From: Prochlorococcus marinus XMU1411
Lineage (GTDB): Bacteria > Cyanobacteriota > Cyanobacteriia > PCC-6307 > Cyanobiaceae
Reading direction: 5' to 3'
DNA: 64,000 nt
Assembly: GCF_017696075.1 (NCBI RefSeq)
Contig: NZ_JAAORI010000001.1
Coordinates: 1-64,000, forward strand
The notes below the pieces were generated by a model, which saw nothing but the letters and a program-made list of their open reading frames with translations, searched no databases and was not told the DNA's origin. This document shows positions 1 to 64,000 of the stretch, piece after piece. The translations under genes and the position numbers were made by a program. Positions within the stretch are counted from its first letter, which is position 1; each line of letters opens with the position of its first letter.

Positions 1-19
1 ATAACGTTTTTAAATTAAG

Positions 20-37
20 AATTCCACAATTTCCACA
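20..37 (+). promoter_or_regulatory. Pair of DnaA-box-like sequences upstream of dnaN
   Basis: Two TTCCACA cores lie nine bases apart. The 9-mers AATTCCACA (20-28) and ATTTCCACA (29-37) differ from the cyanobacterial-type box TTTTCCACA at two and one positions. They sit in a leader of about 160 bp directly before dnaN, where an origin would be plausible. Two boxes alone do not prove an origin, and the sequence further upstream is outside the window. Confidence 0.35.
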
Positions 38-162
38 ATAACTACTACTACTAATTTATATATTTTTTTTAAACCTTTATATTAGAAAAAGAGAATAAAA
101 TAAATGATTGAATTTAATTTACGAAAAAAGTATATTGTATTTGTAAAAAGTTCTCAATTCCG

Positions 163-1323
163 ATGGAGATTATTTGTAATCAAAATGAGTTAAATAATGC
201 AATACAACTTGTAAGCAAAGCAGTTGCTTCACGTCCAACTCATCCGATTCTTGCAAATATCCTCTTAACAGCTGACCAAGGAACAAATAAAATTAGTTTG
301 ACAGGATTTGATCTTAATTTAGGAATACAAACTTCTTTCGATGGAACTGTTAAAAATAGTGGTGCTATTACGATACCTGCAAAACTGTTATCTGAAATAG
401 TAAACAAATTACCTAACGAAACTCCTGTTTCTTTAGAAGTAGATGAGAATTTAGATAACATTTTAATAAAAAGTGATAGAGGTTCTTTTAATCTTAAAGG
501 TATACCTTCTGATGACTATCCAAATTTGCCATTTGTCGAAAGTGGGACTTCTTTAAATATTGATCCAAGTTCTTTTTTGAAAGCTGTAAAATCAACGATT
601 TTTGCTACTAGCAATGATGATTCAAAGCAGTTACTTACAGGAGTCAATTTCACCTTTAAACAAAATTATCTAGAGTCTGCCTCTACAGATGGTCACAGAT
701 TGGCAGTTGCTTTAATTGGTAATGATGAAGAATATACAGTAAACAAAGACAAACCACCCATAAACCAAGATGATTTTTCAGTAACTATTCCCACTAGATC
801 ATTAAGAGAAATTGAAAAATTAGTATCTTTAAAAAGCTCTGAAAATTCAATAAAGCTTTTCTATGACAAAGGGCAAGTGGTTTTTATTTCGTCTAATCAA
901 ATAATTACAACTAGAACCCTTGAAGGTACCTATCCTAATTATTCACAATTACTTCCTGATACCTTTTCTAAGATTTTTAATTTTAAAACTAAAAAATTAA
1001 TTGAAGCACTAGAAAGAATTGCTGTTTTAGCAGATCAGCAGAGTAGTGTTGTTAAGATTAAGATTGATAATACAGATTTAGCTTCCATCAGTGCAGATGC
1101 ACAAGATATTGGTAATGCAAATGAATTAATACCTGTTTCCTATTCTGGAGAAAATTTTGATATTGCATTTAACGTTAGATATCTTTTAGAAGGTTTAAAA
1201 ATTATTTATTCTGAAAATGTACTTTTAAAGTGTAATCTTCCAACTACACCAGCTGTTTTTGTTCCTGAAGATAATTTAAATTCTTTTACTTATTTAGTCA
1301 TGCCTGTTCAGGTTCGTTCTTAA
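163..1323 (+). CDS. dnaN: DNA polymerase III beta subunit (sliding clamp)
   Basis: The product forms the ring-shaped dimer that tethers the replicative polymerase to DNA. At 386 residues it has the usual clamp length, and the three-domain pattern can be followed from the N-terminal MEIICNQNELNNAIQLVSKA, through SASTDGHRLAVA at about 170-181, to the C-terminal LVMPVQVRS, which forms part of the partner-binding cleft. The ATG at 163 gives the standard N-terminus. The next gene starts one base after the stop, so the two are probably co-transcribed and translationally coupled. Confidence 0.97.
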   Translation: MEIICNQNELNNAIQLVSKAVASRPTHPILANILLTADQGTNKISLTGFDLNLGIQTSFDGTVKNSGAITIPAKLLSEIVNKLPNETPVSLEVDENLDNILIKSDRGSFNLKGIPSDDYPNLPFVESGTSLNIDPSSFLKAVKSTIFATSNDDSKQLLTGVNFTFKQNYLESASTDGHRLAVALIGNDEEYTVNKDKPPINQDDFSVTIPTRSLREIEKLVSLKSSENSIKLFYDKGQVVFISSNQIITTRTLEGTYPNYSQLLPDTFSKIFNFKTKKLIEALERIAVLADQQSSVVKIKIDNTDLASISADAQDIGNANELIPVSYSGENFDIAFNVRYLLEGLKIIYSENVLLKCNLPTTPAVFVPEDNLNSFTYLVMPVQVRS

Positions 1324-1324
1324 C

Positions 1325-2032
1325 TTGAAATTACCTAAAGAAATTTTATTAAGTGAATTATTAAGTTACAGTGTTAAGGGCAATATGGCCCTTTATTACG
1401 GAAATGGAGAAAATGTTTGGATGCATCCTCCAGTTCATCGAATTTTAGGATGGTACTCTCGCCCTTCAAATTTTGATTTAAAAAGAAATGTTTGGCGTTT
1501 AAATCAAATAAGTCAAATAATAGATAATGAAATTTATGTTAAAGGTGATCCAGCTATTTCTGATTTAGCAACTTTAAATAGGTTCCCAACATTAATAGAA
1601 GCTAATCTCATAAATATCAATGGATCAAAAATAGGGGTTATTGCAGACTTTTTATTCGAAATGAAAACTGGTAAAATTAAATATTATTTAGTTTCTCGAT
1701 CAAATCCTAAGATTCCAGGTTCTAGTAGATGGAAATTAAATATTGAAACTATTAATGATCAACAACCTGGATTGGTATTTTGCGAAAGTAATTCTTTAGA
1801 CGATTTATCTTTAATAAAATCAAGTATAAAACATGAATTTTTACAAAAAGGAAAAAAAATATTTGACAGATTTGATGAAATGAAAAACATAGCTTCTAAT
1901 AAATTAGAAGATTGGCTTGAAGAAGATGAAGATATAAACCAAAATTTAGATTTAAAACAAAAAAGTTTTTATAATGATGATATATCGACAAGATCTTTTA
2001 GTGATAAAAAAGAAGATGACCCTTGGATCTAA
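1325..2032 (+). CDS. Conserved protein with PRC-barrel-like segment
   Basis: A 235-residue protein of unknown function that follows dnaN with a one-base gap and starts at TTG. Residues about 90-135 (PTLIEANLININGSKIGVIA, then a KIKYYLVSRSNP strand) look like a PRC-barrel fold, a small beta-barrel module found in ribosome-maturation and photosynthetic assembly proteins. The last 60 residues are charged and acidic and probably disordered. Position between dnaN and purL is typical of Prochlorococcus and Synechococcus. The domain assignment is by eye, and the biological role is unknown. Confidence 0.85.
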   Translation: MKLPKEILLSELLSYSVKGNMALYYGNGENVWMHPPVHRILGWYSRPSNFDLKRNVWRLNQISQIIDNEIYVKGDPAISDLATLNRFPTLIEANLININGSKIGVIADFLFEMKTGKIKYYLVSRSNPKIPGSSRWKLNIETINDQQPGLVFCESNSLDDLSLIKSSIKHEFLQKGKKIFDRFDEMKNIASNKLEDWLEEDEDINQNLDLKQKSFYNDDISTRSFSDKKEDDPWI

Positions 2033-2035
2033 AGA

Positions 2036-4375
2036 ATGATAAATCCAGAAAATAATGATCAGTATGATCTTAATGAAGCACTAAAAGTTGAAAATTTAAC
2101 GATTAATGACTACGAAGAAATTTGCAGAAGACTAAAGAGAAAACCAAATAGAACTGAACTAGGAATGTTTGGTGTGATGTGGTCTGAACATTGTTGTTAT
2201 AGAAATTCAAAACCTTTATTATCTGAGTTTCCCACTAAAGGAAAAAATGTTTTAGTTGGACCTGGAGAAAATGCTGGTGTTATTGATGTTGGAAGTAATC
2301 AAAAACTTGTTTTTAAAATAGAAAGTCATAATCATCCATCGGCAATTGAACCTTTTCAAGGCGCGGCAACAGGTGTGGGCGGAATATTAAGAGATATTTT
2401 TACAATGGGAGCCAGGCCTATCGCAGTTCTGAATTCATTGAGGTTTGGAAATCTTGATAAATCATCAAATATCGATTTGCTTCGGGGAGTTGTTTCAGGT
2501 ATTTCACATTATGGAAATTGTGTAGGTGTGCCTACTGTTGGAGGTGAAATTGATTTTGATGATAGTTATTCTGGAAATCCTCTAGTCAATGTTATGGCTT
2601 TAGGACTTTTGGAGACCAATGAAATCGTTTGTTCTGGAGCTAAAAACGTAGGGTCACCTGTACTATATGTTGGAAACACAACTGGGAGAGATGGTGTTGG
2701 TGGGGCTAGTTTCGCGAGTTCAGAATTAACTACTACTTCATTAGATGATAGACCTGCAGTTCAAGTAGGTGATCCATTTGTTGAAAAAAGTCTTATAGAA
2801 GCATGTTTAGATGCTTTTAAGACCGGAGATGTAATTGCAGCTCAAGATATGGGTGCGGCTGGTTTAACCTGCAGTAGTGCAGAAATGGCTGCAAATGGAA
2901 ATTTAGGTATATCTATTGATTTAGATTTAGTTCCTTCTAGAGAAGATAATATGTCTTCTTATCAATATTTATTATCTGAATCGCAAGAGAGGATGTTATT
3001 TGTCGTAAAGGAAGAAAAAATTAATTCGCTTATTGAAAAATTTAATAAATGGGGATTGTATGCCAAAGTAATTGGTGAAGTAATAGAGGCTAATGAGGTA
3101 ATTATTTCTCACAAAAGCAAAATTGTTGCTCAAATACCTACTTCTGCATTATCTGATGATACTCCTATTGATTTTCATAATGTGATTAATAATCCACCTC
3201 ATTATTTATTAAAGAAATGGGAATGGAAAGAAAATAAGTTACCAGAAATTTATGAGCAAAAAATATTCTCCTTGAAGGAAAATAAGATTTTTTCTTGTGA
3301 AGAAATTATTTTAAAACTTCTATCTAATCCCTCTATAGCCTCTAAAAGATGGGTTTATAAACAGTATGATTCTCAAGTGCAGGCAAATACAGTGTTTAAA
3401 CCTGGAGAATCTGATGCAGCTGTTATAAGACTTAGAGAACAAAATGAAAAAAATAAAAATAGAGTATTTTCTGGTGTTGCTGCATCAGTTGACTGCAATA
3501 GTAGATGGGTTTTTCTTGACCCTTTTAGAGGAACTATCGCTGCAGTTGCTGAATCTGCCAGAAATGTTAGTTGTGTCGGAGCTGAACCAGTAGCAATTAC
3601 AAATAATTTGAATTTTTCTTCTCCTGAGAATGACATAGGATATTGGCAACTTTCTTCTTCATGTAAAGGAATTTCTGAAGCCTGTAAAGCTTTAGAAACT
3701 CCTGTAACAGGAGGAAATGTTTCTTTATATAATGAATCAAAAAATAAAGATAATGAAATTACTCCTATTTATCCGACACCAGTAATTGGAATGGTTGGAA
3801 AGATAGATAATGTTGAAAAAGCTATAAGTAGTGCCTGGAAAAATGTTCATGATCAAATATGGTTAATTGGTTCTCATAAATCAGAAACAACAATAGCAGC
3901 TAGTTCTTATTTGGAATACTTTCATGGAGAAATTGCAGGTCGGCCTCCAAAAATAGATTTGTATGATGAAAAGTTCTGTCAGAGTTTTTTAAGAAATGCG
4001 ATTTTAAAAAGTTTTGTAGTCTCTTCTCATGATATTAGCGATGGTGGTTTAGCTATTGCTTTAGCAGAGTGTTGTATTTTGTCTTCAAAAGGTGCAAAGA
4101 TAGAATTGAATCAAGATACTATTAGATATGATAATTTATTATTTGCAGAAGGAGGTTCTAGAATTATTTTTTCAGTAAATAATATGAAAGAAAAAGAATG
4201 GATTAATTATTTAAAAAAAATCCAAATAAATTCTAAATCAAGTATATTTTTAAAAAAAATAGGATATGTTTCTAATCAAACTTTAAACATAAAAATTCAA
4301 GATAACGATATCTGCAATATTAGAGTTGAGGAATTAACCGAAAAATTTAATAATAGTATTTCCAGTCACTTTTAA
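2036..4375 (+). CDS. purL: Phosphoribosylformylglycinamidine synthase, large (PurL) subunit
   Basis: Catalyses step four of purine synthesis, ATP-dependent conversion of FGAR to FGAM. The 779-residue length marks the small bacterial PurL type, which works with separate PurQ and PurS subunits, neither of which is in this window. Diagnostic stretches are [15 protein letters not shown] (about 48-62), the [18 protein letters not shown] active-site loop (about 97-114) and [17 protein letters not shown] (about 279-295). The start at 2036 is three bases after the previous stop. purF follows 47 bp downstream, forming a purine pair. Confidence 0.97.
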
Positions 4376-4422
4376 ATATGCAAAATATTTCTCAATTATC
4401 CAAATCTTTAAGAAATTAAGTT

Positions 4423-5883
4423 ATGTGCGGAATAGTTGGAATCGTTTCTTCAGATGATGTAAATCAACAAATTTACGATAGTCTTTTACTTTTACAACAT
4501 AGAGGCCAAGATTCAACAGGAATAGCCACAATGGAAAATACAATTTTTCATATACATAAGGCCAAAGGTCAGGTAAACACTGCTTATAGAACAAGAGATA
4601 TGAGGAATTTAATCGGCAGAATCGGTTTAGGTCATGTTAGGTATGCAACAAAAGGATCAGCAGAAAGTGTTGAGGAAGCTCAGCCTTTTTATGTTAATGC
4701 TCCTTATGGAATTGTTTTGATACATAATGGCAATTTAACTAATACCAGAGATTTAGAAAAACAATTATTTAATATCGATAAGCGTCATACAAACTCTTCA
4801 AGTGATACTGAAATGCTATTAAATATTTTCGCTACAGAATTACAAGAACAAATTCATAATCATGAATTAGAACCAGACATTATTTTTGATTCTGTTAAAT
4901 CTTTGCATAAAAGAATTCAAGGATCATATGCTTCAATTGCATTAATTTCAGGACATGGTTTATTAGCTTTCAGAGATCCTTTTGGTATAAGACCTTTAGT
5001 TATAGGTAAAAGACTTTCATCAATTACAAAAAAAGAAGAGTGGATGGTGGCTAGTGAATCTTTAGTGCTTGAGAATAACGATTATCAAGTAGTGAGAGAT
5101 GTAGATCCTGGAGAAGCTATTTTTATAAATCTTAATGGCGAGTTTTTTTCTAAGCAATGCTCAGAAAATCCAATCTTATGTCCTTGTGCTTTTGAATATG
5201 TTTATTTAGCTAGGCCAGATTCGATTATGAATGGAATTTCAGTTTATAAAGCTCGTTTAAAAATGGGAGATTATTTGGCTGAAACAATAAAAACAACAAT
5301 TAACTCTGGAGATATTGATGTTGTAATGCCTATCCCTGATTCTTCTCGACCTGCAGCTATGCAAGTGGCAAGACAGTTAGGCATTGAATATAGAGAAGGT
5401 TTTTTTAAAAATAGGTATGTTGGTAGAACATTCATAATGCCTGGTCAGCAGAAACGTAAGAAATCTGTAAGACAAAAATTAAATGCCATGAGTGCAGAAT
5501 TTAAAAATAAAAATGTATTAATTGTTGATGACTCGATAGTTAGAGGTACTACTTCAAAAGAAATTGTTCAGATGGCTAAAGATGCAGGAGCAAATAAAGT
5601 TTTTTTTACATCAGCAGCACCCCCTGTTCGTTTTCCCCATGTTTATGGAATTAATATGCCAAATAGAGATGAATTAATAGCTCACGATAGAACAGTAAGA
5701 GAAATCGCTGATCAGCTAGAAATCGATAACCTGGTTTATCAAAGTGTTGAAAATTTAAGTAAATCTATAATAAGTGATTCTTCTATTAAAGAATTAGAGA
5801 TGAGTTGTTTTACAGGTTTTTATGTAACAGGAACAGTAAATCAAGAGTACTTAAATTGGGTTGAAAACGAATATAAATCTTAG
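4423..5883 (+). CDS. purF: Amidophosphoribosyltransferase
   Basis: First committed enzyme of purine synthesis, which uses glutamine and PRPP to make phosphoribosylamine. The protein begins [12 protein letters not shown], so Cys2 becomes the N-terminal glutaminase nucleophile without propeptide processing. [10 protein letters not shown] lies at about 26-35 and the PRPP loop [14 protein letters not shown] at about 366-379. [13 protein letters not shown] and the C-terminal [10 protein letters not shown] resemble the cysteine regions of the iron-sulfur type (Bacillus-like) enzyme. The last four bases overlap the convergent topoisomerase gene. Confidence 0.97.
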
Positions 5884-8321
5884 TCAAGATAGCTTTCGAG
5901 TCGAAAACAATTTTCAAGATATTCTCCTTTTTCTAATTTTAAAAAGTCAATTAAAAAATTTGTTCTCTTTGATTTGAAATTTAATTTATCAAATTTTAAC
6001 CTTGCAGATTTATTTTTATTAGTTTCAATATCAAGGTAATTATTACTAGGTAAAACTTTTAGGAAGTAATCGTTTTTAAGTTTAGTTATTTCATTTAAGT
6101 AACCTAAACTGTATTCATTTGCATAATAAATTTCATTACTATTTATACAAAAGATTTTTCCTTGTTTAGAAACTAAATAAATATTTTCTCCATTCTGATA
6201 TGGACAACAGGAAACAATCTTTTCAGTTGGTAAAAGTCTTGCAATCATTAAACCTTGAGATTGTTTAGTAGTTGGCATAAAAAATTTGTTTGATAAATTA
6301 AATTTAAAAATTCTTCCTATTGAGGTTAATATTATTAAATTTTTTTCTTCATCAGAAATAAATGAATCAATTATTTTAATATTATTTTTTAATTTTGATA
6401 TTGCAAAAGATCTATTACTTTTAATCATATCATCATCAAATAAAACTTTTTTAAATCTTCCGTCCGAATTCAAGATGCATAAATAATTTTTTATTCCTTT
6501 TTTAATTGAATGAAAGTTTATTATTTCATTCGGATCAATATTGCCAAGTATTTTATTATCTAATTTATAGTCATTATTAATTTTTGATTCCCAATCAATG
6601 TGAAAAACTTTTCCCGTGAAGGTTATTCCAAATATTTTTATATTTTTATCGATACTACATATAAATTTTTGAATATTTTTATTATCTATAAATTGATTTA
6701 CATCTTCAAACGATTTCTTATAATTATTAAAGATCATCTTTCTTAAATATAATCTATTGTCTATATATAATTTAGTTTTTTTATTAATAAAGTCTTCTAA
6801 AATTTGATTGTTTATATTTTCTAATTCTTCATTCTGATCTATATTTTTGAGTATTTTCGTTTTTCTTTTAATATTATATTTTTTCTTTAATATTAATAAT
6901 TCTTCAATTAGTAATTTAAGTAATAGTTTTCTTTCATTAAGTAATTTTTGAAAATAGTCTTTTTTCTTTTGTAAATTATTTATATCATCATCAATTTGAT
7001 TTTTCTCTAAATTTGTTAATCTTTTTAGTGGCATATCTAATACCGAATTTGCTTGTTTTTCACTTAAGCAAAAATTATGAATCAACATTGATTTAGCTTC
7101 TGATGAGTTTTCTGAATTTTCAATAATATCTATTACTTTTCTTATGTCTTTTGTTGCTTTTGATAAACCTTCCAATATTTCTAGTTTTTCAAGAGTATTT
7201 TTTAGAAAATAATGAGTTCTTTTTCTAATTGTTTCTTCTCGAAACTCCAGAAAATAGTCAAGGTATTGTTTTAAATTTAGTTGTACAGGTTTTCCTTTAA
7301 TCAAAGCTAAAAAAATCGCACCAAAGTTTGTTTGTAGAGTTGTTTTCTTATATAAATTAGATATTACTAGTTCAGTATTAGAATCTTTTTTTAACTCTAC
7401 AACAATTCTCATCCCATCTCGATCGCTTTCATCTCTGATATCAGAAATACCATTAATTTTGTTTGAATTTACAAGTTCTGCTAGTTTTTCAATCCAACCT
7501 GCTTTGCTGATCTGAAAAGGAAGTTCTGTAATGATTAATGCATTTTTTTTATGTTTACCTTTGCCAAAATTTATTTCTTCTTTATTTATTACGCCTCTTA
7601 TCGGTATTGATCCTTTTCCTGTTTCGTAAAGTTCTTCTATTGTTTGATTAAAAATTAGTTCTCCTCCAGTAGGAAAATCAGGTCCTTTAATAATGTTGGA
7701 AAGTTTTTTAATACTTATATCTTTATTTTCTACTAAAGCAATTAAACCATCTATAACTTCTCCTAGGTTGTGAGGGGGAATGTTTGTTGCCATTCCAACA
7801 GCAATACCTGATGAGCCGTTTAACAATAAAAATGGAAGTTGTGCTGGAAGAACATCAGGCTCTTTTTGTGAGCCGTCAAAGTTATTTGAGAAATTTACTG
7901 TTTCTGATCCAATCTCTTTAAGAAATCCTTCATGAGCTATGGGCGCTAATCTGGTCTCGGTGTATCTCATTGCTGCTGGAGGATCATTATCAACAGATCC
8001 AAAATTTCCATGGCCGTCTAAAGTTGGATATTTAGTTGAAAAATTTTGGACTAGCCTTACTAATGCGTCGTAGACTGCTTGATCTCCATGAGGATGGTAT
8101 TTTCCTAGTACATCCCCAACAACTCTCGCACACTTTCTAAACGGCCTATCAGGAGTTAAACCTAATTCATACATTGCAAATAGTATTCTTCTTTGAACAG
8201 GTTTAAGGCCGTCTCTTGCATCAGGAAGAGCTCGACCAACTATTACGCTCATTGCATACTCAAGATAAGAACGTTGCATTTCTTCTTGGAGAGATATAGA
8301 AGTGAATTTTTTCTTATCCAT
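5880..8321 (-). CDS. parC: Type IIA topoisomerase A subunit (ParC/GyrA-like)
   Basis: DNA-breaking subunit of gyrase or topoisomerase IV, 813 residues. The N-terminal half is highly conserved: [41 protein letters not shown] and PAAMRYTE, whose Tyr (about residue 121) forms the covalent DNA link. The C-terminal half is far more diverged and Lys/Asn-rich, with beta-pinwheel-like repeats such as [21 protein letters not shown] and GKIFCIN. The gyrase-specific QRRGGKG-type box is not present. I therefore prefer a ParC-like or second GyrA paralogue over canonical GyrA. It overlaps purF tail-to-tail by four bases. Confidence 0.88.
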
Positions 8322-8408
8322 CAGAGTGCAGAATTAAAGTATGCATTAATTAACTAAATTAAGACTAATAGGTAAACAAATATTTTCCAGTATTGAAACT
8401 TAAGAAGA

Positions 8409-9263
8409 TTAATTTATTTTGGATTTTGCCAATATTACATCCGTTTGTAGTTTTTCATTTTGTAAGAGGATTTCTGTTGATTTTTGTAATTTTTCACCCC
8501 ATAACTGTTCTTGCCTATAATTGTAATTAACATAATTTGGATCTTTAATTAAAGCTTTTTTTGCAAGTTCAAGAGCTAATGTAATATCTTTCATTCTTAA
8601 ACACGAAGCAAGTCCTAGTAAAGGTTCTGCATTCTCCTCAATTGAGATCGCTTTTTCAAAAAGTTTTATTGATAGATTGATGTTGTTTTTTTCGAAATAA
8701 GCTAAACCTTGATTATTTATTGCTTGCCAGAAATCAGGTTTAATTTTTAGAGACTTATCAAATAATTTGATAGCTTCCGAGTAATTTTTTTTCATTAAAA
8801 AAATATTTCCAAGCTGAAAAATAGCTTTATAGCTATTTGGTGCAATACTTAATCCTGTTTCTAAAGCAGTTTTTGCGCTTTGTAGTTTTGAAATTTTAAA
8901 ATAAATATTACTTTTAGCAAAATAAATTTCACTTAAATTAGAATTAATTTTTTCTGCATTTTCTAGAGAATATAATGCTTCTTTGTAAAGTTTATTAGCT
9001 ACTTGCGCTTCAGACAAAATTAACCATAGTTTTTCATTTTTTTTATTTATTTTTACAGCTAATTTCGCTAAGTTAAGGCTTTGTTCATATTGACCAAAAT
9101 ATAAAAGTTGATATGCATTTCTCCCTATAGATAAACTTTCTTTATCTAAGTTTTTAATCGTTGGGAAATAATAATATGGAACTAATGATTTAACTTGTTC
9201 TACTTTAAAAAAGTAAAAGCTAATTAAAGATAAACATATTATTTTTTTTATAAAATTTTTCAT
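8409..9263 (-). CDS. Exported TPR-repeat protein
   Basis: A 284-residue protein starting with a lysine-rich, hydrophobic stretch (MKNFIKKIICLSLISFYFFK) that looks like a signal peptide or membrane anchor. Behind it are about five tetratricopeptide repeats, for example NSYKAIFQLGNIFLMKKNYS and KPDFWQAINNQGLAYFEKNN. TPR arrays bind partner proteins, and the partner is unknown. Its start is four bases from the upstream queG stop on the same strand, so the two genes are probably co-transcribed. Any functional link to queuosine synthesis is not evident. Confidence 0.85.
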   Translation of the reverse strand: MKNFIKKIICLSLISFYFFKVEQVKSLVPYYYFPTIKNLDKESLSIGRNAYQLLYFGQYEQSLNLAKLAVKINKKNEKLWLILSEAQVANKLYKEALYSLENAEKINSNLSEIYFAKSNIYFKISKLQSAKTALETGLSIAPNSYKAIFQLGNIFLMKKNYSEAIKLFDKSLKIKPDFWQAINNQGLAYFEKNNINLSIKLFEKAISIEENAEPLLGLASCLRMKDITLALELAKKALIKDPNYVNYNYRQEQLWGEKLQKSTEILLQNEKLQTDVILAKSKIN

Positions 9264-9267
9264 ATAT

Positions 9268-10215
9268 TTATTTATTACTCATATTTGCTTTTATGTTTCT
9301 TCTCCACATCCATGGTTTAATTCTTTTTAATGTCGTACCTTTAAGATTATCTTGCCAAGTTTTATCACTCCATTTTAACGATTCATTATTTAGATTTTTA
9401 ATCCATTCTTTTGGAGTATTTTCAAGAATATTATTAAGAGGCACTGATTCATTCCAGGGGCATACATCTTGGCAAATGTCACAACCTGCAACCCATCCAT
9501 TTAAATTTTTTACTATTTTTTTGGGAATAGTTTTTTCTTTGCTTTCTATAGTGTGATAGGCAATACACAAATCTGACTGTATTACAAAAGGTTCTATTAT
9601 TGCTTTTGTGGGACAATGTTCAATACACTTGTCACATTTTCCGCATAGTGATTCATGTGGTTTATCCGGCACTAGATCTTTTGTAAGGATAATAAAACCC
9701 AAAGTCAACCAAGAACCATGTTTTTTGTTTATTAAATTGCTATTTTTACCAATCCATCCTAGGCCAGATTCTTCAGCCCATGCTTTTTCAAGAAGAGGCG
9801 AGGTATCAACACATATTTTCCATTTGCAATCTGGAATTTCTAGGTTAATCCATTTACCAATATTCTTTAATTTTTTTGAAATCACCTTATGGTAGTCTTC
9901 TCCTTGACTAAATTTCCCAATCTTGAAGACTTTTTCTTTGTTGTTGTTTAGTGAACTAATGTAATTAAATCCAACGCTTAAGACACTTTTTGCTCCTTCA
10001 AGAAGCAAGCCTACATCTTTTCTTCTCTCTGCTTCCATCCATTTCATTTCAGCATGGTGGTTGTTTGATAACCATCTGTCTAATGCATTGGTTCTCAATT
10101 TTAATCGCGAGCTGCCTGGAATTGAAGCAATTCCACATACTGTAAAACCTTCAATAATTGCTCTTGCTTTTAACTTTTTGCTTATTTCTTTTTTGTCTTC
10201 AAGTGTATTAATCAT
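9268..10215 (-). CDS. queG: Epoxyqueuosine reductase
   Basis: Last step of queuosine synthesis: reduction of epoxyqueuosine in tRNA, using cobalamin and two [4Fe-4S] clusters. Both ferredoxin-like cluster motifs are visible: CGKCDKCIEHCPTKAI and the pair GCDICQDVCPWN about 55 residues later. The N-terminal part has FTVCGIASIPGS and WMEAERRKDVGLLL, and SGLGWIGKNSNLI is also family-typical. The length of 315 residues is normal (the longer E. coli form carries an extra C-terminal domain). It lies directly upstream of the TPR protein gene on the minus strand. Confidence 0.95.
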   Translation of the reverse strand: MINTLEDKKEISKKLKARAIIEGFTVCGIASIPGSSRLKLRTNALDRWLSNNHHAEMKWMEAERRKDVGLLLEGAKSVLSVGFNYISSLNNNKEKVFKIGKFSQGEDYHKVISKKLKNIGKWINLEIPDCKWKICVDTSPLLEKAWAEESGLGWIGKNSNLINKKHGSWLTLGFIILTKDLVPDKPHESLCGKCDKCIEHCPTKAIIEPFVIQSDLCIAYHTIESKEKTIPKKIVKNLNGWVAGCDICQDVCPWNESVPLNNILENTPKEWIKNLNNESLKWSDKTWQDNLKGTTLKRIKPWMWRRNIKANMSNK

Positions 10216-10362
10216 TTCTTTATTATGTATATCATTTCTCTTAAAAGTAATTTCTTGCTATTGAAACAAATAAATATTTTTAATTTATTAAGAAAAAATA
10301 TATCCTAACTTAATAAAAACAGTTAAATTATTAGTAAAGTTAATATAGTAAGAAACGTTATT

Positions 10363-11091
10363 TTGGTTGATTCTAATCAAGATTCGAACCTAGGATCTAG
10401 GCTTCAACAGGATCTAAAAAATGATTTAATAGCAGGATTGTTGGTTGTAATACCTTTAGCAACCACTATTTGGCTTTCATCATTAGTTAGTAAATTTGTT
10501 TTAACATTAGTTACTTCTGTTCCTAAGCAACTAAATCCTTTTATTAATTTAAATCCTTTATTACAGGATTTGATTAATCTTACTTTGGGTTTAACAGTAC
10601 CCTTATTAGCTATTTTGCTAATAGGCTTAATGGCGAGAAATTTTGTTGGAAGATGGTTATTAGAATTTGGAGAAGGTACTTTATCAAAAATACCTGTAGC
10701 AGGTGCAGTTTATAAAACTTTAAAACAATTGCTCGAAACTTTCTTAAGTAATAAATCTAATCGATTTAGAAGAGTTGTTTTAGTTGAATATCCACGAGAA
10801 GGCCTTTATAGTGTAGGGTTTGTAACTGGTGATGTTGGTCCCTCTCTGCAGCAAGAATTAGAAGAAAAGTTGCTAAGTGTCTTTATACCTACAGCACCAA
10901 ATCCTACTACTGGTTGGTATACATTGGTTCCTGAGACATCTGTTAAGGATTTGGATATATCTGTTGAAGATGCTTTTAGAACAATAATTTCCGCTGGGAT
11001 AGTAAATCCAGACGAGAAAAATAACATTACAAATCCAACATTTTCAAAATTATTTTCACAATTACGCGCTTCCACTAATACTTCTTCTTAA
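10363..11091 (+). CDS. DUF502 family membrane protein
   Basis: A 242-residue membrane protein with two transmembrane helices, about residues 24-50 (LIAGLLVVIPLATTIWLSSL) and about 70-90 (LTLGLTVPLLAILLIGLMAR). A conserved cytosolic section follows: GEGTLSKIPVAGAVYKTLKQ and FIPTAPNPTTGWYTLVP. These match the DUF502 family found across cyanobacteria and plants, whose biochemical role I do not know. The predicted start is TTG at 10363. nusB begins within four bases of its stop, suggesting an operon with nusB and ftsY. Confidence 0.88.
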   Translation: MVDSNQDSNLGSRLQQDLKNDLIAGLLVVIPLATTIWLSSLVSKFVLTLVTSVPKQLNPFINLNPLLQDLINLTLGLTVPLLAILLIGLMARNFVGRWLLEFGEGTLSKIPVAGAVYKTLKQLLETFLSNKSNRFRRVVLVEYPREGLYSVGFVTGDVGPSLQQELEEKLLSVFIPTAPNPTTGWYTLVPETSVKDLDISVEDAFRTIISAGIVNPDEKNNITNPTFSKLFSQLRASTNTSS

Positions 11092-11094
11092 TTG

Positions 11095-11724
11095 ATGCAT
11101 AATAATAAATCTCTTTCTAGAGAATTATCTTTAATTTCTCTTGGCTTAATCAAAGATAAAGGTGATTTCAAATTAGAAAAATTTCAGATAGAAGAGATTT
11201 TTGAATCTGCTTTAGATTCTTTAATAAATCACTTCAGAGATGAATTAGATAATTGTGAATCAGACTTAGAAAATGCATCACAAAAAATATTAGAAAGTGA
11301 ATTGCATGAAGGACGTGATTCCTCTTTTGCAAAAGTTAGAGATGAGTTAAAAAATTCTTTAAAAAAGATCGAAAATGTAATGAATGCTCTCTCAGTAACT
11401 ATAGACTTTCCAAAATTAATAGTTTCCAGTGGACAAATTGATATTAGAGAAGACGTCAATCAAAGGATTAGTAAAATAATTAATAACCTAACAACCATTG
11501 ATTCTCATATTGACCAAGTAATGGATGGATGGAGATTAAAAAGATTACCAAGGATTGACCGAGATATTTTGCGTTTAGCATACGTGGATATCAATTTTTT
11601 GGACACACCTGTTGCTGTTGCTTGTGATGAGGCAGTACATTTAGCTAATAAATATAGTGATATGCAAGGAAGAAAATTTATCAATGGAGTTTTAAGGAGA
11701 TTACAAACAGTAAAATCTCAATGA
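11095..11724 (+). CDS. nusB: Transcription antitermination factor NusB
   Basis: Binds boxA RNA with NusE/S10 to promote antitermination in rRNA operons. The C-terminal domain carries the family signature RLPRIDRDILRLAYVDI, VAVACDEAVHLANKYSD and KFINGVLRRL. At 209 residues it is longer than the 140-residue E. coli protein because of an inserted charged helical segment at about 45-110, a cyanobacterial trait. A TTG three bases upstream is in frame, but I prefer the ATG at 11095. Next comes ftsY, 57 bp downstream. Confidence 0.93.
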   Translation: MHNNKSLSRELSLISLGLIKDKGDFKLEKFQIEEIFESALDSLINHFRDELDNCESDLENASQKILESELHEGRDSSFAKVRDELKNSLKKIENVMNALSVTIDFPKLIVSSGQIDIREDVNQRISKIINNLTTIDSHIDQVMDGWRLKRLPRIDRDILRLAYVDINFLDTPVAVACDEAVHLANKYSDMQGRKFINGVLRRLQTVKSQ

Positions 11725-11781
11725 TTATTTGATATAAATAAATAGTATTTTAAATTTATTAGATACGTCTAAAAAATATCA

Positions 11782-13163
11782 ATGACTAATACTGATTCCG
11801 ATAACTCTCGAGAATGGGCTGCTCAAGCTTATGCACTTTTAAAGAAGAGACAAGAAGAACAAAAACAAGATTTACCAAAGCAAGAAGAACAAAAACAAGA
11901 TTTACCAAAGCAAGAAGAACAAAAACAAGATTTACCAAAGCAAGAAGAACAAAAACAAGATTTACCAAAGCAAGAAGAACAAAAACACAAGATTTACCAA
12001 AGCAAGAAGAACAAAAACAAGATTTACCAAAGCAAGAAGAACAAAAACAAGATTTACCAAAGCAAGAAGAACAAAAAAAGGAATTTATTGATAGTGCTAA
12101 TAAAAAAAATATTTTGGTACCGCCAAAAACTATTATTGAGCCAGAATTAGGTGAATTTGATGATAATTTTACTTGGTCTGCAATGGTATTAGCTGCCCAA
12201 GGAAAAACAATAAATCAAATATCGATAGATGAAATTGATTGGTTAACTAAATTAAGAAGGGGATTAGAAGAAACACGAAAAGGTTTTGTTACTGAATTAT
12301 TGGATAAATTAGGAGACGATCCTCTCACTCCTGAGTCATTGGATGATTTAGAGACATTATTAATAAGAGCTGATGTTGGGATAGATTCAACTGATAAAGT
12401 TATAAATTCCTTAAGAAAAAAATTAAATGAAGAAGTCGTAGGTGCAGAAGCAGGAATAAAATTTTTAAAAAAAGAATTAAAATCAATTATTGATAAACCA
12501 ATAAAAAACTCAGGTATCGATCTTTTAGTGCCTCAAAAAGGAAGATTAAATGTCTGGTTATTAGTAGGAGTTAATGGTGTTGGTAAAACTACAACATTAG
12601 GAAAATTAGCATATTTGTCATCAAGGAGTAATTATAAAACCTTGATCGCTGCTGCTGATACGTTTAGAGCGGCGGCAGTAGAACAACTTAAAGTATGGGG
12701 TGAGAGGAGTAATGTAGATGTTATATCTAATCAATCAAAAAATGCTGATCCGGCTGCTGTAGTTTTTGATGCAATCAATTCTGCAAAAAAAAGAAATGTT
12801 GACTTATTACTAGTTGACACAGCAGGTAGATTGCAAACAAAAAATAATTTGATGGATGAATTAGCAAAAATAAAAAAAATTATTGATAAAAAGGTTCCAG
12901 ATGCAATCATTGAATCATTACTAGTTTTGGATGCAAGTCAAGGTCAAAATGGCTTAAAGCAGGCAAAAAGTTTTGCTGAATCAGCTAATTTAAGTGGAGC
13001 AATTATTACTAAATTGGATGGCACTTCAAGAGGCGGGGTATCTTTAGCCGTCTCAGAAGAAGTAAATTTGCCAATAAGATTTATTGGTGCTGGAGAGGGT
13101 ATAAAAGATTTGAGACCTTTTAATAGTTATGAATTTGTGGAGGCTTTGCTTGCAGATCAATAA
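11782..13163 (+). CDS. ftsY: Signal recognition particle receptor FtsY, frameshifted in N-terminal repeats
   Basis: SRP receptor GTPase, normally essential for targeting membrane proteins. The ATG at 11782 gives MTNTDSDNSREWAAQAYALL and then enters tandem QEEQKQDLPK repeats. The fifth repeat (11971-12002) has two extra bases, so this frame derails and ends at 12150. The NG domain continues in the other frame to 13163 with intact GTPase motifs: GVNGVGKTTTLGKLA, DTFRAAAVEQL, DTAGR, TKLDGTSRGG and GAGEGIKDLRPF. As written no single frame joins both parts. The NG domain could still start at the in-frame ATG at 12182. Sequencing or assembly error in the repeats is the simplest explanation; real repeat slippage is the alternative. 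Confidence 0.9.
11851..12078 (+). repeat. Seven 30-bp tandem repeats within ftsY
   Basis: Seven head-to-tail units start at 11851, 11881, 11911, 11941, 11971, 12003 and 12033, with a partial eighth from 12063. Six units are identical 30-mers coding for QEEQKQDLPK. The fifth is 32 bp because AAAAACAAG has become AAAAACACAAG. There are no spacers, so this is not CRISPR. Identical units suggest recent slippage expansion in a disordered acidic linker. Confidence 0.95.
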
Positions 13164-13230
13164 ATATTAAATTAAATTTTTTTAAAAATTTAAATTTAAT
13201 GTTAGAACATATTTATCTATTAGATTTGTT

Positions 13231-14574
13231 GTGACAAATAATCAAAAAGAAAAACTATTTTCAAACAAATTTATTAAAAAATTTTTAGATGATTACTCTA
13301 AAGTATCTTTAAAAAATAAGTCCAAATTTACTGAAATTGCACTGTCATTGTCATATTATTTGAAGTCTTTTTCCAATATAAATAAATTACTTGATTATAT
13401 TTGCTTAATTTTTAAACATATTTTTAAAGAAAAAATAATATTAATTCTACCTTTAAATTATGAAGGAGAAATATGGAATGAAAATATTAAAATTTCTGCA
13501 AATAATGAATATTTAAAAATTCAAGGAGAAATTAATACTTTTTTGAATCAATTTAACTTCTCTAAAAATTTTAAAATAAAGGAAATTCTAACTTTCGAAA
13601 ATGATTTAAAAAATAATTTCAAAGAATACAAAATTGAAGCAGACAAAATATTATCAAGAGGTAAATGCAGAGGATTTGTTTACATTTTTAGTAAAGATTT
13701 ATCAAGTGACTCAATCACTGATGATTCTAATTTTAACTTTATTAAAAATTGTCTGGCTATTGGATTAGAAAATTATTGTTTGATCAAAATAAAGAAAAAG
13801 CACGAGAATGTTGATAGAGAAATTTCTACTGGTGCAGAAATACAATCTCAATTACTCCCAGATTACTGTCCAATTATCTATGGTGTAGATCTTGCTGCTC
13901 ATTGTAGACCAGCTCTTCAGTTAGGAGGAGATTATTATGATTTTATGTGTTTAAAAACTAATATCTCAGAAAAAAGAAAAGAAAAAGCTAGATGGGCTTT
14001 AGTAATAGGTGATGTTATGGGTAAAGGGATTCCAGCTGGCCTTCTAATGACTATGCTAAGAGGTATGTTACGCGCGGAGGTTCTTACAGGATTACCTCCA
14101 GATAGAATTTTGTATGATTTGAATCAATTAGCAATAAATGATTTAGATCAATCTCATAGATTTGTGACATTATTTTATTCAGATTATGACCCTAGAACAA
14201 GAAAATTGAGATTTGCTAATGCAGCCCATAATCCGCCTTTACTTTGGAAAAGTTCAGATCAGAAAATCATAAAATTAGATTCAGAAGGATTTGTCCTTGG
14301 CTTACAAAAAGATGCTGAATATGATTGTGGTGAAATTAAACTCAATGAAAATGATTTAGTGCTTTATTACACTGATGGAGTAATCGATACATCTAATTCT
14401 GCAGGGGAAAGATTTGATGAGCAAAGGCTAATTAAAACCCTTACAAAATTATGTAAACAATCCTATTCATCCCAAGAAATTTTAAATAAAATTTTTAAAA
14501 AATTAGATGACTTCACTGGACAAAATAGACACCTGGACGATGACGCATCTATGGTTGTTTTTCAATTGAAATAG
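13231..14574 (+). CDS. PP2C-type (SpoIIE/RsbU-like) serine phosphatase
   Basis: A 447-residue protein with an unassigned N-terminal region (about 1-190, possibly GAF-like and divergent, very Lys/Asn-rich) followed by a PPM phosphatase domain. Metal-binding motifs are visible: QLGGDYYDF (about 231-239), GDVMGKGIPAGLLM (about 262-275), YTDGVIDTSN (about 379-388) and LDDDASMVVFQ near the end. RsbU-like enzymes dephosphorylate anti-anti-sigma factors, but no partner-switch gene is adjacent. The start is GTG at 13231. Its placement between ftsY and argH is typical of picocyanobacteria. Confidence 0.88.
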   Translation: MTNNQKEKLFSNKFIKKFLDDYSKVSLKNKSKFTEIALSLSYYLKSFSNINKLLDYICLIFKHIFKEKIILILPLNYEGEIWNENIKISANNEYLKIQGEINTFLNQFNFSKNFKIKEILTFENDLKNNFKEYKIEADKILSRGKCRGFVYIFSKDLSSDSITDDSNFNFIKNCLAIGLENYCLIKIKKKHENVDREISTGAEIQSQLLPDYCPIIYGVDLAAHCRPALQLGGDYYDFMCLKTNISEKRKEKARWALVIGDVMGKGIPAGLLMTMLRGMLRAEVLTGLPPDRILYDLNQLAINDLDQSHRFVTLFYSDYDPRTRKLRFANAAHNPPLLWKSSDQKIIKLDSEGFVLGLQKDAEYDCGEIKLNENDLVLYYTDGVIDTSNSAGERFDEQRLIKTLTKLCKQSYSSQEILNKIFKKLDDFTGQNRHLDDDASMVVFQLK

Positions 14575-14636
14575 ATATTTTTTGTCACTCATATAAAAAA
14601 ATGCTTTATTAGAGATATCTAAAGCTAAAAATTGAT

Positions 14637-16016
14637 ATGGCAAAAGTTTGGAGTAAAAGATTTGATAATACACTTAATCCTTTTATTGAAAAGTTTAATG
14701 CATCTATAGGTTTTGATAGAAAGCTTATTTTAGAAGATTTGGCTTGTTCTATTGCTCACGCCAAAATGCTTGGTAAAACAGAAGTTTTATCCTCTTCCGA
14801 AACTTTGCAGATTATTAATGGTTTAGAGAAAATAAAAGTTGAGTATTTGGAAGGTAAATTTTTTCCTAGTTCTCCTTCTGAAGATATTCACTACTGTATT
14901 GAAGAAAAACTTATTAGTCTAATTGGTGAAACTGGAAAAAAATTACATACTGGTAGAAGTAGAAATGATCAAGTTGGCACAGACATAAGATTATGGCTAA
15001 GAAAAGAGATTGACAATCTTGAAATTTTAATAATTGACTTACAAAAATCTTTTTTAAATCTTGCGAAATCTAATATTTATACCTTAATTCCTGGATATAC
15101 ACATATGCAAAGAGCACAACCATTGTCTTTGGCTCATCATTTATTGGCTTATTTAGAAATGTTCCAAAGAGACCGTGAAAGGTTTAAAGAAGTGAGGTTA
15201 AGAGTAAATACTTTACCATTAGGCGCTGCAGCATTAGCAGGTACAAAAATAAAAATAGATAGGAACTTTACAGCTGCAGAATTGGGTTTTCAAAAAATTT
15301 ATAAAAATAGTATTGATGCAGTGAGTGATAGAGATTTTTGTATAGAATTTGTTTCTGCATCTGCGTTGGCAATGTCTCATTTAAGTAAAATTTCCGAGGA
15401 AATAATTTTATGGGTAACTGATGAATTTTCTTTCGCTAAATTAACAGACAAATGTGCTACCGGTAGTAGCTTAATGCCTCAGAAAAAAAATCCAGATGTT
15501 CCAGAATTGATCAGAGGTAAAACGGGAAGAGTTTATGGACATCTTCAAGCGCTGTTAACTATGGTTAAAGGGGTACCACTTGCATATAATAAGGATTTTC
15601 AAGAGGATAAAGAGCCAATATTTGATACTGCAGAGACTATATCTTCTTGCATTAAAGCAATGACTATTTTAATAAATGAGGGCATTGAATTTAACATTAA
15701 AAATTTATCTGATTCCGTAGAAAATGATTTTTCTAATGCTACTGATTTGGCAGATTATTTAGTTTGTAAACAGGTACCTTTTAGAACTGCTTATCAAGTT
15801 GTCGGTGAAATTGTTAAATATTGCTTAGAGAAAAAAATGTTGTTTAAAGATCTTAAAATTGATGAACTTAAAGAATTTCATCCCAAATTTGATGAAGATG
15901 TTTTTGTGGATCTTGAACCCTTTAATGTTGTTAAATCAAGAACTAGTGAAGGTGGCACTGGTTTTAGCCAAGTAGAAAAGGAGGTAATTCACTGGGAGAA
16001 AAAATTATTACTTTAA
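14637..16016 (+). CDS. argH: Argininosuccinate lyase
   Basis: Last enzyme of arginine synthesis, cleaving argininosuccinate to arginine and fumarate. The superfamily signature [20 protein letters not shown] (about 278-297) contains the flexible catalytic loop. Other family stretches are [29 protein letters not shown] and [20 protein letters not shown]. The length of 459 residues is standard. argJ, another arginine gene, lies far away in this window at 61.2 kb, so arginine genes are dispersed here. Confidence 0.97.
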
Positions 16017-16129
16017 ATCTGAATTATTTTTCTACAACAAGGGTATGCTTTGAAGTAGAATAGAAAAGTAGTGTTATAAAACTATTCCAAGTAGTTTTTT
16101 TAATTAGGTTATTTTTTGTTGAATTTAAA

Positions 16130-16759
16130 GTGAGTATTTTTGTTGGCAATTTGCCTTTCCGCGCAGAGCGTGAAGATGTTGTACAGTTGTTTGCACCTTT
16201 TGGTGAAGTTTTAAATTGTTCTCTTCCTCTAGAGAGAGATACTGGCAGAAAAAGAGGATTTGCATTCATTGAGATGGCAGACGAATCAATTGAGTCAACA
16301 GCTATTGATGGTTTGCAAGGTACAGAGCTTATGGGTAGGCCCTTAAGAATTAATAAGGCAGAGCCAAGAGGATCTGGAGGGTCTCGCAGAGGTGGTAGAG
16401 GCGGAAATAACGGCGGCTATGGTGGTGGTGGCTATGGTGGCGGAAATAACGGCGGCTATGGTGGTGGAAATAACAGCGGCTATGGTGGCGGAAATAACGG
16501 CGGCTATGGTGGTGGTGGCTATGGTGGTGGAAATAACAGCGGCTATGGTGGCGGAAATAACGGCGGCTATGGTGGTGGTGGCTATGGTGGTGGAAATAAC
16601 GAAACTAATACGTCTTATACGAATAAACCCTCCGGAGCAGAAGGTTGGGAAGATAGAAGTTATGGCAGCTCTTCTGAAAACTCTGAATATGAAAGTGGGA
16701 GAATCAGAAGAAAAAGAGGAATTTCAAATGAGGGTAATGTATCAAATGAAGAGAGTTAA
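16130..16759 (+). CDS. RRM RNA-binding protein with glycine-rich tail
   Basis: The first 80 residues form an RNA recognition motif: RNP2 is IFVGNLPF (about 3-10) and RNP1 is RKRGFAFIEM (about 41-50). A glycine/asparagine/tyrosine-rich low-complexity tail follows, built of GGNNGGYGG and GGGGYGG blocks, ending in a charged segment. This layout matches the cyanobacterial Rbp family, associated with cold response and mRNA localisation. The start is GTG at 16130. The stop overlaps the convergent dusA gene by four bases. Confidence 0.93.
   Translation: MSIFVGNLPFRAEREDVVQLFAPFGEVLNCSLPLERDTGRKRGFAFIEMADESIESTAIDGLQGTELMGRPLRINKAEPRGSGGSRRGGRGGNNGGYGGGGYGGGNNGGYGGGNNSGYGGGNNGGYGGGGYGGGNNSGYGGGNNGGYGGGGYGGGNNETNTSYTNKPSGAEGWEDRSYGSSSENSEYESGRIRRKRGISNEGNVSNEES
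16401..16600 (+). repeat. GGNNGGYGG-coding tandem repeats
   Basis: About 200 bp of near-perfect higher-order repeats built from the blocks GGAAATAACGGCGGCTATGG and GGTGGTGGTGGCTATGG. They encode the glycine-rich tail of the RRM protein. They are much richer in GC than the surroundings. A second frame stays open across the block, but only because of the repeat composition. Confidence 0.9.
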
Positions 16760-17760
16760 TAGCCTATTTCTTTTAGTTTAGAAGTTAAATTAAGAAGACA
16801 GTCAATATCTAATTCCTTTTTTATAGATTTAGTTGAAATTTGATTTCTCCAAATTTTTGCTTTTGGAATACCTTCGACTAGATTTATGAGATGTTTACAA
16901 ATATCCCAAGATTTTCCTCCATTTGCAAGATGTTTTTCTATGTATGGAATTAAAGAAAAAATGATATCTGAAGCAGATTTGGAATTTGAATTTATTCCAT
17001 AAACTTTTTGATCAATTGCAGACCATCTTAATGGGTGTTTATATACAGATCTTCCAATCATTACACCATCAAATTCTTTAAGGGCCTCTAATGATTGATC
17101 GATATTTGTGAAACCCCCATTAATTTCTATTAATAAATCTGGATTTAATTTCTTTAATTTTTTTACTACATCGTACTTTAATGGAGGTATATTTCTATTT
17201 TGTTTTGGATTGAGTCCTTTTAAAATTGCTTTTCTCGCATGAACTGTAAATCTATCTGCACCAGCATTTGCTACATCCCTTACAAAATTATTCAAATTTA
17301 TAAAACTGTCATAGTCATCTACACCTATTCTGTGTTTGATAGTGACTGGTAAACTGCAGCTATTTTTTAAGGATTCTATGCATATTGCAACTTTTTCAGG
17401 ATCTTTCATTAATGAAGCGCCAAAGTTTCCTGAGCAGACTCTTGGGCTTGGACAACCAACATTAAAGTTTATTTCGTCATAACCCCAATCTTCTGCCATT
17501 CGAGCAGCTTCTTTCAGAATGACAGGATTGTCTCCACCAAGTTGAATCGATATTGGGTGTTCTTCACGATTAAAATTTAGAAAATTTTCTTTTTTATTTG
17601 TATAAACTAAGCTTTGGGCTACAATCATTTCCGTATACAAGAGAGCTTTAGAACTTATTTTTCTCATTATCATTCTGAAATGTTTATCAGTACAATCCAT
17701 CATTGGAGCAATACTTAATTTATGAATATTTTTCATAGAATTAGATTGATTAAAACTCAT
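16756..17760 (-). CDS. dusA: tRNA-dihydrouridine synthase A
   Basis: FMN enzyme that reduces uridines in the tRNA D-loop. Family signatures are LSIAPMMDCTDKHFRMIMR at the N-terminus, PISIQLGGDNP, NFNVGCPSPRVCSGNFGASL with the catalytic Cys, IKHRIGVDD and FTVHARKAILKGL. The last, with its NPKQNR continuation, favours the DusA subgroup. The length of 334 residues is typical. It is divergent from msrB with only 23 bp between start codons. Confidence 0.95.
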   Translation of the reverse strand: MSFNQSNSMKNIHKLSIAPMMDCTDKHFRMIMRKISSKALLYTEMIVAQSLVYTNKKENFLNFNREEHPISIQLGGDNPVILKEAARMAEDWGYDEINFNVGCPSPRVCSGNFGASLMKDPEKVAICIESLKNSCSLPVTIKHRIGVDDYDSFINLNNFVRDVANAGADRFTVHARKAILKGLNPKQNRNIPPLKYDVVKKLKKLNPDLLIEINGGFTNIDQSLEALKEFDGVMIGRSVYKHPLRWSAIDQKVYGINSNSKSASDIIFSLIPYIEKHLANGGKSWDICKHLINLVEGIPKAKIWRNQISTKSIKKELDIDCLLNLTSKLKEIGY

Positions 17761-17783
17761 TATCTTTTATGTGATTTAAATAT

Positions 17784-18278
17784 ATGAATCAATTTCTAAC
17801 TAGAAGATCTTTTATTCTAATTCCTATTATGTCAATTTTAAAAATAATCTTTAAGCCAATGAAAGTTTTAGCTTCTTCAGTTAATTCCAAAGAAGAGTGG
17901 AACTTATCAAAAGAAGAATGGAAATCCAGGCTTAGTTCAGAATCCTATTATATTTTAAGGGAGGAAGGAACTGAAAGAGCTTTCAGCAGTCAACTAAATA
18001 ATGAAAAAAGGAAAGGAGTTTTTCATTGCGCAGGATGTGATTTGCCGCTTTTTCTTTCAGATAAAAAGTATGATAGCGGTACAGGATGGCCAAGCTTTTG
18101 GGAGTCAATTCAAGGGTCAGTTGAAACAAAGGTTGATTTTAAGTTAATTGTCCCACGGACCGAATATCATTGTTCTAGATGCGGTGGTCATCAAGGCCAT
18201 GTCTTTAATGATGGTCCGGCTCCTACAGGAAAAAGATACTGTAATAATGGCCTAGCATTAAGATTTGTTCCTGATTAA
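17784..18278 (+). CDS. msrB: Peptide-methionine (R)-S-oxide reductase with Tat-like signal
   Basis: Repairs methionine-R-sulfoxide in proteins. The MsrB domain has both zinc-binding CxxC pairs (CAGC and CSRC), GTGWPSFWE and the catalytic RYCNNGLALRF at the C-terminus. The N-terminus MNQFLTRRSFILIPIMS carries a twin-arginine motif and a hydrophobic run ending near KVLASS, implying export to the periplasm or thylakoid lumen. It is 164 residues long and followed by a candidate terminator. Confidence 0.94.
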   Translation: MNQFLTRRSFILIPIMSILKIIFKPMKVLASSVNSKEEWNLSKEEWKSRLSSESYYILREEGTERAFSSQLNNEKRKGVFHCAGCDLPLFLSDKKYDSGTGWPSFWESIQGSVETKVDFKLIVPRTEYHCSRCGGHQGHVFNDGPAPTGKRYCNNGLALRFVPD

Positions 18279-18285
18279 ATATTTG

Positions 18286-18310
18286 TGCGGCCTTCCGCAA
18301 CTTGTTTTGT
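18286..18310 (+). terminator. Candidate Rho-independent terminator after msrB
   Basis: TGCGG-CCTT-CCGCA forms a five-base-pair GC-rich hairpin at 18286-18299, followed by a T-rich run (ACTTGTTTTGT). It begins eight bases after the msrB stop. In such AT-rich DNA a GC-only stem stands out. Confidence 0.55.
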
Positions 18311-18353
18311 GCATCATTTTAATGGAAAATAGTCTTATTAAATTTTTAGAAAA

Positions 18354-19073
18354 ATGATTGAAAGTCAATCAGACAATATTGATAATAAAGAAAGTGATAT
18401 TTCTGATCAGAGTAATTGTCCTGAAAATGTCCAATCTCCAGTAGATTCAATAATTGAAAATGATGAATCATCATCCCAAAAAACAGAAGAAATAAATACT
18501 GAAGAATTAAAAAATACTATATCCAATAATGATGCAAGATTAGAACAGTTAGAAAAAGAGCATGAAACTTTAAAAAATCAATACGTAAGAATTTCAGCAG
18601 ATTTTGATAATTTTAGAAAAAGGCAGTCTAGAGATCAGGACGATTTAAAAATCCAACTTGTTTCTAAGACTTTAACTGCAATACTTCCTATTGTTGATAA
18701 TTTTGAAAGAGCAAGACAACAACTTAAACCAGAAAGTGAAGAAGCTCAGGCTCTTCACAGAAGTTATCAAGGATTATATAAACAATTAGTAGAGGTTTTG
18801 AAACAACAAGGTGTGGCGCCGATGAGAGTTGTTGGTCAGCAATTTGATCCTAATTTACATGAAGCTGTATTAAGAGAGCCTAGTGAAGAATTTAATGAAG
18901 ATTTTATTGTAGAAGAATTGCAGCGAGGATATCACCTAGAAGGTAAGGTCTTGAGACATGCTTTGGTTAAAGTTTCTATGGGACCTGGTAAACAAAATTC
19001 ACGAGAGGAAGTAGAAAAGGATAAAGTTGAAGGGGATATTAATTCAGAGGAAAATACTTCTGAAGATGTATAA
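18354..19073 (+). CDS. grpE: Nucleotide exchange factor GrpE
   Basis: Exchanges nucleotides on DnaK. The first 65 residues are acidic and disordered, followed by a long coiled coil ([20 protein letters not shown]) and the family core [12 protein letters not shown]. The beta-domain includes [20 protein letters not shown] and [19 protein letters not shown]. It is 239 residues long with an extra charged C-terminal tail. dnaJ follows 29 bp downstream; no dnaK is in this window. Confidence 0.95.
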
Positions 19074-19102
19074 ATTCCAATTTTTTACTTGAGTATTATC
19101 TA

Positions 19103-20227
19103 ATGGCTGATTTTTACCAAATACTTGGAGTTTCAAGGGATGCTGATGCTGATACCTTAAAAAGGGCTTATAGAAAATTAGCAAGGCAATATCATCCTGA
19201 TATTAATAAAGAACCTGGTGCTGAAGATAAATTTAAAGAAATTGGCAAGGCCTACGAAGCATTATCCGATCCTGATACAAGAGCCAGATATGATCAGTTT
19301 GGAGAGGCTGGCCTTGGAGGTGCCGCTGGAATGCCTGATATGGGAGATATGGGTGGCTTTGCAGATTTATTTGAAACTTTTTTTAATGGCTTTGGTGGAC
19401 AAAATCCACAGGGAGGGAGAACTCAAAGAAGAGGCCCTCAACAAGGAGATGATTTAAGGTATGACCTTAGTGTTGACTTTAAAGATGCAATATTTGGCCA
19501 ACAAAGAGAAATTAAAATTCCTCACCTTGAGAAATGTGAAGTCTGCAGGGGAACAGGTGCCAAACCAGGAACCGGTCCAAAAACTTGCTCTACATGTGGA
19601 GGAAGTGGACAAGTTAGAAGAGCTACGAGGACACCTTTTGGTAATTTCACACAAGTGGCTGAATGTCCTTCATGTAATGGAGCTGGTCAGATAATTGCAG
19701 ATCCGTGTGTAAGTTGTGGCGGTAATGGTGTTAAGCAAGTTAGAAAAAAATTAAGAATTAATATTCCTGCAGGGGTTGATACGGGGACTAAATTAAGAGT
19801 TTCCGGAGAGGGAAATGTTGGGTTGAAAGGGGGTCCGCCCGGAGATCTTTATGTTTTTATTAAGGTTAAGACTGATTCAAAACTTAAAAGAGAAGGTGTG
19901 ACTATTTATTCAGAAATAGCTGTCAGTTATTTACAAGCTATTTTGGGAGATACTGTTCAAATTACCACAGTTGATGGAAATGTTAATTTAAAAATTCCAA
20001 GCGGTACTCAACCAGATACAACTCTTTCTCTTGAGAATAAAGGGGTACCTAGACTAGGTAATCCAGTTGCTAGAGGAAATCATGAAGTTCTTGTAAAGGT
20101 TAAATTGCCAACTCGTATAACTGATGAAGAACGTAAGCTTTTAGAGGGTTTAGCTTCTCAATATTCAGATAAAAACATCAATTCCAGTAGTGGACTATTT
20201 AGTAAATTGTTTGGTCAAGAATCCTAA
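19103..20227 (+). CDS. dnaJ: Chaperone DnaJ (type I)
   Basis: Co-chaperone that stimulates DnaK ATPase. The J domain includes the HPD motif ([15 protein letters not shown], about 27-41). It is followed by a G/F region ([19 protein letters not shown]) and four zinc-finger CxxCxGxG-like repeats ([32 protein letters not shown]), and then the substrate-binding C-terminal domains. This is a full type I protein of 374 residues. The stop overlaps the next start by one base. Confidence 0.97.
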
Positions 20228-20457
20228 TGACTTCTTTAAAGCATTTGGATCTTAAATGTGTTCCATGTCCTTTAAATGTCGTCAAAATTAAATTGGCTTT
20301 AGAGAAATTATCCAAAAATGAACAACTTATAGTTGAACTGGATAAAGGAGAACCAGAAGAAATGGTATTAAATAATTTAAAAGAAATGGGATATTTGTTT
20401 ATACAAATCAAAGAAAATGAAAAATTTATAAAAATAAAAATATTAAATGAAAACTAA
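20227..20457 (+). CDS. TusA/SirA-like sulfur-carrier family protein
   Basis: A 76-residue protein with the SirA/TusA two-layer fold signature: HLDLKCVPCPLNVVKIKLAL contains the conserved CPxPxxxxK-type turn with a Cys-x-x-Cys-Pro pattern. VELDKGEPEEMVLNNLKEMG fits the rest of the fold. In E. coli TusA the first Cys passes sulfur for tRNA thiolation; whether this paralogue does so is unknown. It is coupled to dnaJ by a one-base overlap and to rsgA by an 11-base overlap. Confidence 0.88.
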   Translation: MTSLKHLDLKCVPCPLNVVKIKLALEKLSKNEQLIVELDKGEPEEMVLNNLKEMGYLFIQIKENEKFIKIKILNEN

Positions 20458-21364
20458 TATTAAATATTTAGGTTTAGTTACAAAAAAATTTAATGATTTT
20501 TTTTTAGTTGACTTAAAAAATCAAGAAAACATTGGAAATAGCAAGAGATTTTTATGTAAGGTGAGGAAGTCTATAAATTTCAAAGATCAAATAATTTATG
20601 TTGGAGATGAAGTAATACTTGATAATATTGATTTAAAAAGTAAACGCGCAGTAATAAAAAATCTAAAAAAAAGAAAAAATTTATTAGCTAGACCCTCAGT
20701 TGCAAATATTTCTAACATATACGTTATTTTTTCCGTTGAAGAGCCACAGTTAAATTTATCTCAAGTGAACAGGTTTTTGATATCTGCAGAATCAATGGGA
20801 GTTGAAGTATCATTAGTGTTAACAAAATGTGATTTAATTTCAGATGAAAGAAGATTTTTTTTACTTGATAAATTTAGTAAATGGGGTTATCAAGCAATAA
20901 CTTTAAATTTACGAAAAACTTCTTATTTTAAAAAATTTTTAACTGAGTTAAAGCAAAAACAATGTTCAATTTTTATGGGCCCATCTGGTGTTGGCAAAAC
21001 TACTTTGCTTAATATGATTATTCCAGGTGTTCAAAATAGAACTGCTCCAGTTTCTAATAAAATTAAGAGAGGCAAAAATACTACTCGAAATGTTGAGTTA
21101 TTTTCCATATCAAAGCAAAGTTATATTGTGGACACCCCTGGTTTTAATATGCAACCTTTAGAGGTTGATATTAGGTTGTTACCAAATCTTTATTCAGAAA
21201 TATATAAACAGGTAATCGATGAAGAAATTAAGTGTAAATTTCGTAACTGCTTACATTTAAACGATGAGGGCTGTAATTTAAATAAATCATTCGAAAGATA
21301 CTCTTTTTATAAAGAAATGATTGAGTTTTCTAAGAATCACTATTATCAAAACCAGGAAGATTAA
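20447..21364 (+). CDS. rsgA: Ribosome small-subunit GTPase RsgA
   Basis: Circularly permuted GTPase acting late in 30S assembly. An N-terminal OB-fold ([20 protein letters not shown]) precedes permuted G motifs: TKCDLIS (G4), [12 protein letters not shown] (G1) and VDTPGFN (G3). The C-terminal zinc-knuckle has [14 protein letters not shown]. The length of 305 residues is normal. The gene overlaps its upstream neighbour by 11 bases and the convergent ybaB-like gene by 35 bases. Confidence 0.95.
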
Positions 21365-21680
21365 GATTTAATCCACCAGTCAAATCATTCATCCTTTCTT
21401 TCATAGTTGTAGTAGATAATTCATGAGCCTTTTGGATAGCTTGTAAAATATTTTGCTCTATTTTTTCTTTATCCGCATTTAAAATATTTTCTTGCACTTC
21501 AACTTTTAAAGGAAGTTGGTTTCCGCTTATCCAGACTTTAATCATTTCATCATCACTTTTTCCTTCAATCTCCATATTTTCTAGTTCATCTTGTAATTTT
21601 TGAGCATCTTGCTGAATTTGTTTAGCTTTTTTAAAAGCTTCTGTAAGTTGTCCAAAGTTAGGAAGTCCAAAACCCGCCAT
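21330..21680 (-). CDS. YbaB/EbfC family nucleoid-associated protein
   Basis: A 116-residue DNA-binding protein of the YbaB/EbfC family. Recognisable stretches are an N-terminal helix [20 protein letters not shown], the beta core [19 protein letters not shown] and the helix [19 protein letters not shown]. Family members form dimeric tweezers that bind DNA with modest specificity. In cyanobacteria it typically neighbours murB and murC, as here. The 3' end overlaps rsgA by 35 bases on the opposite strand. Confidence 0.92.
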
Positions 21681-21697
21681 TTTGTAAAAAAGTTTCT

Positions 21698-22591
21698 TTA
21701 GTTAGGATAGTCAAAACCAATCATTCTTACTTCCGGTTGCAAAAATATTCCTTTGTTTTGTAGTACTTTTTGTTGAATTACTGTTATTAATTCATAAATA
21801 TCTTTTGAACTTGCTGAAGAAGTGTTAATTATAAAATTTGAATGCATTGTAGAAATTTCTGCACCGCCAATTTTAAATCCCTTTAAACCCATATCATCAA
21901 TTAATTTTGCTGCATAATTATTTTCAGGATTTTTAAAAACACTACCAAAACTTGGTTGATGATATGGCTGTGTTTTTGTTTTTAATTTGAGGTTATTTTT
22001 GGTAGTTTTAATTAATTGTTCGTGATTTCCATTAGGCTCAAAATATAGTCTTGCACTAATAATACTCAAATCATTTCTTTGAAAAGAGCTAAATCTATAC
22101 TCGAAATCGATATCTTTTTTTTCAATTTCAAGTTTTTCATGAGTTTTATTATTTATAACTTTTACAGAAATAAGATTTTTTGCTAGCGACAAATTATTAG
22201 TGCCAGCATTCATATAAATTGCTCCTCCTAATGTTCCTGGAACTCCGACAGCCCATTCACCTCCTTGTAATCCATTTTTAGCAAGAGAATTAGATAACGT
22301 TGGAAGCATTACACCTGCTTCCGCTTCAACAATTCCTGAATATGGCTCTATCGTTAATGATTTCATTTTTTTTGTACACACAACTAAACCTTTTATGAAA
22401 ATATTATTTATTAGAAGATTTGAACCTGCACCAATAATCTGGTATCTTTTTTTATTTAAATTTGCCCATTTTATTAGATATGAAAATTCGTCAATGCTTC
22501 TTGGCTCAGCAAAATATTCAGCAACTCCTCCTACTTTTATAGTTGTATAACTACTTAAATTACAGTTCTCAGAAAAAATCTTTTTATTCAT
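21698..22591 (-). CDS. murB: UDP-N-acetylenolpyruvoylglucosamine reductase
   Basis: FAD enzyme that reduces UDP-GlcNAc-enolpyruvate to UDP-MurNAc in peptidoglycan synthesis. The N-terminus has [18 protein letters not shown], the flavin-binding stretch is [11 protein letters not shown], and [19 protein letters not shown]-like and [20 protein letters not shown] motifs are present. [20 protein letters not shown] near 245-264 fits the catalytic C-terminal domain. At 297 residues it is the short type II form. It lies 11 bp downstream of murC on the same strand. Confidence 0.96.
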
Positions 22592-22602
22592 AAATTACTT
22601 AT

Positions 22603-24015
22603 TCATTTTATTTGTTTTGCATTTAAAATTGACCAGAAATTATGACAATCGCCAGCTCCCATATTCAAAATTAAATCCCCTTCTTGAGTTAATTCGTAAA
22701 AATTCTTTGTAATTTCATGATAATTATTTACGTAACTGACATTTTTATTTTTTTTATAAATCAGATCAGTGATAATTTTCGAAGTAATTTTATCTTCGTT
22801 TACTTCTCCTGCTCCATAAATACTGGTTACATAAATAACATCTGCTTTTGACAATTCTTCAGCGAATTCTTTAGTAAATTGCTTTACTCGAGAGTATCTA
22901 TGAGGTTGAAATATAGCTATTAATCTACTTTTTTGACATTCACTATTATGTTTTTGTTTAATAAATAATCTTCCTAATTTAATCGTCTCTTTTATCTCAT
23001 TTGGATGATGTGCATAATCATCATATAAACATCTTTCATCTATTTGGCCTCTGAATTCAAATCTTTTTTTTGGTAGTTTAAGATGTTTTATATTTTTTTT
23101 AATTTCTATAAAATCTACACCTATCATTCTTGAAGCTGCTATTGCCGCGGTGATGTTAGATAGATTGTGTAACCCTGGAATTGGAATATTTAAACTACTT
23201 ATGAAATTTCCATTTTCATAATATTTTCCAATAGTATGACTTTTATTTATTTCAGTTGGGATTAAGGCATAAGCAACCTCGTTTGGTGTAGTATTTGACC
23301 ACTTGCTTTCAGAGTTAAAATTATTTCTCGTGATTTCACAATCAAAATTAATTAATAATTTTTTAGAGTTTGAAGCGAAACTTTTAAAAGAAGATATGAC
23401 TTCACTTAGATTAGAAAAGTGATCGCAATGATCAAAATCAATGTTATTGATTATTCCAATATCAGAGTCATATTTATTAATTGTCCCATCAGATTCGTCA
23501 ACTTCGGCTACTAAATATTTTGTATTTTCTAAATGACAATTAGAGTTGTAGATAGGAATTATTCCTCCAGTTATTGAAGAAGAATTATGTGTACATAACT
23601 CAAGAATTGTAGAAAGAAATGTACTGGTTGATGTTTTCCCGTGACTCCCAGCTACTGCCAATGCATTGTAAGTGCGCATTAGCATTGCGAGAATCTCTGA
23701 ACGATGTTTTATTGATAAATTTTTTTCTCTGCAGTATGAAAATTCTTCATTTTCTGGCTTTATCGCGGAGCTTACAACAATATTAATCAATTTGTTGGTA
23801 AATTTTGAAATTACAAATTCAATATTTTCTTGAACTTGAGAACTAAAGATTACTGCACCTAATTGCTCTAATTTATTAGTTTCATTGTTTTTAACTAAAT
23901 CAGATCCCGAAACTGAATAACCTTTTTTAATTAAACCCATTGCTAATGCTGACATTCCAATACCTCCGATCCCAATAAAATGAAAATGAACTTTCAACAG
24001 TAATTCTTTATCCAA
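22603..24015 (-). CDS. murC: UDP-N-acetylmuramate--L-alanine ligase
   Basis: Adds the first amino acid to the peptidoglycan stem peptide. The protein has the N-terminal dinucleotide-like HFIGIGGIGMSALAMGL, the ATP-binding AVAGSHGKTSTSTFLS (about 118-133), the EVDESDGTI substrate motif and the C-terminal DDYAHHPNEIKETI and FQPHRYSR stretches. The length of 470 residues is typical. The murC-murB-ybaB order suggests one transcript. Its start is divergent from gap2 across a 193-bp intergenic region. Confidence 0.97.
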   Translation of the reverse strand: MDKELLLKVHFHFIGIGGIGMSALAMGLIKKGYSVSGSDLVKNNETNKLEQLGAVIFSSQVQENIEFVISKFTNKLINIVVSSAIKPENEEFSYCREKNLSIKHRSEILAMLMRTYNALAVAGSHGKTSTSTFLSTILELCTHNSSSITGGIIPIYNSNCHLENTKYLVAEVDESDGTINKYDSDIGIINNIDFDHCDHFSNLSEVISSFKSFASNSKKLLINFDCEITRNNFNSESKWSNTTPNEVAYALIPTEINKSHTIGKYYENGNFISSLNIPIPGLHNLSNITAAIAASRMIGVDFIEIKKNIKHLKLPKKRFEFRGQIDERCLYDDYAHHPNEIKETIKLGRLFIKQKHNSECQKSRLIAIFQPHRYSRVKQFTKEFAEELSKADVIYVTSIYGAGEVNEDKITSKIITDLIYKKNKNVSYVNNYHEITKNFYELTQEGDLILNMGAGDCHNFWSILNAKQIK

Positions 24016-24208
24016 TGTTTATCGTTTACTTCAATCAAAATAACTTCTCGGAAAAATTTTGCTATTTTTTCTTAAAAAAAAATGTTTTTTTTTATTGAAT
24101 TAATACAAAACTAGACTTATTTGCTTAATAAATCAAAAAAAACTTACGTTATTGCACAAAATTCAGTATGATCAGCAACTTAGGTTAATCATTTAGAAAT
24201 TATTAGTT

Positions 24209-25231
24209 ATGACTTTGCGTGTTGCAATTAACGGCTTTGGCAGAATTGGTCGAAACTTTATGCGTTGTTGGCTTAGTAGAGGGGCTTACACCAATATTGA
24301 AGTAGTTGGAATTAACGTTACCTCAGATCCCAAGACTAATGCTCATTTATTAAAGTATGATTCAGTTCTTGGTCAACTTGATGGTGTTGATATTCAATAT
24401 ACTGATGATACTTTTGTAATTAATAACAAGACAATTAAGTGTTTCTCTGATAGAAACCCATTGAATCTACCTTGGAAAGACTGGGGTGTAGATTTGGTTA
24501 TTGAATCTACTGGAGTCTTTAATACAGACGTTGGTGCAAGTAAGCACTTAGAGGTAGGAGCAAAAAAAGTTATCTTAACTGCTCCTGGCAAAGGCGATGG
24601 AGTTGGTACTTTTGTAGTCGGCGTTAATGCTGATAAATATAAACACAAAGATTATGATATTTTGAGTAATGCTAGTTGTACAACAAACTGTTTAGCTCCA
24701 GTGGTTAAAGTTTTAGACCAAACGTTTGGGATTAACAAGGGTTTGATGACCACAATTCATAGTTATACAGGGGATCAAAGAATTTTAGATAATAGTCATA
24801 GAGATTTAAGAAGGGCTAGAGCAGCGGCTACAAATATTGTTCCTACTTCTACAGGTGCTGCAAAAGCAGTAGCACTGGTATACCCAGAAATGAAAGGAAA
24901 ATTAACAGGTATTGCAATGAGAGTACCCACTCCTAACGTTTCTGCAGTAGATTTTGTTTTCGAATCTTCTAAATCTGTTACAGCCGAAGAAGTCAACAAA
25001 GCGCTTAAGGAATCATCATTAGGCTCAATGAAAGGTATCATAAAGTACGGAGATGAACCATTAGTGTCAAGCGATTATGCAGGTACCAATGAATCATCAA
25101 TTGTTGATAGCGACCTCACTATGTGTATTGGAGATAACCTTGTAAAGGTCCTTGCTTGGTACGATAATGAGTGGGGTTATAGTCAGAGAGTTGTAGATTT
25201 AGCAGAGATTGTTGCTAAAAATTGGGAATAA
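24209..25231 (+). CDS. gap2: Glyceraldehyde-3-phosphate dehydrogenase (photosynthetic type)
   Basis: Calvin-cycle and glycolytic dehydrogenase. It has the Rossmann start [17 protein letters not shown], the catalytic [13 protein letters not shown] (Cys about 155) and [11 protein letters not shown], and [20 protein letters not shown]. The long loop and 340-residue length match the cyanobacterial Gap2 type, which uses NADP and NAD and works anabolically. Assignment to gap2 rather than gap1 is inference from overall sequence character. It converges with thiL one base after its stop. Confidence 0.93.
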
Positions 25232-25232
25232 T

Positions 25233-26219
25233 TTAAAAGTGTTTGAAAGGTTTTTTATTAAATAATATGTTTTTATTATTATTTCTAAATTCTATTGATG
25301 GTTCACCATAATCAAAAAAACCAATCTCGTTAATATTTTTATCAAATTTAGATAAATTTTTTGACCATTTTTTTGGTAATGAGAAAACTAATTCGTAGTC
25401 TTCGCCTCCAAAAAAATAATATTCGTCCCATTTATCTCCTTTAGGCCAATCCTGATCTTTAGGTATTTTTTCATAATTTATAATCGCTTTACAGTTGCTA
25501 GCTATTGCTAAATCTTGTAAAGCTTGAAAAAGACCATCACTGCTATCAGTACATCCTATTCTCTTTATTTTTTTATTGGAGCGAGTTTTCAGGAGATTAT
25601 TTAGAAAATTTGGGTAGATATTAGGGCGACAAAAATGTTCAATGGACTTACTGATTAATCTTTCATTAAGAGAAAATTCATTATCGAAATTAATTTTATT
25701 TTGTATCAAAAATCCTAGTTTGCTAAGACCATGTATACCTGTAGTTAAGATAATATCTCCTGGTTTACATGCGTTTCTTCGTAATTCAAGTTCACCTTGA
25801 ATTCCAAAGGCTGTAATTGAAATGACTTTTTCATTTCCCTTTGAGCAATCTCCCCCTAAAATCCTCCCGCCATATTCTTTTAATGCTTTATTTATTCCTT
25901 TATATAATTCTTTAACCCAAATCCACTCAGTTTTAGCAGGTAAAACTAGGCTTATTGTAATACCTATAGTTTCCTTGCTGCCACTGGATAATAAGTCAGA
26001 GATGTTGCTAACAACTGCTTTCCATCCAAGGTCTTGAGGACAAATAGTAATATCATTGAAATGAACATTTTCTACTAAAGAATCAGTATTGACAAGTAAA
26101 TTTTCATTTTTAGTTTTGATTAAAGCGCAATCATCTGAAGCTTGATTTTTAGGCATAAATTTTTCTAGCCTATTTATTAATTCTTTTTCCCCTATATCTT
26201 CTAATATTTCTTTATGCAT
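25233..26219 (-). CDS. thiL: Thiamine-monophosphate kinase
   Basis: Phosphorylates thiamine monophosphate to the active cofactor. Family motifs are DDCALIKTKNENLLVNTDSLVENVHF, LGWKAVVSNISDLLSSGS, GGRILGGDCSKG and CTDSSDGLFQALQDLA, followed by FGGEDYELVFSLP. The 328-residue length is normal. The start overlaps the end of the upstream cyclophilin gene by eight bases on the same strand, implying coupled translation. It is convergent with gap2. Confidence 0.95.
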   Translation of the reverse strand: MHKEILEDIGEKELINRLEKFMPKNQASDDCALIKTKNENLLVNTDSLVENVHFNDITICPQDLGWKAVVSNISDLLSSGSKETIGITISLVLPAKTEWIWVKELYKGINKALKEYGGRILGGDCSKGNEKVISITAFGIQGELELRRNACKPGDIILTTGIHGLSKLGFLIQNKINFDNEFSLNERLISKSIEHFCRPNIYPNFLNNLLKTRSNKKIKRIGCTDSSDGLFQALQDLAIASNCKAIINYEKIPKDQDWPKGDKWDEYYFFGGEDYELVFSLPKKWSKNLSKFDKNINEIGFFDYGEPSIEFRNNNKNILFNKKPFKHF

Positions 26220-27303
26220 TTAATTGGAGGTTTTCGATTCCTTCTAAAACATCAATTGAAATTATTGTGTCATCTTTAGTAAGTTCTTCTAATACATCAA
26301 ATCCATCTACAACGTAACCAAAGGCAGCATTTCTGCCGTCAATTAAATTGCGACCTGCTGGATTTAATTCTGCTTCATATAAAAAGAAGAAAAATTGTGA
26401 TGAGCCATCATCAACTGCGGTATTCGAATGGGACCATCCTAGAGTTCCAAGTGTTGCAAAAGGTAATGTTGGCGTCTCTGTGTAAAAACCTAAATCTTCA
26501 AAAGTTTGATTATAAAAGGTATCTTTTTCATCTGGGATTCTTATTTCTAGGGGAACGTGACGTTCTTCATTTGTTTCAGGATCTATGTAACCAATAGCTT
26601 CACCAATTGGATCACCTGTTTGCATTACAAAAAATTCTTCTGCTCTGTTAATAGGTAAATCTTTGTAGAAGTTTTTTGAAGATAAATCTATAAATGCTCC
26701 TGCTGTAAGTGGGGCGTTAAATCCATCCACAATAGCTTGCATATCTCCTTTGGAGGTTTTTATATTGACTTTTGCTCTGCCCAGTAATCTTGGTAAATTA
26801 TCAAATTCGTGGGGAATAGAGTATGGAAATTCATTTGGTAGAAAATATTCTTCTACTTTACCTATTTTATCTAAAGCATCTCTTCGGGTGGCTATAAATG
26901 AGTATTTATCTTTTGATTTAGAATAGTCTTGAAGGCTATTAAAATTTTCCTTGAGCTCTAAAAATGTATTTTCAGTAATTTTCTGTTTATCTTTTGGTAA
27001 TTCTTGAATAATTTTACTTTGGTATTTTTTTAGTAAAGATTGACATTTTGTAACAGTTTTTGCAAGAGCAGGCCATCTTCCTCCTCTGACAAGGTCACTA
27101 GTTTCTTCCAATTTGTGTTGAATTTCCTGTAACTCAACTTGCTTGATAGGGAGTGCGTTTCTGAGGATTGCATTAGGGTCTTTTACTGCATTTCCAGTAG
27201 GTAAATCAGCTAGTACTTGTATCGGTTTAAATAGAAAAACCTGTGAAAATACAATTAAAAGAATTAAGAAAACTTTGTTCTGATTTGATAAGAATTTTTG
27301 CAT
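26212..27303 (-). CDS. Exported cyclophilin-type peptidyl-prolyl isomerase
   Basis: A 363-residue protein beginning with a signal peptide ([20 protein letters not shown]). A helical region at about 40-165 resembles the N-terminal bundle of the thylakoid-lumen cyclophilin 38 family. The C-terminal half is a cyclophilin domain: [51 protein letters not shown] and [19 protein letters not shown]. In plants CYP38 assists photosystem II assembly, so a lumenal role is plausible. It is divergent from efp and overlaps thiL by eight bases. Confidence 0.9.
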
Positions 27304-27346
27304 AGCACTCTTGCAGGTTTATGATCCTTGGGGATGTAATACAGGA

Positions 27347-27907
27347 ATGATTTCCAGTAACGATTTTCGCACAGGTACTACCATCGAATTGGATGGACAA
27401 GTTTGGCGCGTTGTAGAATTTCTACATGTCAAGCCTGGTAAGGGTTCTGCTTTTGTGCGAACAAAATTAAAATCAGTTCAAAGCGGCAACGTGGTTGAAA
27501 AAACTTTTCGAGCCGGAGAATCAGTACAGCAGGCTATCCTTGAGAAGTCTAACCTGCAGCATACATATGTGGAGTCTGGTGATTATGTTTTTATGGATAT
27601 GACAAGTTTTGAAGAGACAAGACTCACCTCTGAGCAAATCGGTAAAGGCGCAAAATATTTGAAAGAGGGAATGGAGGTTAATGTGGTTTTCCATAATGGT
27701 AAAGTTTTAGAAGTAGAACTTCCAATATCTATTACTTTGAAAGTTACAGAGACTGATCCTGGAGTTAAAGGTGATACTGCTAGTGGGGGCACGAAACCAG
27801 CTATTCTAGAAACAGGTGCTCAAGTTATGGTTCCTTTATTTATTTCTGTTGGAGAAATGATTAAAGTTGATACTCGTAACGATAGTTATCTTGGACGTGA
27901 AAATTAA
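27347..27907 (+). CDS. efp: Translation elongation factor P
   Basis: Relieves ribosome stalling at polyproline. The ATG at 27347 gives the canonical N-terminus [17 protein letters not shown] and a product of 186 residues, the family norm; an in-frame TTG at 27311 would only add an unconserved leader. The tip loop [14 protein letters not shown] carries the lysine modified in many bacteria. The end [12 protein letters not shown] is diagnostic. The stop overlaps the accB start by one base. Confidence 0.97.
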
Positions 27908-28413
27908 TGGCTATGAAACTAGATCATGAAGACTTAAATCGCTTAATAGAGAAAATCTCTTCAAGTGATATTCAAGAGTTCTTGCTAGAAGGTGAAGATT
28001 TTAAACTAGAAATAAAAAGGAATTTGTTTGATCAGAACCAAGTTATCAATAATTTAGCTTCTAATACTTCATTTGATAAACAAACAATTGCTAATCAAAA
28101 AACTATCAATCAGACTATCCCAGTTGTTAATGAGCCTGAAACGCCGCAGGTAGCACCCCCAGGACGCTCTGACCTAACTGAAATTACTTCTCCTATGGTT
28201 GGAACTTTTTATCGGGCTGCGGCGCCTGGTGAGGATCCATTCGTCGAAGTAGGAAATAACATTAAGGTTGGTCAAACTATTTGTATTTTGGAAGCAATGA
28301 AGTTAATGAATGAAATTGAATCTGAATTTAATGCTGAAATAGTAGAGATTCTGGTTGAAAATGGGACACCAGTTGAATTTGGTCAAGTTTTAATGCGCGT
28401 TAAGCAGTCTTGA
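27907..28413 (+). CDS. accB: Biotin carboxyl carrier protein of acetyl-CoA carboxylase
   Basis: Carries biotin between the carboxylase and transferase of acetyl-CoA carboxylase. The C-terminal biotinyl domain has SPMVGTFYRAAAPGEDPFVE and CILEAMKLMNEIESE, where the Lys of EAMKLM is the attachment site (about 131). A Pro/Gln/Asn-rich linker precedes it. It is 168 residues long. It is coupled to efp by a one-base overlap, an arrangement common in bacteria. Confidence 0.97.
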   Translation: MAMKLDHEDLNRLIEKISSSDIQEFLLEGEDFKLEIKRNLFDQNQVINNLASNTSFDKQTIANQKTINQTIPVVNEPETPQVAPPGRSDLTEITSPMVGTFYRAAAPGEDPFVEVGNNIKVGQTICILEAMKLMNEIESEFNAEIVEILVENGTPVEFGQVLMRVKQS

Positions 28414-28416
28414 ATT

Positions 28417-29424
28417 CTAAGTAATTTCTATAGCAGCTTTTATAGCCTCAATCATACTTTGAGATTGAGCAATCCCTTTGCCAGCAATATCAAATCCTGT
28501 TCCATGATCTGGAGATGTTCTTATAAAAGGTAAACCGATTGTGGTATTTACTGAGTAATTAAAAGCTATCACTTTCATTGGTATTAAACCTTGATCATGA
28601 TACATAGCAAGAATGCCATCGTGCTTTTCAGCATTTTTTTCACTCCAAGCTTTTACTGAAGAATTCCAGCAACTATCTGGTGATAAAGGGCCTAATAATT
28701 TAATACCTCTATTTTTCTCATTCCATGTAATTAAGGCATCATTGAGCCAATCTTTTTCTTCATGACCTAAAATGCCTTCTTCGCCAGCATGAGGGTTTAA
28801 TCCTGCTACTTTTAAAGTAGGTTTGTCAGTATAGCTATTACAAAAATTTTTGAATAGATCCAATTTAGAGTGGATTAATTCTGTAGTTAATTTCTTGGGA
28901 ACTTCACAAAGGGCTATATGGGTTGTAGCTAGTAAGGTATTAAATCTCCAACCTGTAATTGGTGATTTTGCTGTGAATAACATTCCAAAGTTTTTTACTC
29001 CACATGATTTTGCTAGTACTTCAGTTTGACCAGAGAAGTAATGACCTGCTAGAGACCATGATTTCTTGCAAATTGGTCCTGTTACAAGTGCCGAATTGGG
29101 ATATGTTTTTACAATTTCTATTGCTTTTGTTAAATATTGATAACTTGAATTACCGTAACTTGATTGAGGGTTATTATCTGATGAAGAAATTTCGAGATCA
29201 TGTATCTTTAAATTTTTAGGATTTGCAATGTTTTCTAATCCTAATGATCTAAGGTGGCTATATGTATTTTGTAGATTTTTTTTTGATCCAACCAATATAA
29301 AGTCAACATTTTGAGGTATCTCATCAGAACAAAGAGCTTTTAATATTATTTCAGGTCCAATACCTGACTCATCTCCTACGCTTAATACTACGTTCAATGC
29401 TTTATTTGTATTTTGACAATTCAT
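28417..29424 (-). CDS. pdxA: 4-hydroxythreonine-4-phosphate dehydrogenase
   Basis: Pyridoxal phosphate synthesis enzyme (DXP-dependent route). Signatures are LSVGDESGIGPEIILKAL at the N-terminus, ALVTGPICKKSW, LNPHAGEEGILGHEE, YHDQGLIPMKVIAF with metal-binding His, and RTSPDHGTGFDIAGKG. The length of 335 residues is typical. It converges with accB with three bases between stops. Confidence 0.96.
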   Translation of the reverse strand: MNCQNTNKALNVVLSVGDESGIGPEIILKALCSDEIPQNVDFILVGSKKNLQNTYSHLRSLGLENIANPKNLKIHDLEISSSDNNPQSSYGNSSYQYLTKAIEIVKTYPNSALVTGPICKKSWSLAGHYFSGQTEVLAKSCGVKNFGMLFTAKSPITGWRFNTLLATTHIALCEVPKKLTTELIHSKLDLFKNFCNSYTDKPTLKVAGLNPHAGEEGILGHEEKDWLNDALITWNEKNRGIKLLGPLSPDSCWNSSVKAWSEKNAEKHDGILAMYHDQGLIPMKVIAFNYSVNTTIGLPFIRTSPDHGTGFDIAGKGIAQSQSMIEAIKAAIEIT

Positions 29425-29447
29425 AAAAAGTTTTTAAATTTATTTTT

Positions 29448-30326
29448 TTAACTATTCAGATAGCAATTTTTTAAGCCTATTTTATAATTTTTATAAATTA
29501 GTTTATACCCGAGTGTTTCGCATAATAGTTTATTCGAAACTCTTCTATTTTCCATCCAAAAAGATTTAGCTATAGGGGATAATTCCTCTTTTGCATCTTC
29601 AAATAATATTGGCTTTGGCATTGTTAAACCAAGGAAATCATAGCAATATTGAATAACTTCTATCTGAGAACAGGGTAGATCATCTGCAATATTAATAATC
29701 TGGTAAAATTTTAAGGAATTTTTATTTTGTAAGAGATAAATAATTGCATTTGTTATGTCAGCGACATGAATTCTTGAAAAAACCTGATTTTTTTTTGATA
29801 TAACACGAATTTTTTTATTTTTTATTGCTTCAAAAGTCGATCGTCCAGGTCCATAAATACCAGGCAACCTAAAAATCTGTACAGGTAAACCAGATCTAAT
29901 CCATTCTTTTTCACAATTCAATCTCTTATGACTTCTTTGTTGAAAAGGTTTTGGTTCATCAATTTCAGAGACCCAATCACCCTTGCTGTGCCCATAAACT
30001 CCTGTTGTAGATAAATATCCAACCCATTCAAGGGATAAACTTTTTAGCTTATCTTTAAGACTTTTTAATACTGGATCGTTTCCATTTTTGTCGGGAGGTA
30101 TGCAACTAAGAATATGTGTGACTCCATCAAAAATTTCTTTATTAGGAAGCAAGTCTTCTTCGCTGTTGAATACGAAACTATTTGGATCTTTTTTTTCAGA
30201 TCTTGAACTTGTCAAAGCGGTATAACCCAATTGCCTTATTTTTTTTGCAAAGAAACTACCGCTGAAACCACATCCTAAAACTAAAAATTTATTTTTACCA
30301 TTTAGTGAACTTGCGGAATTCTTCAT
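29448..30326 (-). CDS. NAD-dependent epimerase/dehydratase-like (extended SDR)
   Basis: A 292-residue Rossmann protein with the nucleotide motif LVLGCGFSGSFFAKKIRQLG near the N-terminus. The remainder, including YLSTTGVYGHSKGDWVSEID and FRLPGIYGPGRSTFEAI, has the extended SDR pattern, with TGVYG in the usual catalytic area. The substrate is unknown. It is close to the cyanobacterial YeeZ-like group. It lies 23 bp upstream of pdxA on the same strand. Confidence 0.85.
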   Translation of the reverse strand: MKNSASSLNGKNKFLVLGCGFSGSFFAKKIRQLGYTALTSSRSEKKDPNSFVFNSEEDLLPNKEIFDGVTHILSCIPPDKNGNDPVLKSLKDKLKSLSLEWVGYLSTTGVYGHSKGDWVSEIDEPKPFQQRSHKRLNCEKEWIRSGLPVQIFRLPGIYGPGRSTFEAIKNKKIRVISKKNQVFSRIHVADITNAIIYLLQNKNSLKFYQIINIADDLPCSQIEVIQYCYDFLGLTMPKPILFEDAKEELSPIAKSFWMENRRVSNKLLCETLGYKLIYKNYKIGLKNCYLNS

Positions 30327-30361
30327 GCGACGTTAAAGTAGTACATATGTATTAATTAAAG

Positions 30362-30589
30362 ATGAAGACAACTCTTAGGCCTGATTTAAAATTAAAAACT
30401 TATTGCATTAGCAAAAGTTATAGTCGTCTGACAGAAAAAGAAATAAGCTTAATTAACTTTAAATTCTATCAAAAATTATTTGTACTTCTCATTTCATTTT
30501 CCACAATTTTAATATTCCCAGAATCGCCAAGAGAATTGGAAAATATATGTGAGAGTTATAACTCTGGAAAAATGTGTAATGTTTGGTAG
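30362..30589 (+). CDS. Small single-pass membrane protein, unknown
   Basis: A 75-residue protein with one hydrophobic segment at about 38-54 (QKLFVLLISFSTILIFP) and a short polar tail ESPRELENICESYNSGKMCN with two cysteines, ending in VW. The tail resembles the end of the small protein at 41284-41466 (ETPKELEKCTPEF). No function can be assigned. It starts 35 bp from the divergent epimerase gene, and its stop abuts the convergent HNH gene. Confidence 0.6.
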   Translation: MKTTLRPDLKLKTYCISKSYSRLTEKEISLINFKFYQKLFVLLISFSTILIFPESPRELENICESYNSGKMCNVW

Positions 30590-30988
30590 TCAAGCTGCTC
30601 TATATTCTGATCTATCTTTTTCGTTATCTTTATTAACTTGAAAATTAGGATTGGCCCATTGGAGTAATCTTATAGCTAGTCTTAAATCTCCTTCTAACCA
30701 AGCTCTTATAGCCATTGCTCTTCGTGGATCATAAAATTTTTGCCTTCTGTACCAATACAAAGCATTTTCATCTGATTTGTCCCCATTACAGGAAAGACAT
30801 GCAGGGACACAGTTTTCTGTAGTGCTTAAGCCTCCTTGACTTCTTGGTATTACATGGTCAATCGATTCAGATGTTTTTCCGCAATATATACAACTTTTTC
30901 CTGTAAACCTATGTATAGATTTTCGCCATTGTCTAAATCTGAACTTAGGACATAAATCCTCTAAAAAAACCGCATCATTAATATGCAT
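30590..30988 (-). CDS. HNH endonuclease family protein
   Basis: A 132-residue protein with a clear HNH core: CIYCGKTSESIDHVIPRSQG, then NCVPACLSCNGDKSDENAL. The CxxC pairs bind zinc, and DHVIPRSQGG plus the N of NGDK match the catalytic His/Asn/His pattern. The surrounding region is basic. Cyanobacteria carry a conserved protein of this kind whose role is unknown. No intron or intein is nearby, so I do not call it a homing enzyme. Confidence 0.88.
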   Translation of the reverse strand: MHINDAVFLEDLCPKFRFRQWRKSIHRFTGKSCIYCGKTSESIDHVIPRSQGGLSTTENCVPACLSCNGDKSDENALYWYRRQKFYDPRRAMAIRAWLEGDLRLAIRLLQWANPNFQVNKDNEKDRSEYRAA

Positions 30989-31151
30989 TCAGAATATTTA
31001 TTTAAATAAATAATGGCTTGAATAAATTAAAAGTCAACATTTATCTATCCTTTTAGGTATAAATTTGCAAGCAAAAATATGATTTAGTCTGTTTAGATAC
31101 AAAATAGTATTTATAAAATTATAAAAATATAACTAACTTTTAAAATCTTTA

Positions 31152-31601
31152 TTAATAACTATATCTTTCAAGTGTTTCATCAGAAAATTCTTCATTAGTT
31201 TCTTCTAATTCTTTTTCTAATCTTTTTCTTTTGCTTTCTCTGTCTTTTGCTTCTTTTTCTTGTCTTTCCTCTTCTTTTTCTAAATCTCTTATTAGTTTTC
31301 TATTTGGATGAAGTTTATCAAGGTACTCAACACAATAGCTGAAAGTTTCTCTATCTCTAATAACTGATTCAGTAATTTGTGCTGCTGCTTGTTTAGGTGA
31401 AACTTTGAAAATTCCACCTTTTTGCTTTTTTATATATGTATATGCTGCATCCCAACTACTTTCATGATCATTTCCTCCATCTCTCATAGTACAAAAAATT
31501 TCCGCTCCAAAAGATCCTGCATTTACTTTTAAAGAATGAAATGAAATAGGGGATATAATCCCCAAGGTTACAAAAATTAAATTTTTTCTAAATCCCTTCA
31601 T
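31152..31601 (-). CDS. Exported protein with charged C-terminal helix
   Basis: A 149-residue protein with a signal peptide (NLIFVTLGIISPISFHSLKV, cleavage near NAG). The mature part has two cysteines (CTMRDGG, YCVEYL) and SSWDAAYTYIKKQKGG, then a strongly charged region from about 105 (EKEEERQEKEAKDRESKRKR) likely to be a single alpha-helix. The function is unknown. A 163-bp AT-rich gap separates it from the HNH gene. Confidence 0.75.
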   Translation of the reverse strand: MKGFRKNLIFVTLGIISPISFHSLKVNAGSFGAEIFCTMRDGGNDHESSWDAAYTYIKKQKGGIFKVSPKQAAAQITESVIRDRETFSYCVEYLDKLHPNRKLIRDLEKEEERQEKEAKDRESKRKRLEKELEETNEEFSDETLERYSY

Positions 31602-31657
31602 TGCATATAAGCTTTCTATTTAAAAATATCTTTTATTGGAAATATGTCTATAGATTT

Positions 31658-32170
31658 TTAAGATTTTATTATTCCAAATAAGTTTAAGCATTTTACAATT
31701 AAAGGTAGAATTAGAAGCACAGTAATTAATCTTACTGCGTGTAGAGTTGCGACTGCAGCCCCAACCCCATACTCTGATCCTACAAGACTCATGCCGCTGA
31801 TGCCTCCTGGTGCTGCGCCAAGAATTGTTGTTATCACATCGATATTAAGTAATCTGCTTGTCCATAATCCAATTGCTAATCCTGTAATAACTAAAGTAAA
31901 AGTTATTAAAATAGCAGGCCTCCACAATGTTTGAAGATCCATTAATGAGTCTTTGGTTAATGATGTGCCGATAACTGTTCCAATACCAATTTCTAAAATT
32001 GTTCTTGTGCCTATTGGCCACTCTGCAATATCGACTTTGCCACTGATGCTAAGTATGCTTGCGCCTATTAAAGCACCTGCAAGAGGAGCTGCAGGGATAC
32101 CTGTTTTTAGAGCTAAAACTCCAAAAATAAAACCTGCAATTAGATAATAGAATAGATTTATGTTTGGCAT
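31658..32170 (-). CDS. AbrB-family (ammonia monooxygenase-like) membrane protein
   Basis: A 170-residue integral membrane protein with about five hydrophobic segments. The family motif GAAPGGISGMSLVGSEYGVG followed by AVATLHAVRLITVLLILPLI matches the AbrB duplication domain. Full-length relatives hold two such domains in about 350 residues, so this is a single-domain version. The family name derives from early annotation, and ammonia oxidation is not implied. Function unknown, possibly a transporter. Confidence 0.8.
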   Translation of the reverse strand: MPNINLFYYLIAGFIFGVLALKTGIPAAPLAGALIGASILSISGKVDIAEWPIGTRTILEIGIGTVIGTSLTKDSLMDLQTLWRPAILITFTLVITGLAIGLWTSRLLNIDVITTILGAAPGGISGMSLVGSEYGVGAAVATLHAVRLITVLLILPLIVKCLNLFGIIKS

Positions 32171-32302
32171 AAATTTGAAAGATGTTTGACCATAATATTA
32201 GAAGAAAATTTATTTGCTTAAGTTTGTAGTCAAATAATATTTTTGATTTTCTCCCGTAATGTCCCCTTTTCTTGGCATAATATTACTAAAGCATGAATTT
32301 TT

Positions 32303-32500
32303 ATGTCTTCACAAATTTCATACAAAGATAATAAAAGCCGCATAAAGAAAAAATTATCTTTTTTTGAGGGTGGTCATCAGCTCGAAAAATTAGAGTTTGC
32401 CCTTGCAATAGCTCAAACCAAAGGTGACGAAAAAAAATCAATTACTCTTAGAAAAAAGATTGTTGAATTAGGTGGAAATGTTGAAGAGCCAGGTACTTAA
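32303..32500 (+). CDS. Small conserved hydrophilic protein
   Basis: A 65-residue basic and hydrophilic protein (MSSQISYKDNKSRIKKKLSF at the start, KIVELGGNVEEPGT at the end). I recognise no domain. It starts at ATG and its stop lies one base from the convergent aminotransferase stop. It resembles small proteins conserved among picocyanobacteria; the call rests on coding character and tight packing. Confidence 0.6.
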   Translation: MSSQISYKDNKSRIKKKLSFFEGGHQLEKLEFALAIAQTKGDEKKSITLRKKIVELGGNVEEPGT

Positions 32501-32501
32501 C

Positions 32502-33665
32502 CTAATTTCTCTCAAGATATTTAGAGACCACAACCAATGCTTCACCAGCCTGTTGAGCTGTTATTTTGCTTAAATCAAGAAGTACATTACCGATGGCTGC
32601 GACAATTGTGATGATATCTCTGTCATTTATATAACCTAAGTGACCAACTCTAAATATTTTTCCTTTCAAGTGATCTTGACCACCAGCAAGTAGGATATCA
32701 AATTTATTTTTTATAGTCTTTCTAAATTCTTCAGCATCTATTTCTCCAGTTTCTATCGCAGTAATTGAAGGGCTTAAACATTTTTCATCGGCAAATAATT
32801 TGAGATTTAATGTCTTTGCTGCATTGCTCATTGCTAATTTGTGTCTATTGTGTCTGAGGAAAATGTTATCCAAACCTTCTTCTCTCATCATTTTTAAAGC
32901 TTCATCTAAAGCAAAAACCAAATTAACTGCTGGAGTATATGGATTACTGTTAGTTAAAAGACTTTTTCTGTATGATTTTAAATTTAAATAAAATTTTGGT
33001 AAATTAGATTTTTCTGTTGCTTTCCATGCTTTTTGGCTCATTGATATAAAACTAAGCCCTGGAGGTATCATATATCCCTTTTGCGATCCCGAAGCAACGA
33101 TATCTAATTCCCATTCGTCTACTGGAACATTGCAAGCTCCAAGACTTGTAACGCAGTCAACAATTGATAAAGCTGTGTTGTGTTTCCGAATATATGAACT
33201 TATAGTTTTTAGATCATTAATTACACCTGTTGAGGTTTCAGAATGAGTCAAAATAACCGCCTTTATTTCTTTTTGTTTATCTTTTTCTAATACCTTTTTG
33301 AATTCTTCTGGATCAAGGGGAGTACCCCATTCAGAATCTATTTTTATTACTTCTAGACCAAATTCTTTAGCAACTTTTACCCATCTTTCGCCAAATTTTC
33401 CATTTTCTCCACAAATTACTTTATCTCCTCTACTTAAAGTGTTTATTATTCCAGCCTCCATTGCGGCAGTCCCACTACCTGTGATTGTTAGAACATCATT
33501 TTGAGTTTGATGAAGCCACTGTAAATTTTTAGAAGTACTCTCTACTAGATCTTGGAATTCTTTACTGCGATGGCCTATTGGATGCTTACTTAATGCTTGT
33601 AAAACTTTTTCTGGAACTGGTGTGGGTCCAGGAATCATCAATGATAATTTTTGTTGTATGGCCAC
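32502..33665 (-). CDS. Alanine/serine--glyoxylate aminotransferase (class V)
   Basis: PLP enzyme of 387 residues in the AGT/SGAT family, often mislabelled soluble hydrogenase small subunit in cyanobacteria. It opens with LMIPGPTPVPEKVLQALSKH, has LTITGSGTAAMEAGI for cofactor phosphate binding, VDCVTSLGACNVPVDEWELD, and the PLP lysine in GSQKGYMIPPGLSF (about 194). It probably converts glyoxylate from photorespiration to glycine. The amino donor cannot be told from the sequence alone. Confidence 0.9.
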   Translation of the reverse strand: MAIQQKLSLMIPGPTPVPEKVLQALSKHPIGHRSKEFQDLVESTSKNLQWLHQTQNDVLTITGSGTAAMEAGIINTLSRGDKVICGENGKFGERWVKVAKEFGLEVIKIDSEWGTPLDPEEFKKVLEKDKQKEIKAVILTHSETSTGVINDLKTISSYIRKHNTALSIVDCVTSLGACNVPVDEWELDIVASGSQKGYMIPPGLSFISMSQKAWKATEKSNLPKFYLNLKSYRKSLLTNSNPYTPAVNLVFALDEALKMMREEGLDNIFLRHNRHKLAMSNAAKTLNLKLFADEKCLSPSITAIETGEIDAEEFRKTIKNKFDILLAGGQDHLKGKIFRVGHLGYINDRDIITIVAAIGNVLLDLSKITAQQAGEALVVVSKYLERN

Positions 33666-33725
33666 TTTTTGTTAAATAGGTCATTCTTAGATTAGTTCTC
33701 ATTATATATTTTTCAATTACTTGAT

Positions 33726-34838
33726 TTGAAAAAAGGATTTTCTTTGCCATTGTGGGTTGCTGGAGCTGCTAGGTCAGCATTAAAAAAACTAGTAGGTTTA
33801 CCATTTGAGAATTATGAACTAATAAAAATTCCTAATGAAAAAAAAGAAATAAAAATAGAGATTCATTCTGTTGGTTTGCTTAAAGATGAATCAAATGCAT
33901 TAGGAATTACCTTTGCAAAGTCAGGCTTAGATCTTGACATTACAAATAACTTAGAAATATGGACAATAGCGTCTGTAGAAAAAATTTCTTGTAATAATCC
34001 TACTCAAACAATTCCAATAAATATTATTGCGGGATCAGGTGTAGGTATAAAAGAAGATACATCAGAAATATGCATTTCTAATTTTGCAAAAGAAGTTTTA
34101 TATGAAAATTTATTAGATATTATTCCTGAGGGTTTTAATTTGAAATTAGAAATTATTTTCCCAAATGGTATGTTTTTAGCTGAAAGAACTAGTAATAAGT
34201 CATTTGGTATTGTTGATGGCTTATCTATAATTGGTACTTCTGCAGAGACTTATTCGAGTGCTTCTCCTGATCAATTAGAAGAGGCTAAAGCAAATTTAGC
34301 AAAATTAATTCAAAATGATTTTAAAGGGGAAGTTGTCTTTGTGATTGGTGAAAATGGGTTAAATTTGGCCAAAAATCATAATGTTAATTTGCCAATTATC
34401 AAAATTGGAAATTGGATAGGACCATTATTAGTTGATGCTGCAATAAAAAAAGTTAAAACAGTAATTCTTTTTGGTTATCACGGAAAATTAATTAAATTAG
34501 CAGGTGGTATTTTTCATACACATAATCATTTAGCTGATGCAAGAATTCAGATTCTTGTTTATTTAGCAGTTCAAGAAAAGGTACCACCTGAAATAATATT
34601 TGAATTATCTCAGTTAAATAATCTTGAGGATGCGTTACTACTTCTTGAAAGATTGAATCAATCTTTAGCTGATCAATTATTCAAGAATTTAGCAAATACG
34701 ATTGAAAAGCGTTCTCTTGCTTATGTAAATAGGTATTTAAAAACTGACATAGAAATCGCATCAATCATTTTTGATAGAAAAAGGAAAATAAGGTGGGCTG
34801 GAATTTACGGTAATAAATATATTTCTTTTTTCCAATGA
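33726..34838 (+). CDS. cbiD: Cobalt-precorrin-5B (C1)-methyltransferase CbiD
   Basis: Enzyme of the anaerobic cobalamin pathway that methylates C1. The protein starts MKKGFSLPLWVAGAARSALK from TTG at 33726. It contains NIIAGSGVGIKEDTSEIC, a stretch close to the CbiD core, and FGYHGKLIKLAGGIFHTHNH near 255-274. It is 370 residues long. Its presence fits cobalamin (pseudocobalamin) synthesis in Prochlorococcus and the B12-dependent QueG encoded here. guaA follows 54 bp downstream. Confidence 0.92.
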   Translation: MKKGFSLPLWVAGAARSALKKLVGLPFENYELIKIPNEKKEIKIEIHSVGLLKDESNALGITFAKSGLDLDITNNLEIWTIASVEKISCNNPTQTIPINIIAGSGVGIKEDTSEICISNFAKEVLYENLLDIIPEGFNLKLEIIFPNGMFLAERTSNKSFGIVDGLSIIGTSAETYSSASPDQLEEAKANLAKLIQNDFKGEVVFVIGENGLNLAKNHNVNLPIIKIGNWIGPLLVDAAIKKVKTVILFGYHGKLIKLAGGIFHTHNHLADARIQILVYLAVQEKVPPEIIFELSQLNNLEDALLLLERLNQSLADQLFKNLANTIEKRSLAYVNRYLKTDIEIASIIFDRKRKIRWAGIYGNKYISFFQ

Positions 34839-34892
34839 GATCAATTTGTGATTCATTATGCTTTTGTAAATAAATTGAGCTAACTTTTATAC

Positions 34893-36479
34893 ATGAGTCA
34901 AAATTTTTTAAAAAAAGAACGAGATCCTTCAATATTAATTTTAGATTTTGGATCTCAATATTCTGAATTGATTGCAAGAAGAATTAGAGAGACTAATGTT
35001 TTTTCTCTTGTTGTAAGTAACTTCATTTCAATTGAGGATATTCAAAATATTAAGCCTAAAGGGATAATTTTGAGTGGAGGACCAAATTCTGTCTATGACC
35101 AAAACGCACCTAAATGTGATGAAAAGATTTTTGATTTAGGAATTCCTATTCTTGGTATATGCTACGGAATGCAATTAATGGTTAAAGAGCTTGGTGGATC
35201 TGTTACTTCAGCAATTAAAAAAGCGGAGTATGGAAGAGCACCAATTAAGATAGATTTAGAATGTGACCTACTTTGTGATGTAGAAGATAAATCTATAATG
35301 TGGATGAGTCATGGTGATTCAATAAATTGTTTACCTGATGGATTTAATAAAATTGCTCATACCGAGAATACACTTCATGCAGCAATTTCAAACGATAGAA
35401 AGAAGTTATTTGGTGTTCAATTTCATCCGGAAGTAATTCATTCAGAGTTTGGGATGACAGTAATTAAAAACTTTGTTTATAAAATTTCATCTTGTGCTGC
35501 TGATTGGACAACTGAAACCTTTTTAGAGGAGACGATTCCTAGAATTAGAGAACAAGTTGGCAATAAGAAAGTTTTGCTTGCTTTATCTGGAGGAGTTGAT
35601 TCTTCAACGCTTGCTTTTTTACTAAATAAAGCTATTGGAAATAAGCTGACATGTATGTTTATAGACCAAGGTTTTATGAGAAAAGGTGAACCTGAATTTT
35701 TAATGAATTTTTTTGATAAGAAATTTCATATAAAAGTTGAATACATTAATGCTAGGAATAGGTTTATTGAAAAATTAAAAGGAATTACTGATCCAGAACA
35801 AAAAAGGAAAATTATCGGGGAAGAATTTATTAGAGTGTTTGAAGAAGAAAGTAATAGGTTGGGACCTTTTCATTACTTAGCTCAAGGTACTCTCTATCCT
35901 GATGTTATTGAAAGTGCTGGTACAAATATTGATCCTAAAACAGGCGAGAGAATAGCTGTAAAAATAAAAAGCCATCATAACGTAGGTGGATTACCAAAAG
36001 ATTTGCAATTTAAATTAGTTGAGCCATTAAGAAAACTTTTTAAGGATGAAGTACGGAAATTAGGAGCTGCTCTAGGTTTGCCAGATGAAATTATAAAAAG
36101 GCATCCATTTCCAGGTCCTGGTTTAGCAATAAGAATTTTAGGAGAAGTGAGTAATGACAAACTTGATTGTTTAAGAGATGCAGACTTGATCGTGAGAGAC
36201 GAAATTAAAAAAGCTGGATTATACAACGATATTTGGCAGGCTTTTGCAGTATTGTTACCTGTAAAAACTGTAGGGGTAATGGGAGATAAAAGGACTTATT
36301 CATGGCCTATAGTTTTACGTTGCGTATCTAGTGAAGATGGTATGACAGCAGATTGGTCAAAAATTCCCTTTAAAATTTTAGAAAGAATTTCTAATAGGAT
36401 CGTAAATGAAGTGAGTTCAGTTAACAGAGTTGTTTATGATATTACAAGTAAACCTCCTGGAACCATTGAGTGGGAGTGA
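34893..36479 (+). CDS. guaA: GMP synthase (glutamine-hydrolysing)
   Basis: Converts XMP to GMP. The N-terminal class I glutaminase has [15 protein letters not shown] with the catalytic Cys (about 89) and [14 protein letters not shown]. The ATP pyrophosphatase domain starts with [17 protein letters not shown]. The dimerisation domain ends [14 protein letters not shown], fully canonical at 528 residues. The last 15 bases recur at 40506-40520 as part of a flanking repeat, so the gene end appears to serve as an insertion site while the gene itself stays intact. Confidence 0.98.
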
Positions 36480-36566
36480 TGGGTGGTAAAGGAACTCAGT
36501 TATAGTCTCGAAAAGTAGGTTACACGTGGGTTACACGTGAGGGTAAAATCTCATCTCTATAGAGAA
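36465..36566 (+). repeat. Left copy of an imperfect ~100-bp direct repeat, starting inside guaA
   Basis: This segment starts in the last 15 bases of guaA (ATTGAGTGGGAGTGA) and runs to the palindrome TCTCTATAGAGA at 36554-36565. It aligns with 40506-40606 in the same orientation with at most short gaps. The gene-end part matches 13 of 15 bases and the overall identity is about 65-70 percent by eye. Shared blocks include TAGTCT, GAAAA, GTAAAA and ATCTCTATAGAGAA. Confidence 0.75.
36518..36540 (+). repeat. Tandem 11-mer and left copy of a 14-bp exact repeat
   Basis: GGTTACACGTG occurs twice head-to-tail (36518-36528 and 36529-36539). The 14-mer TGGGTTACACGTGA at 36527-36540 recurs exactly at 40420-40433. 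The motif is GC-rich against a very AT-rich background, so chance recurrence is unlikely. Roles as a recombination core or a protein-binding site are both possible. Confidence 0.7.
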
Positions 36567-36642
36567 ATCGTATAAAAATAAATCGCTCTATACTTTATTC
36601 TTTCTATGATGTTATTTTTCTATTGAGTAACCAATAAATTTA

Positions 36643-36846
36643 ATGATAAGTAATAAAAAATGGCAGAAATTATTAGCACTTGCAACAAGTGGTGAAAAAT
36701 TACCTAATGATGCCACAGAGGAAGAAAAGCAAGCATATGAATCATTAATTCGTGATTATAAAATTATGCTTAAGACTGCAAAGGAACAAGGAATAAAGAA
36801 TCCTGAAATGTATATACCTTTTGAAGTTGAGGGAGATTTTTTGTGA
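36643..36846 (+). CDS. Small hypothetical protein, first gene of the island
   Basis: A 67-residue hydrophilic, helical-looking protein (MISNKKWQKLLALATSGEKL at the start, PEMYIPFEVEGDFL at the end). No domain recognised. It lies 163 bp after guaA, on the same strand as the methyltransferase cluster, separated from the next gene by 100 bp. It could be a core gene rather than part of the inserted cargo. Confidence 0.6.
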   Translation: MISNKKWQKLLALATSGEKLPNDATEEEKQAYESLIRDYKIMLKTAKEQGIKNPEMYIPFEVEGDFL

Positions 36847-36946
36847 ATGAACTTAAAGGACCTGACTTATAAAGAAAAACAGCAAAGTTTATACAGTATT
36901 TAATATTTAGAAATTTATATTAGTTACTGTATTTAATTTATAAAGG

Positions 36947-37954
36947 ATGCTATTTTTTAGAAAAAATATCATGCTTAATATTGAAGAGAATATAGAACTA
37001 TGGTCAAGAATAAGGTTTGGTGAAGTTCCAATGGATCATTCAATTGATTTGAAAAATATAAATTTGATTAAAAAAAGTTTATTTGAATTAGGTTTAGAAG
37101 ATAAGTTTATGGATGGTTTTTCCACAGAAAAACTCCTCGTGCAAAGTAATGCTGAAGGAAGTGGTGGGGAGAAAATGACTGAAATTTTTCATGAATGTGT
37201 AAAGAATAATAATTTAAGTCCAGCAATGTATCTCGCCTCATTCGCAAATAGGTACATAAACAAGAATAAAGATCTTTCAAAATTAAATGGTTTTCTTGCA
37301 AGAGCGATGAGATCTTTTGGTGCTTTTTTAAGAGAACCTGATCTTGCCTATAAATTAAAAAAAGAATTAGAAAACTTTTTTGAAAAAATTGAAGTTAATA
37401 TGGATCCTGATCAAGATTTGAAAAGACATATTGATATAGAGATTAATTGTGATGGAAATATTTTAAATGTTTGGTCTTACCAGGCAAGCGATAAAGGATT
37501 GCCAAATACTATTGATAGATTAGTAGGAAATAGGGGTCCAGTTGCTTCTGGTATAAATGTTTTGTGTCCAATAAATACATTTAGCGCTCAAAACTTTATA
37601 GATAAACAAAAAAGTTTAAAAAAAAAGAAAGAACAAATAATTAACTGGGAAAAAGAGTTAACTCAAAAAATCTCTAATTCCCGACGAAGAAAAGTAGAGG
37701 AAAATTTAATAAAAAATAGAGATTTATATCATGATAAGAAAAATGCACTAAAATCTATAGAAGATCAGATTTTAAAAGAAGTGTCTTTAAATAAGGGTTG
37801 GTTTTTATACTCTGATTTTTACGTTAAGGAAATGGCAATAATTATTAATGAAACGCTTAATGGTAGAAAGTCTGCTATGGAATATTCTGATTTGCAAAAT
37901 ATTCTTGAGAAACCCAAGGATTTAGTAACCAAAAAATTAATATTTAATAATTGA
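36947..37954 (+). CDS. Methyltransferase-linked protein, candidate restriction endonuclease
   Basis: A 335-residue protein I cannot place in a named family. It starts 10 bp before the cytosine-5 methyltransferase gene in the same direction, the classic position of a type II restriction partner. A short acidic stretch D163-I-E165, then NVWSYQ at 174-179, followed by RLVGNRGPVASGINVLCP, could be a degenerate PD-(D/E)XK core with Gln replacing Lys, but this is weak. Residues about 216-275 are highly basic and coiled-coil-like. A second possible ATG lies at 36971. Function is inferred mainly from context. Confidence 0.6.
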   Translation: MLFFRKNIMLNIEENIELWSRIRFGEVPMDHSIDLKNINLIKKSLFELGLEDKFMDGFSTEKLLVQSNAEGSGGEKMTEIFHECVKNNNLSPAMYLASFANRYINKNKDLSKLNGFLARAMRSFGAFLREPDLAYKLKKELENFFEKIEVNMDPDQDLKRHIDIEINCDGNILNVWSYQASDKGLPNTIDRLVGNRGPVASGINVLCPINTFSAQNFIDKQKSLKKKKEQIINWEKELTQKISNSRRRKVEENLIKNRDLYHDKKNALKSIEDQILKEVSLNKGWFLYSDFYVKEMAIIINETLNGRKSAMEYSDLQNILEKPKDLVTKKLIFNN

Positions 37955-37964
37955 TCTTCTTTTG

Positions 37965-38897
37965 ATGAATAAAAAACCAAAAAAAATTATTGATTTATTT
38001 GCAGGTATTGGCGGTTTTCATTTGGCATTTCATAAATTGGGATTGGAATGTGTTTTTGCATCTGAAATTAATGCAGATGCACGAAAGTCTTATAAGCAAA
38101 ATTTTAAATCTTATGTATCAAAAGACTTCTTCGAGAAAAGTTTTAATGCCGATATTTATCAACAAGATAAATTTGCAATACCAGATTTTGATATTTTATG
38201 TGCTGGTTTTCCCTGCCAACCATTTAGTCAGATTGGATATAAAAAAGGTTTTTCTGAAGATTTGGAGGGTAGAGGAAATTTATTTTTTGAAATTGCAAAG
38301 ATTTTAGAAATCAAAAGACCTAAGGCATTTTTTCTTGAAAATGTTCAGCATCTTATTAAACATGATGATGGAAGGACCTTAGATATTATTAAACAAACAA
38401 TTGAGAAATTAGATTATTCATTTTATTACAAAGTAATTAGGGCATCTGATTTTAATTTGCCTCAACATAGACCAAGGATATTTATGGTTGGGTTTTTAGG
38501 AGAGTCAAATGAACAAAAAATGTTTAATTTCCCTAAACCAATTCCTCTTCAGAATAGTATGAGTGATGTCTTTGAAGCAGAATGCCCAAAAAAAATTGGT
38601 TATACCCTGAGACTAGGTGGTAGTGATTCAGGTATCCACGATAGAAGAAACTGGGATAGATATTGGGTTAATGGAGTGGATACTAAAATTAAACCTCTTC
38701 ATGGTAAGCGTATGCAGGGTTTCCCAGATGATTTTTATCTATCTGAGAGCAGATCAAAGTCAATGAGACTTTTAGGCAATAGTGTTGCTGTTGATGCTGT
38801 TTATTATGTTGCTAAAAATATGATTGATTATATGAACGATAAAGAGAAATTTGTGTTTAATAATTTATTTGAACCTTTTCTCAAAGTCGCTGTTTAA
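37965..38897 (+). CDS. DNA (cytosine-5-)-methyltransferase, type II
   Basis: A complete m5C methyltransferase of 310 residues from the ATG at 37965. Motifs are in order: I IIDLFAGIGGFHLAF (about 8-22), IV AGFPCQPFSQIG with catalytic Cys about 84, VI FFLENVQHL (122-130), VIII LPQHRPRIFMVGF (165-177), IX KRMQGFPDDF (248-257) and X LLGNSVAVDAV (269-279). The target-recognition region between VIII and IX is short (about 70 residues), and specificity cannot be read from sequence. It lies 10 bp downstream of the putative nuclease gene inside the guaA-flanked island. Confidence 0.96.
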   Translation: MNKKPKKIIDLFAGIGGFHLAFHKLGLECVFASEINADARKSYKQNFKSYVSKDFFEKSFNADIYQQDKFAIPDFDILCAGFPCQPFSQIGYKKGFSEDLEGRGNLFFEIAKILEIKRPKAFFLENVQHLIKHDDGRTLDIIKQTIEKLDYSFYYKVIRASDFNLPQHRPRIFMVGFLGESNEQKMFNFPKPIPLQNSMSDVFEAECPKKIGYTLRLGGSDSGIHDRRNWDRYWVNGVDTKIKPLHGKRMQGFPDDFYLSESRSKSMRLLGNSVAVDAVYYVAKNMIDYMNDKEKFVFNNLFEPFLKVAV

Positions 38898-38946
38898 GTA
38901 CTATTGATTGTTCAACTTTTTTGGGAAGGTGTCCCTAAAATTTATT

Positions 38947-39171
38947 ATGGCGAGAATTAAACAAACACCTTATGAAGTTCTACTCTCTGAATTTGGTGGA
39001 GTACGTTCCTTAGCAAGGGCGATTGATCGTGATCCTGGTTCGGTTAATAAATGGCGAAAAGGGGATGGTACTATTCCTTCTTCAATACAAAGAAAAGTTT
39101 TAGAAACTGCTTGGGATAGAGGTATTAGAATCACAGCAAATGAAATAATTTTTGGTAGAGATGAAAACTAA
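38947..39171 (+). CDS. Small helix-turn-helix DNA-binding protein
   Basis: A 74-residue protein from the ATG at 38947. GGVRSLARAIDRDPGSVNKW forms a compact Cro/CI-like helix-turn-helix, followed by IPSSIQRKVLETAWDRGI and ITANEIIFGRDE. Phage-associated regulators of the carph-isopro type look like this. Placed just after a methyltransferase it could be a controller (C) protein. A weak inverted repeat GGGA-AGGTG-TCCC at 38923-38935 lies just upstream and might be an operator. An upstream TTG start (38908) is possible but less likely. Confidence 0.78.
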   Translation: MARIKQTPYEVLLSEFGGVRSLARAIDRDPGSVNKWRKGDGTIPSSIQRKVLETAWDRGIRITANEIIFGRDEN

Positions 39172-39224
39172 CTTGATAGTTTTTTGGAATTTGTCTAAAT
39201 TTTATATGGTTTAATTTTTGACTA

Positions 39225-39749
39225 ATGGGAGAAGAAAATAAACGGATAATTCGATATCACGACACTGTACCTCCTTATTGCGATGTGTTTAAAATTTCGG
39301 AAAGGAAATATGAAAGCGATACTGACAAGGATCATGATGTTTCATACTCAAAAGAACATTTTGAATTAGAAAGTTCTAACCCTGTAGATACTATTAAAGT
39401 GGCAACTTTTGCAAGAAATAAGAAATACAAATCAAATGAAATGATTAAAAAAGATCATTATTATGTTTGTGAATTTACATGGCAACCATATAAAAGGATC
39501 AAGGAATTTAAGAATATGGATGAAATGACATATGAAGGTACCGAAATTACAGAAACCAGTCATTTACTCTTCTGGATTTTTTGGGATGAAGATTTTAGTT
39601 GTTGGCAGAGATCACCAGCATTTGCTTGTAGGAATGCATTATCACATAATGATGCAGGAGATTGGATGATGAAAGAAATAACTGCGGCAGGGAGCGAAGC
39701 GCATGCTGTTGATTACTTCAAAAATGGGGTATTGGAGATATTAATTTAA
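39225..39749 (+). CDS. Unknown protein, tandem paralogue 1
   Basis: A 174-residue soluble-looking protein. It shares with the next gene the pattern LESSNPVDTIKVATF, a YYVCEF strand, aromatic FWIFWDEDFSCW, then AGDWMMKEITAAGSEAHAVD and the nearly identical end FKNGVLEILI. The two are clearly related by duplication. I recognise no family. Position inside the island downstream of the regulator suggests accessory or defence cargo, without direct evidence. Confidence 0.7.
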   Translation: MGEENKRIIRYHDTVPPYCDVFKISERKYESDTDKDHDVSYSKEHFELESSNPVDTIKVATFARNKKYKSNEMIKKDHYYVCEFTWQPYKRIKEFKNMDEMTYEGTEITETSHLLFWIFWDEDFSCWQRSPAFACRNALSHNDAGDWMMKEITAAGSEAHAVDYFKNGVLEILI

Positions 39750-39840
39750 ATATTTTTTACCTAATCAAACTTTATTTTTGCCTCAGTTTTATTTGAAATC
39801 AGAATTAAACTTAGAGGCATGAAACATTCTTTTTTGATTA

Positions 39841-40296
39841 ATGGAAAAGGAAACTTATCGAATAGAAGAATATTGGCATAACGAGGTAACCGCTTTTGCT
39901 ACGGCGTTCGGTATTCTTGGTGAGAGAAAATATCCAAAAGAAGATTTTGCTGAATCAACTGACTTTAATAATCTAGAGAGTTCCTTACCACCAGATACTA
40001 TTCAAGTTGCAACGTTTTTGTACAAAGAATATTCCACAAAAAAAATATATTTTTATGTTTGCTCATTTCAGGAACCACATCCACATTATTCATATTCTCT
40101 CTTCTCTATAATGTGGAGTAGGGATAGTCTTTGGGAATTAAATGCTTGGTATTGTTGTACTGTAAAATCTGAACAACCTCAACCATCTTTACATAAAGAA
40201 GCAGCAAATTGGATGTTACAAGAAATGACCACTAAAGGTTGTGCTATTGCTCCAGTAGAAGTCTTCAAAAAAGGAATACTAGAAATATTAATTTGA
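39841..40296 (+). CDS. Unknown protein, tandem paralogue 2
   Basis: A 151-residue protein paralogous to its upstream neighbour: LESSLPPDTIQVATF, FYVCSFQEP, FSIMWSRDSLWELNAW, AANWMLQEMTTKG and the end FKKGILEILI. It is shorter, lacking part of the middle. Rich in Trp, Tyr and Phe and possibly a compact beta-sheet protein. Function unknown. The 346 bp after it hold a short TGGGTTACACGTGA copy and the right island repeat. Confidence 0.7.
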   Translation: MEKETYRIEEYWHNEVTAFATAFGILGERKYPKEDFAESTDFNNLESSLPPDTIQVATFLYKEYSTKKIYFYVCSFQEPHPHYSYSLFSIMWSRDSLWELNAWYCCTVKSEQPQPSLHKEAANWMLQEMTTKGCAIAPVEVFKKGILEILI

Positions 40297-40419
40297 TAAT
40301 CTCATAGATTTTTTTAATTATATTCGTTTGTTGAATACTTAAATATTCTGTCAATTAATAATGATATCTCTACAAAAATTTATCAAACTGCCAATATCCT
40401 TTAGATTGCCCGCTATGAC

Positions 40420-40433
40420 TGGGTTACACGTGA
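40420..40433 (+). repeat. Right copy of the 14-bp exact repeat
   Basis: TGGGTTACACGTGA is identical to 36527-36540 and in the same orientation, 3,893 bp apart. Together they bracket the methyltransferase cluster. The flanking bases differ on both sides. Confidence 0.7.
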
Positions 40434-40505
40434 AGAAATCTGTCTTTTTCTTCCCTTAAATCAACTGATATGACTATGTTTTTTATTAATCTTTTAGTAG
40501 GTTTT

Positions 40506-40606
40506 ATTGAGTTGGAATGAAAAGTAGGTTATCAACAAATCTTAGTCTAGAAAAATTGGTTAAACATAGGTTTTACATATAAGTAAAAATCTATCTCTAT
40601 AGAGAA
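40506..40606 (+). repeat. Right copy of the imperfect ~100-bp repeat, including a guaA-end remnant
   Basis: Begins with ATTGAGTTGGAATGA, which copies the last four codons and stop of guaA at 13 of 15 bases, and ends with the palindrome TCTCTATAGAGA at 40594-40605. Distance from the stop-like TGA to the palindrome is 73 bp here and 74 bp at guaA. Many differences are C-to-T or G-to-A, as expected for a non-coding copy drifting to higher AT. Confidence 0.75.
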
Positions 40607-40642
40607 CTCATAGAGTTTGAAAATCCTCTACATCTTAAAAAA

Positions 40643-40960
40643 TTAATTGTTTATTTTTTTAATTTTTTCTAAATTCCATTTATCAAATATTAATTTCATT
40701 TCTTTTTCGTAGTATTTTACTTTCTTTGAAAAAGGTAATTTTTGAATAATTATCCCAAAGGGGAATTTAAAAAAAGAAGAAACATAAACAAAATAAAACT
40801 CGACAAATGAAGGTTTTGGTGGGAGAGGTAAATTTTTTATATATGCCCAATCAATGCATGGTTTTAGTTGCTTATCACTAGCAGTAATATTTTTTCTACA
40901 TCTCCAGTAAGAGAATAGATAAATTCCTATAAAAATCGGTAGTGGAAGAAGTCGCAACAT
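40643..40960 (-). CDS. Small membrane-anchored protein, unknown
   Basis: A 105-residue protein with an N-terminal hydrophobic segment (LRLLPLPIFIGIYLFSYWRC), a second possible one at about 55-75 (FYFVYVSSFFKFPFGIIIQK) and a basic C-terminal tail (KKVKYYEKEMKLIFDKW). The function is unknown. It runs opposite to the island genes and ends 37 bp past the right repeat, so it is probably part of the host chromosome rather than the inserted segment. Confidence 0.6.
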   Translation of the reverse strand: MLRLLPLPIFIGIYLFSYWRCRKNITASDKQLKPCIDWAYIKNLPLPPKPSFVEFYFVYVSSFFKFPFGIIIQKLPFSKKVKYYEKEMKLIFDKWNLEKIKKINN

Positions 40961-41064
40961 TAAATATCAAAGATAATTTTTCCCCTCATTGATTCATATT
41001 AAAGTGATAGTTAAGTTTTTATGAAAATTCCTGATGATAAACCAAAGCAAAAACTTAACTTATT

Positions 41065-41216
41065 AAAAATTAAATAAGAGGGCATTTGTTTGCCCTCTTC
41101 GAGTCTTATGCACCTCGCTGTCCACAAAGTCGATGAAGTGCTTTTGACTCCTGAATTATTCCTACTCCTACTCAATAGAAAAAGATAGTCGTACAAACCA
41201 CAAAGCACTTCTACTC
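41065..41216 (-). ncRNA. Candidate structured small RNA of about 150 nt
   Basis: On the minus strand a TATTAT -10-like box (41222-41227) precedes a region with no convincing coding frame. It contains GAAGTGCTTT near its 5' end and the exact complement AAAGCACTTC about 60 nt later, giving a 10-bp long-range stem. CTTTGTGG occurs twice. The region ends in a nine-base-pair hairpin (AAGAGGGCA / TGCCCTCTT) followed by ATTTAATTTTT. These are the marks of a trans-acting sRNA; I cannot name it. Confidence 0.45.
41076..41099 (-). terminator. Rho-independent terminator
   Basis: A perfect nine-base-pair stem AAGAGGGCA with its complement TGCCCTCTT and a six-base loop. Read on the minus strand it is followed by an A/T-rich tail ATTTAATTTTTAATAAG. 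Read on the plus strand it is followed by CGAGTC, so the minus-strand orientation is favoured. Confidence 0.65.
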
Positions 41217-41283
41217 GGGTAATAATACTCTATGAATTTCAAGTTAATAGGTGGACAATATAGATATAGATCTAGGAGGTCTT

Positions 41284-41466
41284 ATGAAACTATTCAATCA
41301 ATTTAACATTCTTCCAAGATACTTAACTGCGTTTAATTATGCAGGGTTAAATCTTAACGAGACTCCAAAAGAACTTGAGAAATGTACCCCTGAGTTTCAA
41401 AACTTTTGGGATAAAGAATGTAGGGAACATCCAACAAATCAAAATTGTCTAATTTACTGTGACTGA
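41284..41466 (+). CDS. Small Cys-rich protein with strong Shine-Dalgarno sequence
   Basis: A 60-residue protein from the ATG at 41284, chosen because AGGAGG lies seven bases upstream (41272-41277), unusually strong for this genome. The sequence MKLFNQFNILPRYLTAFNYA has a weak amphipathic or hydrophobic N-terminus, then NETPKELEKCTPEF and FWDKECREHPTNQNCLIYCD with four cysteines. The KELE-C pattern resembles the tail of the 30362-30589 protein. Function unknown. It is divergent from the candidate sRNA. Confidence 0.65.
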   Translation: MKLFNQFNILPRYLTAFNYAGLNLNETPKELEKCTPEFQNFWDKECREHPTNQNCLIYCD

Positions 41467-41622
41467 GGTTTTAATTTTTAGTCTTTATTAAATAAACTTT
41501 TGCTAACAAAAAGTTTCATAATAGAGGTCAAAAATAATCTCTAAAGATAACTTTTAAGCAGTTTGTTAAAGAATTTAATAAAAATTTTAAGATATAAAAA
41601 ATCGCAGTTTTTTATTAATTAT

Positions 41623-43104
41623 TTAAAAAGGTAAGTTTCGATATTTTTCAGATTGGGTGAGTATTTCTATACAAGGTTTCATTATATCTTTATAGTTTTT
41701 CCACCCACCGATTGATTTTGAATTGATGGGGGATCTCACTTGAACTTTGCTTGCTGTAAATATTTCGCGTGGATTTAAATGTGGAGACAGATATGCATCG
41801 CTCCACTCCCAACCTAACCAAGAGATTAAAGATTTAATTTCTTGGTTAGGATTACAAACTAAGGAGTCATAATTTAAGTCATATATTTTTGATCTAAATC
41901 TACTTTTATAATTGCTCATTATTTCTTCTTGTTTTAAATAAATAATTGCACAATCCATCAAAGAAGAGGAATATTCATTTCCCTGTGTAAAATGAGCACG
42001 ATAAATTGAGAGAATATTATCTAAGGGATTTCGATAACAATGAATAATTTTTGAGTTCGGTATTTTTTTTGCAATAATACCTGCGTATAAAAAATTATAT
42101 AAATTTTTATTAGTTGTTTTATTTGATTGTTTCTTAAGATCTCTGATTTTCTCCCAATATCTTTCAGCCAGATTTAACTTTTGGTTGCTTTTTTTATAAT
42201 CCAAAAATGATTTTTCTAAGATCTCACTTTCACCTAAATCATCGATATCAGGGTTCATACTTAGAATTGATTCCAATAATGTAGAACCACTTCTTGGCAT
42301 TCCCACAATAAAAATACTTTCATGAGATTTTATATATTCTTTTTGATTGATTGCTTGTTTATTAGATTCAATAAGTAATGCTTTAGATTTATTAATAAGA
42401 GCATCACAGTTGGATGGATGAAGGGTAAGTTTTAATTGATTTGCTAACTGAAGGAATTTAGAGCTATCTTCGTAATTTTTTTCTTTGTGAAGAATATTTG
42501 CTCTAGCAAAGTAAATATTAATTTGATCTTCTTTTGTCTTGAGATTTAAAATACTTTCATTAAATAGCTGATTTTTCCAGTTCTTATTTTCACTAGAGTA
42601 TTTAAGTGAGGATAGTAAATAGTATGCTTCTGTATAATTAGGATTGAGTTTAATTACTTTGCTGTATGATAATTCTGCTTCCTTTAATTTTCCAAGATTA
42701 GATAAAGCATGTCCAAGGTTAAAATATGCTTTTACGTAATTAGGATTTAGTTCAATTGCTTTTCGGTATAGTAATTCTGCTTCCTTTAATTTTCCACGGG
42801 TAGACATTAGATGTCCAAGATTGTAATGTACTTCCGCATGTTTAGGATTAAGTTCAATTGCTTTTCGGTATAGTAATTCTGCTTCTTTTAGTTTGCCAAG
42901 ATCAGACAATATAACTCCATAATTAGAAAAAACTAAGTGATTTTTAAAACCTTGATCTATAAAAGATTTATAGTATTTTGCTGCTTCTGAAATATTACCT
43001 TTTGAGTGAAAATAAAATGCTTTATTTATTATTTGCTCTTGAGAGGCTTTACTTTTCTTCTTGCCTGTTTTTTTAGATTTATACTCCTCTCCAAAACCTT
43101 TCAT
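41623..43104 (-). CDS. TPR-sulfotransferase fusion protein
   Basis: A 493-residue two-domain protein from the ATG at 43104. Residues about 25-170 are tetratricopeptide repeats (AEVHYNLGHLMSTRGKLKEA and similar). From about 262 comes a PAPS sulfotransferase: ESIFIVGMPRSGSTLLESIL is the 5'-phosphosulfate loop, and CYRNPLDNILSIYRA fits the 3'-phosphate-binding motif. Such TPR-sulfotransferases are recurrent cargo of Prochlorococcus genomic islands and may modify surface polymers or tyrosines. The substrate is unknown. Confidence 0.9.
   Translation of the reverse strand: MKGFGEEYKSKKTGKKKSKASQEQIINKAFYFHSKGNISEAAKYYKSFIDQGFKNHLVFSNYGVILSDLGKLKEAELLYRKAIELNPKHAEVHYNLGHLMSTRGKLKEAELLYRKAIELNPNYVKAYFNLGHALSNLGKLKEAELSYSKVIKLNPNYTEAYYLLSSLKYSSENKNWKNQLFNESILNLKTKEDQINIYFARANILHKEKNYEDSSKFLQLANQLKLTLHPSNCDALINKSKALLIESNKQAINQKEYIKSHESIFIVGMPRSGSTLLESILSMNPDIDDLGESEILEKSFLDYKKSNQKLNLAERYWEKIRDLKKQSNKTTNKNLYNFLYAGIIAKKIPNSKIIHCYRNPLDNILSIYRAHFTQGNEYSSSLMDCAIIYLKQEEIMSNYKSRFRSKIYDLNYDSLVCNPNQEIKSLISWLGWEWSDAYLSPHLNPREIFTASKVQVRSPINSKSIGGWKNYKDIMKPCIEILTQSEKYRNLPF
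42620..42930 (-). repeat. 102-bp TPR-coding DNA repeats
   Basis: Three consecutive 34-codon units in the TPR region are close to identical at DNA level. AATTGCTTTTCGGTATAGTA (plus-strand reading) occurs in two of them, and AATTCTGCTTC followed by TTTAATTTTCCA-like sequence in all three. They encode GKLKEAELLYRKAIELNPN-type repeats. The similarity suggests recent duplication or gene conversion. Confidence 0.8.
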
Positions 43105-43740
43105 TATCAAGTTACATATTGAAATTTATTAATTATTATAATGTTTGTTGAATCTGTGAGATACATTTCTACCTTAATACTTTAATTCCATTTATTTTGC
43201 ATTTTGAGTAATTACTTCTATAAACCTTCTAAGTAATTATTTATAAATATACTATATTTTCTTTTGATTAGAAGAGTTTTTCTATTGATTTATTAATTAA
43301 ATATTTAATGTCAGATGAATAAAGATTGCGTTAGATATAATCTACCGAATATAGATATTTAGAATTAAAAATTTTTTTTAAATCGATTTTTTTAAATAGA
43401 ATTACGTATTTATTGTATTAATATTCAGAATCTTAAAGTAAATTTAAAATAAGTAATATTTTAGTTTTACTTATAAACTATTCAAAAAATGAATCATTTT
43501 TTTGAGCGTGACTATAAAAATTCTTGTAATTAATCTTCGAGTACCTACAATATATCTTAGAGGTATTTTTATTTCTAAAATTTAAGCTTACAGCATTTTT
43601 ATCTTATGTTTTTGCACAAAATTTTCTCCTTTTTAATACGAGATTAGAGCAATGAAAATATTAGTTGATAGTAATTTATCAAATCTTTTAAAATTTTTGA
43701 ATTAAATTCATAAGAAATTTTTATATTAGATTTAAATGTA
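43105..43740. other. 636-bp AT-rich region without a recognisable gene
   Basis: No frame here has coding character. The only small frame noticed, at 43652 (MKILVDSNLSNLLKFLN), is 17 codons and may be a remnant. A nine-base inverted repeat, TAATTACTT at 43209-43217 and AAGTAATTA at 43231-43239, could form a hairpin. The stretch looks like decayed or regulatory DNA between accessory genes. Confidence 0.5.
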
Positions 43741-44454
43741 ATGAGTGAGATTATTAAATTAAGTCGTACTACTGTTGAGAAATATCTTAATTGTCCAAGA
43801 TGTTGTGTACTTGATAAAAAATTTAAAATAAAACCACCATCATTACCTTTTACTCTAAATATAGCTGTAGATAATTTATGTAAAAATGAATTTGACTATT
43901 ATAGAGAAATACAGAAACCGCATCCTTTATTTGATAAATATGGCATTGATGCTATTCCTTTTAAACATAAAAATTTAGAAATTTGGAGAAGTAATTTTCA
44001 AGGCATTAGATTTAAATGTATCGAAAATAATTATGATTTTGGAGGAGCAATAGACGATATTTGGCAGAAAAAAAATGGTGACCTTATTCTTGTTGATGTA
44101 AAAGCGACATCTAGAAATAACTTTGATTGGTCCGAGACTTTTAATAAATACGAATATGCAAAAGCTTATAAGAGGCAATTGGAAATGTATCAGTGGCTAT
44201 TTAAAAAAAATGGTTTTCAAGTCGCTAATGAAGCTTATCTTCTGTATTTTAATGGAAAAAAAAATGAAGAGTTTTTTAATAATCAACTGAATTTTGACGT
44301 ACATTTAATTAGGTTAGATTGTTCTACATCATGGGTTGAGTCTAAGATAATTGACACTGTAAATTTATTACGTTCGAATCATTTCCCAAAACCTTCAATA
44401 AATTGCGAATACTGCAATTATTTAAAAAAGCGTTGGCAATTATCAATGACTTAA
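43741..44454 (+). CDS. Cas4/RecB-like PD-(D/E)XK nuclease with putative Fe-S cysteines
   Basis: A 237-residue protein with RecB-type nuclease motifs: GGAIDDIW (Asp about 105), LVDVKAT (D119-x-K121) and RQLEMYQWL (Q146 to Y150). LNCPRCC at about 17-22 and CEYCNYLKKR at 222-231 supply two Cys pairs placed as in Cas4/AddB iron-sulfur nucleases. No CRISPR or cas genes are nearby, so a DNA-repair or defence role independent of CRISPR is more likely. Flanked by AT-rich intergenic DNA. Confidence 0.82.
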   Translation: MSEIIKLSRTTVEKYLNCPRCCVLDKKFKIKPPSLPFTLNIAVDNLCKNEFDYYREIQKPHPLFDKYGIDAIPFKHKNLEIWRSNFQGIRFKCIENNYDFGGAIDDIWQKKNGDLILVDVKATSRNNFDWSETFNKYEYAKAYKRQLEMYQWLFKKNGFQVANEAYLLYFNGKKNEEFFNNQLNFDVHLIRLDCSTSWVESKIIDTVNLLRSNHFPKPSINCEYCNYLKKRWQLSMT

Positions 44455-44532
44455 TACTCATAAAATTTGTTCATATTGATGGAAAAATATTTAATAAAAG
44501 ATAATCTTTAAATAGATTATTAATAAAGACTT

Positions 44533-45141
44533 TTGATAGAATCGACAAAATCTGAAAGAACGCTTACTAAGCATCTTCAGCAAGATATAGTAAAAATATC
44601 TGGAAAAACAATTTTTATAAATCCTTTTTTGTATTGGAGAAGGTTTGACGACAATACCAATAGATGGCTAAGAGAACCAGGTCAAATGTCAGAGGACCAA
44701 ATTCAACCTAATAGGAATCGTTTTTATCCAGAAATAGATTGGGTTGATTTAAGTCATGAACAAAAGCTTATAAAAGATGCCACAGTCGAGATGTTTTTAA
44801 AAACTCTTGAATTAATAAGTACATTTCATCCCTACCTTAGTTCAGGGCAGCTATTGGAAGTTGAAAGAAAAATGGCAGTTACAAAAAAGATTCCTTTTGA
44901 AAAGTGGGTTACAAAATCCTTTGCCAAAAAAGCAAGATTATTAGAAAATGAAAAAAGAAAATTCCAAAGAGAAAGGTTTTTTAGTAATTGGAGGGAATGG
45001 TTTAGTCTTGAAAATACCCAACAAGCTATTTTGCCATTAATAGTTACGATATTTATTTCATCATTTATTGGCTGGTCTTTAGGAATATCGAAAAATAGTT
45101 GTAATCCTTATTTTGAACAAAGCTTAGATCAGTTAAATTAA
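44533..45141 (+). CDS. Conserved protein with C-terminal membrane anchor
   Basis: A 202-residue protein starting at TTG (44533). The first 160 residues are soluble and charged (LTKHLQQDIVKISGKTIFIN, REPGQMSEDQIQPNRNRFYP). A single membrane helix, about 168-187 (LPLIVTIFISSFIGWSLGIS), is near the C-terminus. No family recognised. Looks like a picocyanobacterial conserved protein. The role is unknown. Confidence 0.7.
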   Translation: MIESTKSERTLTKHLQQDIVKISGKTIFINPFLYWRRFDDNTNRWLREPGQMSEDQIQPNRNRFYPEIDWVDLSHEQKLIKDATVEMFLKTLELISTFHPYLSSGQLLEVERKMAVTKKIPFEKWVTKSFAKKARLLENEKRKFQRERFFSNWREWFSLENTQQAILPLIVTIFISSFIGWSLGISKNSCNPYFEQSLDQLN

Positions 45142-45243
45142 AATATTTAATATTTTTTAGTATTCAACTTAATATTATTTTGAAAAAATAATAATATTCA
45201 TTTATGATTGTATTAACTGGAATAAAAAATTATTTAATATTGT

Positions 45244-45381
45244 ATGAGTCAAAACTTCTCTTCAAATAATAATGAGAATAATGATTCCTCTCACCAAGAG
45301 AGTGACTATGAAAATTTGATTAAAAGACTAAAAGAGATAAGCACCAATATTTCTTTATTGGAAAAAAAAATATTGAGATAA
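45244..45381 (+). CDS. Small hydrophilic protein of 45 residues
   Basis: A short frame from ATG (45244) to TAA. The N-terminal half is Asn/Ser-rich (MSQNFSSNNNENNDSSHQES), and the second half is helical and charged (YENLIKRLKEISTNISLLEK). It ends 12 bp before the mrdA start, so it could be a short upstream operon member. Support is limited to start, length and position. Confidence 0.4.
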   Translation: MSQNFSSNNNENNDSSHQESDYENLIKRLKEISTNISLLEKKILR

Positions 45382-45393
45382 ATTTTTAATTTT

Positions 45394-47184
45394 TTGATAA
45401 AAAGTAATTCTAATAAAAAACTTATTTCATTCAAGAGACAACCTTTAGTCTTACTTATTCTTTCTTCTTTTACTTTCTTCTTGATTTTATTAAGGTTAAT
45501 TTTTTTACAACTATTAAATTATGAATCCTTTAAGAAAATGTCAGATGAGAATAGGATTAGATTAATTGCATCACCACCAATACGTGGAAGAATACTTGAT
45601 AAAAGTGGTAATGTCTTAGCAGATAGTAGAATTCAATACTCTTTAATAATAAAGCCTCAATCTTTAGACGTAAGCAATTGGCAAAAACATAAATTAATTC
45701 TTTCTGAATTATTAAATATTGATAGAGATTTCATTCAAAAAAAATATTTAGATGGTTTACGAAATAAGAAACTTTCAGTAAATATAATTGAGGATTTAAA
45801 TATTGATCAATTAATAAAATATAAAGAAAACGAAAATATTGTATCAAGTTTTGAAATTGCGACGAAATTAATTAGAAATTACCCTTATAAATCTGTTGCT
45901 GCTCACGTAATTGGCTATACTCAGCCAATAAATAAGTCAGAATATAAATTTTTATCTAATAAGGGTTATAAATTAAATGATCTAATTGGGAGAACTGGAA
46001 TTGAATATGTTTATGAAGACTTAATAAGAGGTGAATGGGGCGGAGAGATGATTGAAGTAAATTCTTTAGGTAACTTTCAGAAATCTTTAGGAACAAAACC
46101 CTCATTACAAGGAAATGATATTAAATTGACAATTGACATAAACCTGCAATTAGTTGCTGAGGAAGTTCTTAAAGATAAAAAAGCTGGAGCGATAATAGTA
46201 ATGGACCCAAGGGATGGTGCGATAAGAGCAATGGCAAGTAAGCCTACTTTTGATTTAAATTTTTTCTCAAAAGATTTTAAGCCTCAAGCAGAATACGATA
46301 AGATATTTAATTCCCCTGAAAAACCTCTTTTTAATAGAGCTTTAAATGCTTATGATCCAGGAAGTGTTTGGAAAATTGTAACGGCCTTAGCTGGCTTGGA
46401 AAGTGGGAAATTTCCGATTGATACTATGCTAGATACAAAACCATGTATAACTTATGGAAATCAATGTTTTAGAGAGCACAATGATTTAGGTTTTGGAGTT
46501 ATAGGTTATGAAGATGCTTTAAGAGTTTCTAGTAATACATTCTTTTATCAAATTGGATATGGAGTAGGAGTCGATGAAATTTATGAGGTATCAAGAAAGC
46601 TTGGTTTTAATGCTTTATCTGGGATTGAAATTTCAGAACAAGAAAATATAGGATTAGTCGCTAGTAGTGAATGGGCTAAACAAGGTCGAGGATGGGGTGA
46701 ACCAGGAAGAACTCCTTGGCTTCCAGAAGATATTGCGAGTATGTCGATTGGACAATTTGTCGTTCAAGTTACTCCTATTCAAATAGCGAAAGCATATGCT
46801 GCAATTGCTAATGGAGGCTATCTAGTTACTCCTCATTTAGTTGAAAAAGATGAAGAATATCTTTCAGATAAAAAACAAATTAAAATTGAAATTGATTCGA
46901 ATAATATTCAGCTGATAAGAAGTGGTCTGAGGAAAGTAGTAGAGTCTGGTACAGGAGTATCAATTAATTATGGAGTTTCAAATTTACCTCCAGTTTCAGG
47001 CAAAACTGGAACAGCTGAAGATGGTGAAGGCGGCTCTGATCATGCTTGGTTTGTTTGCTTTACTCCTTCTCAAAAGAGTGAATTGTTGATAGTTGCATTC
47101 GCACAAAATACTCCTGGTGGGGGGTCTGTTCATGCACTTCCTATGGCTAGAAAAATTTTAAAAGTTTGGAATGAAAAAGAATGA
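45394..47184 (+). CDS. mrdA: Penicillin-binding protein 2 (transpeptidase)
   Basis: Class B PBP that cross-links peptidoglycan during cell elongation. One N-terminal membrane helix (about 16-40), a dimerisation domain with RGRILDKSGNVLADS, and a transpeptidase domain with catalytic S324-V-W-K327 (YDPGSVWKIVTAL), the SSN motif at 379-381 and SGKTGTAEDGEGG near 530. The LIGRTGIEYVYEDLIRGEWG link is PBP2-like rather than FtsI-like. 596 residues. It starts at TTG. Confidence 0.93.
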   Translation: MIKSNSNKKLISFKRQPLVLLILSSFTFFLILLRLIFLQLLNYESFKKMSDENRIRLIASPPIRGRILDKSGNVLADSRIQYSLIIKPQSLDVSNWQKHKLILSELLNIDRDFIQKKYLDGLRNKKLSVNIIEDLNIDQLIKYKENENIVSSFEIATKLIRNYPYKSVAAHVIGYTQPINKSEYKFLSNKGYKLNDLIGRTGIEYVYEDLIRGEWGGEMIEVNSLGNFQKSLGTKPSLQGNDIKLTIDINLQLVAEEVLKDKKAGAIIVMDPRDGAIRAMASKPTFDLNFFSKDFKPQAEYDKIFNSPEKPLFNRALNAYDPGSVWKIVTALAGLESGKFPIDTMLDTKPCITYGNQCFREHNDLGFGVIGYEDALRVSSNTFFYQIGYGVGVDEIYEVSRKLGFNALSGIEISEQENIGLVASSEWAKQGRGWGEPGRTPWLPEDIASMSIGQFVVQVTPIQIAKAYAAIANGGYLVTPHLVEKDEEYLSDKKQIKIEIDSNNIQLIRSGLRKVVESGTGVSINYGVSNLPPVSGKTGTAEDGEGGSDHAWFVCFTPSQKSELLIVAFAQNTPGGGSVHALPMARKILKVWNEKE

Positions 47185-47208
47185 TACTAATTCCTAACTT
47201 ATAGAAGT

Positions 47209-47733
47209 TTATATGTTTATTTTTTTCATTTGTAACAGTCTTTTGATGATGTCCTCAATACTTTTAGTATCTACTGGTTTGCTATATGAGGATAAAAGTT
47301 GTCTGCCTAATACTTGACTCCCTAAATGAACTAATTGAATACGTAATGAGGTAAGCAGTTCTAATCCTATACCACCAGAAAATGTTGCAATCGCAATTGG
47401 TTGACCATTAAATAAATTTCTAAAGTCATCTCCCGAAATAGAAAGCCATGCTATGAAGTTAGATAGAATGGGAGGGATGGATCCATTATATTCAGGAGCA
47501 CAAATAACCCATTTTTCTGTTGAGAAAAGCTTTTTTTTAATAGAAACTATTACATCTGGAATATTATCTTTAGTGTGAATTCGTGGATTAAATAGTGGAA
47601 TATCAAGAGTGGTAAGATCTAATATTTCTGAACTTATTTTGAGTTCATGACTTTTTTCAAGAAACTTCTCGGAAAGTTCTAGATTTTTTCCACAACTAGC
47701 CGAAATTATTATTAGATCTTTTGATTGATTCAT
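47209..47733 (-). CDS. NADPH-dependent FMN reductase family protein
   Basis: A 174-residue flavodoxin-like protein. IISASCGKNLELSEKFLEKS is the phosphate-loop area, and WVICAPEYNGSIPPILSNFI is the family PEYNGS motif that contacts flavin. It lies 17 bp downstream of the flv1 gene on the same strand and could supply reduced flavin or act with the flavodiiron pair. That partnership is inference. Confidence 0.88.
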   Translation of the reverse strand: MNQSKDLIIISASCGKNLELSEKFLEKSHELKISSEILDLTTLDIPLFNPRIHTKDNIPDVIVSIKKKLFSTEKWVICAPEYNGSIPPILSNFIAWLSISGDDFRNLFNGQPIAIATFSGGIGLELLTSLRIQLVHLGSQVLGRQLLSSYSKPVDTKSIEDIIKRLLQMKKINI

Positions 47734-47750
47734 AAATTAGATAAATAAGG

Positions 47751-49553
47751 TTAATAGTTTGCACCCGTTTTGCGATGATGCACAGCTGTTAGAATATCGG
47801 ACTTTAGTATATTACCGTGTAGTACTTCAGCGTATATTACCCAATGATCTCCACATTCCATTCTTTCTTTCACTGAAGCATCTAACCATGCTAAAGATTC
47901 TGGAATAATTATCTGTTCATTAGGAGTCAATTCAATATCTAAACCTTTAAATCTGTCTTCTCCTGGTGCAAATGGTTTTGTGAATCTTTTCAAAGGCTCT
48001 TTGTAATCTTTTTCACTTAAAATATTTAAAGCAAATAAATCTCCAATTTGAAGAAGAGATTCTACCGATCTATCTTTTGCTACCGCAATACTTAACCCTG
48101 GTGGAGAAAAACTTGCTTGACTAACCCAAGATGCAAGCATAGCGCCTTTTATATTATTCTCATTTTTTCCTTTAGAGGCAGTTAGCACACAAAGTGAACC
48201 AATTATTCTTCCAAGAGCTTGCAATTTTGGATCTGTTTTGCTAGAAATCATTCCCGTATCTGTTTTTCTAGTTTTTATCTTTGTTTGCTTTATAATTTTT
48301 CTCCCAAAATGAGTTCCTATCTCTTCTAATTCTTTAATCTTTGGTTTGTCTGGGCTAAATTTAATTCTTATGGGATCAAAACTAAACTTAAAACCACCGT
48401 CTTTTAATTTTGATTCAAGTAGATCTATTGCTTCACCGCTCCAGCCAAAGCTACCAAAAATCCCAACAGGTTTATCTCTGTTACCCTCTGATAATAATGT
48501 TCCTAGGGCGCTGACTATAGGAGTTGGAGCATGACCTCCGAGTGTGGGCGAACCGATTAAATATCCATCCGCATTTTGTATAGATTTTATTAGAACATCA
48601 TTAGGTGTAAACTCACAATTAATACTTTGAACTTCAACCGAAGTTCTATTTATTCCTTTAGCCAATGCATCTCCTATAGAGGCTGTATTCCCATATGCAC
48701 TTGCATAAATCAAAGCGATTCTAGGATTGTTAGTTGAGAGATTTTCACCCCATCTGATGTAGTCATTAAGAAAGCTTTTTAAGCTATATTCAATAGCGGG
48801 TCCATGTAATGGTGCAATAGTTTTTATTTCATATTCAGCAATTTTTTCAGTGATTGTTACCACTTGGTTGGACATGGGTGCCATTAGACAATCATAAAAG
48901 TGTTTCCGATCAATTTCTGTACTAACTCGATTTGTCTCAGACCAATATTCAGCTGCAATGTGCGCAGAGAAAAATTTTTCACTTATAAGTATTTCTTGAT
49001 TCCGTTCATAGACTATTAGTCCTCCTGGCCATCGTGCGGTTGGAATAGGAATTAATTCAAGTAAAATATTATCTAATTCTAATTTCAGTTCTTTTTTTAT
49101 AATGTTTATTTTGGGTAATTGAATATCAATATTATTTTTTAAATTGGGGTTCTTTTGATTCCAAAGCTCGTTAATAAGTTTAAAGCCAGGATTTGAGCAA
49201 GTGATAGTTAGGTTTTGAAATCTTGCACTGATGTTTTTTATAGTTTCTATTACTTGGGGATTAATATGACCAGAAATGATATTAATTTTTTGAAATTTAA
49301 ATTGATTAAATAAATCGCATATTTTTTTGTTAAATGCATCTAAATTTTGTTTTTCAGGTGGATGAATAATAAATAGATCATCTTTACTTCTAATTAAAAA
49401 AGTATTAAAAGAGGTCCCTTTTTCAAGATTAAATTCAAGCTCAAATCTTTCTTTATTTTGATCTAAAAATCTGATACAAGTAATATTTTCAGTAATTTCA
49501 AATTCTAATAAGTTTTGATTTTGAGAGATTAAGCTTGTATTAATAACTGACAT
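47751..49553 (-). CDS. flv1: Flavodiiron protein Flv1-type
   Basis: A 600-residue three-domain protein from the ATG at 49553: metallo-beta-lactamase-like (about 1-245), flavodoxin (IALIYASAYGNTASIGDALA) and flavin reductase (GAMLASWVSQASFSPPGLSI). In place of the diiron ligands HxExDH it has SGHINPQVIE, the degenerate centre seen in Flv1. With Flv3 it is expected to form the heteromer that reduces oxygen to water downstream of photosystem I using NADPH. The 2OG oxygenase gene separates it from flv3. Confidence 0.9.
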   Translation of the reverse strand: MSVINTSLISQNQNLLEFEITENITCIRFLDQNKERFELEFNLEKGTSFNTFLIRSKDDLFIIHPPEKQNLDAFNKKICDLFNQFKFQKINIISGHINPQVIETIKNISARFQNLTITCSNPGFKLINELWNQKNPNLKNNIDIQLPKINIIKKELKLELDNILLELIPIPTARWPGGLIVYERNQEILISEKFFSAHIAAEYWSETNRVSTEIDRKHFYDCLMAPMSNQVVTITEKIAEYEIKTIAPLHGPAIEYSLKSFLNDYIRWGENLSTNNPRIALIYASAYGNTASIGDALAKGINRTSVEVQSINCEFTPNDVLIKSIQNADGYLIGSPTLGGHAPTPIVSALGTLLSEGNRDKPVGIFGSFGWSGEAIDLLESKLKDGGFKFSFDPIRIKFSPDKPKIKELEEIGTHFGRKIIKQTKIKTRKTDTGMISSKTDPKLQALGRIIGSLCVLTASKGKNENNIKGAMLASWVSQASFSPPGLSIAVAKDRSVESLLQIGDLFALNILSEKDYKEPLKRFTKPFAPGEDRFKGLDIELTPNEQIIIPESLAWLDASVKERMECGDHWVIYAEVLHGNILKSDILTAVHHRKTGANY

Positions 49554-49765
49554 TTTCAAAGATTTATTTTTTAGTACAAAACATAACTTTCCAGCTCATT
49601 ATCGAAATAGATATGTTTTTTAAGTGACTTTCAATTTTCGAATCAAACATTATATGTTCTAAGTTATATTGTTTTCAGTAGATTATAATCATATAGTTTA
49701 GTTACCGCTGTTATTCGTCTGTTTTAATTACGCAAAAATTTTTTGTCAAATGCGATTCTTTCTCT

Positions 49766-50596
49766 TTAATCACTTTTTTTATGGTAATTAGTTGAAATAG
49801 ATTTTCCAGATATTGTGAATATGAACTTCTTTACGGATGTTCTAATATATGAATTTAATTGCAGATAAGTTCCTTTAAATAATTCTTTCTTGAATCCACG
49901 AAAAGTTGTTGAGTGATAATATTTTTTACCTGATGGAGAATTTATTGAAAAGTAATAATTACTTATACATTTTCTTCTTTTTGTTTTCGACAGGATTTTT
50001 TTGACTCCATGTATTGATTTATTATCAGTTCTCATTATGAGCAATCTATTAAACTTGCACTTTATTATCTCTTCTTTATTTTTAATCCCATCAGGATAAA
50101 GGACTAATTCACCTCCATCTTTTTTCGGAATCCAGTCTTGATTGACGTAATAAAGTAGATTTAATCTTCTGAAGTTTTTTAAATTTCTATCATGAGAATT
50201 GTCAATATGAGGGTTAAGGTAACATCCTTTGCTCATGCTTGATATCCCTCCTGCATAAAGTTCTGGATCACCTATTAAATCTTTAATATTTGTAATTTGA
50301 CCAATTATTTTTATTATGCTTTCTTCTTGAAATGAATATAAGCATTCTTGGACTAATTTTTGTCTATCAGAAAAATTTACACCGACATATTTATTCTCTG
50401 ATGGCCCATTTAAATGATTCAGTTCTTTCTCTTCTGGAAAGTCAAAATGTAATTTCGATGCGATTTCGTTTGGTAATAAGTTATCGATTATTAGATGGTT
50501 TATTGAACCTGATTGTTCATATTTTTTTGTTAAAAAATTTATTCCTATTTCATTAAGTCTTTTTTTTATCAGTTCAGAAATTTCTTGCCTATCCAA
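49766..50596 (-). CDS. 2-oxoglutarate/Fe(II) oxygenase (prolyl-4-hydroxylase-like)
   Basis: A 276-residue protein with a clear double-stranded beta-helix iron site: NPHIDNS provides H130 and D132, NLLYYVNQDW and GGELVLYPDG are core strands, and SIHGVKK gives H196, with basic residues (KRRKC) about 11 residues later for 2-oxoglutarate. The substrate is unknown; related enzymes hydroxylate proteins or small molecules. Its location between flv1 and flv3, with intergenic gaps over 200 bp on each side, suggests an insertion into that locus. Confidence 0.88.
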   Translation of the reverse strand: MDRQEISELIKKRLNEIGINFLTKKYEQSGSINHLIIDNLLPNEIASKLHFDFPEEKELNHLNGPSENKYVGVNFSDRQKLVQECLYSFQEESIIKIIGQITNIKDLIGDPELYAGGISSMSKGCYLNPHIDNSHDRNLKNFRRLNLLYYVNQDWIPKKDGGELVLYPDGIKNKEEIIKCKFNRLLIMRTDNKSIHGVKKILSKTKRRKCISNYYFSINSPSGKKYYHSTTFRGFKKELFKGTYLQLNSYIRTSVKKFIFTISGKSISTNYHKKSD

Positions 50597-50802
50597 AATT
50601 CTTAAAATTCTTAAATAAGGTTAAGTGGTAAAATAATTTTTTTCAAATTATACAGATAATAATAACACTGTTTTTCTGACTCATGCTGGGATAATTTTTA
50701 ATATTGAAAATATCACTTCATAATTGGAATTTATATTTTGCAGTTTATAATTTGCGTAATCCATTAATATTATAAATTCCTTTTAATATCTTTCTTGAGC
50801 AG

Positions 50803-52578
50803 TTAATAATGATTTGCAACTTTCCTGTGATGAACTGCCGTTTTACAAGATAGGTCTGAAACGTTTCCATTTTCAACAATACCGTAAATTATCCAGTGAT
50901 CTGGAGTTTCTAATCGGGAGTTGACTCGACAATCTAAAAATGCAAGAGAATCTGAAAGAACTGGTCCTCCTTCTGCAATGTTATTTATTACATCTATATC
51001 AGCAAATCTATCGGCTCCAGGCGCAAACCTCTTTAAAAAGTGCCTAAACATTTTTTGGTAGTTATCTTCTCGTAAAACATTCACAACAAAACCTTTCCCA
51101 ACTTGCATATAAGATTCAATGGCTCTATCTTTTGCTACTGCTACCGTAATACCTGGTGGAGAAAAACTTGCTTGACTAACCCAACTGGCGACCATTGCAC
51201 TTTGTCGAAACGTGGAACCTTCTCCCTGGCTAGCTGTAACTACATATAATCCTCCACTTAATCTACCTAAAGCTTTATCTAAATTTGAATCGACGCTTTT
51301 CATTGAGGCAATATTTTTCTTTTTATTGATCAATTGACCCAAGTCAGTACCTGCCTCTTCGAATTGTTGATAAACAATTGGATCTGGAATATTTTTAACC
51401 CTTAGAGGCGAAAAGGCTTCTTTCTGGCCCAGTTCTCTTAATTTACTTGCTAAAGAATCTATTGGCTCATCATTTCCTCCGAATGCATCATAAACAGCAG
51501 TAAATTGTTTAGGCTTCAATGCGGCAAACAAAGTGCCAAGAGATTCTTTTAATTCATTATCTGAATCAACTGGCCATGTGGGAATTACCACTGCTTTTGA
51601 TTCAGAAATTAAACCTGTTAATTCCTGAGGATCAGAAGATCTTAAATCAATTAATTGTACTTGTGCATCTGCCTTACTTATTCCATGAGAAATAGCCTGG
51701 CTTAGTCGATCACAATATCCATAGTCACTTATGTAGCAAACAGCTACAAATTCGTTTCCCTTACTTTTATTACTGCTCCATTCTAGATATTTTCCTTTCC
51801 AAAAATTGACTTGATTATGAAGTAAAGGTCCATGACCTACGGCTATTGTTTTTAATTCAGGTAGCTTATCTATTCTTTTAATTGCCTGAATAACGCTTCT
51901 AGCGTTTGGACCCATTAGACAATCGTAATAAAAACGAAAATCATCATAAATTTCTTTTTGGTCAGTGTCATAAAATTCATCAGAACAATAGTGGAGTCCA
52001 AATGCATCGCATGTATAGAGAACATGAGTGCTGTGGTCATATGAAAAAATTGTATCTGGCCAATGTAAATTTGGTGCGCTTATAAATTCAATATTATGTT
52101 CTAAACCGCTATTAGGATTGGTCCCCAGATTTAAAAACTCTCCACTTTTGACTTCTAGACGATTAAAGGGAATATGTATTTGGTCTTCAATGAATTTAAG
52201 GGCTAATTTTGATCCTACTATTGTGATATCTTTGTTTAATTTCAAAAGATTACCTATTAAACCAGAATGATCAGGTTCTGTATGGCTTGTAATTAGATAA
52301 TCAATTTCTTGTGGATTTACTTTTTTAAGTAATTCTTCAAACCATAATTCTTCGAACTTTGCGTGACTAGTATCAATAATTGCTAGTTTTTCACCTTTAA
52401 TAATGAAACTATTGTAAGTAGTTCCATTTCTTAATCCAAATTCAATATCAAATCTACTGCGATCCCAATCCAAAGATCTTATGGCACATGAATCATCAGC
52501 AAAGTTTTGAGATTGAATTGTCAACTTATTATTTATTTGTGCCAATTTAGAATTACTTGTCTGGGCAGAGGCTAGCAT
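50803..52578 (-). CDS. flv3: Flavodiiron protein Flv3-type
   Basis: A 591-residue protein with the same three domains as Flv1. The diiron centre is intact: TSHTEPDHSGLIG carries the HxExDH ligands, and VGHGPLLH supplies a later His. The flavodoxin domain has VAVCYISDYGYCDRLSQAIS, and the C-terminal flavin reductase SAMVASWVSQASFSPPGITV. Together with Flv1 it should support Mehler-like oxygen photoreduction that protects photosystem I in fluctuating light. Confidence 0.92.
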   Translation of the reverse strand: MLASAQTSNSKLAQINNKLTIQSQNFADDSCAIRSLDWDRSRFDIEFGLRNGTTYNSFIIKGEKLAIIDTSHAKFEELWFEELLKKVNPQEIDYLITSHTEPDHSGLIGNLLKLNKDITIVGSKLALKFIEDQIHIPFNRLEVKSGEFLNLGTNPNSGLEHNIEFISAPNLHWPDTIFSYDHSTHVLYTCDAFGLHYCSDEFYDTDQKEIYDDFRFYYDCLMGPNARSVIQAIKRIDKLPELKTIAVGHGPLLHNQVNFWKGKYLEWSSNKSKGNEFVAVCYISDYGYCDRLSQAISHGISKADAQVQLIDLRSSDPQELTGLISESKAVVIPTWPVDSDNELKESLGTLFAALKPKQFTAVYDAFGGNDEPIDSLASKLRELGQKEAFSPLRVKNIPDPIVYQQFEEAGTDLGQLINKKKNIASMKSVDSNLDKALGRLSGGLYVVTASQGEGSTFRQSAMVASWVSQASFSPPGITVAVAKDRAIESYMQVGKGFVVNVLREDNYQKMFRHFLKRFAPGADRFADIDVINNIAEGGPVLSDSLAFLDCRVNSRLETPDHWIIYGIVENGNVSDLSCKTAVHHRKVANHY

Positions 52579-52697
52579 AGGACAAATCGCGTTATAGAAT
52601 AACTCTAGTTATGTAGAATATAAATCCGCGTGATTATTTTTGCGAAATAACCGAAATTACGCTTTTCTTTAATTTTTATTATTTTTATTCAGGATAA

Positions 52698-55358
52698 ATG
52701 ACATCTCAACTAATTAAAAAAATAGTTACTGGAGATGAGATAAGAAATGCTTTTTTAAAATTTTACAGTGAAAAATTACATAAAATCATTCCAAGCGCAT
52801 CTTTAATTCCAGATGATCCTACCGTTATGCTCACAATTGCTGGGATGCTACCTTTTAAACCAGTTTTTTTAGGTTTAAAAGAAAGACCATCAAAAAGGGC
52901 TACATCTAGCCAAAAGTGCATTAGAACAAACGATATTGAAAACGTTGGAGTTACAGCTAGACACCATACTTTTTTTGAAATGCTTGGGAATTTCTCTTTT
53001 GGAGATTATTTTAAACGAGAGGCTATTCAGTGGGCTTGGGAATTAGTTACTAATATTTATCAACTTTCCCCTGAAAATATAATTGTGAGTGTCTTTCATG
53101 AAGATGGAGAGTCTGCAGAAATTTGGAGAGATGAAATTGGTATTCATCCAGATAGAATAGTGAAACTAGGTGAGAAAGATAATTTTTGGTCCTCTGGAAA
53201 GACAGGTCCATGTGGACCTTGTTCAGAACTTTATTATGATTTTTATCCCGAAAAAGGTCTGCAGAATATTGATTTAGAAGATGGAGATCGTTTTATTGAA
53301 TTTTATAATCTTGTTTTTATGCAATATAATCGCGATCCTAATGGAAAATTGACAGATTTAAAATTTAAAAATATTGATACAGGAATGGGCCTTGAGAGGA
53401 TGGCTCAAATATTGCAAAAAAAGCAAAATAATTATGAGACAGATTTAATTTTTCCTATCATTCAAAAAACTTGTGAGATTGCAAATATTGATTATTTTTC
53501 TTCAAATGATAAAAACAAAATTTCTTTAAAAATTATTGGAGATCATACAAGAGCTGTTATTCATCTAATTTCTGATGGAGTAGCAGCAAGTAATCTCGGC
53601 AGGGGTTATATATTGAGAAGGCTTATTAGAAGAATGGTCAGACATGGGAGATTATTGGGTATAACAAATGAATTTTTACCGCATATTGCTACTGTCGGGA
53701 TCAATTTAATGAAAAAAAATTATCCTGATTTAAAAAATAATAATAATTTAATTTTGAATGAGATAAAAATTGAAGAAGTAAGGTTTAGGGAAACTCTTGA
53801 AAGGGGAGAGAAATTGTTAGATGAATTAATTTCTTCAGGTCAGAAATTAATATCTGGTTTTAAAGCTTTTGAACTTTATGATACTTATGGATTTCCTCTA
53901 GAACTTACTGTTGAAATTGCTGAGGAAAATAGTATCAGTGTAGATGTAAAGGGTTTTGAAGAAGAAATGAATGCACAAAAAGAGAGAGCGAAAGCTGCTT
54001 CTAGTAATATTGATTTGACATTAGAGGGATCATTAGAACGAGAAATAGATCTTTTTAACAAAACTGTTTTTCATGGTTATGATTCACTTCTTTCGGAAGC
54101 AGCAGTAAAGGGTATATTCTTGGATTCAACATTAGTTAAGCAAGCAAGTGAAGGTCAGAAAGTTTTAATTGTTCTTGATCAGACAACTTTTTATGGAGAA
54201 TCTGGCGGTCAAGTTGGTGATATTGGAACGATATTTTCAAAAGATGTAGAGGTCTTAGTTGAAAATGTAATTCGAAAGAAAAATGTTTTTTTACATTATG
54301 GAACTATTAAAAAAGGAATATTAACTATTGGACAAAAAGTTAAGACTAATGTTAAATCCTCTAATAGAGCTAAGGCTGCTGCAAATCATACAGCGACCCA
54401 TTTATTGCAATCTGCTCTCAAATTAATTGTTGATGAAAGTGTTGGACAAAAAGGTTCATTGGTAGCCTTTAATAAATTAAGATTTGACTTTAATTCTTCT
54501 AAGCCTATATCTAAAGATCAAATTTCTAAGATTGAGAGTCTAGTAAACTATTGGATTATGGAAAATCATATCCTAGAAATAAAAAATATGTCTAAGAGTG
54601 ACGCCCTTGAAAAGGGTGCAGTGGCCATGTTTGGAGAAAAATATGATGATGAAGTGCGCGTTGTTAATGTGCCAGGAGTTTCAATGGAACTTTGTGGTGG
54701 CACACATGTTAAAACTACATCTGAATTAGGTTCTTTCAAAATAATCAGTGAGGAAGGAATCTCAGCCGGAGTAAGAAGAATCGAAGCATTATCTGGTCAA
54801 TCAGCATTCGACTATTTCAGTGATAGAAATGCTTTAGTTAATCAACTAAGTGATTTGTTAAAAGCAAATCCTAATCAACTTTTTGAAAGAGTTAATAATT
54901 TGCAAGCAGAACTTATCAATAAGAATAAAGAGATACAAAAAATGAAAGATGAAATTGCATATTTTAAATACTCTTCTATGAAATCATCCGCAGAAATAAT
55001 AAATTCTTTTTCAATTTTAGTAAATCAGATTGATGGCTTAGATGGAAATTCTTTGCAATCTGCAGCCCTTAATTTAACTTCTCATTTAGGAAAGAAAGCA
55101 TTAGTGATTCTTGGGGGAATACCAAATCCAGAAAATAGAAAGTTGTTATTTGCAGTTTCTTTAGGTGATGATGCGGTAAAATTAGGATTGCATGCAGGTA
55201 AATTAATTAACGAGATTGCAAGAATTTGTTCGGGAGGCGGAGGAGGTAAGCCTAACTTTGCTCAAGCAGGTGCTAAAGATATTGATAAGTTAAGTGTTGC
55301 TTTAGATTATGCTAAAAATCATTTGCAAAAAACATTGGAAAGTTATTCTGATAAATAA
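52698..55358 (+). CDS. alaS: Alanyl-tRNA synthetase
   Basis: Class II synthetase of 886 residues. Aminoacylation motifs are [20 protein letters not shown] and [20 protein letters not shown]. The editing domain carries [11 protein letters not shown] and [13 protein letters not shown], the zinc ligands for removal of Ser and Gly. The C-terminal region ends with [17 protein letters not shown]. It overlaps the convergent speA gene by 16 bases. Confidence 0.98.
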
Positions 55359-57289
55359 CTACTTTTTCTGAGACTCATTTCGATTTGATCAATTAATTTT
55401 CTTGCCTCTTCAATAGTTAATTTTTTTTGATCAATTGCTGATTCAGTATTAATCCTTATAGATTCAACCAAAGAAGCTGAACTGTAATCCAATAACTGTA
55501 AAATTTCAGATTTACTTTCCTCTTTAATAATATTTTTGACCTTATATGAATTATCTTGATTTATATCTATATGAACAACGTTTGTATTGCCAAATAAATT
55601 GTGAAAGTTTCCCAATGCTTCTTGATAGGCTCCAGTCATGAAAATTCCAATTAGATAATCTTTATCTAGTTCTGGCTTATGTAAATTAAGTAATGATTTA
55701 ATTTTTCCATCATCAATAAAATTATTGAGTTTCCCATCTGAATCACAAGTTAAATCTGCAAAGTTGCCTTTGCAGAAAGGTTCTTCTAAGTGCCTATGTA
55801 TTGGTACTATTGGAAAAATCTGATTGATTGCCCAGCTATCGGGAATAGATTTAAAGATAGATAAATTTGCATAATAAGTTGACGCGAGAGTTTCTGTAAT
55901 TTCAGATAAATCGGGGTGATTGATTTCATCATTATTCAGGTTATTAGAAATTTCTTTTGCGCAAGCCCATGTAAGTTCTTCGGCATAAGCTCGTTCTGCC
56001 AAACTTAAAAATCCTAATCTAAAGGCAACTAAGCAATCTTCTTTAAACTTTTTTGCATCATTCCATAGTTCAATTATTTGAGATAAATTTATTTTTTTAT
56101 TTTTAAGTTTTTTTAATTCATAGAAAGTTTCAAGTAAATTTGAAATGATTAATTGTTGATCTTTTTTATCAAAAATTTGTATTTTGGAACTGACATGACT
56201 TGTTCCTAAGACATTAAAAATTAAAACTGAACAATGACTAATTATTGCTCTTCCACTTTCTGAGATTATTATTGGATGCTTGATATTATTTAATTCACAT
56301 GAATCTTTAATGGTTGCGATTACATCGTTAGCATAATTTTGAAGAGAATAATTAGTAGAGGTGTTGGAAGAGGTTTTAGTTCCATCAAAATCTATCCCTA
56401 ATCCTCCCCCTACGTCGATATATTGCATTGGGGCACCAAGTTTAGATAGTTCAACATATATTTGACTCGCTTCTTGTAATGCGTCTTTAATCACAGCAAT
56501 ATCACTTATTTGACTTCCTATGTGAAAATGGAGCAATTTCATTTCGTTTATAAGATTTGCTTCTTTAAGTTCTTTTATTGTCGACATAATTTCTGGAATT
56601 GATAATCCAAATTTGGAATTATCTCCAATAGATTTGCCCCACCTACCACTACTTTTACTTGATAACTTTGCTCTAATTCCTATCAATGGAGTTGCGTTAA
56701 GTTCTTGTACTGCTTGAATAATTCTTTTTACCTCATCTGTTTGTTCAATAACTATTATTGGATTTTTGCCGAGTTTTCTGGCCAAAGTAGCAATCTCAAT
56801 ATATTTTTTATCTTTATATCCGTTGCATATTAATAATGAATTTTGGTTTTCAAGAAGTGCAAGGCCAATTAATAGTTCTGATTTACTTCCTACTTCTAAA
56901 CCAAAATTCCATTGACTACCAAACTCTATTATCTTTTCCAAGATATTTTTTTGTTGATTACATTTGACAGGAAAAACTCCTTGATAGATATTTTCATATT
57001 TGTAGGTTTTTATTGCTTTTGAAAAAGCATTATGTAGTGCATTTATTCGATCTTTTAAGATATCGTTAAATCTTATGATTAATGGAGGATTGATTTCTCT
57101 ACTTTTAAGTTCTTTGACAAGCTTGAAAAGATCAATCTTATTTTCAGAATTTATATCTTTAGTTACTGATATATTTCCTTTGGAATTTATAGAAAAATAT
57201 TTATCCCCCCATTTGTCTATTTTGTAAGTCGAAATACTATCTTCAATAGTCCAAATATTTTTTAATTTTTTCGGCTCAAAATTGGTCAC
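55343..57289 (-). CDS. speA: Biosynthetic arginine decarboxylase
   Basis: Makes agmatine from arginine, the first step to putrescine and spermidine. The PLP lysine lies in [19 protein letters not shown] (about 108). [20 protein letters not shown] and [10 protein letters not shown] fit the fold-III barrel, and [12 protein letters not shown] is the phosphate loop. The length of 648 residues fits SpeA. It converges on alaS and is divergent from ndk, with 122 bp of promoter space. Confidence 0.96.
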
Positions 57290-57411
57290 TTTATGTCTAA
57301 TTGATTAATAAATGTTTTTGAAAATAACTAAAAACAATATCTATTATTTTAATGATTACTTGCCAAGTTACCACCCAAAAGTTGAATATACATAGAGTGA
57401 TTATTAACTAA

Positions 57412-57870
57412 ATGAACAAAGAGAGAACCTTTATTGCAATTAAGCCAGATGGAGTTCAAAGAGGATATGTTGCTGAGATAATTGGCAGATTTGAAAAAAA
57501 AGGATTTAAATTGGTTGGATTAAAGCAATTAATACCCTCAAAAGATCTTGCTCAAAATCATTATGGGGTACATAGAGAAAGACCCTTTTTTGGCGATTTA
57601 GTAGACTTTATTTCAAGTGGTCCTGTTGTAGCAATGGTGTGGGAAGGAGAAGGAGTTATTTTGAGTGCTAGAAAACTAATAGGTGCAACAAAACCTCTTG
57701 AAGCAGAGCCTGGAACAATTAGAGGTGATTTAGCTATTGATATTGGGAGAAATATTATTCATGGTTCTGATGGAGAAGATACCGCTAAATTTGAAATTGA
57801 TCTATGGTTTAACCCTGATGAATTATGTGATTGGGAAACTTCTGATTCGAAATGGCGGTCTGAAAATTAA
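57412..57870 (+). CDS. ndk: Nucleoside-diphosphate kinase
   Basis: Balances nucleoside triphosphates by ping-pong phosphotransfer. 152 residues, opening [26 protein letters not shown]-like [20 protein letters not shown] and the active-site NIIHGSDG, with catalytic His about 116, are clear. Its stop lies three bases from the convergent ThiO/DadA-type gene stop. Confidence 0.97.
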
Positions 57871-57873
57871 AAT

Positions 57874-58983
57874 TTAAATCTCAAATCTATCTAAACTAAA
57901 TTTCTCTAAAAAGCTTTTTTCTATTTCTTTGAGACTTTTATTTTGAACTATTTTCAAAAGAAGATCACTTGTTATTGCAGAAAATAAAACTCCATTTCTG
58001 TAATGTCCTGTAGCTATAAAAAGGTTTTCAATTTTTGATTTTCCAATTATTGGTTTAAGGTCTGGTGTGCAAGGCCTAAATCCCCACCAATGTTCCATTT
58101 GTGGCCAATTAATAGCTTCTGGTAATAAGGAGCAAATACCTTCTTGTAGTTCTTTTATCCCATTGGGGGTATTACCCTGATTAAATTTTGAATCTTTTTC
58201 AACTGTTGCTCCAACGATAATAAGTCCATCTTCACGAGGAACTAGATAAGTGTTTGGACCAAAAATAACTCTTTTCAAGAAATTTGTTGGACCTTGTATT
58301 GATAGCATTTGTCCCTTTATAGGAAAGACTGGAATTTTATTAAAAATTTTTTTACTCCAAGCACCACTGCATATAATTGCTTTTTCGCAGGTAATTTTTT
58401 TTTGTTCCCCAGTAGCACATAAAACTTTTGCACCAGTAATTTTGTTTTTTTCTAATATTAAATCCTCTACTTCTGATCCTTCTTGAAATTCAACTCCATG
58501 CAAGGAGCATGCTCTCTCAAGAGCACGCATTAGTCTTCTTCGGTTATCTATTTGACCATCTTGTTCAAAAAGTAAACCATGCTTCCAAATTGAATTCATT
58601 CCATTGATTTCTTTTTGAAGATCTTTGTGATTTAAATATTTTCCATATTTATAAGTCGGAAACTCTTCAAGATCTTTTTTATTTTTAAAAGGAACTACTA
58701 TGCCACATTTTTTTAAACCGCATTCAATATTACTATCTTGTTCAATACTTTTTATCCACTTTGGAATTAGACTTTGACTTTCTTGGCCAAATTTTAGTAA
58801 TTCATCTTCGAGCCCTTCGGCATGAGTAGCTAACATTCCTGCAGCAACAAATCCAGCTGATTCATTTCTGTTTTTGCTTAAAACTAAAACTTTGAAGTTA
58901 TTTTTAGAAAATTCATAAGCAATAGATAAACCTACAAGCCCACCACCAATAATTAATATTGAATTTTTTGTTTCTTGTGTCAT
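57874..58983 (-). CDS. thiO: FAD-dependent amino-acid oxidase (ThiO/DadA-like)
   Basis: A 369-residue DAO-family flavoprotein. The N-terminal FAD motif is ILIIGGGLVGLSIAYEFSKN. PIKGQMLSIQGP and TYLVPREDGLIIVGATVEKD are typical of glycine oxidase ThiO, and the C-terminal WWGFRPCTPDLKPIIGKSKI closes the fold. ThiO makes iminoglycine for the thiazole ring of thiamine. DadA-like deaminase remains an alternative; thiL elsewhere in the window shows that thiamine metabolism is active. Confidence 0.83.
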   Translation of the reverse strand: MTQETKNSILIIGGGLVGLSIAYEFSKNNFKVLVLSKNRNESAGFVAAGMLATHAEGLEDELLKFGQESQSLIPKWIKSIEQDSNIECGLKKCGIVVPFKNKKDLEEFPTYKYGKYLNHKDLQKEINGMNSIWKHGLLFEQDGQIDNRRRLMRALERACSLHGVEFQEGSEVEDLILEKNKITGAKVLCATGEQKKITCEKAIICSGAWSKKIFNKIPVFPIKGQMLSIQGPTNFLKRVIFGPNTYLVPREDGLIIVGATVEKDSKFNQGNTPNGIKELQEGICSLLPEAINWPQMEHWWGFRPCTPDLKPIIGKSKIENLFIATGHYRNGVLFSAITSDLLLKIVQNKSLKEIEKSFLEKFSLDRFEI

Positions 58984-59062
58984 TTAAGAATAAATATTTT
59001 TATTTGTGTTTTGGTCCTCTTTTCCTTTATATCCAATAAAATTAATAAAGAGACTTTTGATA

Positions 59063-60535
59063 ATGAACAATTTGGAATCTTGGGAAGCTGTGATTGGTTT
59101 GGAAACTCATGTACAGCTTAATACGAAAAGTAAAATATTCACATCTGCTTCAACAGCTTTTGGCGATGCACCTAATACTCATATAGATCCTGTAGTTTGT
59201 GGTTTACCGGGAACTCTCCCAGTTTTGAATGAGACTGTTCTTGAGTATGCTGTGAAAACTTCTTTAGCATTAAATTTAAATGTTGCAGAACATTGTAAAT
59301 TTGATAGAAAACAATATTTTTATCCTGATCTGCCTAAAAATTATCAAATTTCACAATTTGATGAGCCACTAGCTGAAAATGGCTGGTTAGAGGTTGAAAT
59401 AATTGAAAAGAACAAAGAACCTTATATCAAAAAAATTGGGATAGAAAGATTACATATGGAAGAAGATGCTGGAAAACTAGTCCATTTAGGTAGTGATAGA
59501 TTAGCTGGTTCTAAGTATTCCTTAGTTGATTACAATCGTGCTGGAATAGCACTTTGTGAGATTGTAAGTAAACCAGATATTAGATCAGGTAAAGAGGCAT
59601 CTGAATATGCTTCAGAGATCAGAAGAACAGTTAGATATCTAGGCGTATCAGACGGAAATATGCAAGAGGGTTCATTGCGATGTGATGTCAATATTTCAGT
59701 TAGAAAAGGACCTAATGCTCCATTTGGCACCAAAGTGGAAATAAAAAATATGAATTCATTTTCCGCAATTCAAAAGGCTTGTGATTATGAAATAGCAAGA
59801 CAAATAGAAGTTTATGAAAATGGAGGAAAAATTTTCCAAGAAACAAGGTTATGGGATGAAGCTAAGCAACTCACAAAAAGTATGAGAATGAAAGAAGGCA
59901 GCAGTGACTATAGATATTTTCCTGATCCTGACTTAGGACCAATTGAAATAACAAAAGCCCAAAAAGAAATATGGTTAAAAGAACTTCCAGAATTACCTTC
60001 AAAGAAAAGAAATAAATATGTAAATGAATTTGGGTTATCTGCATATGATGCAAGGGTAATTTCTGATGAAATTAATATGGCTAACTTTTTTGAAGAAACA
60101 GTAGCTAATGGTACTGATGCCAAACTAGCTTCAAATTGGGTAACAAGTGATATTGTGGGTTATTTAAAAGCAAATAAACTTAGTTTTAGTGACTTAAAAC
60201 TTAGTCCTGAAAATCTTGCTGAAATGATAAACATGATCTCAAATAAAACTATAAGTGGAAAAATTGCAAAGGAAATTTTACCTGAACTAATTCAAAAAAA
60301 TATCTCTCCGAAAAAATTTGTTGAAGAAAAAGGGTTGGCCATGATATCTGATTCTTCAAGTATTTTACCAATAATTGATGAACTTATAACTGAATATCCA
60401 GATGAGGTTCAAGCATTTAGAAATGGCAAAACTAAATTACTTGGTTTTTTTGTTGGTCAACTAATGAAAAGAACAAAAGGTAAAGCTGACCCTAAACTTG
60501 CAAATAAACTTCTTGCAGAAAAATTGAATAGCTAA
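59063..60535 (+). CDS. gatB: Aspartyl/glutamyl-tRNA(Asn/Gln) amidotransferase subunit B
   Basis: Part of the GatCAB complex that converts Glu-tRNA(Gln) to Gln-tRNA(Gln). The ATG at 59063 gives MNNLESWEAVIGLETHVQLN, the family start, and 490 residues; an upstream in-frame TTG at 59006 is unlikely. Other signatures are YPDLPKNYQISQFDEPLAEN, HMEEDAGKLVH, VDYNRAGIALCEIVSKPDIR, SLRCDVNISVR and SSDYRYFPDPDLGPI. The C-terminal YqeY-like helical domain is complete. coaE converges five bases later. Confidence 0.97.
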   Translation: MNNLESWEAVIGLETHVQLNTKSKIFTSASTAFGDAPNTHIDPVVCGLPGTLPVLNETVLEYAVKTSLALNLNVAEHCKFDRKQYFYPDLPKNYQISQFDEPLAENGWLEVEIIEKNKEPYIKKIGIERLHMEEDAGKLVHLGSDRLAGSKYSLVDYNRAGIALCEIVSKPDIRSGKEASEYASEIRRTVRYLGVSDGNMQEGSLRCDVNISVRKGPNAPFGTKVEIKNMNSFSAIQKACDYEIARQIEVYENGGKIFQETRLWDEAKQLTKSMRMKEGSSDYRYFPDPDLGPIEITKAQKEIWLKELPELPSKKRNKYVNEFGLSAYDARVISDEINMANFFEETVANGTDAKLASNWVTSDIVGYLKANKLSFSDLKLSPENLAEMINMISNKTISGKIAKEILPELIQKNISPKKFVEEKGLAMISDSSSILPIIDELITEYPDEVQAFRNGKTKLLGFFVGQLMKRTKGKADPKLANKLLAEKLNS

Positions 60536-60539
60536 AGCT

Positions 60540-61157
60540 TCAAAGAAGCTCTCTTATTGTCTTGATCCATTTATTTTGATCATCTGAATTATCTAAAATA
60601 ATGTCTGAAAATTTTCTTTTTTCTTCAAAACTTAATTGAAGATTTATGGAGTCGTATGCTTCTTTTTCGCTAATTTTATCTCGTTTCATAAGTCTTTTTT
60701 TTTGTGTCTCTCTAGGACATTTAACTAACCATATTTCAGTGCAAATATCTTCAAATTTTGCTTCAAATAATAATGGAATAACCAATACTAAAGTTTGAGT
60801 ATTTTTGTGATGACTGCATTCTTCTATCATTTTTTCTTTAATTAATGGATGAAGTAGTTTTTCAATCCATTCTTTACTTTCTGAATGTTTAAATATAATG
60901 TTCCTTAAAAGTTTTCTGTTTATTTCTTTTTCTGAATTGTTCTTATTTTCAATAATTTTATGTCCAAAATAATCTAAAATTTTCTTATATCCATATGTGT
61001 TTGGTTTGATTAATTCTCTTGATAAATTATCTGCATCTAAAATTGGAATGTTTTTATGATTTCTTATGTAATTAGTTATGGTTGTCTTCCCACTGGCAAT
61101 ACCTCCTGTTAAACCAATCCTTCTTTGGTTGTTTTTTGATTTTTGAAGAATATCCAT
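60540..61157 (-). CDS. coaE: Dephospho-CoA kinase
   Basis: Last step of coenzyme A synthesis. The P-loop is RIGLTGGIASGKTTITNYI (about 13-31). ILDADNLSRELI and LHPLIKEKMIEE are substrate-binding and lid elements, and LVIPLLFEAKFEDICTEIWL is family-typical. 205 residues. Divergent from argJ with 75 bp between starts. Confidence 0.95.
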   Translation of the reverse strand: MDILQKSKNNQRRIGLTGGIASGKTTITNYIRNHKNIPILDADNLSRELIKPNTYGYKKILDYFGHKIIENKNNSEKEINRKLLRNIIFKHSESKEWIEKLLHPLIKEKMIEECSHHKNTQTLVLVIPLLFEAKFEDICTEIWLVKCPRETQKKRLMKRDKISEKEAYDSINLQLSFEEKRKFSDIILDNSDDQNKWIKTIRELL

Positions 61158-61232
61158 ATATTTAATAATAATCTAATAACCTGTTTCTTTAGTATTGAAG
61201 AGTAGTTAGTATGAATTAAAATATTAAAAAGT

Positions 61233-62471
61233 TTGAGCCAGTTAGATACCAATTGGTCGTTTGTTGATGACAGTGTGGAAACACCCAAGGGATTTCTTTT
61301 TGCTGGGATATCAGCTGGATTAAAAGCTTCTAATAAAAAAGATTTAGCACTAATACTCGCTCCAGAAGGCAGTATTTTTAGTGGGATGTTTACCCAATCA
61401 ATAGTTCGCGCTTCATGTGTAGATATTTGTGAGGAAAGAATTAAAAGAGCTTCGGGATTTGTACGAGCAATACTAATTAATTCTGGTCAAGCAAATGCAT
61501 GTACAGGAAATCTTGGACTTCATCATTTTCAAATTGCTACAGCAAAGATTGCGGAACTTTTAGGCATAAAGGAAGAAGAAGTTTTAATGTGCTCAACTGG
61601 TGTAATTGGTGTTCCTATACAAATAAATGATTTAGTAAAAAATTTACCAAATTTAGTAAGTGTTTTAAAAGTTAATAATTTTCAAAATGCAGCAGAAGCA
61701 ATTTTAACTACTGATTTGACTTTAAAAAAAGTTTTAATAGAGACGATTATTCAAGGTAGAAAAATAAAAATAGCAGGATTTGCAAAAGGTTCAGGAATGA
61801 TTTACCCCAATATGGCTACAATGCTTGCTTTTCTTACATGTGATGTGGGTATTGAAAAAGAAGTATGGGATAAAATGATTTCGATTGCGGTTAAAAAATC
61901 TTTTAATGCAATATCAGTTGATGGAGAAACAAGCACAAATGATTCGTTTATTGCAATAAATGCAGGAGAGAAAATTGATAAAAGATATTTTCCAATTATT
62001 CAAAAAGGGATTGATATTGTGTGTCAAAACTTAGCAAAAAATATTGCAAGAGATGGAGAGGGAGCTAATTGTTTATTAGAAGTTTTGGTTCAAGGAGCAA
62101 AAAATACTGGAGATGCAATTATGGTTGCTAAATTTATTTGTAATTCTGCATTAGTAAAAACTGCGATTCATGGCTGTGATCCTAATTGGGGAAGAATTAT
62201 TTCAGCTGCAGGTAATTCTGGAGTTGAATTCAATTTTAATAACGTTGACTTGTATATTGGTAATTATCAGATTTTGGAGAAGGGCAAGTTAAAACAATAT
62301 GATTCGAATAAAGTCACTGAATATATTAGGTCCAAAATGAATGGTAAATATTTAGTTGAAGATATTGTACAAATTATGATTAATCTAAATTCTGGCGCAT
62401 CGAAAGGCACAGCCTGGGGATGCGATCTCTCTAAAAAGTACGTTGAAATAAATAGCGAATATACTACTTAA
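61233..62471 (+). CDS. argJ: Bifunctional ornithine acetyltransferase/N-acetylglutamate synthase
   Basis: Recycles the acetyl group in arginine synthesis and starts the pathway. The self-cleavage site is in AKGSGMIYPNMATMLAFLTC, where the Thr of the ATML motif (about 196) becomes the nucleophile of the beta subunit. DGETSTNDSFIAIN and GCDPNWGRIISAAGNSG are also conserved. 412 residues, start TTG. It overlaps the convergent small membrane protein gene by eight bases. Confidence 0.96.
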   Translation: MSQLDTNWSFVDDSVETPKGFLFAGISAGLKASNKKDLALILAPEGSIFSGMFTQSIVRASCVDICEERIKRASGFVRAILINSGQANACTGNLGLHHFQIATAKIAELLGIKEEEVLMCSTGVIGVPIQINDLVKNLPNLVSVLKVNNFQNAAEAILTTDLTLKKVLIETIIQGRKIKIAGFAKGSGMIYPNMATMLAFLTCDVGIEKEVWDKMISIAVKKSFNAISVDGETSTNDSFIAINAGEKIDKRYFPIIQKGIDIVCQNLAKNIARDGEGANCLLEVLVQGAKNTGDAIMVAKFICNSALVKTAIHGCDPNWGRIISAAGNSGVEFNFNNVDLYIGNYQILEKGKLKQYDSNKVTEYIRSKMNGKYLVEDIVQIMINLNSGASKGTAWGCDLSKKYVEINSEYTT

Positions 62472-62706
62472 GTTTTAGTAAATCTATTGGAAGATATTCA
62501 TTTATATAAAGAAAAAGTATTGTTAAAGTTCCAATCACAGAACTTATAAAACCCCCCAAGATATTAACTAATAATCCAGATTGAGGAACTATTTTTTCTT
62601 CGTTTTTTTCTTCTTCAAAATCAGGAGAATCAACTACTTTTAAGCGCTGATTGGTTGTTGGTTGTTTAATTTGTTGGTGTCGGATGAGGGCTTCGAAATC
62701 AGGCAT
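62464..62706 (-). CDS. Small membrane protein overlapping the ParA-like gene
   Basis: An 80-residue protein from the ATG at 62706. The first 45 residues are polar (MPDFEALIRHQQIKQPTTNQ, then an acidic EEEKNEEK patch), followed by one membrane helix, LLVNILGGFISSVIGTLTIL. The start lies inside the ParA-like frame, giving a 67-bp overlap in another frame, which suggests translational coupling. It may be a membrane partner for the ATPase; that is inference. Confidence 0.65.
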   Translation of the reverse strand: MPDFEALIRHQQIKQPTTNQRLKVVDSPDFEEEKNEEKIVPQSGLLVNILGGFISSVIGTLTILFLYINEYLPIDLLKLK

Positions 62707-63311
62707 GGAATTTGTGAGGCAATTGAACAATAAGCAGACCAGCCCGTCATTCGACGAGGATCTGATCTACCCAAATCATCTACAGCTTCAAATACAGCAT
62801 TCCCAGAGGCTTCTGCTTTATCAAATGCTGAAAGTAAGGGTATAAATGTATCAAAAACATATAAACCAAAATTTTCTAAAGCTGCTTTAGCTTGTTGTGC
62901 TGCTTTTTGCTGTCTAAAATCAACTTTTACTATTACTACTGCATGGTTAACTTTTAAGTTGCTTAATAAATTAGCAAGTTCAACAGTTAATTCTACTGAT
63001 CTTGCTTTTGCAGTTGTAGGTAAGATAACTAAATCTGAACCATATGCTAAGTGTTTAAGTTCTTCTTGATCGCTACTCGCTTGTCCATCAGTTATTACGA
63101 TTTCTGATGATCTTGATGCTTTAGCAGCTGAACTGACAGGGAAGACTGGAAATGGAAGATTACCTCTTGAAGAGTATGCTAGTGCTGATCTGTTTTTGTC
63201 AGCATCGACTATGCATACTTTTTTCCCTTCAGAATGCCAAACACTTGCAAGGTGAATACTTGTGCAAGTTTTGGCCACTCCTCCTTTTTGTCCGCAAACG
63301 GTAATGAACAA
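62640..63311 (-). CDS. ParA/MinD-family ATPase
   Basis: A 223-residue P-loop ATPase with the deviant Walker A FITVCGQKGGVAKTCTSIHL and VCIVDADKNRSALAYS. GSDLVILPTTAKARSVELTV corresponds to the switch region. It is shorter than plasmid ParA and has no ParB gene beside it, so it belongs to the orphan ParA group, some of which position protein complexes. Start TTG at 63311. It overlaps the small membrane protein gene. Confidence 0.87.
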   Translation of the reverse strand: MFITVCGQKGGVAKTCTSIHLASVWHSEGKKVCIVDADKNRSALAYSSRGNLPFPVFPVSSAAKASRSSEIVITDGQASSDQEELKHLAYGSDLVILPTTAKARSVELTVELANLLSNLKVNHAVVIVKVDFRQQKAAQQAKAALENFGLYVFDTFIPLLSAFDKAEASGNAVFEAVDDLGRSDPRRMTGWSAYCSIASQIPCLISKPSSDTNKLNNQQPISA

Positions 63312-63460
63312 TTTTTTTTTTATTTCTCTTACTTTGGAGAATAATTTCTTAATGTCAAGAGAAATTGATTTTTAATGCTTTAAAACTTATTTTTTTTGAA
63401 ATATTTCTAACTCTTCAATATTTTAGATAACCTTATAAAGTGCTTTATTTAAATAGGCTT

Positions 63461-64000
63461 GTGAAGAAAAGAATTGGACTAGGTACTTGGTCCTGGGGGA
63501 ATAAACTTTTTTGGAATTATAAATCTACAAATGACGATGATTTACGTGAGACATATAATGAAGCATTGAAAAGAGGTTTTGATCTAATTGATACTGCTGA
63601 TTCTTACGGTACAGGAAATCTTCAGGGTAGAAGTGAATCATTGATAGGCAAGTTTTTATTAGATACTCCTCCTACAAAAAAAAATAGAATCCAAATAGCA
63701 ACCAAACTCGCACCTTATCCTTGGAGAATTGGGGATAGAGGTTTTAATAAACCTTTTTTAAAAAGTTTAGAAAGGCTAAATAATAAATTAGACATAGTGC
63801 AATTACATTGGTCAACTGCAAAATACAATCCTTGGCAAGAATTAGGGCTTTTGAATAATCTTTGTGATTTAAAAGATCAAGGTTTTGATTTTCAAATCGG
63901 CTTATCAAATATAGGTCCTCAAAGATTGAAGCAATTAATTCATTTCTTGGCAAAAAGAGATCAAATGCTAAAAAGCGTTCAAATACAGTTTTCTTTGCTT
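63461..64000 (+). CDS. Aldo/keto reductase, N-terminal part (cut by window end)
   Basis: The frame opens at GTG (63461) and stays open to the last base, 180 codons. MKKRIGLGTWSWGNKLFWNY, RGFDLIDTADSYGTGNLQGR, the catalytic-type IATKLAPYPWRIG lysine, and LDIVQLHWSTAKYNPWQEL are aldo/keto reductase barrel features. The D-x-A-D-S-Y stretch holds the catalytic Asp and Tyr. Substrate unknown. The C-terminal half is beyond the window. Confidence 0.9.
   Translation, partial: MKKRIGLGTWSWGNKLFWNYKSTNDDDLRETYNEALKRGFDLIDTADSYGTGNLQGRSESLIGKFLLDTPPTKKNRIQIATKLAPYPWRIGDRGFNKPFLKSLERLNNKLDIVQLHWSTAKYNPWQELGLLNNLCDLKDQGFDFQIGLSNIGPQRLKQLIHFLAKRDQMLKSVQIQFSLL

Follow-up and report, generated by a model that had tools for sequence, protein, structure and literature searches.

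Prochlorococcus is a very abundant photosynthetic cell in which, according to the parts of PMC2518516 that were available, protein regulators are few, the functions of most small RNAs (sRNAs) are unknown and, for strain MED4, Hfq is reported absent. The same parts of this source (Steglich 2008) describe Yfr11/Yfr16, a two-copy sRNA family of MED4. In the available parts of PMC5082946 and PMC3906501, the turning down of carbon fixation has so far been framed around the classical phage cp12, and the latter mentions in general terms cyanophage proteins that resemble the C-terminal part of CP12.

We analysed an sRNA gene on the minus strand, together with the microprotein gene divergent from it, in the window, that is, the whole stretch of 64,000 nucleotides taken from a Prochlorococcus marinus XMU1411 assembly of 1.67 Mb in 6 contigs. 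Yfr11/Yfr16 fitted the sRNA by length, copy number and location in islands and were considered as candidates; the MED4 sequences at their published coordinates (complement(358606..358754) and complement(657392..657529), checked via the positions of the Yfr10 and Yfr18 motifs) are not homologous to it, with best E values of 4.4 and 0.60, whereas the same small search gives the MED4 copy at 1348 kb an E value of 1e-33. The genome used as MED4, from the genus to which the window also belongs, contains 22 bases identical to part of a published MED4/PCC9511 primer, a stretch shared by 12 named Prochlorococcus single-cell or MAG contigs. The comparison with Yfr sRNAs, which a sequence-only reading of the locus had proposed, identifies the sRNA with none of Yfr11, Yfr16 and Yfr20. 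The MED4 copy at 1348253-1348405, the one family member found in this genome by covariance model R1, overlaps no Table 1 entry in the available part of PMC2518516. Rfam 15 gave no match in the window at gathering score; the nine matches up to E 10 are all far below that score and include no cyanobacterial sRNA family. The available parts of the literature, including PMC6778093, PMC3898218, PMC2897979 and PMC7368042, hold no description matching the sRNA; Yfr22-27, Yfr29, Yfr106-108 and TibYfr1-5 lay outside this comparison, and one copy may already be named. No description of an sRNA-microprotein cassette was found in the same parts of the literature.

The sRNA gene and its divergent partner

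Copies of the sRNA were compared in (i) A2, a structure-blind alignment of 43 rows, and (ii) A6, in which 68 matches, weak ones down to E 0.01 included, are aligned to covariance model R2. The following features were placed in the window:

41066..41216, minus strand: sRNA gene, ~150 nt, with ends placed from the -10 box and the terminator; conserved in A2, non-coding, fold z -4.10
41222..41227, minus strand: -10 box TATTAT of the sRNA, within a G-N-GTA-N4-TACC dyad
41151..41216, minus strand: 5′ half of the RNA, a candidate pairing region of putative function
41101..41150, minus strand: conserved local hairpin GAGUC-4nt-GCACUUC-loop-GAGGUGC-4nt-GACUC
41076..41099, minus strand: intrinsic terminator hairpin of 9 bp, then a T-rich tail; found by terminator scan, with pair changes in A6
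41231..41236, plus strand: putative -10 box TATGAA of the microprotein gene, assigned by position and by similar upstream stretches
41274..41279, plus strand: Shine-Dalgarno sequence AGGAGG of the microprotein gene
41284..41466, plus strand: 60-aa microprotein gene, type A, with coding constraint and a C-terminus resembling that of CP12

The sRNA gene is almost certainly real. Comparison between genomes establishes a conserved non-coding sequence with a terminator, a local hairpin and a divergent partner at a nearly fixed distance, and at this level of comparison the locus would qualify as a stand-alone sRNA gene with a putative promoter of its own and an intrinsic terminator. The sequence-only reading, which had proposed a minus-strand sRNA with a promoter-like box and a strong terminator, is supported on this point, and all the sequence elements that it named are present at their positions. 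The adjoining small-protein gene, to which it had ascribed a strong Shine-Dalgarno sequence, is likewise real, with coding constraint and AGGAGG 4 bases before the ATG; its 'unknown membrane gene' corresponds to 40643-40960. The 152-nt unit folds better than 200 of 200 dinucleotide shuffles (z -4.10), and at a mean column identity of 89% in A2 the RNA body is highly conserved. A terminator scan of 3.5 kb returned two terminator-like sites, compared with a mean of 1.3 on both strands together in shuffled sequence, and the minus strand holds only that of the sRNA. The promoter scan requires a -35 box and does not have TATTAT in its list; the dyad around this box is present in 44 of 45 rows, the exception being the MED4 copy (L045). 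Within the RNA, GAAGTGCTTT lies at 41211-41202 and AAAGCACTTC at 41144-41135, both read on the minus strand, and CTTTGTGG occurs twice, at 41205-41198 and 41129-41122. AGGAG is found at 41169-41165 in the 5′ half and again at 41152-41148, where it overlaps the hairpin; 29 of the 43 A2 rows have at least two such motifs, 11 have one and three have none.

Further observations concern other parts of the window. Three 102-bp direct repeats at 42623-42928, within a 495-aa ORF, would fit three 34-residue units. By eye, an ORF at 37962-38897 with a cytosine-methyltransferase-like motif is followed by a short ORF (38908-39171) and then by two similar ORFs at 39225 and 39841.

The sRNA family is widespread in the genus. 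A DNA search of 32 genus genomes chosen for completeness finds it in 29 at E <= 1e-3, with at most four copies each, and nine of ten single-contig genomes have a match at E <= 0.01. Covariance model R1, run at a threshold of E <= 0.01 on the 392 genomes of the family that are at least 80% complete, matches 151 genomes in four of 40 genera: 128 of 147 in the window genus (a row count that includes the window's own genome), with up to five matches each and seven of the 128 genomes weak (E 0.002-0.007), 21 genomes of a second genus, g28, and one borderline match in each of two further genera. In the window genome there is a single strong copy, besides a weak match of 76 bases (E 0.004). Comparison places copies at several shared genomic sites, some of them orthologous between genomes. 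Some copies (L053, L098, L099) are degenerate; L099 and L053 were set aside as too degenerate to interpret, and L160, the sequence of which looks coding, was rejected as a chance match. At five loci of g28 (L136, L145, L147, L150, L155) two related sRNA matches replace the sRNA-microprotein pair: they lie head to head, the second match being the weaker one, apparently with one common promoter region. Cyano-1 (RF01701), which we take to be the Yfr2-5 family, lies ~0.5-1.6 kb from the sRNA copies at L132, L134, L137, L147, L163 and L166, and at L132 Yfr10 stands beside it.

Of 68 distinct copies in genomes other than that of the window (seven duplicate loci having been removed), 62 have a near-full-length microprotein ORF on the opposite strand, starting 61-67 nt from the base matching 41219; 36 of these partners are of type A, 11 of type B and 15 of type C. 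The partner is truncated in three of the remaining six copies and absent from the other three. Among 34 type A rows, 59 of 103 unique changes are synonymous and 44 other, a fraction of 0.57 compared with 0.23 expected; rows L035 and L082 of this type are altered. The -10 box of the sRNA and the putative -10 box of the microprotein gene are 3 bp apart, and a CTAT-AATTT-like stretch, recognised by eye and with varying letters, stands upstream of 22 of 30 related genes, some of them without the sRNA.

A profile of types A and C has members in 12 of 12 genomes. At 18 of 30 microprotein loci the sRNA is found in the stretch examined, 15 times directly adjacent; the other 12 lack an sRNA match at E < 0.05 within that stretch, and therefore the coupling is not obligatory. 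Some relatives without the sRNA keep, by eye, part of the 5′ region. At L195, L198, L202, L206 and L207 a conserved GTACC..TTCCTC stretch stands, again by eye, at the expected sRNA start upstream of the microprotein gene, and is possibly another divergent RNA. The opposite slot at g28 loci L134, L138, L140 and L142 holds a different protein of 61 aa, type D; otherwise this slot has the second, head-to-head sRNA match, with the type D frame further on in several cases. In MED4 (L070 13702-15405), ~1.4 kb with three small ORFs lies between the small gene and the sRNA, and apparently splits an ancestral cassette.

Coding potential and fold of the RNA

The minus-strand frame 41011-41208 is open in the window and, with changes counted per row, A2 is enriched in synonymous ones (0.36 vs 0.25 overall; 0.50 vs 0.24 in the 3′ part), both of which speak for a short mRNA or a dual-function RNA. 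This signal is gone when recurring changes are collapsed into single ones (37 synonymous, 133 non-synonymous; 0.22 vs 0.24 expected), and the per-row excess would stem, as we read the alignment and not by calculation, from two variable columns. In-frame stops occur in 15 of 42 rows and indels in seven, the frame passes through the terminator and no Shine-Dalgarno sequence was seen for it. The frame was rejected with its unique-change count at expectation, and an mRNA or dual-function role is exceedingly improbable. Codon-like conservation of this frame had been named beforehand as the finding that would speak against an sRNA; no coding signal was found and the sRNA reading stands.

Two folds have been weighed for the non-coding RNA. 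The minimum free energy (MFE) structure of the window RNA contains the 10-bp long-range stem of the sequence-only reading and lacks the local hairpin, and the window RNA alone may form this stem in vitro. The family does not preserve it: the cells of the stem in A2 are paired at 87.1% compared with 87.0% in shuffles, covariation is absent, and its two outermost pairs are lost in 22 and 14 copies, respectively, of the 43. The 3′ arm of the stem pairs instead in the local hairpin, which is kept in related genera. Among eight divergent members the MFE structure contains the local hairpin in seven and the long stem in none; the exception, the degenerate L053, has no local hairpin and folds no better than its own shuffles. 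In A2 the local hairpin is paired at 94.5%, with covariation not above shuffles. Its arms change together, GAACUUC with GAAGUUC (L043, L132) and GCACUCA with UGAGUGC (L089); A2 rows with changed arms, e.g. L043, have indels too. In A6, hairpin and terminator are jointly paired at 92.1% compared with 82.5% in shuffles, two-sided cells number 117 compared with 32.2, a count that related rows inflate, and covariation is 0.291 compared with 0.142 (reached in 0 of 500 shuffles), in an alignment that is biased towards the structure to which it was fitted. All eight counted pairs of the terminator are changed on both sides in A6.

Three covariance models trained on the same 43 sequences, R1 (the RNAalifold fold), R2 (the local hairpin) and R3 (the long-range stem), were compared, as a fairer test of the folds, on 19 distant held-out loci outside A2, found with R1, and on 14 nearby held-out copies. 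R2 outscores both R3 and R1 in 18 of the 19 distant loci. Among the nearby copies R2 exceeds R1 in 12 of 14, and R3 exceeds R2 in eight and falls below it in six, which, like the window MFE structure, favours the long stem. The RNAalifold fold, which pairs the 5′ end with the part preceding the terminator, is well paired in HL copies (helices at 96.3% and 94.8%), yet it was rejected on these scores, R1 also falling below R3 in 14 of 19 distant and in 14 of 14 nearby loci. Nor is there support for CTTTGTGG as a target-pairing site, as had been suggested together with the stem: a perfect-seed target search in 11 genomes for one 10-mer, GTCCACAAAG, which is complementary to the second copy and its flanks, gave no enrichment, with 10 places other than sRNA copies compared with 22 for the reversed control. 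A fold and function based on the long-range stem, with CTTTGTGG serving as seed, are very improbable; by comparison across the family, the conserved fold is the local hairpin at 41150-41101 followed by the terminator.

CP12 resemblance and cyanophage relatives of the partner

Microproteins of types A and C and their phage relatives share the C-terminal motif C-x3-P-x4-C-x-[IV]-Y, which reads C-x3-P-x4-C-x-I-Y-x-D in the type A protein of the window and is absent from types B and D. In profile searches of the PDB, CP12 is the sole match with A3 (E 0.4) and the first match with A4 (E 0.19), followed by an unrelated chain at E 0.28. Against eight CP12 sequences from family genomes, hhalign returns P 5e-4 and a probability of 30.5% over 16 columns. 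The Pfam CP12 model gives matches below cut-off in two of 15 members, the better one at E 0.0026, and another Pfam family matches three of 15 (best E 0.018). Across 12 genomes the CP12 model identifies a single true CP12 per genome and two further hits under the threshold, each of which coincides with a locus that the microprotein profile also detects; of 14 control genomes lacking CP12 it matches four, one of them above cut-off. The similarity spans the last ~16-21 residues, all family matches are below curated cut-offs, and neither the CP12 core AWD_VEE nor the N-terminal cysteine pair was seen by eye in the A4 sequences. No single one of these results is decisive; together they are suggestive of a tail resembling the GAPDH-binding tail of CP12; whether the microprotein would also have a CP12-like activity is a plausible proposition that we doubt slightly more than we believe.

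Relatives of the microprotein are encoded on 38 IMG/VR contigs, one of which (L211) is likely a chimera with host DNA. In cyanophage P-TIM68 the relative, AIR93482.1, lies directly after a heat-shock protein gene, with DNA polymerase two genes on, and a separate canonical CP12 is encoded at 59917-60129. Of the 38 contigs, 34 extend far enough upstream for a comparison, and in 33 of these an Hsp20 C-terminal motif, recognised from the contig sequences and the P-TIM68 annotation, stands directly before the gene. Searched with R1 over flanks of up to 2 kb, the viral contigs show the sRNA in the chimeric contig alone, and five others give weak matches (E 0.085-0.97); by this comparison the cyanophage relatives of the partner are without the sRNA in the flanks examined. 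INPHARED gave no DNA match to the sRNA (blastn, E <= 0.1). The chimeric IMG/VR contig with the sRNA has host sequence apparently joined to T4-like phage genes: L210 1-6699 carries Prochlorococcus sRNA, microprotein and a rhomboid-like gene joined to such genes, and is likely an assembly chimera. Partner types B and D have no match in INPHARED, and IMG/VR holds five weak type B matches and no type D match.

Proposed role and comparison with known systems

We consider it rather probable that the locus belongs to a redundant family of trans-acting sRNAs whose bidirectional promoter region is shared with a CP12-like microprotein gene. The ~150-nt non-coding RNA would be one member of this redundant, often multi-copy Prochlorococcus family, with transcription starting in an AT-rich promoter region that it shares back to back with the microprotein gene. 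With 3 bp between the two -10 boxes, simultaneous use of both promoters seems unlikely; the region would serve a single polymerase at any one time, and sRNA and microprotein would be co-controlled or mutually exclusive. The RNA would act in trans, base pairing via its 5′ half with the AGGAG motifs or via the hairpin loop, an action in trans that we favour by a small degree; for a functional coupling of sRNA and microprotein, we judge the balance to be even. The microprotein may damp the Calvin cycle in the manner of CP12; the copy in cyanophages may be controlled by the phage and no longer by the sRNA-linked promoter. A more specific version appears unlikely, though conceivable: the cassettes would form a carbon-fixation switch in which the sRNA is combined with a truncated, CP12-like GAPDH-binding microprotein under overlapping divergent promoters, and T4-like cyanophages would have acquired the microprotein gene, beside hsp20, without the RNA control, at least one phage also having a classical cp12.

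The nearly constant divergent pairing, for which tisB-istR is a precedent, would equally suit a cis-encoded, type I antitoxin-like RNA that pairs with the microprotein mRNA and blocks its translation, and in the window CAUAAGAC of the RNA, directly before the GACUC arm, is a potential match for GUCUUAUG, which spans the start codon of the partner. This pairing is not kept throughout: the 8-nt complement CATAAGAC occurs in 17 of 43 A2 rows, CATACGAC in 18 and neither in eight. Duplex energies, calculated for 18 sRNA-mRNA pairs by a crude method without accessibility, are no better than those of shuffles (z -2.3 to +1.3), so that this method gives no signal for pairing with the neighbouring mRNA, earlier put forward as a possible regulatory target. 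The three HL partner types, each represented by one sequence, have no hydrophobic span of the kind expected of a small type I toxin (maximum 19-residue mean hydropathy 0.27, 0.25 and -0.26), and the microprotein loci at which the sRNA was not found in the flanks examined speak against control in cis as well, leaving it quite improbable. Alternatively, the RNA could be a by-product of the bidirectional promoter with no role in trans, its terminator insulating the microprotein gene and the cassettes spreading by island recombination. The presence of copies at several sites, some of them degenerate, agrees with such a by-product; the high conservation of the RNA body, the compensatory changes in hairpin and terminator and the retention of the RNA sequence in MED4 despite the intervening ORFs do not, and we regard it as improbable. 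A widespread sRNA family that is tied to a microprotein also found in viruses offers a practical way of studying the action of such RNAs; the phage relatives seem to be without the RNA, and therefore its role is testable. If the microprotein works like CP12, both the cassette and the phage gene bear on the turning down of carbon fixation.

Several known systems share individual features with this locus. CP12 and cyanophage cp12 resemble the microprotein in the C-terminal cysteine motif and in their occurrence in both host and T4-like phage, but only the tail of CP12 aligns, and its core and N-terminal cysteine pair were not seen in the microprotein. Cyano-1 and Yfr1/Yfr10 are, like the present family, multi-copy Prochlorococcus sRNAs; unlike them, it has no Rfam match at gathering score. 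Going by the available parts of PMC2518516, AGGAG resembles part of the Yfr2 motif, and Yfr11/Yfr16 are similar to the sRNA in length (149 and 138 nt), in having two copies and in their location in genomic islands, whereas their sequences match it at chance level only. The same parts of PMC2518516 describe for Qrr and PrrF several similar copies at separate loci, as found for this sRNA, most copies of which, unlike those of Qrr and PrrF, stand beside a divergent microprotein gene.
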